Part shown: piece after piece, positions 1 through 64,000 of the stretch
How the letters are laid out: each line of letters starts with the position of its first letter
Position numbering within the stretch: the first letter of the stretch is position 1
Origin: Rhodanobacter sp. PCA2
Lineage (GTDB): Bacteria > Pseudomonadota > Gammaproteobacteria > Xanthomonadales > Rhodanobacteraceae
Direction: 5' to 3'
Assembly: GCF_013620825.1 (NCBI RefSeq)
Contig: NZ_NJIC01000009.1
Span: 241,866 to 305,865 of the forward strand
Length of the DNA stretch: 64,000 bases
The notes under the pieces: generated by a model
Database searches by the model: none
What the model was told of the DNA's origin: nothing
Seen by the model: only the letters and a program-made list of their open reading frames with translations
Position numbers and translations under genes: made by a program

Positions 1-716
1 CGCTGCGCGCCGTCCATGGTTTCCACGTAGAACAGCGCCAGCGCGCCGGAGCCGGCACCGGCGCCTTCGGGGCGCGCCAGCGCCAGGGCGGCCTCGCCGA
101 CCACGGCGGAGCTGAACCACTTGCGGCCATGCAGGCGCCACTGGCCATCGGCGCCCTGCCGCGCCACGGTTTCGGTGTGCCCCACATCCGAACCGCCGTG
201 CGTCTCGGTCATCCACTGGCCGCTGAGCCAGAACGTCGCGGCGTCGCGGCTGAGGAAATGCGGCAGCGCGCGCTCGATCAGTGCCCGGTTGCCGGAAGCC
301 TTCAGCGCGGTCGTCGCACCGTCGGTCATTGCCAGCGGGCAGGTGTAGAACTCGCTGGCCACGTGGTAGAGGTAGACGCGGGCGAATTCCTCCAGCCGCG
401 CGTGCTCGTGGTTCTCGTGGCCGCTGGCGAGCACCGCGTGGCGCGTGGTGAGCTGCGGCCCTTCCTGCCACGCGGCGGTCAGCTCGATGCGGTCGACGCG
501 CCGACCCCAGGCATCCCACTGCGTGAGCACCGGCTTGCGCCGCGTGGTCACGCCGGCCCGCTGCCACGCCATCAGCGCGTAGTCGCCCAGCGCATCGAGA
601 TCGGCATCCAGCGCGGCACGGCGCGAGGCGGGCAGGGCGCGGTCGAGCAGCGCATGCAGCAGGCGGTCGCTGCGCCACGGATGCGGCAGTTGCGGTGCGT
701 CTTGCAGGAATCCCAT
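1..716 (-). CDS. AidB-like acyl-CoA dehydrogenase family protein (3' end cut by window)
   Basis: Reading leftward from an ATG at 716, about 238 residues are visible and the frame runs off the window with no stop, so the C-terminal part is missing. The translation contains YTCPLAMTDGA and, further on, FWLSGQWMTETHGGSDVG, which is the flavin- and substrate-contacting stretch of the AidB branch of acyl-CoA dehydrogenases. HGRKWFSSAVV follows in the middle beta domain. Family members are soluble FAD flavoproteins; AidB itself belongs to the adaptive alkylation response, but most relatives have no proven substrate. Assignment to the family is secure; an AidB-type role is inference from the motif pattern. 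Confidence 0.85.
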   Translation of the reverse strand, partial: MGFLQDAPQLPHPWRSDRLLHALLDRALPASRRAALDADLDALGDYALMAWQRAGVTTRRKPVLTQWDAWGRRVDRIELTAAWQEGPQLTTRHAVLASGHENHEHARLEEFARVYLYHVASEFYTCPLAMTDGATTALKASGNRALIERALPHFLSRDAATFWLSGQWMTETHGGSDVGHTETVARQGADGQWRLHGRKWFSSAVVGEAALALARPEGAGAGSGALALFYVETMDGAQ

Positions 717-764
717 GGGCACTCCAGGCGTGGCCTGCCGAGGAAGATCTGATCTTGCCCGTCG

Positions 765-782
765 TTCCTGCCTTCGCAGGAA
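765..782. repeat. Short REP-like palindrome
   Basis: TTCCTGC and GCAGGAA flank a four-base loop, forming a perfect 7-bp stem between the acyl-CoA dehydrogenase start and the cupin gene end. The sequence resembles the scattered extragenic palindromes of Xanthomonadales. It could also end the cupin-side transcript, but no T-run follows on either strand. Confidence 0.45.
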
Positions 783-862
783 TGAGGAGCAATCAGTCGA
801 TCAATCAGACCTTCCCGAGGAGTATAGGCAAATGGCGGTGGCGTGCCGTGAAGCGTCCGGCC

Positions 863-1330
863 TCAGTCCGCCACGATCGCATCGAAATCCACCAGGTCAC
901 CCGCTTCGCCGCGCACGTACAGGCGCTTGCGGCGGTGCGGGTAGTCGCAGATGTCCTGTTCGAGGCGCTGGCCGGCCACCAGCAGCACGAGCGGGGCGTC
1001 GCTGGTGTTGGTGATGACGTGGGCGGGACCGTTGCGCGGGAAGCCGAGGAAATCGCCGGGGCCGATGGCGTGGCTCTGCTCGTCGATCAGCGCGTGCCCG
1101 TGTCCGGCCAGCACGTAGACGCACTCTTCCTCGTAGTGATGGACGTGGTATTCGCTGGAGTCGCGGCCCGGCGCCAGCTCGATGCGATGGAAGCCGAACC
1201 GGGTGAGGCCGGTGGCGTCGCCCAGCGACTTGCGCAGGCGCAGCGCGTTCGGGTTCAGCGGGTGGGGACTGGGCACCGCCTGCATGGCCTCGATGTCGGC
1301 GGCTTTCAGCAACGCGCGGGGCTGGTTCAT
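863..1330 (-). CDS. Cupin-domain protein
   Basis: 155 residues form a single small beta-barrel cupin. The first cupin motif is visible as HVHHYEEECVYVLAGHG near residues 63-79, supplying His/His/Glu ligands for a metal. The second motif is degenerate around GPAHVITNTSD near residue 105. The start ATG at 1330 is preceded by GGGAGA at a good ribosome-binding distance. No partner gene points to a substrate. Proteins of this shape include small sugar-modifying enzymes, dioxygenase-like proteins and ligand sensors, so only the fold is called. Confidence 0.85.
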   Translation of the reverse strand: MNQPRALLKAADIEAMQAVPSPHPLNPNALRLRKSLGDATGLTRFGFHRIELAPGRDSSEYHVHHYEEECVYVLAGHGHALIDEQSHAIGPGDFLGFPRNGPAHVITNTSDAPLVLLVAGQRLEQDICDYPHRRKRLYVRGEAGDLVDFDAIVAD

Positions 1331-1361
1331 GCGGGTCTCCCGGTCGGTGGATGAAGCGGCG

Positions 1362-2332
<971 letters not shown>

Positions 2333-2487
2333 TTAGTGTAGAAGCTATCCCGGCATTCGTTCGCCCGGGCGCGGGCCCGCAGGGCCGAAGCCGGAGTGCA
2401 GGGCGTCGCGGACGCCCGGCGGTCCCTTCTCGCGGAACCCCGTTCCGCCACGCCCGGCCCGAACGCAGCCGATTTTGCGAGCCACCC

Positions 2488-3762
2488 ATGAATCTGCGTT
2501 TCGATCGCGACCGCCTGCAGAGTTTCGGCCGCTTCCTGTGGCAGCGCTTCGTCGACGACAAGTGCTTCGAGACCGCCGGTGCGCTGTCCTACACCACGCT
2601 GGTGTCGCTGGTGCCGCTCACCGTGGCGGTGCTGACGATGTTCGCGGCGTTCCCGATGTTCGAGAACGCGCGCGAGACCCTGCTGAATTTCGTGTTCAGC
2701 AATTTCGTGCCGGCGGCGGGCGAGAAGGTGCAGGAGACGCTGCTGGCGTTCGCCACGAACGCGCGCAAGCTCACCGGCATCAGCATCCTGGTGATGCTGT
2801 TCAGCGCGCTCTCGATGATGGTGAGCATCGAGGACCGGCTGAACCGCATCTGGCGCGTGCACCAGCCGCGCGGCTGGGGCTCGCGGCTGCTGCTGTACTG
2901 GGCGGCGCTGACGCTGGGGCCGATCCTGGTGATGGGCGGCATCGTGCTCACTTCCTACGTCACCGCGATACCGATGCTGCAGGCCGCGAGCGGCCAGCTG
3001 ATGAGCATGGGCCAGCGCCTGCTGAGCACGCTGCCGTTCGTGGTGACCTTCGTCACGTTGTGGATGATGTACGTGCTGATCCCCAACAGCCGGGTGTCGC
3101 GCCGAAACGCGGCGATCGGCGCGCTGCTCGGCGCGCTGCTGTTCGAGATCGCGCGCTGGGGCTTCGCGCGCTTCGTGCAGCATGCGCAGACCTACCAGGA
3201 CATCTACGGCGCGCTGGCGGTGATCCCTATCTTCCTGCTGTGGATCTACCTGTCGTGGGTGATCGTGATCCTCGGCGCGTCGATTGCCGCATCGGTGTCG
3301 GCATTCGATTACCAGCCGCCCACCGAGACGCTGCCGGCCGGCGCCGAGTTCCTGGGCCTGCTGCTGGTGCTGCGGCACTTCATCGACGCGCAGCGTTGCG
3401 GCGCCAGCGTGGACCCGGCGTCGATCCGCGCGCGCGAGCCGCGCCTGAGCAGCGCCCGGGTGGCGGCGTATTTCGACGATCTGCAGCGCGCCGACCTGAT
3501 CCAGCGCGGCGAGTCCGGCGGCTGGCTGCTCAGTCGCAGCCTGGATACCGCCGACCTGCTGCGCGTGTATCGGCACAGCGACTACCGCCTGCCGCTGCAA
3601 CCGACGCAGGAGGCGACGACGCTGGGCCTGCAACTGCCGCGGGAGCTGCTGGCGATGCTGGCCGAACTTGCCGCCGCCTTGCGTTCCACGCTGGCGACGC
3701 CGCTGGGCCAAGTCTTTCCGGTGAGCGCCGGAACCCCCGAACCACAGGATCATTCCGCATGA
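2488..3762 (+). CDS. YihY family inner-membrane protein (BrkB-like)
   Basis: The ATG at 2488 is the first that leaves a normal N-terminus (MNLRFDRDRLQSFGRFLWQRF), giving 424 residues. Roughly residues 30-280 hold six hydrophobic helices with the family landmarks FETAGALSYTTLVSLVPL and SIEDRLNRIWRVHQPRGW. The last 140 residues are soluble and look like a winged-helix domain. YihY/BrkB proteins were once called ribonuclease BN by mistake; their real role is unknown, perhaps transport. The stop overlaps the next start (ATGA), linking it to the thioredoxin-like gene. Confidence 0.9.
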   Translation: MNLRFDRDRLQSFGRFLWQRFVDDKCFETAGALSYTTLVSLVPLTVAVLTMFAAFPMFENARETLLNFVFSNFVPAAGEKVQETLLAFATNARKLTGISILVMLFSALSMMVSIEDRLNRIWRVHQPRGWGSRLLLYWAALTLGPILVMGGIVLTSYVTAIPMLQAASGQLMSMGQRLLSTLPFVVTFVTLWMMYVLIPNSRVSRRNAAIGALLGALLFEIARWGFARFVQHAQTYQDIYGALAVIPIFLLWIYLSWVIVILGASIAASVSAFDYQPPTETLPAGAEFLGLLLVLRHFIDAQRCGASVDPASIRAREPRLSSARVAAYFDDLQRADLIQRGESGGWLLSRSLDTADLLRVYRHSDYRLPLQPTQEATTLGLQLPRELLAMLAELAAALRSTLATPLGQVFPVSAGTPEPQDHSA

Positions 3763-4238
3763 ACAGATTCCTTCGCCTTGCCGCGCTGCTGTTGCCGCTG
3801 GCGTTGCTGGGCACGGCGCAAGCCGCGATGCCCGCGTATCCGTCCATCCGCGTCACCACGCTGGACGGCAAGCCCTACGACCTCGCCGCGCAGCGCGGGC
3901 ACTGGGTGATCGTGAATTTCTGGGCCACCTGGTGCGTGCCGTGCATCGCGGAGATGCCGGAACTCTCGCATTACGTGGCCACGCACCCGAACGTGCGCGC
4001 GATCGGTCTGGCCTACGAGGACAGCGAGGCCGCCGACATCCAGGCCTTCCTCAAGAAGCACCCGGTGTCGTATCCCGTCGCCCAGGTCACGCTGGACAAG
4101 CCGCTGAAGGATTTCGACGAACCGCGCGGCCTGCCCACCACCTGGCTGATCGCGCCGGACGGCACGGTGGCGACACACTTCATCGGCCCGATCGATGCCG
4201 CCAGGCTGGATGCGGCGATCGGCGCGGGCAAGCGCTGA
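3759..4238 (+). CDS. Secreted TlpA-like thiol:disulfide thioredoxin
   Basis: 159 residues. An N-terminal signal sequence (hydrophobic core at residues 7-19, cleavage near AQA) is followed by a thioredoxin fold of the TlpA/ResA/DsbE group. The active site is WCVPC, with cysteines 59 and 62 after FWAT, and the cis-Pro loop is GLPTTW. Such proteins act in the periplasm as reductants of cytochrome c or metal-site cysteines. No cytochrome maturation genes lie nearby, so the substrate is unknown. The start overlaps the yihY-type gene and the stop overlaps the acylphosphatase start by one base (TGATG). Confidence 0.9.
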   Translation: MNRFLRLAALLLPLALLGTAQAAMPAYPSIRVTTLDGKPYDLAAQRGHWVIVNFWATWCVPCIAEMPELSHYVATHPNVRAIGLAYEDSEAADIQAFLKKHPVSYPVAQVTLDKPLKDFDEPRGLPTTWLIAPDGTVATHFIGPIDAARLDAAIGAGKR

Positions 4239-4504
4239 TGCCGGCAGCGCGCTTCCTCGTCGCAGGCAAGGTGCAGGGCGTGTTCTTCCGCGCCAGCGCG
4301 CGCGAAGAGGCGCTGCAGCTTGGGCTGACGGGCCATGCGCGCAATCGCGCCGACGGTTCCGTGGAAGTGCTGGCCCAGGGCGAGCCCGGCGCGCTGGCCG
4401 AACTGGAACGCTGGCTGCGCCATGGGCCGCCCCTGGCCCGCGTCGAATCGCTGACGCGGGAAGACCTGGCGGAACAGCCGTTGCACGGTTTCGGCATCGG
4501 CTGA
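4238..4504 (+). CDS. acyP: Acylphosphatase
   Basis: The 88-residue protein is the usual acylphosphatase size. The phosphate-binding loop GKVQGVFFR carries the catalytic arginine (Arg18), and Asn36 in HARNRADGSVEV is the water-positioning asparagine. It hydrolyses carboxyl-phosphate bonds such as that of 1,3-bisphosphoglycerate. As last gene of a tightly overlapping three-gene unit with the TlpA-like and YihY-like genes it is probably made with them, although no functional link is evident. Confidence 0.92.
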   Translation: MPAARFLVAGKVQGVFFRASAREEALQLGLTGHARNRADGSVEVLAQGEPGALAELERWLRHGPPLARVESLTREDLAEQPLHGFGIG

Positions 4505-4514
4505 AGCCGCGCGT

Positions 4515-5285
4515 TCAATACACCTGCGGCACCCGCAACGCCCGCGCGGTGACGCGTTCGCTCCTGGGTTTGCCGTGCAGCTTCGCCAGCTTCACCTTGG
4601 GCGCCTCCACGTCGGTGTTCGGCAACTGGTCGATCAGGTGGCGGATCAGGTTCAGGCGGCCGAGCTTCTGGTCGTTGTAGTCGGCCACGAACCACGGCGC
4701 GTTCGGCGCATGCGTGCGCTCGATCATGCGGTCGCGCAGCTTGCCCATCTCGGCGTACTTGTCGCGCCCGGCGATATCCACCGGCGACAGCTTCCAGCGT
4801 TTCAGCGGATCGTCGGCGCGTTCGGCGAAGCGTTGCTCCTGCTGCTCCTGGTCCACCGCCAGCCAGTACTTGAGCAGGATGATGCCGTCGTCGGTGAGCA
4901 GCTTCTCGAACACCGGCGCGGCCTCCAGGAAGCGCTCGGTGTCCGCCTTGCTGCAGAAGCCCATGGCCGGCTCGACCACGCCGCGGTTGTACCAGCTGCG
5001 GTCGAACAGCACCATTTCGCCGGGGTTGGGCAGGTGCGCGACGTAGCGCTGGAAATACCACTGCCCGGCTTCCCGCTCGCTGGGCTTGGACAGCGCCACC
5101 ACGCGGTAGCCGCGGGTGTCGATGGACTCGGTGATCGCCTTGATCGTGCCGCCCTTGCCGGCGGTGTCGCGGCCTTCGAAGATCACCAGCAGGCGCTTGC
5201 CGCTGGTGTGCAGCCAGCGCTGCACGCCCAGCAATTCGATCTGCAGCGCCTCGAGTTGCTTCCGGTAGTTCGTGGTCTTGGCCAT
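4515..5285 (-). CDS. ppk2: Polyphosphate kinase 2 family protein
   Basis: 256 residues form a P-loop kinase of the PPK2 family. Walker A is GRDTAGKGG (residues 38-46) and Walker B/lid is LFDRSWYNRGVVEPAMGFC. KRWKLSPVDIAGRDKY in the C-terminal third is also typical. PPK2 enzymes move phosphate between inorganic polyphosphate and nucleotides. The single-domain size and motif spelling resemble class I members, which favour making nucleoside triphosphate from the diphosphate, but class cannot be fixed by eye. AGGAG precedes the ATG at 5285. The gene ends 10 bases from the convergent acylphosphatase gene. Confidence 0.92.
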   Translation of the reverse strand: MAKTTNYRKQLEALQIELLGVQRWLHTSGKRLLVIFEGRDTAGKGGTIKAITESIDTRGYRVVALSKPSEREAGQWYFQRYVAHLPNPGEMVLFDRSWYNRGVVEPAMGFCSKADTERFLEAAPVFEKLLTDDGIILLKYWLAVDQEQQEQRFAERADDPLKRWKLSPVDIAGRDKYAEMGKLRDRMIERTHAPNAPWFVADYNDQKLGRLNLIRHLIDQLPNTDVEAPKVKLAKLHGKPRSERVTARALRVPQVY

Positions 5286-5346
5286 GCGCGACGCTCCTGC
5301 GGAAGGTCGGGGCAGTATAGGCCGCGCGCTCGCGCGCGACGGCGGC

Positions 5347-6426
5347 TCAGCCGCCGGCCAGCGCCTTCAACTCGTCCGCCTGCGCCTCGCGGGCCAGCGC
5401 GTCGAACAGTTCGTCCAGCTCGCCTTCCATGATCTGCGGCAGGTCGTGCAGCTCCAGCCCGATGCGGTGGTCGGTGACCAGGTTGTCCTTGTAGCGGTAG
5501 GTGCGGATGCGCTGGCTGCGGTCGCCGGTGCCGACCTGCAGGCGGCGCTGCTGCGCCTGCGCGTGGCTCTGCTTCTCGCGTTCGGCGTCGAGCAGGCGGG
5601 CCTTCAGCAGGCTCATGGCGCGGGCGCGATTCTTGTGCTGGCTGCGCTCGTCCTGGCATTCCACCACCGTGCCGGTGGGCAGGTGGGTGATGCGGATCGC
5701 CGAGTCGGTCTTGTTGACGTGCTGGCCGCCGGCGCCGGAAGCGCGGAACGTGTCGATCTTCAGGTCCGCCGGATTGATCGCCACGTCCTCGATCTCGTCC
5801 ATCTCCGGCAGCACCGCGACCGTGGCCGTCGACGTATGGATGCGCCCCTGCGCCTCGGTCGCCGGCACGCGCTTCACGCAATGCGCGCCGGATTCGAACT
5901 TCAGCCGCGAATACGCGCCCTGGCCGTCGATGCGCGCGACGATCTCCTTGTAGCCGCCGTGCTCGCCTGCGTGTTCGCTGAGGATTTCCACCTGCCAGCG
6001 CCGGCGCTCGGCATGGCGCGCGTACATGCGGAACAGGTCGCCGGCGAAGATCGCCGCCTCGTCGCCGCCGGTGCCCGCGCGCACTTCGAGGTAGAGGTTG
6101 GCCTCGTCGCGCGGGTCCTTCGGCAGCAGCAGGACTTGCAGTTCGCCGTCGAGTTCGGCCAGGCGCCGCTCCAGCCGCGCGATGTCGTCGGCGGCCATGT
6201 CGGCCAGTTCGGGATCGTCCAGCATCGCGCGTGCCTCGGCCAGTTCGCGCGTGGCGGCCGCGTGCTCGCGCAGCGCGGCGGCCACGGGTTCGAGCTGGGC
6301 GTATTCGCGCGACAGCTCGCGGAAGCGCGCGCCGCCGGCGAGCACGTCGGGCTGGGCCAGCAGCAGGCCGATCTCCTCGTGGCGTTCGGCGAGGGTTTCG
6401 AGTTTGCGGTGGATGGATGGCGTCAT
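5347..6426 (-). CDS. prfA: Peptide chain release factor 1
   Basis: 359 residues. PAT at 188-190 is the stop-codon reading tripeptide of RF1 (UAA/UAG), as opposed to SPF in RF2. [15 protein letters not shown] contains the universal GGQ at 233-235 that triggers peptidyl-tRNA hydrolysis. The ATG at 6426 is preferred to an in-frame GTG two codons upstream because family members begin near MTPSI. It lies 81 bases downstream of hemA on the same strand, the conserved hemA-prfA arrangement. The methyltransferase gene prmC, which often follows, is absent here. Confidence 0.96.
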
Positions 6427-6507
6427 GGGCACGAGGCGGGAAGCGGGAACGGAACGGCCGACGGGGCGGCCGCGCGAGACGCAGGAGGCGGCAGCCAGCC
6501 GCCCTCG

Positions 6508-7785
6508 CTAGACCTTCCGCGTTTCCGGGTCTTCCTCGTCCAGGCCGTACAGGCGGCCGGCCGCGTGCAGCAGGTCCAGGTCGCCGGACAGCGCGGCTTC
6601 GCGCAGGCGCGCGCTGGGGTGGTGCAACAGCTTGTTGGTGAGCGTGTGGGCGAGGAAGCCCAGCGCTTCCTCGGGCGACTTGCCGCGCGCAAGCATGGCG
6701 CGGGCCTTGTCCAGCACCTCGTCGCGATAGCCCTCCGCGTGCTGGCGCAGGTCCAGCGCCGGATTGTGCAGGGTGAGCGCGCGGCGCCAGGCCATGTAGC
6801 GGTCCACCTGCAGGTCGATGATGGCGTCGGCTTCGCGCGCGGCGGCGGCGCGCGAGCGGCGGTTGTCGTCGATCACCTGCTGCAGGTCGTCGATGCCGTA
6901 GAGGTAGATGTCGGGCAGCTCGGCCACCGAGGGCTCGATGTCGCGCGGCACGGCGATGTCCACCAGGAACATCGGCTTGCGCCGGCGCGCGGCCAGCGCC
7001 TGCTCGACCATCGCGCGGGTCAACACGGGCTGGCGCGCGGCGGTGGAGGAGATCACCACGTCGGCCTCGGCCAGGTGCTGCGGCAGGTCGGCCAGCGCGA
7101 CCGCGTAGCCGCCGTAGCGGCCGGCGAGGTCCTGCGCGGTTTCCAGCGTGCGGTTCGCCACGATCAGCCGGCGCGCCTGCTTGTCGGCGAGGTGGCGCGC
7201 GGCCAGTTCGATGGTGTCGCCGGCGCCGATCAGCAGCACGCAGGCCTCGCGCAGGTCGGCGAACACCTGCTCGGCGAGGCGCACCGCGGTGAACGCGACC
7301 GACACGGTGTGCGCGCCGATCCGGGTTTCCGTGCGCACCCGCTTGGCGACCGCGAAGGTGTGCTGCAGCAGGCGGTCCAGCGGCGCCTTCAGCGTGTGCG
7401 CCTCGCGCGCGAGCTGGTAGGCGTCCTTCACCTGGCCGAGGATCTGCGGTTCGCCGAGCACCATCGAATCCAGTCCGGTGGCGACGCGGAACAGGTGGCG
7501 CGCCGCGTTCTGCTCGTCGTGGCGGTACAGGAACTCGTCCAGCTTGCCGGGAGTCAGACGGTGATGGCGGTTCAGCCATGCCTGCGGCAACTGCTCGGCG
7601 CCGGCGGCCACGCTCACGTACAGCTCGGTACGGTTGCAGGTGGACAGGATCATCGCCTCTTCCACGCCGGGTTCGCGCTGCAGCTCGTACAACGCGGCGG
7701 TGGTGGCTTCGGGGTCGAACGCCACCTGTTCGCGCAGGGTGACCGGCGCGGTGAGGTGGTTGAGCCCGAGGGCGACGAGAGGCAT
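6508..7785 (-). CDS. hemA: Glutamyl-tRNA reductase
   Basis: 425 residues. The catalytic nucleophile is Cys50 in STCNRTELY. The NADPH-binding domain has the glycine-rich loop [17 protein letters not shown] near residue 190, and the C-terminal helices form the dimerisation domain. The enzyme reduces Glu-tRNAGlu to glutamate-1-semialdehyde, the committed step of C5 tetrapyrrole synthesis. Length and motif order are normal. It is divergent from the TPR lipoprotein gene, with 148 bases between starts that must hold both promoters; I could not identify a convincing -10/-35 pair there. Confidence 0.97.
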
Positions 7786-7933
7786 GGCTGGGCGAAGGTT
7801 CCGGCGGATGTCTGGCGGCGTAGGCTAAGCTTGTCGTCGAGGCGCCGCGGACATGGACGCGGTCGTGGCAGGATGGGCAGAGTACGGACAGACGGTGGTC
7901 AGTGTGCGAAGCAGGCGTTGCGGATTCAAGCAG

Positions 7934-9652
7934 ATGCGGCATTTTACGGCAGCCGCGGCGCTGATGCTCGGCCTGGCCGGCTGTGCCCAGGCGCCGCTGC
8001 GGCAACCCGCCGCCCAGCCGGCCGCCGCGCCCGTCCAGCCGATGGCGCGGATGACGGTGGCGACCCCGGACGAGGACCACGACCTGCTGGCGCAACTGCT
8101 GGCCGGCGAAATGGCGCTGGGCCGGAGCGACCTCGAGGCCGCGGCGCGGTATTACGGCAAGGCGATGGCGCTGAGCGACGATCCCGCCGTGGCCGAGCAT
8201 GCCGCGATGCTGGCGATCGCGGTGCACGACGATGCGGCCACCGGACGCGCGCTGGACCGCTGGCAGGCGCTGGGCGCCAAGCCGGCGGGAATGGCGCAGG
8301 CGCGCGCCCAGCTCGCACTGAACCGCGGCGACACCGCCGAGGCGCAGCGCCAGTTGAAGATACTCACGGACAGCCACCACAAGGACGCCTGGCGCGGCTT
8401 CGGCCAGGTGCTGCTGGGCGCACGCGACCAGGCTCAGGCCGGGCAGTTGCTGGAGGCGCTGGCCACCCCGCAGCGCCTGCCGGCCGATCCGCAGGCCTGG
8501 CTGGCGATGAGCGAACTGGGCGACAAGCTGGGCCGCCACGCCTACGCGCAGCGCATCGCGGACGCCGCGATGACGCGCTTCCGCAGCAATGCCGAGGTCT
8601 ACGCCTGGGCAGCGCAGATGAAGGCCCGTAACGGCGACGCCAAGGGCGCGCGCGAGCTGCTGCAGCAAGCCATCGCGAAGTCCCCCGACAACGTGCACCT
8701 GCGCCTGGTCTACGCCAGCATGCTCAGCACGGCCGGCGACTACGCGGCCGCCGCGAAGCTGCTGGACCACGGCCCGCAGAACGCCGACACCTACCAGTTG
8801 CGCGCCGCATTGGCCGCGCGCAGCAACGACACCAGGACGCTGGCCGGGCTGTACCGCCAGTTGCAGCAGGCGACGCCCCGCGTGCGCGCGCAGAACGCGT
8901 TCCTGCTGGGCCAGCTCGCCGAGATGCAGCATCGCGGCGCCGAGGCGCTGGCCTGGTACGGCCAGGTCGGCGACGACGACCCGCACGCGTTCGACGCCGA
9001 CCTGCGCAGCGCCGTGCTGCTGCAGGCACAGGGCAAGAGCGCCGAGGCCCACGAGCTGCTGGGGCAGTTGCAGCTGGACTACCTGGACCAGCCGACCCGG
9101 TTGCGCCAGGCCTACCAGCTCGACGCCGAGCTCTACATGCGCGAGCAGCGCTACCCGCAGGCGGTCGAGGCGTTCACCCGTGCGCTGCAGGTGGTGCCGA
9201 ACGATCCGGGCCTGCTGTACGGCCGCGGCCTGGCCTACGCCGAGGCCGACCAGACCGATCTCGCGGTGCAGGACTTCCGCAGCCTGCTCAAGCTCAAGCC
9301 GGACGACATCGACGCCAGCAACGCGCTGGGCTACACGCTGGCCGACGCGGGCCGCGACCTGCCCGAGGCGGAGCAGCTGATCGGCAAGGCGCGCGCCGCC
9401 CGGCCGAACGATCCCGCGATCGCCGACTCCTGGGGCTGGCTGCAGTACCGGCTGGGCCATCTGGACCAGGCGGTGCAGGCGCTGCGCGTCGCGTGGCAGG
9501 CGGCCAAGGACGCCGACGTGGGCGTGCACCTGGGCGAGGTGCTCTGGAAACAGGGCGACCACCAGGACGCGCAGCACGTGTTCGACGAGGTGCACAAGAT
9601 CGATCCGCACAACGCCAGCCTGCAAAGCACCTTGAAGCGGCTGCATCCATGA
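7934..9652 (+). CDS. Tetratricopeptide-repeat lipoprotein
   Basis: The ATG at 7934 is chosen over upstream in-frame codons because it begins a lipoprotein signal peptide: basic n-region, hydrophobic core and lipobox LAGC with Cys17. The 572-residue protein then consists of helical TPR-type repeats; clear units include AVEAFTRALQVVPNDPGLLYG and the following EADQTDLAVQDF, plus a C-terminal set around YRLGHLDQAVQALR. TPRs bind partner proteins. Its stop overlaps the lolB start (ATGA), and a TPR lipoprotein gene in front of lolB is standard in Xanthomonadales, so a role in the cell envelope is likely but unproven. Confidence 0.9.
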   Translation: MRHFTAAAALMLGLAGCAQAPLRQPAAQPAAAPVQPMARMTVATPDEDHDLLAQLLAGEMALGRSDLEAAARYYGKAMALSDDPAVAEHAAMLAIAVHDDAATGRALDRWQALGAKPAGMAQARAQLALNRGDTAEAQRQLKILTDSHHKDAWRGFGQVLLGARDQAQAGQLLEALATPQRLPADPQAWLAMSELGDKLGRHAYAQRIADAAMTRFRSNAEVYAWAAQMKARNGDAKGARELLQQAIAKSPDNVHLRLVYASMLSTAGDYAAAAKLLDHGPQNADTYQLRAALAARSNDTRTLAGLYRQLQQATPRVRAQNAFLLGQLAEMQHRGAEALAWYGQVGDDDPHAFDADLRSAVLLQAQGKSAEAHELLGQLQLDYLDQPTRLRQAYQLDAELYMREQRYPQAVEAFTRALQVVPNDPGLLYGRGLAYAEADQTDLAVQDFRSLLKLKPDDIDASNALGYTLADAGRDLPEAEQLIGKARAARPNDPAIADSWGWLQYRLGHLDQAVQALRVAWQAAKDADVGVHLGEVLWKQGDHQDAQHVFDEVHKIDPHNASLQSTLKRLHP

Positions 9653-10254
9653 AGCGTTCCTTTCGATTCCTCGCGGCGGCGCTGCCGCTGCTGCTCGCCG
9701 CCTGTGCGCCGCAGCTCGTGCGCATCAAGGGCGATGCCGCCCTGCTCGATGCGCAGGCCGCGCGCGAACAGGCGCTGGCGCACACCGACCACTGGACGCT
9801 GGAAGGCCGGCTCGGCGTGTCCGACGGCCGCGACGGCGGCAGCGGCGGCTTCACCTGGACCCAGGACGGGGACAGCTACCGCTTCGTGTTCCGCACGCCG
9901 ATCACCGGCCGCAGCTTCGAGCTCAGCGGCAGCCCCGGCAGCGCGCTGTTGCAGGGGCTGGACGGCGGCCCGCTGCAGGGCCCGGACGCCGAGGCGCTGA
10001 TGCGCCGCGCGCTGGGCTGGGAGGTGCCGCTGCACGACCTGCGCGCCTGGGTACTGGGCCTGCGCGCGGACAGCGGCCCGGCCGAACTGGCGTTCGGCGA
10101 CAACCGCCTGCCGTCGCTGCTGCAGCAGGACGGCTGGGCGGTGGACTACCGTGCGTGGGACACCGCCCGCCAACCGCCGCTGCCCACCACCATCTTCGCC
10201 TCGCGGCCGCCGTACAAGGTGCGGCTGTCGGTGGAGAACTGGACGATCCGCTAG
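9649..10254 (+). CDS. lolB: Outer-membrane lipoprotein receptor LolB
   Basis: 201 residues with a lipoprotein signal ending LLAAC (Cys19). [22 protein letters not shown] and [12 protein letters not shown] are LolB barrel strands, and the C-terminus [20 protein letters not shown] with [13 protein letters not shown] is the family ending. LolB accepts lipoproteins from periplasmic LolA and inserts them into the outer membrane. The gene sits between the TPR lipoprotein gene and ispE, the usual neighbourhood in gammaproteobacteria, where hemA, lolB, ispE and prs cluster. Confidence 0.93.
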
Positions 10255-10282
10255 ACTGCGCGGCCCGCCAGGGTTTCCCAGC

Positions 10283-11680
10283 ATGCGCTGCACCATCGTT
10301 CCCGCCCGCCTCGACCAGGCCGACACGCTGCGCGACATCGAGCGCGCGGCGCAGGAATTGTTCCGCGGCCATCCGGCGTGGCCCTCCTACGCCGCTGCGA
10401 CGATGGACCCGGAGGCGCTGGCAGCCGCCATCGCCGCCGGCCGCGTCTGGGTCGCGCTGGACGAGGGCGGCGACGCCGTGGGCTTCGTGGGCGTGGAGGT
10501 GGAGGACGGCGAGGCCGGCATCGCCGAGATCGACGTGCTGCCCAGCCACGGTCGGCGCGGCATCGGCGCGGCGCTGCTGGAGCACGCCTGCGCGTGGGCG
10601 GCCGAATCGGGCTATCCGTCGGTGGTGCTGGGCACGCTGTCGGACGTGCCGTGGAATGCGCCGTTCTATGCGCGCCACGGTTTCGAGGCCATCGATCCGC
10701 GGCACTACACGCGGGCCTTGGCGGAGCACCACGAGCACGACCGCGAGCGCGGCTTCCCCCTGCATCTGCGCGTATTCATGCGCCGCCGGCTGCGCGTCTC
10801 GCCGGACGGCTGGACGCGCTGGCCGGCGCCGGCCAAGCTCAACCTGTTCCTGCGCATCACCGGCCGCCGTGCGGACGGCTACCACGAATTGCAGACCGTG
10901 TTCCGCCTGCTGGACTGGGGCGACGCCCTGCGCCTGCGCGTGCGCGGGGACGGCGTGATCCGCCGCCTGGGAGACGTGCCGGGCGTGCCCGAGCCGGACG
11001 ACCTGGTGGTGCGCGCCGCGTGGCTGCTGCAGCAGTGCACCGGCAGCGCGTCCGGGGCCGAGGTCGCGCTGGAAAAGCGCATCCCCATGGGTGGCGGCCT
11101 GGGCGGCGGCAGTTCCGATGCCGCCACCGTGCTGGTGGCGCTGAACCACCTGTGGCGCTGCGGGCTGGACGAGGACGCGCTGGCCGAACTGGGCCGGCAA
11201 CTGGGCGCCGACGTGCCGGTGTTCGTGCGCGGCCGCTCGGCCTGGGCCGAGGGTGTGGGCGAGCGGCTCACCCCGCTGGCGCTGCCACGCCGGCATTACG
11301 TGGTGCTGGATCCGCGTGAGCAGGTGCCCACCGCAGCGCTGTTTCAAGCCCCTGAATTGACACGAAATGCGCCTCCGGCGACAATTTCGTCCTTTGTTTC
11401 GGGCGAATCGGCGGAAAACGCCTTCACTCCGGTGGTGCGCGAGCGCCATCCGCGGGTGGCGGCGGCGCTGGACTGGCTGGGACGCCACGGGGCGGCACGG
11501 CTTTCCGGCAGCGGCGGCTGCGTGTTCCTGGAAACGGCGACGCGGGAGCAGGCCGAGGCCGTGGCGGCGCAGTGCCCGGGCGAGTTCGGCGTCCACGTGG
11601 CGAACGGCGTCAACCGCTCGCCGCTGCTCGCGGCGCTGGAACGCCATCGTGCGGTTTCGGGCGGAACAAAAACGGGTTGA
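10283..11680 (+). CDS. ispE: GNAT N-acetyltransferase fused in frame to IspE (CDP-ME kinase)
   Basis: One uninterrupted frame of 465 codons carries two domains. Residues 1-165 are a GNAT acetyltransferase, with the acetyl-CoA loop [13 protein letters not shown] and the late helix [11 protein letters not shown]. From about residue 178 ([11 protein letters not shown]) it is a complete GHMP kinase, IspE, with [17 protein letters not shown] as ATP loop and [15 protein letters not shown] near the end. IspE phosphorylates CDP-methylerythritol in the MEP isoprenoid pathway. No stop codon separates the two. An internal ATG at 10778 could make IspE alone (300 residues), but no clear ribosome-binding site precedes it. 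The gene lies between lolB and tRNAGln, where ispE is expected. Confidence 0.85.
10778..11680 (+). other. ispE: IspE module and possible internal translation start
   Basis: This is the kinase half of the fused frame, marked separately because the ATG at 10778 is the only start codon close to the IspE domain boundary. Initiation here would give [12 protein letters not shown] followed by the canonical [11 protein letters not shown], a normal IspE of 300 residues. If the ATG is used, the GNAT part still has no stop of its own, so both a fusion and a free kinase may be made. Confidence 0.6.
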
Positions 11681-11780
11681 GGCCATGCCGCGACGCGAGC
11701 GGCGCGGCAGGTATCGCAAGTCCGGTCAGGATGGCCGGGGAGTTTCAGGCCACCGGAGCGTGGCGCAGCAAACGAGATGA

Positions 11781-11857
11781 TGGGGCGTCGCCAAGCTGGT
11801 TAAGGCACGGGATTTTGATTCCCGCATGCGCAGGTTCGAATCCTGCCGCCCCAGCCA
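11781..11857 (+). tRNA. tRNA-Gln (TTG)
   Basis: A cloverleaf fits these bases. The acceptor is TGGGGCG paired with CGCCCCA, the anticodon stem CGGGA/TCCCG carries anticodon TTG, and the T arm contains GGTTCGAATCC. The discriminator base is G and CCA is encoded. Glutamine tRNA between ispE and prs is the conserved arrangement of this lineage. Confidence 0.96.
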
Positions 11858-11896
11858 CCCAGCAAGCACAGGTTGAATTTTCCGAGGAACGCAAGC

Positions 11897-12856
11897 GTGG
11901 ACAGGTCCAGCCCGATGATGCTGTTTACCGGCAACGCGCACCCCGCGCTGGCGGAGGATGTGGCCCACCGCCTTGGCGTGCCGCTGGGCAAGGCCCTGGT
12001 CAGCACCTTCAGCGACGGCGAGGTGCAGATCGAGATCGAGGAGAACGTGCGCAACCAGGACGTGTTCGTGCTGCAGCCCACCGGCGCACCGAGCGCGAAG
12101 AACCTGGTCGAGCTGCTGGCGCTGGCCGACGCGCTGAAGCGCGCATCCGCCGCCAGCGTCACCGCGGTGATCCCGTACTTCGGCTACGCGCGGCAGGACC
12201 GCCGCCCGCGCTCGGCCCGCGTGCCGATCACCGCGAAGCTGGTGGCCAAGCTGATCAGCACCGCCGGCGTCGACCGCGTGCTCACGGTGGACCTGCATGC
12301 GGAGCAGATCCAGGGCTTCTTCGACATTCCGGTAGACAACGTCTACGCCTCGCCGGTGCTGCTGGCCGACATCTGGCGCCACTTCAGCATGGACGACATG
12401 ATCGTGGTCAGCCCGGACGTGGGTGGCGTGGTGCGCGCCCGCGCGCTGGCCAAGCGGCTGGACGACGCGGACCTGGCGATCATCGACAAGCGCCGCCCGA
12501 AGGCGAACGTGGCCACGGTGATGAACATCATCGGCGACGTCAACGGCAAGACCTGCGTGATGGTGGACGACATCGTCGACACCGCCGGCACGCTGTGTGC
12601 GGCGGCCGCGGCGCTGAAGGAACGCGGCGCCCGCAAGGTGGTGGCCTACTGCGTGCACCCGGTGCTTTCCGGCGCGGCGATGAGCAACCTGGAGAATTCC
12701 CAGCTCGACCAGCTGGTGGTCACCAACACGCTGCCGCTCAGCGCCGAGGCGCAGGCCTGCGCGAAGATCCGCCAGCTCTCGGTGGGCGAACTGCTGGCCG
12801 AAACGATACGCCGCATCGCGTTCGGCGAATCGGTGAGTTCGCTGTACGTGGATTGA
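11897..12856 (+). CDS. prs: Ribose-phosphate pyrophosphokinase (PRPP synthase)
   Basis: The enzyme makes PRPP from ribose 5-phosphate and ATP for nucleotide, His and Trp synthesis. Visible signatures are [32 protein letters not shown], the metal/ribose site [18 protein letters not shown] and the PRPP loop [16 protein letters not shown] at 11897 is chosen because GAGGAA lies eight bases upstream, giving 319 residues. An ATG at 11912 (MMLFTGN) is the alternative, and an upstream TTG is unlikely. It begins 39 bases after tRNAGln and may share its transcript. Confidence 0.95.
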
Positions 12857-12859
12857 TTT

Positions 12860-12896
12860 GGATTACGGGATTCGGGAGACGGGATCGGGGATTCGG
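12860..12896. repeat. GATTCGGGA-type intergenic repeat, copy 1
   Basis: Short near-direct repeats of GGATTCGGGA spelling lie immediately after the prs stop codon. The same motif recurs after pth and after both tuf genes, always just downstream of a stop codon. It looks like a family of small non-coding repeats. Confidence 0.6.
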
Positions 12897-13021
12897 AACA
12901 GCGGCACCACCGCCATTCGAGCCTCCAGCCCGGTTTCCCGGTCCGAAAACCCGACTCCCCTGGTCGCGGGGGAGTCACCCAGCCACCGCAAGGTGGCCCA
13001 ACTCCCAAGGTAGTGAAAGCA

Positions 13022-13696
13022 ATGGCAAAGACTCATGAAATCAAGGCCGAGAGCCGCAAGGACGAAGGGAAGGGTGCGAGCCGCCGCCTGCGTCGCGCGA
13101 GCTACGTCCCGGCCGTCGTCTATGGTGCGGGCCAGCCCGCGCAGAGCATCCAGATCGAGCACAACACCATCCTGCTCGCCGCCAAGCACGAGTGGTTCTT
13201 CTCCTCGGTGCTCGACCTGAACGTCGACGGCAAGGTGCAGAAGGTGCTGGTGCGCGACTGGCAGAAGCACCCGTTCAAGCAGCAGATGATGCACATGGAT
13301 TTCCTGCGCATCAACGAGAACGAGGCGGTGCGCGTGAACGTGCCGCTGCACTTCCTGAACCAGGAGAAGTCGCCCGCCGCCAAGACCGCCGGCGTGTTGA
13401 TCTCGCACAACCTCACGGAAGTGGAAGTCTCCTGCCTGCCCAAGGACCTGCCCGAGTTCATCGAGCTGGACCTGGCCGGGCTGGACTCCGGCGACATCGT
13501 CCACCTGTCGCAGCTCAAGCTGCCGAAGGGCGTGGAGATCGTGGCGCTGCACCTGGGCGCCGACCACGACGCGGCCGTCGTCACCGCGAACACGGTGAAG
13601 GAAGAGGTCGAGGAAGCGCCGGCCGCCGAGGGTGCCGCCGACGAGGCTGCGCCGGCCAAGGACGCCGCCGCCCCGGCCAAGGACGCCAAGAAGTAA
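13022..13696 (+). CDS. rplY: 50S ribosomal protein L25 (Ctc form)
   Basis: 224 residues make the long, general-stress (Ctc/TL5) form of L25. An N-terminal 5S rRNA-binding domain (RKDEGKGASRRLRRASYVPAV) is followed by the TL5-type C-terminal domain and a low-complexity Ala/Glu/Lys tail ending PAKDAKK. The ATG at 13022 is preferred to a GTG three codons upstream because family members begin MAKTHEIKA. It lies between prs and pth, the common prs-rplY-pth-ychF order. The 165-base gap upstream contains the GATTCGGGA-type repeat. Confidence 0.96.
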   Translation: MAKTHEIKAESRKDEGKGASRRLRRASYVPAVVYGAGQPAQSIQIEHNTILLAAKHEWFFSSVLDLNVDGKVQKVLVRDWQKHPFKQQMMHMDFLRINENEAVRVNVPLHFLNQEKSPAAKTAGVLISHNLTEVEVSCLPKDLPEFIELDLAGLDSGDIVHLSQLKLPKGVEIVALHLGADHDAAVVTANTVKEEVEEAPAAEGAADEAAPAKDAAAPAKDAKK

Positions 13697-13750
13697 GCCG
13701 CTGCGGCCCGCACCCCGCCGGGGTGCGGGCCCAGGCGCTTGCTGGCCGTC

Positions 13751-14335
13751 ATGGCAGGTTTGCGACTCGTCGTCGGGCTGGGCAATCCCGGTGCCGAATA
13801 CCTCCGAACCCGGCACAACGCCGGGTTCTGGCTTGTGGACGCCCTGGCGACGGGGCAGGACGGGCGCTGGAGCTTCGACGGCAAGCTGCACGGCGAGAGC
13901 TGCAAGGTGCGCCTGGGCGGCGAGCCGGTGTGGCTGCTCAAGCCCGCCACGTTCATGAACAAGAGCGGCATCGCGGTCGCCTCCGCGCTGCGCTACTACA
14001 AGATTTCGCCGGAGGAGTGCCTGGTCGCCCATGACGACCTGGACCTTCCCGCCGGCACCACGCGCCTGAAGTTCGACGGCGGCCACGGCGGCCAGAACGG
14101 ATTGCGCGACATCGTCGCCCACCTGGGCCACGGCAAGTTCCATCGCCTGCGCATCGGCATCGGCCATCCCGGCCATCGCGACCAGGTCACCCCGTGGGTG
14201 CTGGGCCGCCCGTCGGCGCAGGACGAGGACGCGATCGTGGACGGCATCGCCCGCGCGCTGGACGTGCTGCCGCTGGCGGCGGCCGGACAGTTCGAGAAGG
14301 CGATGCAGCAGTTGCATACAAGCCGGGATTCGTGA
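13751..14335 (+). CDS. pth: Peptidyl-tRNA hydrolase
   Basis: 194 residues. The fold starts LRLVVGLGNPGAEYLRTRHNAGF, where His22 is the catalytic histidine and Asn12 a substrate contact. FMNKSG and AHDDLDLPAG supply the remaining active-site asparagine and aspartate, and GGHGGQNGLRDI is the tRNA-binding loop. It recycles peptidyl-tRNAs that drop off ribosomes. The last codons (SRDS and stop) are formed by the start of a GATTCGGGA-type repeat, so the C-terminus may have been reshaped by that repeat. Confidence 0.96.
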   Translation: MAGLRLVVGLGNPGAEYLRTRHNAGFWLVDALATGQDGRWSFDGKLHGESCKVRLGGEPVWLLKPATFMNKSGIAVASALRYYKISPEECLVAHDDLDLPAGTTRLKFDGGHGGQNGLRDIVAHLGHGKFHRLRIGIGHPGHRDQVTPWVLGRPSAQDEDAIVDGIARALDVLPLAAAGQFEKAMQQLHTSRDS

Positions 14336-14411
14336 TTCGGGATTCGGGATTCGTCAGAAGTCTGGCGCCCCGTTTTCCCTGATCCCCCATCCCTCCACCC
14401 CGAATCCCGGA
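14323..14411. repeat. GATTCGGGA-type repeat, copy 2, with inverted terminus
   Basis: The left part has four GATTCG units in tandem, one of which contains the pth stop codon. The right end reads CCCCGAATCCCGGAG, the inverse of the left part, so the roughly 90-base element has imperfect terminal inverted repeats. It fills the whole gap between pth and ychF. Confidence 0.6.
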
Positions 14412-14418
14412 GCTTCAC

Positions 14419-15510
14419 ATGGGCATCAAATGCGGCATCGTCGGCCTGCCCAACGTCGGCAAGTCCACCCTGTTCAACGCGCTGACCAAGGCGGGCATCG
14501 CCGCGGCGAATTTCCCGTTCTGCACCATCGAGCCCAACGTGGGCGTGGTGCCGGTGCCCGATCCGCGCCTCAACGCGCTGGCGGTGATCGTCAAGCCGCA
14601 GAAGCTGGTGCCCACCGCGGTGGAGTTCGTCGACATCGCCGGCCTGGTCGCCGGCGCGTCCAAGGGCGAGGGCCTTGGCAACAAGTTCCTCGCGCACATC
14701 CGCGAGGTGGACGCGATCACCCACGTGGTGCGCTGCTTCGAGCACGGCGACATCGTGCACGTGGCCGGCAGGGTCGACCCGATCGCCGACATCGAGACCA
14801 TCGACACCGAGCTGGCGCTGGCCGACCTGGATTCGGTGGACAAGGCGCTGAACCGCGCCGAGCGCGCGGCCAAGGCGAACGACAAGGAAGCGCTGGCGAA
14901 GAAGCCGGTGCTGCAGAAGCTCGCCGCGGCGCTCAACGAGGGCCGGTCGGCGCGCAGCGTGAAGCTGGACGACGAGGAAAAGGCGCTGGTGCGCGACCTG
15001 TTCCTGCTCACGCTCAAGCCGCTGATGTACATCGCCAACGTGCTGGAAGACGGCTTCGAGAACAACCCGCACCTCGACGCCGTGCGCGCACGCGCCGCGG
15101 AGGAGGGCGCCGAGGTGGTGCCGGTGTGCGCCGCCATCGAGGAGGAACTGGCCCAGCTCGACGACGCCGACCGCGACGAATTCCTCAAGGATCTCGGCCT
15201 GGACGAGCCCGGCCTGAACCGCGTGATCCGCGCCGGCTACAAACTGCTCGATCTGCAGACCTACTTCACCGCAGGCGTGAAGGAAGTGCGCGCCTGGACC
15301 ATCAAGCGCGGCTTTACCGCGCCGCAGGCCGCCGGCGTGATCCATACCGATTTCGAGCGCGGCTTCATCCGCGCCGAAACCGTCTCCTACGACGACTTCA
15401 TCCAGTACAAGGGCGAGCAGGGCGCCGCCGCGGCGGGCCGCCTGCGCAAGGAAGGCAAGGACTACGTCGTGAAGGACGGCGACGTGCTGCACTTCCTGTT
15501 CAACGTCTGA
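14419..15510 (+). CDS. ychF: Redox-regulated ATPase YchF (Obg family)
   Basis: 363 residues, standard for YchF/OLA1. The P-loop is [14 protein letters not shown] near the N-terminus. The switch region [20 protein letters not shown] contains the G3 motif. The altered G4 of this family makes it prefer ATP to GTP. The C-terminal TGS domain ends with [19 protein letters not shown]. YchF binds ribosomes and influences translation start and oxidative stress. It is the last gene of the lolB-to-ychF block and converges on the S9 peptidase gene. Confidence 0.97.
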
Positions 15511-15588
15511 GTCCGTTCGGGCCGGTCCGTCTGGAGCGCTCGGTGCGTGGCGGCCGGACGTCGCGCCACGAGCCCGCGAGAACAGCAG

Positions 15589-15615
15589 CCTCCGGTGAGG
15601 TTCCTTCACCGGAGG
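15589..15615. terminator. Hairpin between convergent ychF and S9 peptidase genes
   Basis: CCTCCGGTGA and TCACCGGAGG form a perfect 10-bp stem with a seven-base loop. It is 78 bases after the ychF stop and includes the last codons and stop of the peptidase gene on the other strand. No long T-run follows, so termination strength is uncertain, but the position fits a two-way terminator. Confidence 0.5.
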
Positions 15616-17678
15616 TATTTCTGCATCCACCCTATCCAGCGGCGATACATGTCGGTGACCTGCACCGTGTCGTTGGGCACGTGTGATTCGATGGGGTAGG
15701 CATAGAACTCGACGGGGACGCCATTGTCGCGCAGCCCGTGATACCACTCGAATGCGTGCACCAGCGGTACGTTGGTATCCATCACGGTGCCCATGATGAG
15801 CGTGGGGGCTTTCACGTTCCGGACATGGTTGATCGGCGATTGCGCGCGCCAGATGTCCCAGCCCTCGCTGGTCCAGGGCGATGAGCCGAAAAGATAGGCG
15901 TCGCCTTCCTGGTAGAAGGAAATGCTGTAGTCCATCAGCCAATCGGTGACGGGCGCGCCGGCAACGGCGGCCTTCCAGATGTCGTAGTGGCTGGTGAGCC
16001 ATGCCGTCATGTAGCCGCCATAGGACCAGCCGCTGACGCCGATCCGATCCGGATCGACGATGCCGAGCTTTTCAACGGCCGCCAACCCCGCCATCACGTC
16101 CCTGCCGGGTCCGTCTCCCGTGTCGCGGTAAATGGCGTGCTGGTACGTATCGCCGAGATTGTTGCTGCCGCGGTAGTTCGGTTGGAATACCAGGTAGCCC
16201 GATGCGGCCAGCAATTGCGCCAGTCGCTGGAAACCCTGATTCGACGAGAGCGTTGGGCCGCCGTGGATCAGGAGGACCAGGGGATACTTGTTGCCTGCCT
16301 GAAACCCGACCGGGTAGGTGAGTACGCCGTCGCCAGCCAGGTGGTCGGATGTCGTCCATTCGACGGCTGTCGTTCGTCCCAGGTCCAGGCCATCCACGAA
16401 GTCGTTCACGTGAGTGAGCCGGCGTGGTCTGCTGCTGGTTGAATCCAGAACGTACAGCTCGCCAGGGTGGTTGGCGGTGCTGCCGATGAAGGCGATGGTC
16501 CCGGTGTTGGAAACGCTGATGTCGGAGGAACTGGCGCTGGTCGTGGTTCCGAGCCCGTTGTTGGCCTCGACGTTGCCGAGGTCCAGCAATGTGGCCTTGC
16601 CCGAAAGTGGCTGTCGCCAAAGTACCGAGTGCGTCCCCGAGGGGCCTGCCATGATCAGCGTCTTGCCGTCCGGCATCCACGCGTAACTGCTGTAATGGCG
16701 CGCCTGCGCTGCGGTTGCGTCGTAACTCCGGCCATTCGCGTGCACGTACACCGCGGTGCCGTTGTTCTGATCGCCATTTCGCGAGCGCTGGAATGCATAG
16801 GCGTCGCCAGCGGGCGCGTACGTGAAGTATCGCGCACCCTGGTCCGCGACCAGAACGCGTGTGGTACCGAGGCCGACATCCACTTCGCCGATCACGGAGC
16901 GGAATGAGGGTGCCCAGTAAGCGCCGGGAAACTGCGTGAAAGCGATGCGTTCGCCGTCGCGGCTCCATGCCGGGGTGGCGATGCTTCCCGATTCGGTGCC
17001 CAGGCTGAATTTCCCTTGGGTCAGCCGACGCGCATCGCCACCCGCTGCCGGAACGATCCACAGATGCCAGGGCGCCACTTCCTGCTTCAGCAGGAAGTGC
17101 CCGTCGGTGACACGGAACACCTTGTTGTGCGCCTTGATCGCCTCGGCGTTGAGCGGCGGGTCCTGTGCGACGAACGCGATGTATTTTCCGTCCGGGCTCC
17201 ACGAAAAACGCTCCACGCCCTCGCTGCTGCTTGTCACGCACCTTGCGTCGCCGCCCTGCATCGGCATGATGAAAATCTGGTTCTTCCGCGTTCCTGCATC
17301 TTTTGCCAGAAAGGCCAGGTTCTCCCCATCCGGCGACCAACGCGGCGAGGAAATGCCCTTGCGACCCCGGGTCAAGGCCCGGCGCGTGCCGCTGGAGACA
17401 TCGACCAGGGTGATTTCGCTGGTGGATTCGTCCGTCTTCGAGTCCGGAACGGACACGATCATCGCGACCCTTTTCCCGTCTGGGGAAATCTGCGCGTCGC
17501 GCAGCGTCACGATCCGTTCCAGGTCGTCCAGCCGGAACGTTTGCGCCGGCGCCGCTGTGGCGGGCCCCGCAAGAAGGCATGCGAGCAGGAAGACGGCGAC
17601 ACCGGCGGATGGCGCGTGGGATCGGTGGTTCCATGTGTTGCCGCCCGGATCGCCTTCGGGGAGCGAAGGTTCAACCAC
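15606..17678 (-). CDS. Secreted S9-family (prolyl oligopeptidase-type) peptidase
   Basis: 690 residues. A signal peptide (AVFLLACLLAGPATA) precedes a seven-bladed propeller with WD40/PD40-type repeats such as ISPDGKRVAMI, WSPDGENLAFL and WSPDGKYIAFV, then an alpha/beta hydrolase domain from about residue 440. The nucleophile is Ser552 in GVSGWSYGGYMTAW. The acid is in MDTNVPLVHAFEW and the histidine in IESHVPND. The GTG start at 17678 overlaps the TonB receptor stop by eight bases, indicating coupling. S9 enzymes of this shape remove dipeptides or cut short peptides, so it probably works in the periplasm on peptides taken up or released by the neighbouring system. Confidence 0.9.
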   Translation of the reverse strand: MVEPSLPEGDPGGNTWNHRSHAPSAGVAVFLLACLLAGPATAAPAQTFRLDDLERIVTLRDAQISPDGKRVAMIVSVPDSKTDESTSEITLVDVSSGTRRALTRGRKGISSPRWSPDGENLAFLAKDAGTRKNQIFIMPMQGGDARCVTSSSEGVERFSWSPDGKYIAFVAQDPPLNAEAIKAHNKVFRVTDGHFLLKQEVAPWHLWIVPAAGGDARRLTQGKFSLGTESGSIATPAWSRDGERIAFTQFPGAYWAPSFRSVIGEVDVGLGTTRVLVADQGARYFTYAPAGDAYAFQRSRNGDQNNGTAVYVHANGRSYDATAAQARHYSSYAWMPDGKTLIMAGPSGTHSVLWRQPLSGKATLLDLGNVEANNGLGTTTSASSSDISVSNTGTIAFIGSTANHPGELYVLDSTSSRPRRLTHVNDFVDGLDLGRTTAVEWTTSDHLAGDGVLTYPVGFQAGNKYPLVLLIHGGPTLSSNQGFQRLAQLLAASGYLVFQPNYRGSNNLGDTYQHAIYRDTGDGPGRDVMAGLAAVEKLGIVDPDRIGVSGWSYGGYMTAWLTSHYDIWKAAVAGAPVTDWLMDYSISFYQEGDAYLFGSSPWTSEGWDIWRAQSPINHVRNVKAPTLIMGTVMDTNVPLVHAFEWYHGLRDNGVPVEFYAYPIESHVPNDTVQVTDMYRRWIGWMQKYLR

Positions 17679-20600
17679 CGTTCCTGCCCCCGAACTTCAT
17701 GCTCAGGTTGAGGAAGTAGGCGCGTCCGACGGGGCTGAACCACGCACGGTAGTAATAGGGCCATGCCGTCCATGTGGAGTCGCGTGGAGGCCGTTTGTCG
17801 AACAGGTTGTCCACCGTCAACGAAACGTTGATGGTTGGGGATATCCGGTAACCCATGGTCAGGTTGTACATGAAGGTCGGTCCCAGGCGCTGGGTGCCGA
17901 CATAGTTCGGAATCCCGCCAAGGCGCGCGCCGTACAGCGTCGTGGTGAAGTCCTTGAAGTTCCAGGTTGCGGAGGCGTTGATCTTGGTGCGCGGGATCAG
18001 GTAGTTGTACAGGTCGGTCAATTGGTTCTCGACCGGTGAATCCGCACTCAACTGGGTCTTGTGCATGATCACGTAGGTCGCGCCGAGGTTGAAGTCGAAC
18101 GAACCGGCGCGCGACGTGCCAAGGCGATAGCGGGTGTTCATGTCCACGCCGGAGGTCTGGTCTATCGCGGCGTTGATCGGAAGCACGAGCACCGAGGTGA
18201 CGGCGTTGGGGTTGTACGACGCGTCAGGCGCATTGCGCACGACCTGGCTTTCGATCTGTTGGCAGTATTGGGAACCGCCGTCCACTGGCGCGCCGCCCGT
18301 GGTCTGGCCCAGCCGGCAATCGGCTTCGCGGCGCAGGATGTCGTCGCTGCCCTGGTATTCGACTTCGTTCTTGAGCTTGATCCGGTAATAGTCGACGCTG
18401 ATGTCCAGGTTGGACGTCGGCGCAAACACGAAGCCATAGGTGAACGACTTGCTGGTTTCGTTCTGCAGCGTCGTGCTGCCGTGGCTGCGGCCGTTGTAGC
18501 TCGCGTCGTAATCGGAATCGCCCACGCAGTCGTAGCCGTGCTCCGGATTGGCAAGGCGGCACTGGTAGTAGTCCGTTCCGCTGGAACCCGAGCCGCTCAT
18601 GCCGGCATACAGATAGGAAAGGTCGGGTGCGCGAAAGCCCGTGGAAAAGGAGCCGCGCAACAGCAGGCTCTGGACGGGGCGGTACTCGAAGCCGAACGCG
18701 TACGTGAACTTGCCGTTGCGCGTGTCGCTGTACTCGTAACGGTCATAGCGCCCCGCGGTGGTGACCGTAAGCTGCGAGAACACGGGGATGTTGAACTCGT
18801 AGCCGAGCGCGGCGTGGCTGCGCGAACCGACCGCGTCGGTGTTGTGCAGGTTGTAGTAGGAGCCGTCAAGCGACATCGGGTCGGCTTTGAGTCCGAAGTA
18901 CGAGGTGCCGTATTCCGCGACGCCCGCGAATCCGACCGAGCCGGCAGGCAACTTGAACAAGTCGGTGTTGGTGAGCGTCAGCGACCAGTTCTCGGCGCGC
19001 GCCTTGTCGTGATCGTTCGAGTCCTGGCTGATCGAACGAAACTGGTCCACCGTCAGCGGCGTGTACAGGCGGCTGACCGGGGCGTCGTACATCTTGTAGC
19101 CACTATCCGGATCGATCCCGAGCGAGGGTCCCAGGTACAGCGCCTGTGCCTTGGCCGCCACGATCGCCGGCCACTTCTGTTCCAGCGTGTTCTGGGTGTG
19201 TCCGAAGTTGGCCTCGTAGGTCCAGGCCCGGTCGGAACCGAAGGTGCCCCTGATGCCGGTGTTGAGCGAAAGGGTGTTGTTGATGCTGCGGATCATGCCG
19301 CGCTTGAATCCGCCCCATTCCTCGATCGTGAAATAGCGACGCCCCCATTGTTCGACCTGGCCGGTCGCGGTGTTGTAGAACGGGGTGTCCGCGCAGTCGC
19401 CGTTCAGCGGCTCGCAGTTGAACCAGGCCTTGGGCGAGCTGTAGCTGTCCTGGTGCGAGGTGCCCGCCAGCACGTCGAGGTAAAAGTCGGTGTGGTCGTT
19501 GAAGTGGTAGGTGGCCGAACCGAAGAAGCTGGCCATCTTGCGGCTGTTCTGCAGCGTGCCGAAGCCGACATCGGAGTAACTGCCGCAGTAGTAGCCATAG
19601 TTGCGGCGATAACCGTGGATGATGGTGCCCTTGTCGTAGCTGGCCAATGCATCGCAGGTGGCCTTGCCCGGATCGAGGTAGTCGTCGTCGATGTTCGAGC
19701 GCAGCCACACCTGGCCCGGATAGTTGCGCGAGGGCGCGACGGGGCTGTCCAAACGCGAGTCGGTGTAGCTGCGCTGGTAGGCCCAAAGCGGTTTCTGGTC
19801 GATCAACTCGAGGCCGAACACGGCATCGAACGGACCTTTCGAAAAACCGGAAGTGATGTCCAGTCGCTGCGAGCCGCCGCCGCCGTGCTCGGTGGCGCCG
19901 GCCCGGTAGTCGATGGTGGTGCCGTCGGCTTTCTTCTTCAGGATGATGTTGATCACGCCCGAGATGGCGTCCGATCCGTATACCGCCGAGGCGCTTCCCG
20001 ACAGGACTTCCACTCGTTCGATCAGCGAGGTCGGGATGTTGGAGATGTCCGTGAAGTTGCTGTTGCCGCCGTAGGACTGCGGGTAGTCCGCGATGCGCCG
20101 TCCGTTCACCAGCACCAGCGTGTGGTTGGGTCCGAGTCCGCGCAGGTCCACGGCCTGGGCGCCCACCGTGAACCCGCTGGTGTACTGGTTGTTGTCCAAT
20201 GCCCCCAGATTCTGGGTCAGCGATGTCATGAGTTCGGGGACGCTGGCGAAGCCACGCTGCTGGATGTCCTGCGCGGTGATCGCGATTACCGGAGCCGGTC
20301 CTTCGATTTCCGAGCGCGGAATGCGCGAGCCGGTCACGGTCACCGCTTCCAGGTCGCGTGTGACCGGCGGGGCGGGCACCGTCGACGCGGCGGGCGGTCT
20401 GGCGGTGGCGGGCGCGGCTGGTTTGGCGGTCTGTTTCACGATCACCAGGGCGCCGGACGCATCACGCTGCATGGTGTAGCCGGTGCCCCGCAACAAGAGC
20501 GCCAGGGCCGCCTGCGGGGTCATGTCGCCGTGCACGCCGGTGGTCGACAGCCCCTTCAACTGGTCGGATCGATAGAGAAACTGTGCGCCCGATTGTCTGG

Positions 20601-20730
20601 CCAGGCTGTCCAGTCCGTCCACCAGGTTGCCGGCCGGAATGTCGATGCGGGCCGAGGCTTCCTGGGCGTGTGCCATCAAAGACAGCGCGCTGGCCAGCGC
20701 GAAGAACAGCGTGGTGCGTAGTGCGATCAT
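17671..20730 (-). CDS. TonB-dependent receptor with N-terminal STN signalling domain
   Basis: 1019 residues. After a signal peptide (cleavage near AHA), residues 25-100 form a secretin/TonB short N-terminal (STN) domain, the part that signals to a FecR-type regulator in FecA-like transducers. A Pro/Ala linker leads to the plug (AVTVTGSRIPRSEIEGPAPV; VDLRGLGPNHTLVLVNGRR; VEVLSGSASAVYGSDAISGVIN) and a 22-strand barrel ending in an aromatic C-terminus. The upstream genes encode the matching sigma and anti-sigma factors. The plug resembles the receptors of Xanthomonadales that import carbohydrates or peptides rather than siderophores, but the substrate is not readable from sequence. Confidence 0.93.
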   Translation of the reverse strand: MIALRTTLFFALASALSLMAHAQEASARIDIPAGNLVDGLDSLARQSGAQFLYRSDQLKGLSTTGVHGDMTPQAALALLLRGTGYTMQRDASGALVIVKQTAKPAAPATARPPAASTVPAPPVTRDLEAVTVTGSRIPRSEIEGPAPVIAITAQDIQQRGFASVPELMTSLTQNLGALDNNQYTSGFTVGAQAVDLRGLGPNHTLVLVNGRRIADYPQSYGGNSNFTDISNIPTSLIERVEVLSGSASAVYGSDAISGVINIILKKKADGTTIDYRAGATEHGGGGSQRLDITSGFSKGPFDAVFGLELIDQKPLWAYQRSYTDSRLDSPVAPSRNYPGQVWLRSNIDDDYLDPGKATCDALASYDKGTIIHGYRRNYGYYCGSYSDVGFGTLQNSRKMASFFGSATYHFNDHTDFYLDVLAGTSHQDSYSSPKAWFNCEPLNGDCADTPFYNTATGQVEQWGRRYFTIEEWGGFKRGMIRSINNTLSLNTGIRGTFGSDRAWTYEANFGHTQNTLEQKWPAIVAAKAQALYLGPSLGIDPDSGYKMYDAPVSRLYTPLTVDQFRSISQDSNDHDKARAENWSLTLTNTDLFKLPAGSVGFAGVAEYGTSYFGLKADPMSLDGSYYNLHNTDAVGSRSHAALGYEFNIPVFSQLTVTTAGRYDRYEYSDTRNGKFTYAFGFEYRPVQSLLLRGSFSTGFRAPDLSYLYAGMSGSGSSGTDYYQCRLANPEHGYDCVGDSDYDASYNGRSHGSTTLQNETSKSFTYGFVFAPTSNLDISVDYYRIKLKNEVEYQGSDDILRREADCRLGQTTGGAPVDGGSQYCQQIESQVVRNAPDASYNPNAVTSVLVLPINAAIDQTSGVDMNTRYRLGTSRAGSFDFNLGATYVIMHKTQLSADSPVENQLTDLYNYLIPRTKINASATWNFKDFTTTLYGARLGGIPNYVGTQRLGPTFMYNLTMGYRISPTINVSLTVDNLFDKRPPRDSTWTAWPYYYRAWFSPVGRAYFLNLSMKFGGRNGG

Positions 20731-20819
20731 GGTCTCCCCCGAGACGTTGTGGTGACGTCGTACTGACTGTCATGACGAACGAATCGTGAAAACCCCGCAC
20801 CCGCGACGCAAGTTGTTGC

Positions 20820-21851
20820 TCAACGGGCGTAGAGCAGCACCTGGTTGCCTTGTTGCACCGCTCGCACCGGAAAGGCAGCAGTGAGCAGGTTGACGAACGC
20901 CTGGGTGTTGGACCAGCGGAAATGGCCGCCCAGCGGCAGGTGGGCGATGGCCGGGTCGACCACCACGATCTTTCGCACGCTGTAGCGGTTCAATTCCATG
21001 ACCGCACTGGCCAGCGGCGTGTCGTGGAAGCTTACGTAGCCGTCACGCCAGTCCAGGTAGCGCTTCGCCTGTGCGAGTGGCAGCGAGCGCACCAGCAGGC
21101 CGTTGCCGTCAAGCTGCGCAACGCTGCCGGCAGGCAGCAACGTGGACAGGCTGCCCTTGCCGTCGGCTCCCGCCGGTTCGAGCCGCACCACGCCCTCGGT
21201 CACCACCACGCGCAATGCGTCGCCGTCGCGGCGCACCGCGAAACGGGTGCCTACCGCCACGACCTGACGCTTGCCCGCTTCCACCACGAACGGCTTGCCG
21301 GGGTTCTTGGCGACGTGGAAATACGCTTCGCCGCGTTCCAGGTCGATCTGGCGTCGGTTGCGCGTCCACGCGACGCGGATGCGGCTGTCGCTGCTCAAGG
21401 TCGCCTGCGAACCATCGCTCAGCGAAACCTCGCTGAGCTGGCCGACCGCCGTGTCGTATTGCACGACCGGTTCGATGCCGCCGCGCTGCCAGGACACGGT
21501 GCCAGCCACGGCCAGCACCGCCACCGCCGCGGCACCGGTGAGCCAACGCAGGAGCGGGCGGCGCCGGGTGTGGCGCCGGCGCGATACGGACGGTGCAGCC
21601 AGTTCCACCTCGTGCGGCTGTGCCCAGCGGCCGGGCGGAGGGACGCGGTCACCGGACAGGCCGGCGCCCAGCGCCTGCAGGCGGCCGGCTTCGCGCCACG
21701 CGGCTTCCAGGCGCAGGAACGCCACCTTGTGCGCCGTCGCATCGGCCAGCCACTCGTCCAGCGACGCCTCATCGGCCGCAGACCATCGCCCGCTGTCGCG
21801 GCGTGCCAGCCATGCGGCGGCGATGTGCTCAATCTGTCGGCTGCTGACCAT
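20820..21851 (-). CDS. FecR-family anti-sigma factor
   Basis: The start at 21851 (MVSSRQIEHIAAAWLARRDSGRW) gives 343 residues; upstream in-frame ATGs are less like the family. Residues 1-80 are the cytoplasmic sigma-binding domain with FLRLEAAWREAGRL. One membrane helix lies near 105-120 (LTGAAAVAVLAVAGTVSW). The periplasmic FecR domain (YDTAVGQLSEVSLSDGSQATL) follows, then a C-terminal secretin-like domain that meets the STN domain of the receptor. The gene overlaps the sigma gene by 23 bases, so the two are probably produced in a fixed ratio. Confidence 0.92.
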   Translation of the reverse strand: MVSSRQIEHIAAAWLARRDSGRWSAADEASLDEWLADATAHKVAFLRLEAAWREAGRLQALGAGLSGDRVPPPGRWAQPHEVELAAPSVSRRRHTRRRPLLRWLTGAAAVAVLAVAGTVSWQRGGIEPVVQYDTAVGQLSEVSLSDGSQATLSSDSRIRVAWTRNRRQIDLERGEAYFHVAKNPGKPFVVEAGKRQVVAVGTRFAVRRDGDALRVVVTEGVVRLEPAGADGKGSLSTLLPAGSVAQLDGNGLLVRSLPLAQAKRYLDWRDGYVSFHDTPLASAVMELNRYSVRKIVVVDPAIAHLPLGGHFRWSNTQAFVNLLTAAFPVRAVQQGNQVLLYAR

Positions 21852-22428
21852 GGACTGCTTCGTTCGGCAATGAGGCATGTTGCTGCGGCGCAGCGCGGTG
21901 GCCGACACCCTCGCCGTAGAAGTGGTCGGCGATCAGCCTGACTCCCTTGGCGACCTGTTTCTCCACCGTTTTCTCGGTAATTCTGAGTTGTTCGGCCACG
22001 GCCTTCTGCGGCAGTTCCTGCACCTTGCGCATCCAGACCACCTCGCGACAGCGCGCCGGCAACTGGTCGAAGGCATCGGCAAGCCGTTTGAGGATCTGCC
22101 GCCCGTCCAGCCGGCGTTCCGGCGAGATCTCATCGATCAAGACGTTCAGGGCGTCGATATCCCCCACGGCGTCGATGGCCACCACGCGGCTGCGACGCAG
22201 CCGATCGGTGACCAGATGGCGTGCGGTGGAGAACAGGAAGGCCTTGGGCTGCGTCGGCAGGTTCTTGCCCGCTGCCTCGTAGACGCGCACATAGACTTCC
22301 TGGCGCAGGTCGTGGACGTCGTCGCGCTGCAGGCAGATGCGCTGCAACAACCGCGTCAGGGCGGCTTCGTGCACCACGATCTCGCGGATGAACCAGGCGT
22401 CGAGGGTATCGTCCATGCCATCGACCAT
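21829..22428 (-). CDS. ECF RNA polymerase sigma factor, FecI type
   Basis: 199 residues. Region 2 is visible as DDVHDLRQEVYVRVYEAAG and KAFLFSTARHLVTDRLRR; region 4 as LPARCREVVWMRKVQELPQKAVAEQL with the helix-turn-helix ending ITEKTVEKQVAKG. Region 3 is missing, as in all ECF sigma factors. With the FecR-type gene and an STN-bearing receptor downstream this makes a complete cell-surface signalling set. It should direct polymerase to its own operon, and perhaps to the divergent hydrolase gene, when the receptor binds its ligand. Confidence 0.93.
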   Translation of the reverse strand: MVDGMDDTLDAWFIREIVVHEAALTRLLQRICLQRDDVHDLRQEVYVRVYEAAGKNLPTQPKAFLFSTARHLVTDRLRRSRVVAIDAVGDIDALNVLIDEISPERRLDGRQILKRLADAFDQLPARCREVVWMRKVQELPQKAVAEQLRITEKTVEKQVAKGVRLIADHFYGEGVGHRAAPQQHASLPNEAVHGQQPTD

Positions 22429-22575
22429 AACGGCATTTCACAGGCCTGGGTATGTGCCATCGGCGTTCGCCGCAGACGTGGGGGATGCGGGTGCGCCAAT
22501 CGTCTCGGTACGGAATGGGGCCGGTCGCCAGGGAGTGCGGGGCCGGCAAGTCGCCGCTCTGTCGCAGGAATCGCC
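22429..22575. promoter_or_regulatory. Divergent intergenic region between sigma factor and hydrolase genes
   Basis: 147 bases separate the two opposed start codons, so promoters for both transcription units must lie here or inside the genes. I see no clear sigma-70 hexamers. Which elements the FecI-like sigma factor would use cannot be decided by eye. Confidence 0.4.
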
Positions 22576-24579
22576 ATGTCCTCCATTCGACTGTCGTTGC
22601 GCCTCTGTTCCGCCATGCTGCTGGCGATGATGGCTGTTGCGCCGTTCCACGTGCGCGCCGCGTTGTCGCCGCACGGCAACGGTTACGCGTACTACGCCAT
22701 CGGCGACGTACACGCGCCCACCCCGGGCAAGGTGGAACCGGGCGCCATGCTGATGGGCGGCGGCGAGTGGGTGGACAAGGCGTTCACCTGGCTGTCGGCC
22801 CGCGGGGGGCATGGCCACGCACTGATCCTGCGTGCCTCCGGTGCACAGGATCTCCAGGAAGACTGGTATCGCCGCGTCGGCGGCGTCGCCTCGGTGGAAA
22901 CGCTGGTATTCAGTTCGCGTGCGGCGGCCAGCGATCCGGACGTGCTGGCGCTGGTGAAGCGTGCAGATGTCATCTTCCTCGCGGGAGGCGACCAGTCCAA
23001 CTACGTGCGCTACTGGAAAGATGCGCCGCTGCAGGAAGCCCTGAATGCGCACGTGCATGCGGGCAAACCCATCGGTGGAAGCAGTGCGGGTCTGGCCGTG
23101 CTGGGGGCGCACGTCTATGGTGCGATGGACGGGGGCAGCCTGGAATCGAAGCAGGCGCTGGCTGACCCGTTCGGGGCGCCGGTGACCATCGTCGAGGACT
23201 TTCTGCGCCTTCCGTTCCTTGGCCATGTCGTCACCGACACCCATTTCTCGGCACGGAATCGCCTCGGGCGTCTGGTGGCGCTTCTGGCGCGCGAACGCAG
23301 CGAGGGCGATCCAGCGGCGATCGGCATCGGCGTGGACGAGCGCACCGCGCTGTGCATCGATGGCCTCGGCCGGGGACAGGTGTTCACTGCGCGCAACGGC
23401 TTTGCCTGGCTGGTCGTTCCTGGCGGCAAGCCTGAGCGCGCAAGCGCCGGACAGCCGCTGACGTACCGGAATCTGCGCATCGTGGGCGTGGGCCCGCAAA
23501 GTCGCGTCGATGCGAACGGCTGGCAGGTGGACAAGGCCGCCTTCCGGGCGATCGCCGACGTCGAGCAGGGCACGCTGCGCCTGCATGGCGAACAGCCCGT
23601 CGTGCTGGCCGTTCACGGCGGGGCCGGCGTGGACAGGGCGAGCATGACGCCAGCCGACGAAGCGCGGGCGCGCGCTGCGCTGGAGCTTGCACTGCGTCGC
23701 GGATACGAACAGCTGAAGCAGGGGCATCCGTCGATGGATGCAGTCACCGCCGCGATCACCACGCTGGAGGACGATCCCATGTTCAACGCCGGGCGTGGAG
23801 CCGTGTTCACCCACGACGGGCGCAATGAGCTCGATGCCTCGGTGATGGACGGCGCCACTCTGGCTGCCGGTGCCGTGGCGGGCGTGCACCGGGTGAAGAA
23901 TCCGGTGCTGCTGGCCCGCGCGGTAATGGAGCATTCGTCGCACGTCATGCTGGTCGGCGATGGTGCGGAGCAGTTCGCGGCGGAGGTGGGCGTGACATTG
24001 GTTGAGCCGTCCTACTTCCGCACGGAGCGCCGCTGGCAGGAGCTGCAGAAGGCGCTCGAGGCGGATGGCAAGCAGGCGAGTGCTGCGCGCGAAGGCGCGC
24101 GGCACTTCGGCACGGTGGGGGCGGTCGCGCGCGACAGCATGGGACGACTCGCCGCGGGCACGTCCACCGGTGGCATGACCGACAAGCGTTACGGTCGGGT
24201 GGGCGATTCCCCGGTGATCGGCGCGGGTACCTATGCGGATGCCGGCTGCGCGGTGTCCGGCACCGGCTGGGGCGAGTACTACCTGCGCGTCAGCGCCGCC
24301 CGGGACATCTGCATGCGCATGGGGCGTGAGGGCGAATCGGCCGCCCGGGCCGGGCGCGCGGTGATCGAGGACGAGATTCCCGGCATGGGCGGCGATGGCG
24401 GCGCCATCGTGCTGGGCGGCAACGGCGAAGTGGCGCTGCCGTTCAACACCGAGGGCATGTACCGTGGCTGGATTGGCGCCGACGGCGTGCCGCACGTGGC
24501 GATCTATCGCGACGATACGCTCACCATGCCGGCGTCGGCGGGAAACGGGGGCGTCCGGGGCGATGACGGCGGGGCATAA
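22576..24579 (+). CDS. Secreted bifunctional cyanophycinase-like S51 hydrolase / isoaspartyl peptidase
   Basis: The ATG at 22576 has AGGA eight bases upstream and starts a signal peptide cut near residue 28; the protein has 667 residues. Residues 30-330 form an S51 peptidase. The nucleophile is Ser170 in IGGSSAGLAV, His223 lies in VTDTHFSARNRLGRL and Glu255 in GIGVDERTAL, matching the cyanophycinase triad. Residues 342-660 form an N-terminal-nucleophile isoaspartyl peptidase/asparaginase, with AVHGGAGV, NAGRGAVFTHDGRNELDASV and the self-cleavage site GTVGAV (Thr513), plus STGGMTDKRYGRVGDSP. Known cyanophycinases release beta-Asp-Arg and isoaspartyl peptidases split it, so the fusion could do both steps. 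The exact substrate is inferred. Confidence 0.88.
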   Translation: MSSIRLSLRLCSAMLLAMMAVAPFHVRAALSPHGNGYAYYAIGDVHAPTPGKVEPGAMLMGGGEWVDKAFTWLSARGGHGHALILRASGAQDLQEDWYRRVGGVASVETLVFSSRAAASDPDVLALVKRADVIFLAGGDQSNYVRYWKDAPLQEALNAHVHAGKPIGGSSAGLAVLGAHVYGAMDGGSLESKQALADPFGAPVTIVEDFLRLPFLGHVVTDTHFSARNRLGRLVALLARERSEGDPAAIGIGVDERTALCIDGLGRGQVFTARNGFAWLVVPGGKPERASAGQPLTYRNLRIVGVGPQSRVDANGWQVDKAAFRAIADVEQGTLRLHGEQPVVLAVHGGAGVDRASMTPADEARARAALELALRRGYEQLKQGHPSMDAVTAAITTLEDDPMFNAGRGAVFTHDGRNELDASVMDGATLAAGAVAGVHRVKNPVLLARAVMEHSSHVMLVGDGAEQFAAEVGVTLVEPSYFRTERRWQELQKALEADGKQASAAREGARHFGTVGAVARDSMGRLAAGTSTGGMTDKRYGRVGDSPVIGAGTYADAGCAVSGTGWGEYYLRVSAARDICMRMGREGESAARAGRAVIEDEIPGMGGDGGAIVLGGNGEVALPFNTEGMYRGWIGADGVPHVAIYRDDTLTMPASAGNGGVRGDDGGA

Positions 24580-24613
24580 TGCGGGCTGATCCCGCGTCCG
24601 GAGCCAGTCGCGC

Positions 24614-25114
24614 ATGCCAGGCCAGCAGCACGAGGTGAATTTCCGTTTCCTTGCCCAGCCCACCGACGTCAATTTCGGCGGCAAGGTGCACGGCGGCATG
24701 GTGATGAAGTGGATAGACCAGACCGGCTACGCCTGTGCGGTGGCGTGGAGCGGGGCGTACTGCGTCACCGCGTCAGTAAGCGGCATCCAGTTCGTGGCGC
24801 CGATCCTGATCGGCGACCTGGTCACGGTGCAGGCGCGGCTGATCCATACCGGCACCACCAGCATGCACATGGCGGTGGACGTGCTGGCCAGCGACCTGCG
24901 CAAGGACGAGCGGCGCCTGGCGACCAGTTGCGTGATGGTGTTCGTGGCGCTGGACGCCCCGGACGGCAAGCCCACCCCGGTGCCGCACTGGGAGCCGCGC
25001 GACGACGGCGAACGCCAGTTGCAGGCGCATGCGCGCCGGCTGCAGGCGCTGTCGCGCGAGATGGGCCAGCTGGTCGACCTGCGCGCGGACGAAAACCGGC
25101 GGAATCCGGCCTGA
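24614..25114 (+). CDS. Acyl-CoA thioesterase, hotdog fold (YciA-like)
   Basis: 166 residues. The hotdog core is visible as NFGGKVHGGMVMKWIDQTGY, where the Gly-rich helix start and the Asp are the catalytic region of YciA/acyl-CoA thioesterase II-type proteins, followed by SVSGIQFVAPILIGDLVTVQARL. A charged C-terminal helix (residues 130-166) is an extension. The enzyme hydrolyses acyl-CoA to free acid and CoA in the cytoplasm; chain-length preference is not visible. It starts 34 bases after the bifunctional hydrolase gene on the same strand, but no functional link is obvious. Confidence 0.88.
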   Translation: MPGQQHEVNFRFLAQPTDVNFGGKVHGGMVMKWIDQTGYACAVAWSGAYCVTASVSGIQFVAPILIGDLVTVQARLIHTGTTSMHMAVDVLASDLRKDERRLATSCVMVFVALDAPDGKPTPVPHWEPRDDGERQLQAHARRLQALSREMGQLVDLRADENRRNPA

Positions 25115-25139
25115 AATCCCAGTGCGGGGCATGCCTGCA

Positions 25140-25157
25140 GGGTGCCGGAAGGCACCC
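25140..25157 (+). terminator. Hairpin after the thioesterase gene
   Basis: GGGTGCC and GGCACCC form a perfect 7-bp stem closed by a GGAA loop, 26 bases after the thioesterase stop and just before the tRNATyr promoter. There is no T-run, so it may be a weak or factor-assisted terminator. Confidence 0.45.
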
Positions 25158-25164
25158 GAAGGTG

Positions 25165-25193
25165 TTGACAGTCAGCGGGGCGATCCACACAAT
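25165..25193 (+). promoter_or_regulatory. Promoter of the tRNATyr-tRNAGly-tRNAThr-tuf unit
   Basis: A perfect -35 hexamer TTGACA (25165-25170) is followed 17 bases later by CACAAT (25188-25193), which matches the -10 consensus at four of six positions. The expected start is about 25200, eight bases before tRNATyr. The hexamer quality fits a highly expressed stable-RNA operon. Confidence 0.75.
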
Positions 25194-25207
25194 ACGCGTT
25201 CTTTGTT

Positions 25208-25293
25208 GGAGGGATACCCAAGCGGCCAACGGGGGCAGACTGTAAATCTGCTGGCTTACGCCTTCGGTGGTTCGAATCCACCTCCCTCCACCA
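25208..25293 (+). tRNA. tRNA-Tyr (GTA)
   Basis: The 86-base class II tRNA has a long variable arm. The acceptor GGAGGGA pairs with TCCCTCC, the anticodon loop CTGTAAA gives GTA, the T arm holds GGTTCGAATCC, and CCA is encoded. It is the first RNA of the tRNA-tuf transcript. Confidence 0.96.
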
Positions 25294-25328
25294 GTCGATT
25301 CCGCGAAAGTCTGCGGGTGGGCTGGTCC

Positions 25329-25353
25329 GCCGGAACGATTCGGTCGTTCCGGC
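25329..25353 (+). other. 10-bp hairpin between tRNATyr and tRNAGly
   Basis: GCCGGAACGA and TCGTTCCGGC form a perfect stem with a five-base loop in the spacer between two tRNAs. It probably isolates the tRNA folds or serves as an RNase processing site in the polycistronic precursor. Confidence 0.6.
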
Positions 25354-25370
25354 AACGGGCTCCACGCAGG

Positions 25371-25444
<74 letters not shown>

Positions 25445-25581
25445 TTGCGCTGCCCCGGGTCGCCTTCCATGGCGACGGCAAGCGACAGGCCCGCCACCCG
25501 GCGGGGCTTGTCGAAAATTTGAAGCGTCCTGCATGGAGGCAGGTCCGCTCTTCGCCGTCACGGAGGATGGCCGAAAGTCAC

Positions 25582-25657
<76 letters not shown>

Positions 25658-25723
25658 TCATCTGCAGGTCTCGCCCGCACCGGGCGGTTGCTTTCTCTCT
25701 CTGACTCACCGGGATTCAGGCGT

Positions 25724-26914
<1,191 letters not shown>

Positions 26915-26924
26915 GCAACAAAGC

Positions 26925-27013
26925 GGGGATTCGGGAGGCGGGATTCGGCATTCGGAAGGGCATGCTCTTTCGCATTGACCGGGTCCCGCATCGCGGGTCC
27001 CCAATCCCGTTTT
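26925..27013. repeat. GATTCGGGA-type repeat, copy 3 (after tuf copy 1)
   Basis: The left end reads GGGGATTCGGGAGGCGGGAT and the right end GGGTCCCCAATCCCGTTTT, again an imperfect inverted pair around about 60 bases. The first 34 bases after the stop codon are the same as after tuf copy 2; the sequences diverge from there. The right end runs into T's and may also terminate tuf transcription. Confidence 0.6.
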
Positions 27014-27016
27014 AGT

Positions 27017-27092
<76 letters not shown>

Positions 27093-27173
27093 TCTTTCCG
27101 AGGATAGACGACGGATGGTGGCGTGCCGGACGCTTTATGCCATCCGGCGGCCGACGACATCCGCAGGCAGCGC

Positions 27174-27563
27174 ATGAATACCAAGGCAGAACAGCCCAAG
27201 GGCACGACCGCCGGCGATATCGGCAAGCTGGTGCTGGCCGCCGTGATCCTGGTGGCCGGCATCGTGGCGTATTCGTGGTTCGGCAACGACACGCGGGTGC
27301 CGCCGGTGGCGCGCCTGCTGGGCGTGCTGGCGGCGCTGGTGATCGCGCTGGCGATCGCCGCGTTCACCGCGCTGGGGCGCCGCGTGCGCCACTTCCTCGC
27401 CGAATCGCAGTTCGAAATGCGCAAGGTGGTCTGGCCGACTCGCGACGAGACGATCAAGACCACGGGCATCATCATTCTGGTGGTCATCATCCTGTCGCTG
27501 CTGCTGGGCCTGATCGACCTTCTTCTCAAGTCGGTCATTCTGGACTGGCTGCTCAAGCTGTGA
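27174..27563 (+). CDS. secE: Preprotein translocase subunit SecE
   Basis: 129 residues with three transmembrane segments (about 18-36, 46-66 and 98-122), the long proteobacterial form. The conserved cytoplasmic stretch [18 protein letters not shown] before the last helix is the SecE signature that clamps SecY. Start at ATG 27174 ([10 protein letters not shown]). It is followed after 10 bases by nusG, the invariant secE-nusG pair. Confidence 0.95.
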
Positions 27564-27573
27564 GGTCAAAGCC

Positions 27574-28134
27574 GTGAGCAAGCGTTGGTATGTGGTGCAC
27601 GCCTATTCGGGCTTTGAGAACCAGGTGAAGCGGGCGCTGTCCGAGCGCATCCTGCGCGCCGGGATGGAAGAGAAGTTCGGCGAAGTGCTGGTGCCGACCG
27701 AGGAAGTGATCGAGATGCGCGGCGGCCAGAAGCGCCGCAGCGACCGCAAGTTCTTCCCCGGCTACGTGCTGGTGCAGATCGAGACCAACACCGAGGGCAA
27801 GGCGCCGCGCATCGACGACGAGTGCTGGCACCTGGTCAAGGAAACGCCCAAGGTGATGGGCTTCATCGGCGGCACCGCCGACCGTCCGCTGCCGATCCGC
27901 GACAGCGAGGCCGACACCATCCTCAGCCGTGTGCGCGAAGGCGTGGAAAAGCCCAAGCCCAAGGTGCTGTTCGAGCCGGGCGAGATGGTGCGCGTCACCG
28001 ACGGCCCGTTCAACGACTTCAACGGCGTGGTCGAGGAAGTCAACTACGAGAAGAGCCGCCTGCGCGTGGCGGTGCTGATCTTCGGCCGCTCCACTCCTGT
28101 CGAACTGGAGTTCGGGCAGGTCGAGAAGGCCTGA
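27574..28134 (+). CDS. nusG: Transcription termination/antitermination factor NusG
   Basis: 186 residues starting with GTG ([21 protein letters not shown]). The NGN domain contains [20 protein letters not shown]. The KOW motif [35 protein letters not shown], here split by its position near residues 130-165, ends the protein. NusG rides on RNA polymerase, reduces pausing, and couples to Rho or to ribosomal S10. It closes the secE-nusG unit; the 370-base gap that follows holds repeats and the rplK promoter. Confidence 0.97.
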
Positions 28135-28182
28135 TCCGGCCGGAACATTGGGGCGAAGCGGTATTGCACCGCACGTCCGCCT

Positions 28183-28325
28183 CCTCTCCCCTTTGGGGAG
28201 AGGATTGAGGTGAGGGGCCGGGGCTTGCGCGAAGATTGATTCAGTGCGCACCTTGGTCTGGCGTCAAGGCCAGTCCAGCCCCTCATCCGGCCCTTCGGGC
28301 CACCTTCTCCCCGGAGGGGAGAAGG
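28183..28325. repeat. MITE-like palindromic element upstream of rplK
   Basis: The left hairpin is CCTCTCCCC/GGGGAGAGG (28183-28203) and the right hairpin CCTTCTCCCC/GGGGAGAAGG (28303-28325). Between them GAGGTGAGGGGC and GCCCCTCATC are complementary, so the whole 143 bases can fold into one structure. This spelling matches the CTCTCCCC-type intergenic repeats common in gammaproteobacteria with high GC. It fills most of the nusG-rplK gap. Confidence 0.65.
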
Positions 28326-28340
28326 GTTTCGGCATGGGGC

Positions 28341-28369
28341 TTGCTTGGAGGTTGGTCAATCTTTATACT
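28341..28369 (+). promoter_or_regulatory. Likely promoter of rplKA
   Basis: TTGCTT (28341-28346) and TATACT (28364-28369) are 17 bases apart. The -10 hexamer is strong and the predicted start is about 28376, leaving a leader of about 130 bases before rplK. Confidence 0.65.
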
Positions 28370-28380
28370 GCACGGTTCCC

Positions 28381-28439
28381 GCCGGGGTCTTTCGACCCGG
28401 CGTGTCCGTGTTTCAGGAATCCGCGGGACTGCGGATTCC
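28381..28439 (+). promoter_or_regulatory. Structured leader of the L11-L1 mRNA
   Basis: Two hairpins follow each other: GCCGGGGTC/GACCCGGC with one bulge (28381-28401), and the perfect 9-bp stem GGAATCCGC/GCGGATTCC (28416-28439). In other proteobacteria L1 represses its own operon by binding a leader structure. Whether either stem is that site is inference. Confidence 0.45.
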
Positions 28440-28504
28440 CCTCTCAACCAGGGAAGTTGCACGGCGAGGAGCCGCAAGGCGCCTGAACTCGCGAGGAAAA
28501 TCCA

Positions 28505-28933
28505 ATGGCAAAGAAAGTAGTTGGCTACATCAAGCTGCAGGTCAAGGCCGGTCAGGCCAACCCCAGCCCGCCGGTCGGTCCGGCGCTGGGTCAGCGCGGC
28601 CTGAACATCATGGAATTCTGCAAGGCGTTCAATGCCGCCACGCAGAAGATGGAGCCGGGTCTGCCGATCCCGGTGATCATCACCGCGTACTCCGACCGCA
28701 GCTTCACCTTCATCACCAAGACCCCGCCGGCCACGATCCTGATCAAGAAGGCCACGGGCGTCGCCAAGGGTTCGTCGAAGCCGAACACCGACAAGGTCGG
28801 CAAGATCACCCGCAAGCAGCTCGAAGACGTCGCCAAGCAGAAGGAGCCGGATCTCACGGCTGCCGATCTGGACGCCGCGGTGCGCACCATTGCCGGTAGC
28901 GCGCGCAGCATGGGCCTGGTGGTGGAGGGTTAA
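28505..28933 (+). CDS. rplK: 50S ribosomal protein L11
   Basis: 142 residues. The N-terminal domain [20 protein letters not shown] has the prolines that thiostrepton-type antibiotics contact in the L11-23S rRNA GTPase centre. The C-terminal RNA-binding domain ends [10 protein letters not shown]11 also activates RelA. It is three bases from rplA and shares its ribosome-binding arrangement. Start ATG 28505 follows GAGGAAAATCC. Confidence 0.97.
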
Positions 28934-28936
28934 GAC

Positions 28937-29644
28937 ATGGCAAAGATCACCAAGCGTATGAAGGCCGCCCAGGCCGCAGTGCAGCCGGGCAAGGTCTACG
29001 GTCTCGAAGAGGCCCTGAACATCGTCAAGAACAACGCCAAGGCGAAGTTCGCCGAGTCCGTGGACGTGGCCGTCCGCCTCGGCATCGACGCCAAGAAGTC
29101 GGACCAGGGCGTGCGCGGTTCCTCGCTGCTGCCGCACGGCACCGGCAAGACCATCAAGGTCGCCGTGTTCTGCCCGGCGGGCGAGAAGGCCGAGGCCGCC
29201 AAGGCCGCCGGCGCCGATGCCGTCGGCATGGACGACCTGGCCGAGCGCATGCAGGGCGGCGACCTCGACTTCGGTCGCGTGATCGCCACGCCGGACGCGA
29301 TGCGCGTGGTCGGCAAGCTCGGCCAGCTGCTTGGCCCGCGCGGCCTGATGCCGAACCCGAAGGACGGCTCGGTCACCGCCGACGTCGTCACCGCGGTGAA
29401 GAACGCCAAGGCCGGCCAGGTGAAGTTCCGCAACGACAAGGCGGGCATCATCCACGCCACCATCGGCAAGGCCACGTTCGAGGCCGCGCAGCTCGCGGAC
29501 AACCTCAACGCGCTGGTCAACGACCTGCTGAAGGCCAAGCCGGCCACCGCCAAGGGCCAGTACCTGCAGAAGGTGGCGCTGTCCAGCACGATGGGCGTCG
29601 GCGTCATCGTGGATGCCTCGTCGCTGAACATCGCGACCAAGTAA
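28937..29644 (+). CDS. rplA: 50S ribosomal protein L1
   Basis: 235 residues, close to the E. coli length. [20 protein letters not shown] and [13 protein letters not shown] are domain [14 protein letters not shown] is the conserved loop of domain II, and [19 protein letters not shown] follows. L1 forms the mobile stalk beside the E site and is the usual repressor of rplKA translation. The gene is followed by a strong attenuator-like hairpin before the L10 leader. Confidence 0.97.
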
Positions 29645-29656
29645 GCAAGGTTTTTC

Positions 29657-29688
29657 CCGCGCGGCCGGTTGCCGCGCGGACCGTTTTT
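29657..29688 (+). terminator. Intrinsic terminator or attenuator after rplA
   Basis: CCGCGCGGC and GCCGCGCGG make a perfect, all-GC 9-bp stem with a five-base loop, followed by ACCG and five T's. This is the best rho-independent terminator shape in the ribosomal region and would limit read-through from rplKA into rplJL. Confidence 0.75.
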
Positions 29689-29984
29689 GAGGGCGGCCCG
29701 GGTCGTGCGATCCGGGCAGCCGTCAAAGACCGCAGGCGCGACCAGCGCGCGACGACGACGGGCAGGGAGCTCGCTCATGGCAGGGAATCGCCGTCGTCGC
29801 CAAGCCGGTCGCTTAATCGGATGCCCGCATCCGGCCTGCGCAGATGGTGTCGCCCCCACTGGAATGATTCGTCGTTCTGGAAAGGCCACCACCCGGGACA
29901 CCCAGTGTCCCCGACGTCACGGAAGGCGTCGCCCAGGACCGCAAGCGGCAGGAGCCGTGAGCGGAGTTCATTTGGAGGAGTGCA
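29689..29984 (+). promoter_or_regulatory. Leader of rplJL (probable L10 autoregulatory leader)
   Basis: This stretch between the rplA terminator and rplJ holds no gene-like frame. It includes potential pairings such as GACACCCAGTGTC near 29898-29910, and ends with the ribosome-binding site GGAGGAG just before the rplJ ATG. In gammaproteobacteria the L10(L12)4 complex represses its mRNA by binding a leader of this size. Position and length support that assignment; the binding fold itself was not verified. Confidence 0.55.
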
Positions 29985-30509
29985 ATGGCTCTCAATCTGT
30001 CCCAGAAGCAAGAAGTAGTCGCCGAGCTGGCAGAAGTCGCCGCGAAGGCTCACTCCCTGGTCGCTGCCGAGTACGCGGGCACCACGGTCGAACAGATGAC
30101 CGCGATGCGCAAGAAGGCCCGCGAGACCGGCGTGTTCCTGAAGGTTGTCAAGAACACGCTGGCGTCGCGCGCCGTGGCAGGTACCGAGTTCGAGGTCGTC
30201 AAGGACGTCCTGACCGGTCCGCTGCTGTACGCGTTCTCGACCGAGGAGCCCGGCGCTGCCGGTCGCCTGATCAAGGAATTCGCGAAGACCAACGAAAAGC
30301 TCAAGGCCAAGGTCGTCTCGGTGGAAGGCAAGCTGCTGCCCGCCGCGCACGTCGACGTGCTGGCCTCGCTGCCGACCCGCGAAGAGGCGCTGGCGATGCT
30401 GGCCCGCGTGCTGGCCGAGCCGGCTGCGATGTTCGCGCGCGCCGTCAAGGCCGTGGCCGACAAGCAGGGTGGTGGCGAAGTCGCCGCCGAAGCCCCTGCG
30501 GCCGCCTGA
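29985..30509 (+). CDS. rplJ: 50S ribosomal protein L10
   Basis: 174 residues. [19 protein letters not shown] begins the rRNA-binding domain; [14 protein letters not shown] and [22 protein letters not shown] are family blocks. The Ala-rich C-terminal helix ([12 protein letters not shown]) carries L7/L12 dimers. A strong GGAGGAG lies seven bases before the ATG. It is 46 bases from rplL, with which it forms the stalk. Confidence 0.96.
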
Positions 30510-30555
30510 TCCCGACGCTTATCCGTATCGAATCCATTTCCAGAGGTAAATCAAA

Positions 30556-30927
30556 ATGTCCCTGACCAACGAACAGATCGTTGACGCCGTCGCCGCCAAG
30601 TCGCTCATGGAAGTGATGGAGCTGGTGAAGGCCATCGAAGAGAAGTTTGGCGTTTCCGCCGCTGCCCCGGTCGCCGTGGCCGCCGCCGGTGGCGCTGCCG
30701 CCCCGGCCGCCGAGGCGCAGACCGAGTTCGACGTGATCCTGAAGTCCGCCGGCGACAAGAAGGTCGACGTGATCAAGGCCGTCCGCGCCATCACCGGCCT
30801 GGGCCTGAAGGAAGCCAAGGACCTGACCGAGCAGGGCGGCGTCCTGAAGGAAGCCGTGTCGAAGGAAGACGCCGACAAGTTCAAGAAGGACCTGGAAGCT
30901 GCCGGCGCCACGGTCGAACTGAAGTAA
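30556..30927 (+). CDS. rplL: 50S ribosomal protein L7/L12
   Basis: 123 residues. The N-terminal dimerisation helices ([28 protein letters not shown]) are followed by an Ala/Pro hinge near 37-53 and the globular factor-binding domain [33 protein letters not shown]. It recruits EF-Tu, EF-G and IF2. It precedes a 350-base highly structured gap and then rpoB, a gap that in other bacteria attenuates transcription into rpoBC. Confidence 0.97.
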
Positions 30928-30971
30928 TCGGCGCCCTTGCGCGCCGTCAGTTTGGCTTAGCGTCAAGCAAG

Positions 30972-31083
30972 CCTGGGGGCGAAAGCCCCCGGGCTTTGCC
31001 CGCTTGAGGAACCGGGCGGCGCGGAGCGTGCTGCGAGCCATGGATGGCTCGCCGTGAACCAGGTGCTTGCGCCTGGTTCACGG
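30972..31083 (+). promoter_or_regulatory. rplL-rpoB attenuator region with stacked hairpins
   Basis: Three hairpins follow one another. First is CCTGGGGGC/GCCCCCGGG with a GAAA loop (30972-30993). Second is GCGAGCCAT/ATGGCTCGC with a GG loop (31033-31052). Third is CCGTGAACCAGG/CCTGGTTCACGG, a perfect 12-bp stem (31052-31083). A further imperfect stem (GTCCGAAATGGGC with GCCCATTCCGGAC) follows near 31104-31134. In E. coli this gap holds an attenuator and an RNase III site that lower rpoBC output relative to rplL; the same job is likely here. Confidence 0.6.
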
Positions 31084-31277
31084 AGCCCGCCTCCGGCGGG
31101 CGAGTCCGAAATGGGCAGGAGCCCATTCCGGACACATCAGGCACGGATGCTTTTGCTGTGGGGCATGGCGGCTGAGGACTGGTGACAAGTCTTCAACCGC
31201 GATTCCCCAAGATCCAAGCATCCCCATTCAGCCGGTGCGTGCACCACCGGCGTCACTGCGAACCGAGGCGTCAACCC

Positions 31278-35438
<4,161 letters not shown>

Positions 35439-35512
35439 ATGGTCGGGACCCGGGGCGATCCCCCGGGTCCCGGATAAGCCAGACCCCCGGTTATTCCGTG
35501 GCTCCCGACCAT
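35439..35512 (+). other. Nested hairpin structure in the rpoB-rpoC gap
   Basis: The outer arms ATGGTCGGGA (35439-35448) and TCCCGACCAT (35503-35512) pair perfectly over 10 bp. Inside, GGGACCCGGGG pairs with CCCCGGGTCCC (shares four bases with the outer arm, so the two compete), and GGATAA faces TTATTCC. The 74 bases can therefore switch between two folds. They begin immediately after the rpoB stop and end 26 bases before rpoC. Confidence 0.6.
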
Positions 35513-35538
35513 AGAGACAGCTCCAAGCGGAGACTCAC

Positions 35539-39753
<4,215 letters not shown>

Positions 39754-39789
39754 GCCCGTTCCGGGCTCATCTCGCTAGACATACGAAAT

Positions 39790-39809
39790 GAGGTGCATGG
39801 ATGCACCTC
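39790..39809 (+). repeat. CATGGATG palindrome after rpoC
   Basis: GAGGTGCAT and ATGCACCTC form a perfect 9-bp stem around GG. The centre CATGGATG is shared with palindromes at 31033, 40313, 43109, 52625 and 58256 while the flanking stem bases differ. It may end the rpoBC transcript. Confidence 0.6.
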
Positions 39810-39840
39810 GTGTTCGGGTCATGGAAGGCGGGACCTTGGC

Positions 39841-39870
39841 TTGTCTCTGACAGGCCGTCCGTGTTATATT
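39841..39870 (+). promoter_or_regulatory. Likely promoter of the str operon (rpsL-rpsG-fusA-tuf)
   Basis: TTGTCT (39841-39846) and TATATT (39865-39870) are spaced by 18 bases. The predicted start is near 39877, about 55 bases before rpsL. Confidence 0.6.
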
Positions 39871-39931
39871 CCCGCTTCTTGGCAGACCGAGCTTGTTCGG
39901 GCTGCCTTTATGTTTTCAGAATAGGCTTCGC

Positions 39932-40306
39932 ATGGCGACTATCAACCAGTTGGTGCGCAAATCCCGCAGCCCGAAGAGCTACAAGAGCGATTCGCCTGCC
40001 CTGCAGAACAGCCCGCAGCGTCGCGGCGTCTGCACGCGCGTTTACACGACCACCCCGAAAAAGCCGAACTCGGCCCTGCGCAAGGTTGCCAAGGTGCGCC
40101 TGACCAACGGCTACGAGGTGATCAGCTACATCGGCGGCGAAGGCCACAACCTGCAGGAGCACTCGGTGGTGCTGATCCGCGGCGGCCGCGTCAAGGACCT
40201 GCCGGGCGTGCGCTACCACACGGTGCGCGGCAGCCTGGACTGCGCCGGCGTCACCAAGCGTCGCCAGTCGCGCTCGAAGTACGGCGCCAAGCGTCCCAAG
40301 AGTTAA
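39932..40306 (+). CDS. rpsL: 30S ribosomal protein S12
   Basis: 124 residues. [21 protein letters not shown] keeps the lysine whose change gives streptomycin resistance (Lys43 of E. coli), and [17 protein letters not shown] keeps the second (Lys88), so the sequence looks streptomycin-sensitive. S12 controls decoding accuracy. ATG 39932 ([15 protein letters not shown]) is the family start. It leads the str operon; rpsG follows after 65 bases, with a short palindrome in between. Confidence 0.98.
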
Positions 40307-40312
40307 TCAGCA

Positions 40313-40330
40313 GCGGCCATCCATGGTCGC
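40313..40330 (+). repeat. CATGGATG-type palindrome between rpsL and rpsG
   Basis: GCGGCCAT and ATGGTCGC pair over eight positions (one G-T) around CC. It lies seven bases after the rpsL stop and is the inverse-strand form of the CATGGATG core. Confidence 0.55.
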
Positions 40331-40371
40331 GTTCAGGGCCCTGGATGCCCGAGTAACAACGGATACCAAAC

Positions 40372-40839
40372 ATGTCGCGTAAAGGTTCCCACCCCGCCCG
40401 CCTGGTGCTGCCCGATCCGAAGCACGGCAGCCAGCTGATCGCCCGTTTCATCAACATGGTGATGAAGAGCGGCAAGAAGTCGGTGGCCGAAAGCATCGTC
40501 TACGGCGCGCTGGAGCATCTGGGCGAGAAGCACGCCGAGCCGGTGGCTCTGGTCGAGAAGGCGCTGAACAACGTCGCGCCCGCCGTCGAGGTGAAGTCCC
40601 GTCGCGTCGGCGGCGCCACCTACCAGGTGCCGGTCGAAGTGCGTCCGGGTCGCCGCATGGCGCTGGCCATGCGCTGGGTGATCGAGGCGGCGCGCAAGCG
40701 CGGCGAGACCTCGATGCCGCGCAAGCTGGCTGCCGAGCTGCAGGAGGCTTCCGAGAGCCGCGGCGGCGCCGCCAAGAAGCGCGAGGAAACCCACCGCATG
40801 GCGGAAGCGAACAAGGCGTTCTCGCACTACCGCTGGTAA
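40372..40839 (+). CDS. rpsG: 30S ribosomal protein S7
   Basis: 155 residues, the short form. [27 protein letters not shown] is the N-terminal rRNA-binding part; [24 protein letters not shown] is the beta hairpin that reaches the E site. In E. coli S7 represses translation of its own operon through the rpsL-rpsG gap. It is followed by fusA after 133 bases. Confidence 0.97.
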
Positions 40840-40972
40840 TCGGCGGCATGCCGCGTCGCCCATGACGGGCGACGCCGAGTGAACCGGCATGCCTGCCGGA
40901 TTTTTTTCACGACAGCGCGGCCAGGATGGCCGCTCTTGCCCATTCGGGGATGGATCTCCGTCGGATACGACT

Positions 40973-43102
<2,130 letters not shown>

Positions 43103-43108
43103 ACCTTT

Positions 43109-43126
43109 GCGGCCATCCGTGGCCGC
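43109..43126 (+). repeat. CATGGATG-type palindrome after fusA
   Basis: GCGGCCA and TGGCCGC form a perfect 7-bp stem around TCCG, six bases after the fusA stop. It is a one-base variant of the copies at 52625 and 58256. Confidence 0.55.
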
Positions 43127-43144
43127 ACTTTCAGAAGAAAAAAC

Positions 43145-43196
43145 CAGTGCGGCCTGCGGGTCGCGTGAATCAAGCGACGCGGCAATCGCCGCACTG
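43145..43196 (+). other. Long-range hairpin in the fusA-tuf gap
   Basis: CAGTGCGGC (43145-43153) and GCCGCACTG (43188-43196) pair perfectly over 9 bp, with GTCGC/GCGAC able to form an inner stem. It stands 30 bases before tuf copy 2 and may be an mRNA-processing or stabilising structure. Confidence 0.5.
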
Positions 43197-43225
43197 ACAG
43201 AAGTTCTATCCAGAGGTCTCAAGTC

Positions 43226-44416
<1,191 letters not shown>

Positions 44417-44425
44417 GCAACAAAG

Positions 44426-44512
44426 CGGGGATTCGGGAGGCGGGATTCGGGATACGGAAAGGCACGCCTTTCCGCATGGACCGGGTTCCTCTTCCGGACC
44501 CTATTCCCTTCG
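44426..44512. repeat. GATTCGGGA-type repeat, copy 4 (after tuf copy 2)
   Basis: The left end equals copy 3 for 34 bases after the stop codon and then diverges; the right end has GGACCCTATTCCCTTC, an imperfect inverse of the left. A perfect 8-bp hairpin (CGGAAAGG/CCTTTCCG, 44455-44474) stands inside and could terminate the str operon. Confidence 0.55.
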
Positions 44513-44532
44513 GGGGAGTTTGCGGATATACT
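44504..44532 (+). promoter_or_regulatory. Possible promoter of the S10 operon
   Basis: TATACT (44527-44532) is a strong -10 hexamer; the base run TTCCCT 17 bases upstream is a weak -35. A start near 44539 would give a leader of about 300 bases. Confidence 0.5.
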
Positions 44533-44539
44533 TCGCAGC

Positions 44540-44835
44540 TCACTTGTCAGCCAGATGACATTCTGGTTCGACTTACAGCGAAATGAGGCACAGGAAGTGC
44601 TTCGAGTTCGCAGACCGTGGACGGTCATCGCATGCGGCGCAGTTCCGGGTCCCGCCCGTCGCCACGTCCATTGCGCAGCAGGATTTGCGCCAGGCGAGCC
44701 CACATGTGCTCGCTTGGCGTTTTTCAGGTCGGGATTGGGTTCCGTACGGTCCCGATGGTTCCAGAGAGCAGTGCGATGCGGTGAGAAGCCGCCTCGTTGC
44801 ACATTCAAGTTCTTTTGATAACAGGACACGGTTTT
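44540..44835 (+). promoter_or_regulatory. Leader of the S10 operon
   Basis: About 300 bases before rpsJ have no gene-like frame. In gammaproteobacteria this leader folds into hairpins through which L4 represses transcription and translation of the operon; the length and position fit. I did not resolve the hairpins. The end has a T-rich TTCTTTTGATAACAGGA stretch before the rpsJ ATG. Confidence 0.5.
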
Positions 44836-45147
44836 ATGGCGAACCAGAAGATTCGCATCCGCCTCAAGGCGTTCGATCATCGTCTGATCGACCGTTCGGC
44901 CAGCGAGATCGTCGAGACGGCCAAGCGCACGGGCGCCACGGTGCTCGGCCCGATCCCGCTCCCGACCAAGATCGAGCGCTACACCATTCTGGTGTCGCCG
45001 CACGTCGACAAGGATGCACGCGACCAGTACGAGACCCGTACGCACAAGCGCGTGCTCGACATCGTCGACCCCAACGACAAGACCGTGGACGCGCTCATGA
45101 AGCTTGATCTCGCCGCTGGCGTCGATGTTCAGATCAAGCTCGGTTGA
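44836..45147 (+). CDS. rpsJ: 30S ribosomal protein S10 (NusE)
   Basis: 103 residues. [19 protein letters not shown] and [23 protein letters not shown] are diagnostic. S10 works in the 30S head and, as NusE, binds NusB and NusG in antitermination and transcription-translation coupling. Start ATG 44836. It opens the S10 operon; rplC follows after 20 bases. Confidence 0.98.
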
Positions 45148-45167
45148 GCGACAGACAGGATACGAAC

Positions 45168-45809
45168 ATGAGTATCGGACTGGTAGGCCGCAAGTGCGGC
45201 ATGAGCCGGCTCTTCACTGAAGACGGACGCTCGATTCCGGTGACCCTGATTGAGGCCACCCCGAATCGCGTCACCCAGCTGAAGACGGAAGACAACGACG
45301 GCTACAGCGCGGTGCAGGTCGCGACGGGCGTGAAGCGCGCCAGTCTGCTGACGGCGCCGATGAAGGGCCATTACGCCAAGGCCAAGGTCGAGCCGGGCCG
45401 CGGCCTGTGGGAGTTCCGCGTGACCGCGGAAGACCTCGGCAAGTACAGCGTGGGCGCGGAGATCAAGGCCGAGGAAGTGTTCTCGGTCGGCCAGATCGTC
45501 GACGTCGCCGGCGTCTCGAAGGGCAAGGGCTTCCAGGGCACCATCAAGCGCCACAACTTCAAGATGGGCGATGCGACGCACGGCAACTCGCTGTCGCACC
45601 GCGCGCCGGGTTCGATCGGCCAGCGCCAGACGCCGGGCCGCGTGTTCCCGGGCAAGAAGATGGCCGGCCACATGGGTGCGGTGAACCGCACGCAGCAGGG
45701 TCTGGAAGTGGTCAGGGTCGACGCCGAGCGTCACCTGATCGCGGTGAAGGGCGCTGTCCCCGGCGCGACCGGTGGCGACGTCGTCATCCGTCCGACCACC
45801 AAGGGTTGA
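45168..45809 (+). CDS. rplC: 50S ribosomal protein L3
   Basis: 213 residues from ATG 45168 ([16 protein letters not shown]). [13 protein letters not shown] and [20 protein letters not shown] are the internal loop that reaches the peptidyl-transferase centre; the Gln in it is the PrmB methylation site in relatives. Eleven bases separate it from rplD. Confidence 0.97.
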
Positions 45810-45820
45810 GGAGAGACGCC

Positions 45821-46423
45821 ATGGAACTGAATGTCATTGGCGCCAAGCCGCTCAGCGTGTCGGACGAAGTGTTCGGCGGCGAGTTCAAGCAGGCCCTGAT
45901 CCACCAGGTGGTGGTTGCGTACCAGGCCGGCGGTCGCGCCGGCACCAAGGCGCAGCTGTCGCGTGGCGAGCTGTCGGGCACCACCAAGAAGTTCAAGAAG
46001 CAGAAGGGCGGCGGCGCCCGTCACGGCGACTACCGCGCCCCGATCTTCGTGGGCGGCGGCGTGGCCTTTGCCGCGAAGCCCCGCAGCTTCGAGCAGAAGG
46101 TCAACCGCAAGGCCTATCGCGTGGCGATCCGCTCGATCCTTTCCGAGCTGAACCGCCAGGGTCGCATCAAGGTGGTCGAGAGCTTCGGCGTCGACCAGCC
46201 CAAGACCAAGGCGATGGTCGCCAAGCTCGCCGAGCTGGAAGTGTCCGGTCGCGTGCTGCTGGTGTCCGAGGATGCGAACGAGGCGCTGTACCTGGCCGCG
46301 CGCAACATCCCGTACCTGCATGTGCTGGACGTGATGGCGCTGAACCCCGTCAGCCTGGTCGGTTCCGACCACGTGGTGATGACGGTCGAGGCCGTGAAGA
46401 AGATCGAGGAGTGGCTGGCATGA
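45821..46423 (+). CDS. rplD: 50S ribosomal protein L4
   Basis: 200 residues from ATG 45821 ([19 protein letters not shown]). The tunnel loop is visible as [29 protein letters not shown]. In E. coli L4 is the repressor of the S10 operon and also inhibits RNase E. The stop overlaps the rplW start (ATGA), coupling L4 and L23. Confidence 0.97.
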
Positions 46424-46713
46424 GCAACGAACGCATTCTCGACACGCTGCGCGCGCCGCACATCTCCGAGAAGTCGGCTCGCGTCAGCGAGCACAACCAG
46501 TACGTTTTCGTGGTGGCCCCCGAGGCGACCAAGGCCGATGTCCGCGCGGCGGTGGAGCAGATGTTCGACGTCAAGGTCGAGCAGGTGAACCTCGTCAACA
46601 GCAAGGGCAAGGTCAAGTCCTTCCGTTTCCGCGCTGGCAGCCGCCAGGGCAAGCGCAAGGCTTATGTGCGCCTCGCCGATGGCCAGACCATCGACGTGTC
46701 GGCCAAGGCCTGA
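46420..46713 (+). CDS. rplW: 50S ribosomal protein L23
   Basis: 97 residues ([20 protein letters not shown]). [27 protein letters not shown] is the globular part at the tunnel exit where trigger factor and SRP dock; the basic loop [20 protein letters not shown] enters the tunnel. Overlaps rplD by four bases and precedes rplB by 18. Confidence 0.97.
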
Positions 46714-46731
46714 GCCAGGAGTTGAATTGAG

Positions 46732-47553
46732 ATGGCACTGATCACTCACAAGCCGACCTCGCCCGGTCGTCGCGACGCAGTCAGCGTCCGCACCGAGGGC
46801 CTGCACAAGGGCGCGCCGTACGCGGCGTTGACCGAGTCGCAGTCCAAGACCGGCGGCCGCAACCACTTCGGCCGCATCACCACGCGTCATCGTGGCGGCG
46901 GTCACAAGCAGCATTACCGCATCATCGACTTCAAGCGCGACAAGGAAGGCATTGCCGCCAAGGTCGAGCGCATCGAATACGATCCGAACCGCACCGCGCA
47001 CATCGCGCTGCTGTGCTACGCCGACGGCGAGCGCCGCTACATTATCGCGCCGAAGGGCGTGCAGGTGGGCGACCGCCTGCTGTCGGGCCACGACGCGCCG
47101 ATCAAGGCCGGCAACTGCCTGCAGCTGCGCAGCATCCCGGTGGGTTCCACGATCCACTGCATCGAGATGAAGCCCGGCAAGGGCGCGCAGATCGCCCGCA
47201 GCGCCGGCGCCTCGGTGCAGCTGGTGGCCCGCGAGTCCGGCTACGCCACGCTCCGCCTGCGCTCCGGCGAAATGCGCCGCGTGCCGGTCGAGTGCCGCGC
47301 CACCATCGGCGAAGTCGGCAACGGCGAGCACAGCCTGAAGAAGCTCGGCAAGGCCGGCGCCAAGCGCTGGCTGGGCATCCGCCCGACCGTGCGCGGCGTG
47401 GTGATGAACCCGGTCGACCATCCGCACGGCGGTGGTGAAGGCCGTACCTCCGGCGGCCGTCATCCGGTCAGCCCGTGGGGCACGCCGACCAAGGGTTACA
47501 AGACCCGCAACAACAAGCGCACGCAGCAGTTCATCGTGCGTCGCCGCAAGTAA
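46732..47553 (+). CDS. rplB: 50S ribosomal protein L2
   Basis: 273 residues. The OB-fold and SH3-like domains are followed by the C-terminal extension [18 protein letters not shown], whose His (HPHGGG) is needed near the peptidyl-transferase centre. [20 protein letters not shown] is the N-terminal rRNA-binding stretch. rpsS follows after 12 bases. Confidence 0.98.
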
Positions 47554-47565
47554 CAGGAAACCGAC

Positions 47566-47838
47566 ATGCCACGCTCTCTGAAGAAAGGTCCGTTCGTCGA
47601 CCTTCACCTCGCCAAGAAGGTGGAAGCCGCGGTTTCCGCCAACAACAAGCGTCCGATCAAGACCTGGTCGCGCCGCTCGATGATCCTGCCCGAAATGGTG
47701 GGCCTGACCATCGCCATCCACAACGGCCGCCAGCACGTGCCGGTGCTCGTCAACGAGAACATGGTCGGGCACAAGCTCGGCGAGTTCGCGGTGACCCGCA
47801 CCTTCAAGGGCCACGTCGGCGACAAGAAGGGCAAGTGA
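47566..47838 (+). CDS. rpsS: 30S ribosomal protein S19
   Basis: 90 residues. [19 protein letters not shown] and [20 protein letters not shown] are the family blocks, and [14 protein letters not shown] forms the head contact to the A-site finger. The stop codon shares its last base with the rplV start (TGATG). Confidence 0.97.
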
Positions 47839-48173
47839 TGAGCACCGAAGCCAAAGCGATCCTGCGCAGCGCCCGCATCTCGGCGCAGAAGGCACGCCTG
47901 GTGGCAGACCTGGTCCGCGGCATGCCCGTGGGCCGGGCCAGCGACGTGCTCCAGTTCACCAACAAGAAGGCCGCCCACCTTGTCCGCAAGGTGCTGCTGT
48001 CGGCCGTCGCCAACGCCGAGAACAACCTCGGCGCCGATGTCGACGAGCTGAAGGTCTCGCGCATCTTCGTGGACGAAGGTCCGGCGATGAAGCGCATGTA
48101 TGCCCGGGCCAAAGGCCGCGGTTCCCGCATCCTGAAGCGCACCAGCCACATCACCGTGGTCGTTGGCGAGTAA
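47838..48173 (+). CDS. rplV: 50S ribosomal protein L22
   Basis: 111 residues from ATG 47838. [21 protein letters not shown] is the N-terminal block; the hairpin [27 protein letters not shown] reaches into the exit tunnel at the macrolide site, and its MKR triplet is unaltered. rpsC follows after 13 bases. Confidence 0.97.
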
Positions 48174-48186
48174 GAGGAAGAAGACG

Positions 48187-48960
48187 ATGGGTCACAAAGT
48201 TCATCCCACCGGCATCCGCCTCGGCATCGCCAAGGACTGGAACGCCAAGTGGTACGCCAACAAGGGCGACTACGCGAAGTATCTCGTGGCGGACATCAAG
48301 GTCCGCGAGATGCTGAAGAAGAAGCTGGCCGCCGCCGGCATCTCGAAGATCCAGATCGAGCGCCCGGCCAAGACCGCGCGCGTGACGATCCACACCGCCC
48401 GTCCGGGCGTGGTGATCGGCAAGAAGGGCGAGGACATCGAGAAGCTGCGCAAGGAAGTCAGCGACCTGATGGGCGTCCCCACGCACATCAACGTCAACGA
48501 AGTGCGCAAGCCCGAGCTGGACGCCCAGCTGGTGGCCGAGTCGATCGCGCAGCAGCTCGAGCGCCGCATCATGTTCCGCCGTGCGATGAAGCGCTCGGTC
48601 GGCAATGCGATGCGCCTGGGCGCGCTGGGCATCAAGATCAACGTGTCCGGCCGTCTGAACGGCGCCGAGATCGCCCGTTCCGAGTGGGCCCGCGAAGGCC
48701 GCGTACCGCTGCACACCCTGCGTGCGGACATCGACTACGGCACCGCCGAAGCGAAGACCCAGTACGGCATCATCGGCATCAAGGTGTGGGTCTACAAGGG
48801 CGAAGTCTTCGACGTGGCCCAGATCGGCCAGGAGCCGAAGGACGAGTCCCCCGCACCGTCGCGCCGCGAGGGCCGTGAAGGCCGCGAGGGTGGCGAAGGT
48901 CGTCGTGACCGCGATTCGCGTCGTGATGGCGAAGGCCGTCGCGACCGCGCGGCGAAGTAA
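48187..48960 (+). CDS. rpsC: 30S ribosomal protein S3 with Arg/Glu/Gly-rich tail
   Basis: 257 residues, about 25 longer than E. coli S3. The KH domain ([20 protein letters not shown]) and the C-terminal domain ([20 protein letters not shown]) are normal and line the mRNA entry channel. After EPKDESPAP, from about residue 217 on, the chain becomes a low-complexity run of Arg, Glu, Gly and Asp with repeated REG and RRD units. The tail is unlikely to fold and may contact mRNA or partner proteins. ATG 48187 starts [13 protein letters not shown]. Confidence 0.97.
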
Positions 48961-48971
48961 GGAGAGTTGCC

Positions 48972-49385
48972 ATGCTGCAACCCAAGCGAACCAAATACCG
49001 CAAGCAGTTCAAGGGCCGCAACGACGGTCTGGCGCAGTGCGCCAACCTCGTGAGCTTCGGCGAATTCGGCCTGAAGGCGACCACCCACGGCGCGCTCACC
49101 GCGCGCCAGATCGAGGCCGGCCGCCGTTGCATCACCCGCTTCGTGAAGCGCGGCGGCAAGTTGTGGATCCGCGTGTTCCCCGACAAGCCGATCACCAAGA
49201 AGCCGATCGAAGTGCGTATGGGCGCCGGCAAGGGCGGCGTGGAGTTCTGGGTCGCCCCGATCCAGCCCGGCCGCATGCTTTATGAAATCGAGGGCATCGA
49301 CGAGGTTTCGGCACGCGAGGCGTTCCGCCTGGCCGCCGCCAAGCTCTCGGTGCAGACCCAGTTCGTGACCCGGGCGGTGATGTGA
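48972..49385 (+). CDS. rplP: 50S ribosomal protein L16
   Basis: 137 residues. [19 protein letters not shown] begins the protein; [22 protein letters not shown] and [20 protein letters not shown] contact the A-site tRNA. The arginine hydroxylated in E. coli lies in the segment around [13 protein letters not shown]. rpmC begins one base after its stop. Confidence 0.97.
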
Positions 49386-49386
49386 C

Positions 49387-49572
49387 ATGGCCATCAAAGA
49401 TCTGACCACCAAGTCGGCCGAAGAGCTCAATCAGCACCTGCTGGACCTGCGCAAGGAGCAGTTCAACCTGCGCATGCAGAAGGGTGCCGGCCAGCTCAGC
49501 CAGCCGCATCAGCTGCGCCGCGTCCGGCGCGACATCGCCCGCACGAAGTTCGTGCTCGGCGGCAAGAAGTAA
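49387..49572 (+). CDS. rpmC: 50S ribosomal protein L29
   Basis: 61 residues forming a two-helix coiled hairpin: [23 protein letters not shown], then [16 protein letters not shown]. It sits by L23 at the tunnel exit. The ATG is one base past the rplP stop, so translation is almost certainly coupled. Confidence 0.96.
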
Positions 49573-49584
49573 GGGACCGCCGAC

Positions 49585-49845
49585 ATGAGCGACAACCAGA
49601 AGCAGGCGCGCACCCTCGAGGGCCGCGTCATCAGCAACAAGATGGACAAGACGGTCACCGTCCTGATCGAGCGCCAGGTGCAGCACGGCCTGCTGGGCAA
49701 GATCGTGCGCCGGTCGACCAAGCTGCATGCGCAGGACGACCTCGGCGCGAACGAGGGCGACCTGGTGCGCATCGCCGAGTGCCGTCCGCTGTCCAAGACC
49801 AAGCATCACCGCGTGGTCGAAATCGTCACCCGCGCGGCCGTCTAA
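49585..49845 (+). CDS. rpsQ: 30S ribosomal protein S17
   Basis: 86 residues with an OB fold: [20 protein letters not shown] and [35 protein letters not shown]. It binds the 5' domain of 16S rRNA early in assembly. It ends the S10 operon; rplN, first of the spc set, follows after 15 bases with no obvious new promoter. Confidence 0.97.
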
Positions 49846-49860
49846 GAGGAGGGTGCAGAC

Positions 49861-50229
49861 ATGATCCAGATGCAAAGCACGCTCTCCGCGGCGGACAACA
49901 GCGGTGCCAAGGAACTGATGTGCATCAAGGTGCTCGGCGGCTCCAAGCGCCGTTACGCCGCGATCGGCGACGTGATCAAGGTCACCGTGAAGGATGCCAT
50001 TCCCCGCGGCAAGGTGAAGAAGGGCGAGGTGTACAATGCCGTGGTGGTGCGTACCGCCAAGGGCGTCCGCCGTCCCGATGGCTCGCTGATCCGTTTCGAC
50101 GGCAATGCAGCGGTGCTCCTCAACAACAAGCTCGAGCCGATCGGCACCCGTATCTTCGGGCCGGTCACCCGCGAGCTGCGCAGCGAGAAGTTCATGAAGA
50201 TCGTCTCGCTCGCGCCCGAAGTGCTCTGA
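49861..50229 (+). CDS. rplN: 50S ribosomal protein L14
   Basis: 122 residues: [20 protein letters not shown] opens a five-stranded barrel, and [21 protein letters not shown] is the signature. L14 bridges the subunits with 16S helix 14 and is the RsfS binding site. In E. coli it begins the spc operon; here it runs on from S17 without an obvious stop to transcription. Confidence 0.97.
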
Positions 50230-50243
50230 GCGGAGTCAAGAAC

Positions 50244-50558
50244 ATGAACCGTATCCGCAAAGGCGATCAGGTCCTCGTGATCGCCGGCAAGAACAAGGGT
50301 CAGCGCGGCGAAGTGCTGCGTGTTGCAGACGACCGCGTGTTCGTCTCCAACGTGAACCTGGTCAAGCGCCACACCAAGCCGAATCCGCAGGCCAACCAGG
50401 CCGGCGGCATCGTCGAGCGCGAGGCTTCGATCCATCTCTCCAATGTGCAGCTGTTCAACCCCGCCACGAACAAGGGTGAACGCGTTGGCACCAAGACGCT
50501 CGCTGATGGGCGCAAGGTCCGCGTGTTCCGTTCGAATGGCGAGGTCGTGGACGCGTAA
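50244..50558 (+). CDS. rplX: 50S ribosomal protein L24
   Basis: 104 residues from ATG 50244. The KOW motif is [21 protein letters not shown], followed by [28 protein letters not shown]24 starts assembly of the large subunit and lies at the tunnel exit. Start is 14 bases after rplN. Confidence 0.97.
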
Positions 50559-50569
50559 GGATTAATGAC

Positions 50570-51109
50570 ATGACGCGCCTTGAGACGTTTTACAAAGAGC
50601 AGGTAGTGCCGAAGCTCACCGAGAAGTTCGGCTACCAGAACGTGATGCAGGTTCCCCGCATCACCAAGATCACGCTGAACATGGGCGTGGGCGAAGCCGC
50701 GGGCAACAAGAAGATCCTCGAGAACGCCGTGGCCGACATGGCGAAGATCTCGGGCCAGAAGCCGATCACGACCAAGGCGCGCGTTTCCGTGGCCTCGTTC
50801 AAGATCCGCGACGGCTGGCCGATCGGCTGCAAGGTCACCCTGCGCCGCGCCCAGATGTTCGAGTTCCTCGACCGCCTGATCAACATCTCGCTGCCCCGTA
50901 CCCGCGACTTCCGCGGCGTGTCGGGCCGCGCGTTCGACGGCCGCGGCAACTTCAACTTCGGCGTGAGGGAACAGATCATCTTCCCGGAGATCGACTTCGA
51001 CGCCGTCGACGCGATGCGCGGCATGGACATCGCGATCACCACGACCGCGAAGACCGACGCCGAGGCCAAGGCGTTGCTGGAAGCGTTCAACTTCCCCTTC
51101 CGCAATTAA
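50570..51109 (+). CDS. rplE: 50S ribosomal protein L5
   Basis: 179 residues. [20 protein letters not shown] and [20 protein letters not shown] are diagnostic, the second being the loop near the P-site tRNA. It binds 5S rRNA with L18 and L25, the latter also present in this window. rpsN follows after 34 bases. Confidence 0.97.
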
Positions 51110-51143
51110 GCGCGCTGCAACTGATAGACGCGAGAGAATAGAT

Positions 51144-51449
51144 ATGGCAAAGACCTCGATGGTCAACCGCGACATCAAGCGGACCAAGCTCGTCCAGAAG
51201 CACGCTGCCAAGCGCGCCGAACTGAAGGCGATCGTGCTGAGCCCCACCGCCTCCTACGAGGAGAAGATGGAAGCCCAGGGCAAGCTGCAGAAGCTGCCGC
51301 GCGACGCCAGCCCGGTTCGCCAGCGCACCCGTTGCGCGCTGACCGGCCGTCCGCGCGCCGTGTACGCGAAGTTCAACCTGGGCCGCAACAAGCTGCGCGA
51401 AGCCACCATGCGCGGCGACGTGCCCGGCCTGCGCAAGGCCAGCTGGTAA
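51144..51449 (+). CDS. rpsN: 30S ribosomal protein S14 (zinc-independent form)
   Basis: 101 residues, the long E. coli-like form. The position of the two CxxC pairs in the zinc form has only [16 protein letters not shown], so no zinc ribbon is possible. KASW at the C-terminus is universal. A gap of 218 bases with its own promoter follows, unusual between rpsN and rpsH. Confidence 0.96.
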
Positions 51450-51541
51450 GACCCCACAGGGCGCGGCGGGCGCAAGCCCGTCCGGCCCGATGCGGCGGCC
51501 CGCCCCGGGGGCGGCAGCCGTTGGCGCATTCCACGCCGATG

Positions 51542-51570
51542 TTCGCAAAACCGGAAAAAGCTGCTATAGT
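51542..51570 (+). promoter_or_regulatory. Internal promoter of the spc operon before rpsH
   Basis: TTCGCA (51542-51547) and TATAGT (51565-51570) are exactly 17 bases apart, in an AT-richer pocket of a GC-rich gap. The predicted start near 51577 leaves about 90 bases of leader to rpsH. S8 is the repressor of the spc operon in E. coli, so a separate promoter here would uncouple S8 and the genes after it. Confidence 0.6.
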
Positions 51571-51667
51571 CGGCGGTCTGCGCAACGCAGGCCGACGATC
51601 TGTCGGCATCACAATCTAGAAGATTTCCGGTCTTATCGGATATCGGTGCACTCTGAAGGATGTTTTC

Positions 51668-52063
51668 ATGAGCATGACTGATCCCATCGCCGACATGTTC
51701 ACGCGTGTCCGCAACGCTCAGCTGATGAGCAAGTCGACGGTACGCATGCCGTCGTCGAAGCTGAAGGTGGCCATCGCCAACCTTCTCAAGAACGAAGGCT
51801 ACGTGCTCGACGTGCAGACCTCCCAGGAGGAGGGCAAGCCCGTGCTCGAGATCAAGCTGAAGTATTTCGAGGGCCGTCCGGCCATCGAGGCCATTTCCCG
51901 CGTCAGCCGTTCCGGCCTGCGCATCTACCGCGGCAAGGATGAATTGCCGAAGGTGCTCGGCGGTCTGGGCATCTCGATCATCTCGACGTCCGCCGGTCTG
52001 CTGACCGACGCGCAGGCCCGCGCCAAGGGCCTGGGCGGCGAAGTCATCGGCCAGGTCGCCTAA
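51668..52063 (+). CDS. rpsH: 30S ribosomal protein S8
   Basis: 131 residues: [20 protein letters not shown] and [28 protein letters not shown]8 binds 16S helix 21 and in E. coli represses the spc operon through an rplE site. The ATG at 51668 begins [10 protein letters not shown]; the second Met two codons later is also possible. rplF follows after 10 bases. Confidence 0.97.
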
Positions 52064-52073
52064 GGAGCCGACG

Positions 52074-52601
52074 ATGTCACGTGTTGCCAAGAAGACGATC
52101 AACCTGCCGAAGGGCGTGGAGCTGAAGGCTGCGGCCGACGGCGTTTCCGTGAAGGGCCCGAAGGGCGAGCTGTCGGTCCACGCGCTGCCCGGCGTGTCCG
52201 TCGCGGTGGACGGCTCGGCCGTCAACATCCAGCTGGCCGAGGGCGCCGACGACAAGTTCGGCGGTACCGCCCGCGCGCTGCTGGCGAACATGGTCAAGGG
52301 CGTGTCCGAGGGTTACGAGCGCAAGCTGGAGCTGGTCGGCGTGGGTTACCGCGCATCGATGGCCGGCAAGGCGCTGAACCTGAGCCTGGGCTTCTCGCAC
52401 CCGGTGGTGTTCGAGGCTCCGGCGGGAATCACCCTGGAGACGCCGTCGCAGACCGAGATCCTGGTCAAGGGCGCCGACAAGCAGGCCGTGGGCCAGGTCG
52501 CCGCCAAGATCCGCGCATTCCGCGCGCCGGAGCCCTACAAGGGCAAGGGCGTCCGCTATGCCGGCGAGAAGATCACCCTGAAGGAAGCCAAGAAGGCTTG
52601 A
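52074..52601 (+). CDS. rplF: 50S ribosomal protein L6
   Basis: 175 residues with two repeated alpha/beta domains. [20 protein letters not shown] lies in the first, and the C-terminal [16 protein letters not shown] is the classic signature. It contacts the sarcin-ricin loop region where factors bind. A 91-base gap with a CATGGATG-type palindrome follows. Confidence 0.97.
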
Positions 52602-52624
52602 GTACGCTTTCCCTGCGTGTGGAA

Positions 52625-52642
52625 GCGGCCATCCATGGCCGC
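52625..52642 (+). repeat. CATGGATG-type palindrome between rplF and rplR
   Basis: GCGGCCAT and ATGGCCGC form a perfect 8-bp stem around CC. The 15 bases after it (GCTACTCACAAGAGC) match 12 of 15 bases after the copy at 58256, so the repeated unit is longer than the palindrome. Confidence 0.65.
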
Positions 52643-52692
52643 GCTACTCACAAGAGCACTGCGTACCTACCGCCGATCCGCTTTCGAGGAAC

Positions 52693-53052
52693 ATGATGAT
52701 GAACAAGAACGAATCCCGCCTGCGCCGTGCCAAGTCCACGCGTGCGCGCATCCGCAAGCTGGCCGTGGCGCGCCTGTCGGTGCATCGCACCGGCCAGCAT
52801 CTCTACGCCCAGGTGTTCGACGCCTCCGGCGACAAGGTGGTGGCGGCTGCCTCCACCTTGCAGAAGTCGGTGGCCGAAGGCCTGAAGGGCACCAAGAACC
52901 TGACCGCCGCCGCGGCGGTGGGCAAGGCCGTGGCCGAGCGCGCGCTGGCTGCCGGCGTCGAGTCGGTGGCGTTCGACCGCTCCGGCTTCCGCTACCACGG
53001 TCGCATCAAGGCGCTGGCCGATGCGGCCCGCGAGGCCGGCCTGAAGTTCTAA
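52693..53052 (+). CDS. rplR: 50S ribosomal protein L18
   Basis: 119 residues if read from 52693; three ATGs in a row (52693, 52696, 52699) follow GAGGAAC, and spacing favours the second or third. [22 protein letters not shown] and the C-terminal [26 protein letters not shown] are conserved. It brings 5S rRNA to the 50S subunit with L5 and L25. Confidence 0.96.
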
Positions 53053-53162
53053 GCGCAAGGGTCGGGATTCCCTGAATTCCGCCCGGTACCAGCAACACAC
53101 AACAACAAGCGGCCCAGCCGCAAGCAAAAGCCCCGGATGGTCCGGGCATACGGAATCGATAA

Positions 53163-53672
53163 ATGTCTTCCAACGATCGCGAAAATTCCGACGGCCTGCT
53201 CGAGAAGCTGATTGCCGTCAACCGCGTGGCCAAGACCGTGAAGGGTGGCCGCCAGATGAGCTTCACCGCGCTGACCGTGGTCGGCGACGGCGAGGGCAAG
53301 GTCGGCTTCGGCTATGGCAAGGCGCGTGAAGTGCCGGTGGCCATCTCCAAGGCGATGGAGCGCGCGCGCCGCAACATGGTCAACATCGACCTGAACAACG
53401 GCACCCTGTGGTACGCCATCAAGGCCAACCACGGCGCGGCCCGCGTCTACATGCAGCCGGCCTCCGAAGGTACCGGCGTGATCGCCGGCGGCGCCATGCG
53501 CGCCGTGCTGGAAGTGGTCGGCGTGAAGAACGTGCTGGCCAAGGCGGTCGGTTCGCGCAACCCGATCAACCTGGTGCGCGCCACCATCAAGGGCCTGCAG
53601 GCGGTCGCCTCGCCGAAGCAGATCGCCGCCAAGCGTGGCAAGACCGTGGAAGAGGTGCTGGGCAATGGCTAA
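53163..53672 (+). CDS. rpsE: 30S ribosomal protein S5
   Basis: 169 residues. [22 protein letters not shown] is the RNA-binding loop where spectinomycin-resistance changes fall, and it reads as wild type. [20 protein letters not shown] and [17 protein letters not shown] follow. S5 lines the mRNA entry with S3 and S4. It overlaps rpmD by eight bases. The 110-base gap before it contains a GC hairpin near 53131-53148. Confidence 0.97.
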
Positions 53673-53862
53673 GAAGAACGAAACCGCCGGCACCGTGCGC
53701 GTGCGCCTGGTGAAGGGCCTGCGCGGCGTGCAGGCGCGGCATCGTCTCAGCGTCAAGGCGCTGGGCCTGAACAAGACCAACGACGTCCGCGAGCTGAAGG
53801 ACAGCCCGCAGGTGCGTGGCCTGATCAACACGGTTTACTACCTGGTGCAGGTCGAGGAGTAA
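53665..53862 (+). CDS. rpmD: 50S ribosomal protein L30
   Basis: 65 residues ([21 protein letters not shown]). [37 protein letters not shown] is the whole family pattern, read here around residues 28-62. Its ATG lies inside the end of rpsE in another frame, so the two are translationally coupled. rplO follows after five bases. Confidence 0.95.
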
Positions 53863-53867
53863 TCATC

Positions 53868-54299
53868 ATGCGTCTCAACGACATCAAGCCCGCCGCCGGT
53901 TCGCGCAAGACGCGCCTGCGCGTGGGTCGCGGCATCGGTTCGGGCCTCGGCAAGACGGCCGGCCGCGGCCACAAGGGCCAGCACGCCCGCGCCGGCGGCA
54001 CCCACAAGTACGGCTTCGAGGGCGGCCAGATGCCGCTGCAGCGTCGCCTGCCCAAGGTCGGCTTCCGCTCCAAGCTGAAGGCCGAGAGCCAGCAGGTGTT
54101 CCTGTACCAGCTCGCCGGCCTCAAGGCCGACGTGATCGACGCGATCGTGCTGCATCAGGCCGGCCTGATCGACAGCCGCGCGAAGAAGGTCAAGGTGGTG
54201 CTGAAGGGCGAAATCGGTCGTGCGGTGAAGCTGTCGGGCCTGCTGGCCACGGCTGGCGCCAAGGCTGCCATCGAGGCGGCCGGCGGCAGCGTGGAGTAA
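53868..54299 (+). CDS. rplO: 50S ribosomal protein L15
   Basis: 143 residues. [38 protein letters not shown] and [18 protein letters not shown] form the basic N-terminal extension that penetrates the 50S subunit. It follows L30 and precedes secY by four bases, the universal order. Confidence 0.97.
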
Positions 54300-54303
54300 T
54301 CAC

Positions 54304-55626
54304 GTGGCTCAAGCCAAGGGCAACGCACTCGGCAAGCTCGGCAAACTGACCGAACTGCGTCAGCGCATCTTCTTCGTGATCGGTGCGCTGGTGGTGTTCC
54401 GTCTCGGTTCGTTCATCCCCGTGCCGGGGGTGAACCCCGACGCGATGACGAACCTGGTCCAGGGCAACGGCCTGATGGACATGTTCAACATGTTCTCGGG
54501 CGGCGCGCTGGAGCGTTTCTCGGTGTTCGCGCTGGGCGTGATCCCGTACATCTCGGCGTCCATCGTGGTGCAGATGATGGGTTCGGTGATCCCGAGCCTG
54601 CAGGCGCTGCGCAAGGAAGGCGAGTCCGGCAAGCGCAAGATGACGATGTATACGCGCATCGGCACCGTGGGCCTGGCGCTGTTCCAGTCCTTCGGCATCG
54701 CGGTGGCGTTGCAGAAGCAGGTCGCGGCCGGCGGCGCGCCGGTGGTGTACACCCCGGGCTTCGGCTTCGTGCTGGCCTCGGTGGTGGGCCTCACCGCCGG
54801 CACCATGTTCCTGATGTGGCTGGGCGAGCAGATGACCGAGCGCGGCATCGGCAACGGCATCTCGCTGCTGATCTTCGCCGGCATCGTGGCCGGGCTGCCG
54901 GGCGCGGTGGTGCACACCCTGGGCATGTCCAGCAACGGCGAGCTGTCGGTGCTGATGCTGCTGATCGTGTTCGCGATCGTGCTGGGCGTGACCGCGTTCT
55001 GCGTGTTCATGGAGCGCGCGCAACGACGAATAACGGTGAACTACGCGCGGCGTTCCGGTGGCCAGCGGGCCTACCAGAACCAGAGCTCCAGCCTGCCGCT
55101 GAAGATCAACATGTCGGGCGTGATCCCGCCGATCTTCGCGTCCAGCCTGCTGATGTTCCCGGCCACCGCGGTGAGCTGGTTCAGCACGGGCCAGCAGTCG
55201 CGCTGGCTGCAGGACCTGACCCAGGCGCTGAACCCGGGCGAGCCGCTGTACGACATCGTGTATTCGGTGCTGGTGATCGGTTTCGCGTTCTTCTACACCG
55301 CGATCGTGTTCAACGCGGATGAGACGGCGGACAACCTCAAGCGCTCCGGCGCGCTGATCCCGGGCATCCGTCCGGGTCGCGCCACCGCCAGCTACATCGA
55401 CGGCGTGATGACCCGCTTGACCGGCGTCGGCGCGCTGTACCTGGTGCTGGTCTGCCTGGTGCCGTCGTTCATGCAGAAGTTCTGGCATGTTCCGTTCTAT
55501 TTCGGCGGCACCTCGCTGCTGATCGTGGTGGTCGTGGTGATGGATTTCACGGCCCAGGTGCAGGCGCATCTGGTCAGCCATCAGTACGAAAGTCTGCTCA
55601 AGAAGGCCAATCTCCGTCGCAACTAG
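54304..55626 (+). CDS. secY: Preprotein translocase subunit SecY
   Basis: 440 residues from GTG 54304 with ten transmembrane helices. The plug/helix 2 region is [24 protein letters not shown]. The cytoplasmic loops [18 protein letters not shown] and [19 protein letters not shown] bind the ribosome and SecA. With SecE (also in this window) it forms the protein channel of the inner membrane. GTG rather than ATG may lower synthesis relative to L15. No rpmJ follows, unlike in E. coli. Confidence 0.97.
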
Positions 55627-55691
55627 TGGCTGCTGGTGCGTACGGAGGGGTCGAAAAACCGGAAGGTTGGCGGCGTTGAGCGCCGCGGGGC

Positions 55692-55720
55692 TTTCCTGTC
55701 AAGGTAATTCAGGTTAAAAT
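55692..55720 (+). promoter_or_regulatory. Likely promoter of the alpha operon (rpsM-rpsK-rpsD-rpoA)
   Basis: TTTCCT (55692-55697) and TAAAAT (55715-55720) are 17 bases apart in the 136-base gap after secY. The start near 55727 would leave a short leader to rpsM, where S4 acts on its operon in other proteobacteria. Confidence 0.55.
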
Positions 55721-55762
55721 TGCGCGTTTACCGCGCACGAAAGCACTCGGAGAAAGCACATC

Positions 55763-56119
55763 ATGGCGCGCATCGCAGGTGTCAATTTGCCGGTCCAGAA
55801 GCATGTCTGGGTTGGCCTGCAGAGCATTTACGGCATTGGCCGCAGCCGGGCCAAGAAGGTCTGCGCGGACGCTGGCGTGGTTCCCACCACCCAGATCAAG
55901 TCGCTCAGTGAGGGCGAAGTGGAAAAGCTTCGCGCGGAAATCGCCAAGTACGTCGTGGAGGGCGATCTGCGCCGCGAAGTGGGCATGGCCATCAAGCGCC
56001 TGATGGATCTGGGCTGCTATCGCGGCCTGCGCCATCGTCGCGGCCTGCCGGTGCGCGGCCAGCGCACGCGTACCAACGCACGCACCCGCAAGGGCCCGCG
56101 TCGCGCCATCAAGAAGTAA
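55763..56119 (+). CDS. rpsM: 30S ribosomal protein S13
   Basis: 118 residues. [34 protein letters not shown] is the helix-two-turns-helix domain; [21 protein letters not shown] is the C-terminal tail between tRNAs in the decoding region. It heads the alpha operon; rpsK follows after 12 bases. Confidence 0.97.
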
Positions 56120-56131
56120 CGGATCGAGAAT

Positions 56132-56518
56132 ATGGCCAAGCCTGTCAAGACCAAGAAGAAGATCAAGCGCGTTGTCACGGATGCCGTGGCCCACGTGCAG
56201 GCCTCCTTCAACAACACCATCGTCACCATCACCGACCGCCAGGGCAACGCCCTGTCGTGGGCGACTGCCGGCGGCGCGGGTTTCCGCGGTTCGCGCAAGT
56301 CGACCCCGTTCGCTGCCCAGGTCGCCGCCGAAAAGGCTGGCCGTGCCGCCGGCGACTACGGCGTGAAGACCGTGGAAGTGCGCATCAAGGGTCCGGGCCC
56401 GGGTCGCGAGTCGGCCGTGCGTTCGCTGAACGCCTTGGGTTACAAGGTGCTCAACATCATCGACGTCACGCCGATCCCGCACAACGGCTGCCGTCCCCCC
56501 AAGAAGCGTCGAGTCTAA
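56132..56518 (+). CDS. rpsK: 30S ribosomal protein S11
   Basis: 128 residues. [43 protein letters not shown], here covering residues 19-61, and [15 protein letters not shown] at the end are the family hallmarks. S11 shapes the platform beside the mRNA exit. The conserved Asn in PHNGC, site of isoaspartate formation in E. coli S11, is present. Confidence 0.97.
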
Positions 56519-56530
56519 GGAGTAGTCACC

Positions 56531-57157
56531 ATGGCCCGTTATCGTGGAGCTACCTGCAAGCTCGCCCGCCGCGAAGGCGCTGATCTCAGCCTGAAGAGCC
56601 CGGCCCGCGCGATCGACTCCAAGTGCAAGCTGGAGAACAAGCCCGGCCAGCATGGCGCCAACAAGCGCATGCGCATGTCCGACTACGCCGTCCAGCTGCG
56701 CGAGAAGCAGAAGGTCAAGCGCATCTACGGCGTGCTCGAGCGTCAGTTCGGCAACTACTACACCAAGGCGTCGACCCTCAAGGGCAACACCGGCGAGAAC
56801 CTGCTGCGCCTGCTCGAGAGCCGCCTGGACAACGTCGTCTACCGCATGGGCTTCGCGGTCACCCGCGCCCAGGCCCGCCAGCTGGTTTCGCACAAGGCGG
56901 TGCTGGTCAACGGCAAGAAGGTCAACATCCCGTCCTACCAGGTCAAGCCTGGCGACGCGATCGCGCTGACCGAGCGCGCCCGCACCCAGCTGCGCGTGCA
57001 GGAAGCGTCGACCGTGTTCGACACCATGGACCTGCGTCCGGGTTGGGTCGAGGTCGACAGCAAGAAGTTCGAAGGCACGTTCAAGGCGGTGCCGGATCGC
57101 GGCGACCTGCCGACCGACATCAACGAAGCGTTGATCGTCGAGCTTTATTCGAAGTAA
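56531..57157 (+). CDS. rpsD: 30S ribosomal protein S4
   Basis: 208 residues. [20 protein letters not shown] and [22 protein letters not shown] form the rRNA-binding part. The S4-type RNA-binding fold is [20 protein letters not shown] with [20 protein letters not shown]. The N-terminus lacks the four zinc cysteines. S4 starts 30S assembly, helps unwind mRNA and represses this operon in E. coli. Confidence 0.98.
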
Positions 57158-57172
57158 TCACCGGAGCTCTGC

Positions 57173-58171
57173 ATGGCAGTTTCGTCAACTAGCGTGCTGC
57201 GGCCACGCGGCCTCAGCGTCGAACAGCTCGGAGCCAATCGCGCCAAGGTGGTGGTCGAGCCGCTCGAGCGCGGCTTCGGCCACACCCTGGGCAACGCGCT
57301 GCGGCGCGTGCTGCTTTCCTCGATCCCCGGCAGCGCCATCGTCGAGGTCGAGATCGACGGCGTGCTGCACGAATACACCACGCTCGAGGGCCTGCAGGAG
57401 GACGTGATCGAAGTCCTGCTGAACCTCAAGGACGTGGCGATCCGCCAGCACACCGGCGACGAGGTCACCCTGACCCTGTCCAAGAAGGGCAAGGGCGTGG
57501 TCACGGCCGGCGACATCGTCGTCGACCACTCGGTGGAGATCATCAACCCCGAGCACGTGATCTGCCACCTGACCAAGGACATCGCGCTCAACATGCGCCT
57601 CAAGGTGCGTCGCGGCGTGGGTTACCAGCCGGCCAGCTCGCGCGTCCATCCGGACGACGAGGCTCGCCCGATCGGCCGCCTGCAGCTGGACGCGTCGTTC
57701 GCGCCGGTGCTGCGCGTGGCCTACGAAGTGGACGCCGCTCGCGTCGAGCAGCGCACCAACCTCGACAAGCTGGTGCTGGACATCGAGACCAACGGCACCA
57801 TCGGCGCCGAGGATGCGGTGCGCAAGGCGGCCGAGATCATCAACGACCAGCTGTCGGTATTCGGCGATTTCTCGCGTCGCGAGAGCGCCACCGACAAGGC
57901 CGAGAAGAGCGGTTTCGACCCGCTGCTGCTGCGCCCGATCGACGATCTGGAGCTCACCGTGCGTTCGGCGAACTGCCTGAAGGCCGAGAGCATCTACTAC
58001 ATCGGCGACCTGGTGCAGAAGACCGAGGTCGAGCTGCTGAAGACCCCGAACCTGGGCAAGAAGTCGCTCACCGAGATCAAGGACGTCCTTGGCTCGCGCG
58101 GCCTGGCCCTGGGCATGAAGCTCGAGAACTGGCCGCCGGCCGGCCTCTCGCACGGCATGCAGCTTGGTTGA
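57173..58171 (+). CDS. rpoA: DNA-directed RNA polymerase subunit alpha
   Basis: 332 residues. The N-terminal dimerisation domain includes [28 protein letters not shown], given here as residues 25-52. A linker near 235-250 is followed by the C-terminal domain with [20 protein letters not shown] and [20 protein letters not shown], which bind UP elements and activators. It lies 15 bases after rpsD. A 246-base gap with a 13-bp hairpin then separates it from rplQ. Confidence 0.98.
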
Positions 58172-58214
58172 TGAGTCACTGGTGCGATCGTCCTTGATCG
58201 CCGTGTAGCTCAAT

Positions 58215-58247
58215 CTTGGCCAGGGCGTGCATAGCGCCCTGGCCAAG
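58215..58247 (+). terminator. 13-bp hairpin after rpoA
   Basis: CTTGGCCAGGGCG and CGCCCTGGCCAAG pair perfectly around a seven-base loop, 43 bases after the rpoA stop. CGCCAAAA follows instead of a T-run, so it may stabilise the rpoA 3' end or stop transcription with help from Rho or NusG. Confidence 0.6.
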
Positions 58248-58255
58248 CGCCAAAA

Positions 58256-58273
58256 GCGGCCATCCATGGCCGC
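58256..58273 (+). repeat. CATGGATG-type palindrome between rpoA and rplQ
   Basis: GCGGCCAT and ATGGCCGC around CC, the same 18 bases as the copy at 52625, with matching bases continuing on the right (ACTCCTCACGAGAGC). Confidence 0.65.
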
Positions 58274-58417
58274 ACTCCTCACGAGAGCTGTCGCTCCGGT
58301 GGGGATGCTTAAAAAGAGCCTTGGTTTTGACGAGGCCATAAAAGCGGGCAACCGCGGGGTGTCGGACACAGGTGCCGGCGCTTCATAACAACAGACCCTT
58401 AGAGAGAGTATTCCGCC

Positions 58418-58801
58418 ATGCGCCACATGAAATCCGGTCGCAAGCTCAACCGCACCAGCGCCCACCGCGAAGCGATGTTCAAGAACATGGCTTCCTCGCT
58501 GTTCAAGCACGAGCTGATCCGCACCACCCTGCCCAAGGCCAAGGAACTGCGCCGCGTCGCCGAGCCGCTGATCACCCTGGCCAAGACCGACGGCGTCGCC
58601 AACCGCCGCCTCGCCTTCGCGCGCCTGCGCGACAAGGAAGCGGTGGGCAAGCTGTTCGTGGAGCTGGGCCCGCGTTACCGCGAGCGTCCCGGCGGCTACC
58701 TGCGCATCCTGAAGTGCGGCTTCCGCGACGGCGACAACGCGCCGATGGCCTATGTCGAGCTGGTCGGCCGTCCGCAGGCCGAAGCGGTCGACGCCGAGTA
58801 A
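58418..58801 (+). CDS. rplQ: 50S ribosomal protein L17
   Basis: 127 residues. [28 protein letters not shown] and [20 protein letters not shown] are diagnostic. L17 sits at the tunnel exit next to L22 and L32. The gap after rpoA is larger than usual and may contain its own promoter (A/T-rich bases near 58311-58345), which I could not define. It ends the ribosomal supercluster. Confidence 0.97.
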
Positions 58802-58959
58802 GCGTCCGCACATACGGACTTCCAGACGTCCGAACGAGAACCCTGGCCGGGCGACCTGCCGGGGTTTTTCATGTCTGCGTCAAGACGTGCGTTGCCCCGA
58901 TGCTGACAGTCAGCCGGCAAGCGGGTAATGTCATGTTTCCGCTCCTTGCCATGCCGTCC

Positions 58960-59481
58960 ATGAACCCCTTGCGTTGCTCGTTTCGCGTCAGCCTGCTGGC
59001 CGGTTTCCTGGTCTGCGCCGCCCTGATCGGTTTTGCGCTGTACGCGCAATACGTGCTGCAGATGGATCCGTGCCCGCTGTGCATCCTGCAGCGCGTGGTG
59101 TTCATGGCGCTGGGCGTGGTGTTCCTGCTGGGCGGCCTGCATGCGCCGCGCGGCGGTGGCCGCTGGGTCTACGTGGGCTTGCTGGTGCTGGTCGCGCTGG
59201 TCGGCATCGGCATCGCCACGCGGCATCTGTGGATACAGTCGCTGCCGCCCGGCCAGGTGCCGAGCTGTGGCGCGCCGCTGGGCTACCTGCTGGAAACCCG
59301 TGCCGGCAACGGCGGCCTGGTCGGCGTGCTGCTCAAGGTGCTCAGCGGCTCCGGCGAGTGCGCCGCGGTGCAGCCCATCCTGGGCCTTTCGATGCCGTGG
59401 TGGTCGCTGATCTGGTTCGTCCTGCTGGGCGCCTGGGCGGTCGTGGCCGGTGCGCGTCGCCCGAAGGGAGCACGTCGATGA
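58960..59481 (+). CDS. dsbB: Disulfide bond formation protein DsbB
   Basis: The protein re-oxidises DsbA using quinone in the inner membrane. Four transmembrane helices are visible. The first periplasmic loop has the redox pair Cys38-Pro-Leu-Cys41 (DPCPLCILQ) and the second loop the pair in VPSCGAP and GSGECAAV. The ATG at 58960 (MNPLRCSF) gives 173 residues; in-frame ATGs at 58951 and 58933 are possible and none has a strong ribosome-binding site. The stop overlaps the DAHP synthase start (ATGA), an unusual partner. Confidence 0.92.
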   Translation: MNPLRCSFRVSLLAGFLVCAALIGFALYAQYVLQMDPCPLCILQRVVFMALGVVFLLGGLHAPRGGGRWVYVGLLVLVALVGIGIATRHLWIQSLPPGQVPSCGAPLGYLLETRAGNGGLVGVLLKVLSGSGECAAVQPILGLSMPWWSLIWFVLLGAWAVVAGARRPKGARR

Positions 59482-60848
59482 ACGGGATGTCGCCAGCGGT
59501 ATTTGCCGCCGACTGGACGCCTGCCTCGTGGCAGGGCCGCACGGCGCTGCAGCAGCCGCAGTACGAGGACGCCGCCGAGCTGGCGCAGGCCACCACGCAA
59601 CTGGCGGGGCTGCCCCCGCTGGTGACCTCGTGGGAGGTGCTGGCGCTGAAGCAGGCGTTGGCCGAGGCGCAGGAAGGCCGGCGTTTCCTGCTGCAGGGCG
59701 GCGACTGCGCCGAGAGCTTCGCCGACTGCAGCAGCCCCATCATCTCCAACCGGCTCAAGGTGCTGCTGCAGATGAGCCTGGTGCTGGTGCACGGCCTGAA
59801 GCAGCCGGTGCTGCGGGTGGGGCGGTTCGCGGGGCAGTACGCCAAGCCGCGCTCGGCCGACACCGAGACGCGCGACGGCGTGACCCTGCCCAGCTTCCGC
59901 GGCGACGTGGTCAACAGCCCCGGCTTCACCGCCGCCGCGCGCCGCCCCGATCCGCAGCGGCTGATCCGCGCCCACGCCCATTCCGCGCTGACCATGAACT
60001 TCGTGCGCGCGCTGATCGACGGCGGCTTCGCCGACCTGCACCACCCCGAGTACTGGGATCTGGCCTGGGTCGAGCACTCGCCGCTGGCCGCCGAGTACCG
60101 CCGCATGGTGGCCGGCATCGGCGATTCGCTGCGTTTCATGGAAACCCTGGCCGGGCCGATCGCCGGCTTCTCCAAGGTGGACTTCTTCACCTCGCACGAG
60201 GCGCTGCTGCTGCACTACGAGCAGGCGCTGACCCGCCAGGTGCCGCGCCACCCGGGCTGGTTCAACCTCTCCACCCACTTCCCGTGGATCGGCATGCGCA
60301 CCGCGGCGCTGGACGGCGCGCACGTGGAGTACTTCCGCGGCATCCGCAACCCGGTCGCGGTGAAGGTCGGCCCCACGGTCACCGCGGAACAGTTGCTGCC
60401 GCTGATCGACGCGCTGAACCCGCACGACGAGCCGGGCCGGCTCAGCCTGATCCACCGCATGGGCAACGCGAAGATCGCCGACGCGCTGCCGCCGCTGCTG
60501 GAGGCGGTGAAGCGCGAGGGGCGGCGCGTGCTGTGGGTGGCCGATCCCATGCACGGCAACACCGAGAGCACGTCCAACGGCTACAAGACGCGTCGCTTCG
60601 ACAACATCCGCGGCGAACTGGACCAGGCGCTGGACATCCACGCTGCCGCCGGCACGCGGCTGGGCGGCGTGCACCTGGAACTCACCGGCGAGGACGTCAC
60701 CGAATGCACCGGCGGCGCGCGCGGGCTGGGCGAGGCCGACCTGGAGCGCGCCTACAAGTCCATGGTCGATCCGCGCCTGAACTACGAGCAGTCGCTGGAA
60801 CTGGCGATGCTGATCGTGCGCAAGTCGGCGGGCGTGCACGCGGACTGA
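59478..60848 (+). CDS. 3-deoxy-7-phosphoheptulonate synthase, class II (AroA-II type)
   Basis: 456 residues from ATG 59478. The plant-like class II enzyme condenses PEP and erythrose 4-phosphate, the first shikimate step. LQGGDCAESF carries the conserved metal-binding cysteine; PVLRVGRFAGQYAKPRS and FRGDVVNSP bind PEP; WVADPMHGNTE holds the metal-binding residues, with GVHLELTGEDVTECTGG near the end. An ATG three codons in (59487) is an alternative start. Four-base overlap with dsbB suggests co-translation. No regulatory domain is attached. Confidence 0.94.
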   Translation: MNGMSPAVFAADWTPASWQGRTALQQPQYEDAAELAQATTQLAGLPPLVTSWEVLALKQALAEAQEGRRFLLQGGDCAESFADCSSPIISNRLKVLLQMSLVLVHGLKQPVLRVGRFAGQYAKPRSADTETRDGVTLPSFRGDVVNSPGFTAAARRPDPQRLIRAHAHSALTMNFVRALIDGGFADLHHPEYWDLAWVEHSPLAAEYRRMVAGIGDSLRFMETLAGPIAGFSKVDFFTSHEALLLHYEQALTRQVPRHPGWFNLSTHFPWIGMRTAALDGAHVEYFRGIRNPVAVKVGPTVTAEQLLPLIDALNPHDEPGRLSLIHRMGNAKIADALPPLLEAVKREGRRVLWVADPMHGNTESTSNGYKTRRFDNIRGELDQALDIHAAAGTRLGGVHLELTGEDVTECTGGARGLGEADLERAYKSMVDPRLNYEQSLELAMLIVRKSAGVHAD

Positions 60849-60954
60849 TCCCGCGGGCCGCCGGTGCGGGGCGGCGGGGAACCTGTCGGGCGCGGACGCG
60901 GTCATTCTGCGGGATGGCCCGCGTCGCGGGCCCGGGGCAGAGGGGACATCGACC

Positions 60955-61626
60955 ATGCGCTCATTCAAGGCATTCCTGCAGCGCAACCGCGGCTTCATCG
61001 TGTTCCTGCTGTGCATGTTCATGTTCCGCAGCGCCGTGGCGGACTGGAACGTGGTGCCCAGCGGCTCCATGCTGCCCACCATCCGCATCGGCGACCGCAT
61101 CTTCGTGAACCGCGCCGCCTACGACCTGCGCGTGCCGTTCACGCATCTCTCGCTGTACCACGTCGCCGACCCGCAGCGCGGCGACATCGTGATCGCCGAT
61201 TCCAGCGCCGCCGGCGAGCGGCTGGTGAAGCGGGTGATCGGCGTGCCGGGCGATGTGGTGGCGCTGCGGCAGAACGTGCTGTGGGTGAACGGGCAGCGCG
61301 CGAGCTACCAGCCGGCCATGGTTGCCGGCGTGGCCGCGGACCGCGACAACCCGGCCAGCTACGCCAGCGAGGACCTGGGCCGCCTGCATCACCTGGTGCG
61401 CCTGTCGCGCTGGCCGGGACCGGTCAGCAGCTTCGGCCCGGTCGCGGTGCCGGCCGGGCGCTACCTGCTGATGGGCGACAACCGCGACGACAGCATGGAT
61501 TCGCGCTACTTCGGCTTCGTGCCGCGCGACGAGATCGTGGGGCGCACGCGCTACGTGGCGATCTCGCTGGACCCCGCCCGCCACTACCTCCCGCGCAGCG
61601 GCCGCTTCGGCGCGTCGCTGGATTGA
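60955..61626 (+). CDS. lepB: Signal peptidase I
   Basis: 223 residues, with one N-terminal membrane helix (13-28), shorter than the E. coli enzyme, which has two. The catalytic Ser38 is in VVPSGSMLPT and the Lys92 base in GERLVKRVIGVPGD. Box E is GDNRDDSMDSRYFG. It removes signal peptides at the periplasmic face. A second, longer lepB normally lies beside lepA and rnc in this group, so this may be a paralogue. GAGGGGA precedes the ATG. It stands alone between the DAHP synthase and an unknown membrane gene. Confidence 0.93.
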   Translation: MRSFKAFLQRNRGFIVFLLCMFMFRSAVADWNVVPSGSMLPTIRIGDRIFVNRAAYDLRVPFTHLSLYHVADPQRGDIVIADSSAAGERLVKRVIGVPGDVVALRQNVLWVNGQRASYQPAMVAGVAADRDNPASYASEDLGRLHHLVRLSRWPGPVSSFGPVAVPAGRYLLMGDNRDDSMDSRYFGFVPRDEIVGRTRYVAISLDPARHYLPRSGRFGASLD

Positions 61627-61736
61627 CGCCCGCGCGCCGGCAGCCGGTGACCATCGTCATCGCGGATACCTGATGCGCGCGGCTTGTGCACCGGCCGGCC
61701 ATCCCGGAGGATGACCACGCCACCGGGAGTAGCGCC

Positions 61737-62549
61737 ATGTCCACGAACGCCGCCGCGCCGTTGCCGTTGATCGACCGCTGGACCCTGGTCGGGCTGAGCC
61801 TGCTGCTGTTGCCGTTGCTGACCATGGCGCACGAGCTGGGCGGCCATGCGCTCAGCTGCGTCGCGCTGGGCCAGCGACCCAGCGAGCTGGGCGCGTACTA
61901 CATCGAATGTCCCGGTGCGGTCGGCTGGCCCGGGCGGCTGGTGGCGATGGCCGGCACCGGCATGGACGTGCTGCTCGCGGTGCTGGCCTTTCTCGCCTGG
62001 CGCCGCAGCACGCGGCCGTTGCCGCGGCTCGCGCTGTGGATCGTGTTCGTGGTGAAGGGCATGGTGGCGGCCGGCTACTGGCTGTTCTCCGGCGTCAGCG
62101 GTTTCGGCGACTGGGGCCCTGGCGAGGGCGGCGGGATAGGGCCGCTGCCGGCGCCGTGGCTGTGGCGCATCGTGCTGACGGCAGTGGGGCTGGTCGCCTA
62201 CATCGGCGTGGTGAAGCTGGCGATCCGCAGCCTGGGCGCGATGCTGGGCGGCGGCGAGCAGGCGGCGCGCACGCGCCGGCAGGTGGCGCTGACCGTGTAC
62301 ATCGTGGGCGGCGTCAGCGCGCTGCTGGTGGGGCTGCTGAATCCGCACGGCATCGTGATCACGCTGTTGTCCGCGGTGGCCGCCTCGTTCGGCGGCACGG
62401 CGGGCCTGTTCAACGTGGCCTATGGGCCGGTGCGGCCGGAAGCGCCCGCCGCGTTCCGCATAGCCCGGCATCCCGCGCTGCTGGTCGCCGGCCTGGCGAC
62501 GACGCTGGCGTTCGCCCTGGTGCTGGGGCCCACGCTGTACCTGCATTGA
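61737..62549 (+). CDS. Integral membrane protein with HELGGH motif, function unknown
   Basis: 270 residues from ATG 61737, preceded by GGGAG. About six to seven hydrophobic helices are visible. The first ends with MAHELGGHALSC, an HExxH motif (His32, Glu33, His37) inside or at the edge of the membrane, as in M50-type site-2 proteases. A possible third ligand is not obvious; NPHG (near residue 203) is the best candidate. I do not recognise a named family. It may be a membrane metalloprotease relative or a degenerate form without activity. Confidence 0.75.
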   Translation: MSTNAAAPLPLIDRWTLVGLSLLLLPLLTMAHELGGHALSCVALGQRPSELGAYYIECPGAVGWPGRLVAMAGTGMDVLLAVLAFLAWRRSTRPLPRLALWIVFVVKGMVAAGYWLFSGVSGFGDWGPGEGGGIGPLPAPWLWRIVLTAVGLVAYIGVVKLAIRSLGAMLGGGEQAARTRRQVALTVYIVGGVSALLVGLLNPHGIVITLLSAVAASFGGTAGLFNVAYGPVRPEAPAAFRIARHPALLVAGLATTLAFALVLGPTLYLH

Positions 62550-62568
62550 GCCCCGGCGGCGTGCGTGC

Positions 62569-64000
62569 TCAGCGTCCCGGCGCCACCGGCTTGCCGCCCA
62601 CGGTGTCGAGGAATTTCGGCGGCTGCCATGCGTGCGTGTGCTGCTCGAAGCCGTAGGCGATGCCGATGAGCGCGGGTTCGCTCCACTTCGCGCCGAACAG
62701 CACGATGCCTACCGGCAGCCCGTGCGCCCAGCCCGCGGGCACGGTGATCGAGGGATAGCCCGCCACCGCGGCCGGCTGCGACACGCCGCCGATGGTCGGG
62801 TCGCCGCTGACGATGTGGTCGCCCAGCACCGGATCGGTCACGAAGGCCGGGCCCCACGACGGCGCGAGCAGTGCGTCGAGGTGCTGTGCCTTGAGCGCCG
62901 CATCGATGCCCTCGGGGCCGGACAGTCGTTTCGCCTTGGCCAGCGCCTCGCGGTAGGCCGCGTCGCTGAGCGGGCCCTTGGCCTGGGCCTGCTCGAACAG
63001 CTCCTGCCCGAACCACGGCATCTCCTCCGCGGCGTGCGCCTTGTCGAAGGCGATCAGGTCGGCCAGCGTGTGCACGGCCAGGCCGGTGCGCGTGGCGAGG
63101 TAGGCGTCGATGTCGTGCTTGAAGTCGTACAGCATCACGGTCATCTCGGCGTCGCCGAGTTCGCGCAGGTGCGGCAGCTTCACCGGATCGACGACGATCG
63201 CGCCCTGCGCCTTCATCGTGGCGATCGCCGCGTCCAGCACGCGGTCGGCATTCGGCTCGTTGCCGGCCAGTTCGCGCACCACGCCGATGCGCTTGCCTTT
63301 CAGGCCGTCGGGGTCGAGGAATTTCGTGTAGTCGGTGGCGTGCCGGTCGGCCTCGGCGGTGGCCGGGTCGCGCGGGTCGCTGCCGGCGATCGCGCCCAGC
63401 AGTGCGGCGGCATCGGCCACGCTGCGCGCGATCGGGCCGGCGGTGTCCTGGTTGTGGCTGATCGGCACGATGCCGGCGCGGCTGACCAGGCCCAGCGTGG
63501 GCTTGATGCCCACCAGCCCGTTCATGGCGGCGGGGCAGATGATCGAGCCGTCGGTCTCGGTGCCGACCGCCGCCGTGGCAAGCCCGGCGGCCACCGCGGC
63601 GGCCGAGCCCGCGCTGGAACCGCAGGGATTGCGGTCCAGCGCGTAGGGGTTCCTGGTCTGGCCGCCCACCGCGCTCCAGCCGCTGGAGGCGTGGCTGGAG
63701 CGGAAGTTCGCCCACTCGCTGAGGTTGGCCTTGCCGAGGATCACGGCGCCGGCGGCGCGCAGCTTCGCCGCCACCGTGGCGTCATGCGGTGCCGGCGCGG
63801 CCTGCAGCGCCAGCGAGCCGGCGGTGGTCGACTCGCGGTCGCCGGTGTCGATGTTGTCCTTCAACAGCACGGGGATGCCGTAGAGCGGGCCGTGCGCCTT
63901 GCTGCGTTTTGCGTCGAGCGCGGCGGCGATCTTCAATGCGTCGGGGTTGGTTTCCAGCACCGCGTGCAGCGCGGGGCCGTTCTGGTCGATCCGGTGGATG
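62569..64000 (-). CDS. Amidase signature-family hydrolase (5' end cut by window)
   Basis: About 477 residues are visible and the frame continues past the right edge, so the N-terminus is missing. The Ser-cisSer-Lys triad is complete: Lys in [15 protein letters not shown], cis-Ser in [17 protein letters not shown] and nucleophile Ser in [14 protein letters not shown]. The C-terminal region ([24 protein letters not shown]) matches long, often exported amidases annotated as Asp-tRNA(Asn)/Glu-tRNA amidotransferase-like, but the context lacks gatB and gatC. Substrate is unknown. It converges on the HELGGH protein gene, 19 bases apart. Confidence 0.92.

Follow-up and report, generated by a model that had tools for sequence, protein, structure and literature searches.

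A conserved GNAT-IspE gene fusion in Rhodanobacteraceae with a promoter-like site inside its kinase codons

Gene content and domain structure of the locus

The window, a stretch of 64,000 nucleotides from Rhodanobacter sp. PCA2, carries on its forward strand a single open frame at 10283-11680 that translates into 465 residues followed by one stop. The features at and around this frame are as follows, with the basis of each assignment in parentheses.

7853-9652 (+): gene for a TPR-repeat protein, given as its longest open reading frame, upstream of lolB (open reading frame list, Pfam)
9649-10254 (+): lolB, overlapping the TPR gene at that gene's stop and ending 28 nt before the fusion (open reading frame list, Pfam, NCBIfam)
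10283-11680 (+): fused GNAT-IspE gene, 465 amino acids plus stop (open reading frame, Pfam, NCBIfam, frame kept in relatives)
10283-10792 (+): GNAT half, residues 1-170, PA2271-like (Pfam, match to 9cr5, Foldseek)
10778-10780 (+): internal ATG, Met166, in the last GNAT strand; proposed alternative start for IspE
10793-10813 (+): linker, residues 171-177 (structure model, spacing between the motifs M-x-R and PAPAK)
10814-11677 (+): IspE half, residues 178-465, with Lys185, a Gly-rich ATP loop at 270-278 and Asp310 (TIGR00154, alignments)
11357-11385 (+): sigma-70-like promoter site, TTGACA-17-GACAAT, inside IspE codons (promoter scan, codon conservation)
11781-11857 (+): tRNA-Gln (TTG), presumably the first gene that the embedded promoter would serve
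11873-12856 (+): prs, ribose-phosphate pyrophosphokinase, given as its longest open reading frame; the true start may be downstream (open reading frame list, Pfam)

The first-pass annotation of this DNA had described 465 stop-free codons spanning an intact GNAT acetyltransferase and an intact IspE kinase, and translation, Pfam, and NCBIfam agree. Pfam models Acetyltransf_7 (residues 53-135, 54.9 bits) and Acetyltransf_1 (residues 36-134, 54.4 bits) score over their cut-offs, and the GNAT matches, all above gathering scores, together span residues 36-141. GHMP kinase N and C domains occupy residues 241-317 and 375-431, and the NCBIfam model TIGR00154 for IspE reaches 254.9 bits, against a cut-off of 138.7, over residues 178-451. 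AlphaFold2, given an alignment of 41 fusions, predicted a two-domain model (pLDDT 84.5, pTM 0.86) in which residues 163-169 form the last GNAT strand and IspE begins its first strand at 178, which makes the modeled join about 8 residues long, close to the "roughly ten" proposed earlier. Foldseek matched this model to IspE (1oj4, TM 0.80) and to PA2271 of Pseudomonas aeruginosa (9cr5, TM 0.92), both by target length.

IspE is essential in bacteria relying on the MEP pathway, and a TIGR00154 search of the window's genome returned one IspE, the fused copy. Dxr is also present (465.5 bits), and no HMG-CoA reductase was found in a genome search. Based on these three observations, the IspE half is predicted to be an active enzyme and the sole CDP-ME kinase serving isoprenoid synthesis through the MEP pathway in this cell. 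Its sequence traits and fold are those of E. coli IspE: Lys185 (E. coli Lys10), Asp310 (E. coli Asp141), and the 10-residue Gly-rich loop all align to 1oj4, where we take the lysine and the aspartate to be catalytic and the loop to bind ATP. The solved IspE chains matched are free-standing and 271-318 residues long, whereas the window IspE carries an N-terminal GNAT. The usual free-standing chain of about 290 residues, a trait that is not part of the TIGR00154 criteria, is thus replaced by one frame shared with GNAT. The gene order of E. coli, hemA opposite lolB-ispE-prs, is the same as that around the fusion, and the GNAT thus appears to have been added to an old cluster.

Both the Pfam gathering scores and the predicted fold place the N-terminal half in the GNAT superfamily. 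PA2271, its nearest solved relative, matches over its full length at 36% identity and has a 10-residue stretch in common with it; PA2271 is free-standing, unlike the fused domain, and our literature search found no paper naming it as an acetyltransferase. GNAT motif A reads Gln/Arg-x-x-Gly-x-Gly/Ala. In the fusion both glycines (Gly93 and Gly95) are present, but Gly90 occupies the first position, where Gln or Arg is usual and PA2271 has Gln. Gly93, Gly95, Asn125, and Tyr129 are invariant in aligned fusions, and Gly90 is nearly so. Assignment to RimI, the ribosomal S18 acetyltransferase, was rejected, as the half scores 35.8 bits against a cut-off of 86.4.

Free-standing relatives of the GNAT half (E up to 1e-12) occurred in an order-wide sample in 22 genomes of one family (f2) and in one of another (f5); three order-wide relatives lie in longer open frames, none of which contains IspE. 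All 14 opened f2 loci (L172-L180, L182-L186) have glmU, then GNAT, then, on the opposite strand, a pair of genes for a two-component sensor and a sigma-54 regulator; the arrangement at the f5 locus differs. GlmU scored over its cut-off in the three f2 loci tested; the regulator pair is presumably ntrY and ntrX, although the proteins pass no cut-off for these names. One of these loci (L184) has its GNAT divided over two frames. A free-standing GNAT beside lolB, ispE, or prs was seen at none of 15 loci of relatives and at neither of two in family f1 (L154, L155). The glmU neighborhood offers a lead, and only a lead, toward a link between GNAT and envelope precursors.

Distribution of the fusion and the number of products

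Among 233 Rhodanobacteraceae genomes, 137 carry both halves in one frame, and these represent 17 of 26 genera. Sixty-one of the 137 loci were opened, all of them one frame; the other 76 rest on stop-free match rows spanning both halves. The opened set included all 13 spanning rows with an internal stop, and in each the GNAT and IspE share an open frame, with the stop at the C-terminal end of IspE. The 17 fusion genera (145 genomes) include six more genomes with GNAT but without a full IspE, and two (G006 and G181) with neither. In the other nine genera (88 genomes), IspE is unfused in all 24 genomes opened, and for the 64 further genomes the rows among the matches listed fit IspE alone or nothing, with best E-values no better than those in opened unfused genomes. 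A GNAT search of 31 genomes from these nine genera found a relative better than 1e-12 in two (G154 and G213), elsewhere in the genome. A class-wide sample of 369 genomes yielded no fusion outside the window's genome; in six others a relative at E up to 1e-15 was found, in unfused frames of 178-207 residues.

A pattern scan of named genomes gave a similar picture. It kept 80 of 478 relatives, with titles of Rhodanobacter, Dyella, Luteibacter, Frateuria, Fulvimonas, or metagenome-assembled genomes (MAGs), and 79 of these 80 loci are fused; the remaining one, from Dyella nitratireducens, which NCBI places in Rhodanobacteraceae, is GNAT-only. The two sets overlap, as 38 of the 79 fused loci are identical to loci already opened. 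Over 102 distinct fused loci, the distance from the GNAT end motif M-x-R to PAPAK is 13 residues in 87 and 12 in 15. One Rhodanobacter genome (G203; L093 / L156) has an IspE half about 20 residues longer than the others by match length.

A stop codon lost in this genome, through sequencing or assembly error or through a recent mutation, does not survive the comparison: the same frame is open in 136 other family genomes of the 233 and in 79 of the 80 named loci (overlapping sets), nothing was found in favor of an artifact, and we give that explanation practically no weight. When the lolB-ispE interval was compared in relatives, as the first-pass annotation had proposed, no opened locus had GNAT here, then a stop, then an intact IspE, and a stop after GNAT was seen only in the six genomes that have lost IspE or carry it broken. 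Its view of a GNAT between lolB and ispE as unusual was borne out, since among the relatives opened this arrangement occurs only in this clade. The fusion is a genuine, conserved domain fusion of a clade, and it probably arose once, in the ancestor of a large part of the Rhodanobacteraceae.

A different possibility is that the gene yields two products, the full-length fusion and an IspE of about 300 residues started at the ATG at 10778, leaving the kinase partly or mainly free. Met166 is shared by all 41 aligned fusions, and all 102 loci have at least one ATG in the last 26 codons before PAPAK. However, Met166 sits inside the last GNAT strand of the model and is kept in GNAT-only proteins without IspE, so the GNAT domain itself accounts for its conservation. 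Pairing with the anti-Shine-Dalgarno sequence is absent at this ATG (+0.6 kcal/mol, versus -3.3 at the GNAT start), and just 7% of 119 ATGs in the last 26 codons reach -4. The probable starts of the family's unfused IspE genes are often weak too (median -2.2), which makes a weak internal site conceivable, and in-frame ATGs inside IspE pair better (median -3.9, n = 251); the comparison is therefore uninformative on an internal start. Synonymous sites showed no conservation at the junction, with just two columns scorable at residues 166-180. No signal supporting an IspE made alone from Met166 emerged from these tests, which are weak ones. We regard two products as quite unlikely, and the fusion is most likely made mainly as one polypeptide.

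Xanthomonas campestris, a member of the same bacterial order as Rhodanobacter, offers a known parallel in its N-acetylglutamate synthase-kinase, the kinase of which belongs to another fold family than GHMP. In this protein, too, acetyltransferase and small-molecule kinase are parts of one polypeptide (PMC1865377). It catalyzes two steps of arginine synthesis, and the window kinase is by contrast a GHMP kinase (Pfam). Within the MEP pathway, the fusion that two papers describe as the common one is IspDF, likewise an MEP enzyme joined to a second catalytic domain, but one in which both partners are MEP enzymes, whereas the partner here is an acetyltransferase from outside the pathway (PMC13001223, PMC10663253). 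A word search of the main texts of these two papers finds neither Dyella nor Rhodanobacter. A literature search consisting largely of papers open without subscription returned no IspE-acetyltransferase domain fusion, nor did we find the GNAT-IspE fusion described in it; matches for IspE in Rhodanobacter concern plastics by title, and those for mevalonate in Rhodanobacter or Dyella concern other subjects by title and abstract opening.

Fate of the two halves where HMG-CoA reductase is present

The IspE half is damaged or lost in some genomes with HMG-CoA reductase. Genus g8, which we call the Dyella group, comprises 16 genomes, among them those of Dyella nitratireducens, mobilis, dinghuensis, psychrodurans, and lipolytica; further species under the name Dyella belong to different genera. 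HMG-CoA reductase is present in every one of the 16, and Dxr scores over its cut-off in just one (G089). Diphosphomevalonate decarboxylase lies near the reductase in G090 of this group and also in G005, a metagenome-assembled genome from the same genus as the window that has the reductase and no Dxr. A search for IspE in 31 genomes left 17 without a match over the cut-off, of which 13 have HMG-CoA reductase and no Dxr. The remaining four (G006, G181, G216, and G220) have Dxr and no reductase, and since they are drafts, an assembly gap is likely. In two mevalonate-carrying relatives, a single frame encodes HMG-CoA reductase followed by a GHMP kinase at the C-terminal end, near diphosphomevalonate decarboxylase (L276:3487-5757 on the reverse strand, 756 amino acids, and L277:3519-5798 on the reverse strand, 759 amino acids), and in other genomes the reductase likewise lies in open frames of comparable length.

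In six Dyella-group genomes the IspE half is either deleted (five) or reduced to a remnant in another frame (G094); the GNAT of all six ends a few residues past its last strand, and the order lolB-GNAT-tRNA-Gln-prs is intact. Nine further genomes, eight from the Dyella group plus G005, have an in-frame IspE half whose loop differs from GGGLGGGSS, slightly in two (L073 and L074) and clearly in seven; that of G005 also has the Lys replaced by Arg and the Asp by His. A single Gly-to-Ser change in G089 and Gly-to-Ala changes in several unfused IspE proteins were not scored as damage. A tree of neighboring proteins places IspE losses in at least two places within the Dyella group. The reductase by itself is not enough for IspE to decay: ten genomes of genus g23 have HMG-CoA reductase together with Dxr (as do G054 and G149); the seven g23 genomes opened all have intact IspE motifs.

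Selection on the two halves diverges when IspE is damaged. By mean pN/pS (Nei-Gojobori pairwise counts), the GNAT and IspE halves are alike in two sets of 11 sequences with intact IspE (0.32 and 0.32; 0.26 and 0.27), while in seven Dyella-group sequences with damaged IspE the ratio is 0.40 for the IspE half versus 0.21 for GNAT. Five of the six GNAT-only genes have a mean of 0.12, the lowest seen. As IspE has been lost or has decayed while GNAT stays under purifying selection, GNAT works without IspE, and the sequence comparisons point to a selected function of its own. The same data weigh against a reading in which GNAT serves specifically to regulate or modify IspE, be it by acetylating the kinase or by sensing acetyl-CoA to adjust MEP flux. 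A lasting fusion with a near-constant linker speaks for such a role, but the domain survives without IspE in six genomes, at that lowest pN/pS in five, and its free-standing relatives adjoin glmU and not ispE at all 14 opened f2 loci; a regulatory role is very unlikely.

It could also be argued that the damaged IspE half stays in frame because it serves GNAT structurally. Nine distinct damaged halves remain open over 265-281 residues in at least two lineages (the Dyella group and G005, by tree), and the product of their no-stop probabilities is about 2e-5 on an assumption of independence that does not hold, since they share branches; indels were left out of the calculation. Each sequence alone nevertheless fits chance, with a no-stop probability of 0.19-0.76 under neutral change, and the survivors are a selected set, as broken frames were counted as losses. 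Five genomes dropped IspE cleanly just past GNAT, and the sixth keeps only its out-of-frame remnant. In addition, Dxr, which is unfused, decays in the same manner: in five Dyella-group genomes (L267-L271) it is one open frame below the cut-off, with 49-55% identity to the window Dxr versus 74% for G089. In-frame decay is thus not peculiar to the fusion. Given this parallel and the chance probabilities, a frame that stays open does not in our view prove a structural role, which we judge unlikely. Other Dxr arrangements were also seen, including a gene split between two frames in G095 (L272) and two Dxr matches each in G102 and 14 of 20 g6 genomes, one of each pair scoring at least 484 bits.

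A promoter-like site in the kinase codons and its implications

The 3' part of the IspE half contains a sigma-70-like site with 10 of 12 hexamer matches and a spacer of 17 nt, within the usual range of 16-18 nt. It is the only promoter-like site at 9500-12000, where shuffled sequences gave a mean of 0.0, and the match is beyond chance. Synonymous codon conservation, scored over 255 columns in 93 intact fusions, peaks at residues 353-375, with no peak at the junction, although scorable columns are few there. The codon of Leu359 is TTG and that of Thr360 ACA in 93 of 93 intact fusions, and Thr367 has ACA in 92 of 92, although TTG makes up 14% of Leu codons and ACA 16% of Thr codons in the same genes. 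A second, smaller peak at residues 406-410 (window 11498-11512) lies about 115 nt past the promoter-like site; five GNAT-only loci lack this stretch.

The full promoter pattern is kept across Rhodanobacteraceae regardless of the state of the kinase: all but one of the intact fused loci have it (92 of 93), and it is present at every damaged fused (9), unfused (24), and GNAT-only (6) locus. At the five ispE-deleted loci the remainder of ispE scarcely aligns, and 58-81 nt separate the end of the site from tRNA-Gln; this gap is 314 nt in G094 and 395 nt in the window. The E. coli ispE gene differs in having no such site at the equivalent place, just a weaker match elsewhere in the gene. The simplest reading is that the site serves as a promoter for tRNA-Gln and prs. 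If so, the regulation of a neighbor would be fixing codons of an essential enzyme. Even damaged IspE halves keep the amino acids encoded at this position (ELT...ATIS), a conservation that could be mistaken for catalytic constraint.

Taken together, we hold with considerable confidence that this is a two-domain gene inherited by a clade and made mainly as one polypeptide, which combines the sole IspE, an independent GNAT, and, in its kinase codons, a probable promoter serving tRNA-Gln and prs. A large clade of Rhodanobacteraceae would have inherited from its ancestor a GNAT-IspE gene whose C-terminal half supplies CDP-ME kinase and whose N-terminal half is an independent PA2271-like acetyltransferase, so that both predicted activities would share one chain and one expression unit. 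In the Dyella group, where HMG-CoA reductase is present, the MEP pathway decays, and the IspE half has decayed or been deleted while GNAT stays selected. The promoter in the 3' part of the IspE half would restrain codons there, and its sequence outlasts the deletion of ispE. A bolder version, which we think rather unlikely, is that a bifunctional enzyme couples an acetyl-CoA-dependent modification within the supply of envelope precursors, as the glmU neighborhood of free-standing relatives might hint, to the sole IspE, in a gene triply constrained by kinase, acetyltransferase, and a tRNA-prs promoter that outlives the kinase once MEP is replaced.

For this clade, IspE would be a larger protein than the free-standing kinase, a point relevant to annotation, drug-target, and pathway work. 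The Dyella group may in turn serve as a natural experiment in pathway replacement, in which one half of a fused essential gene became free to decay while the other remained selected.
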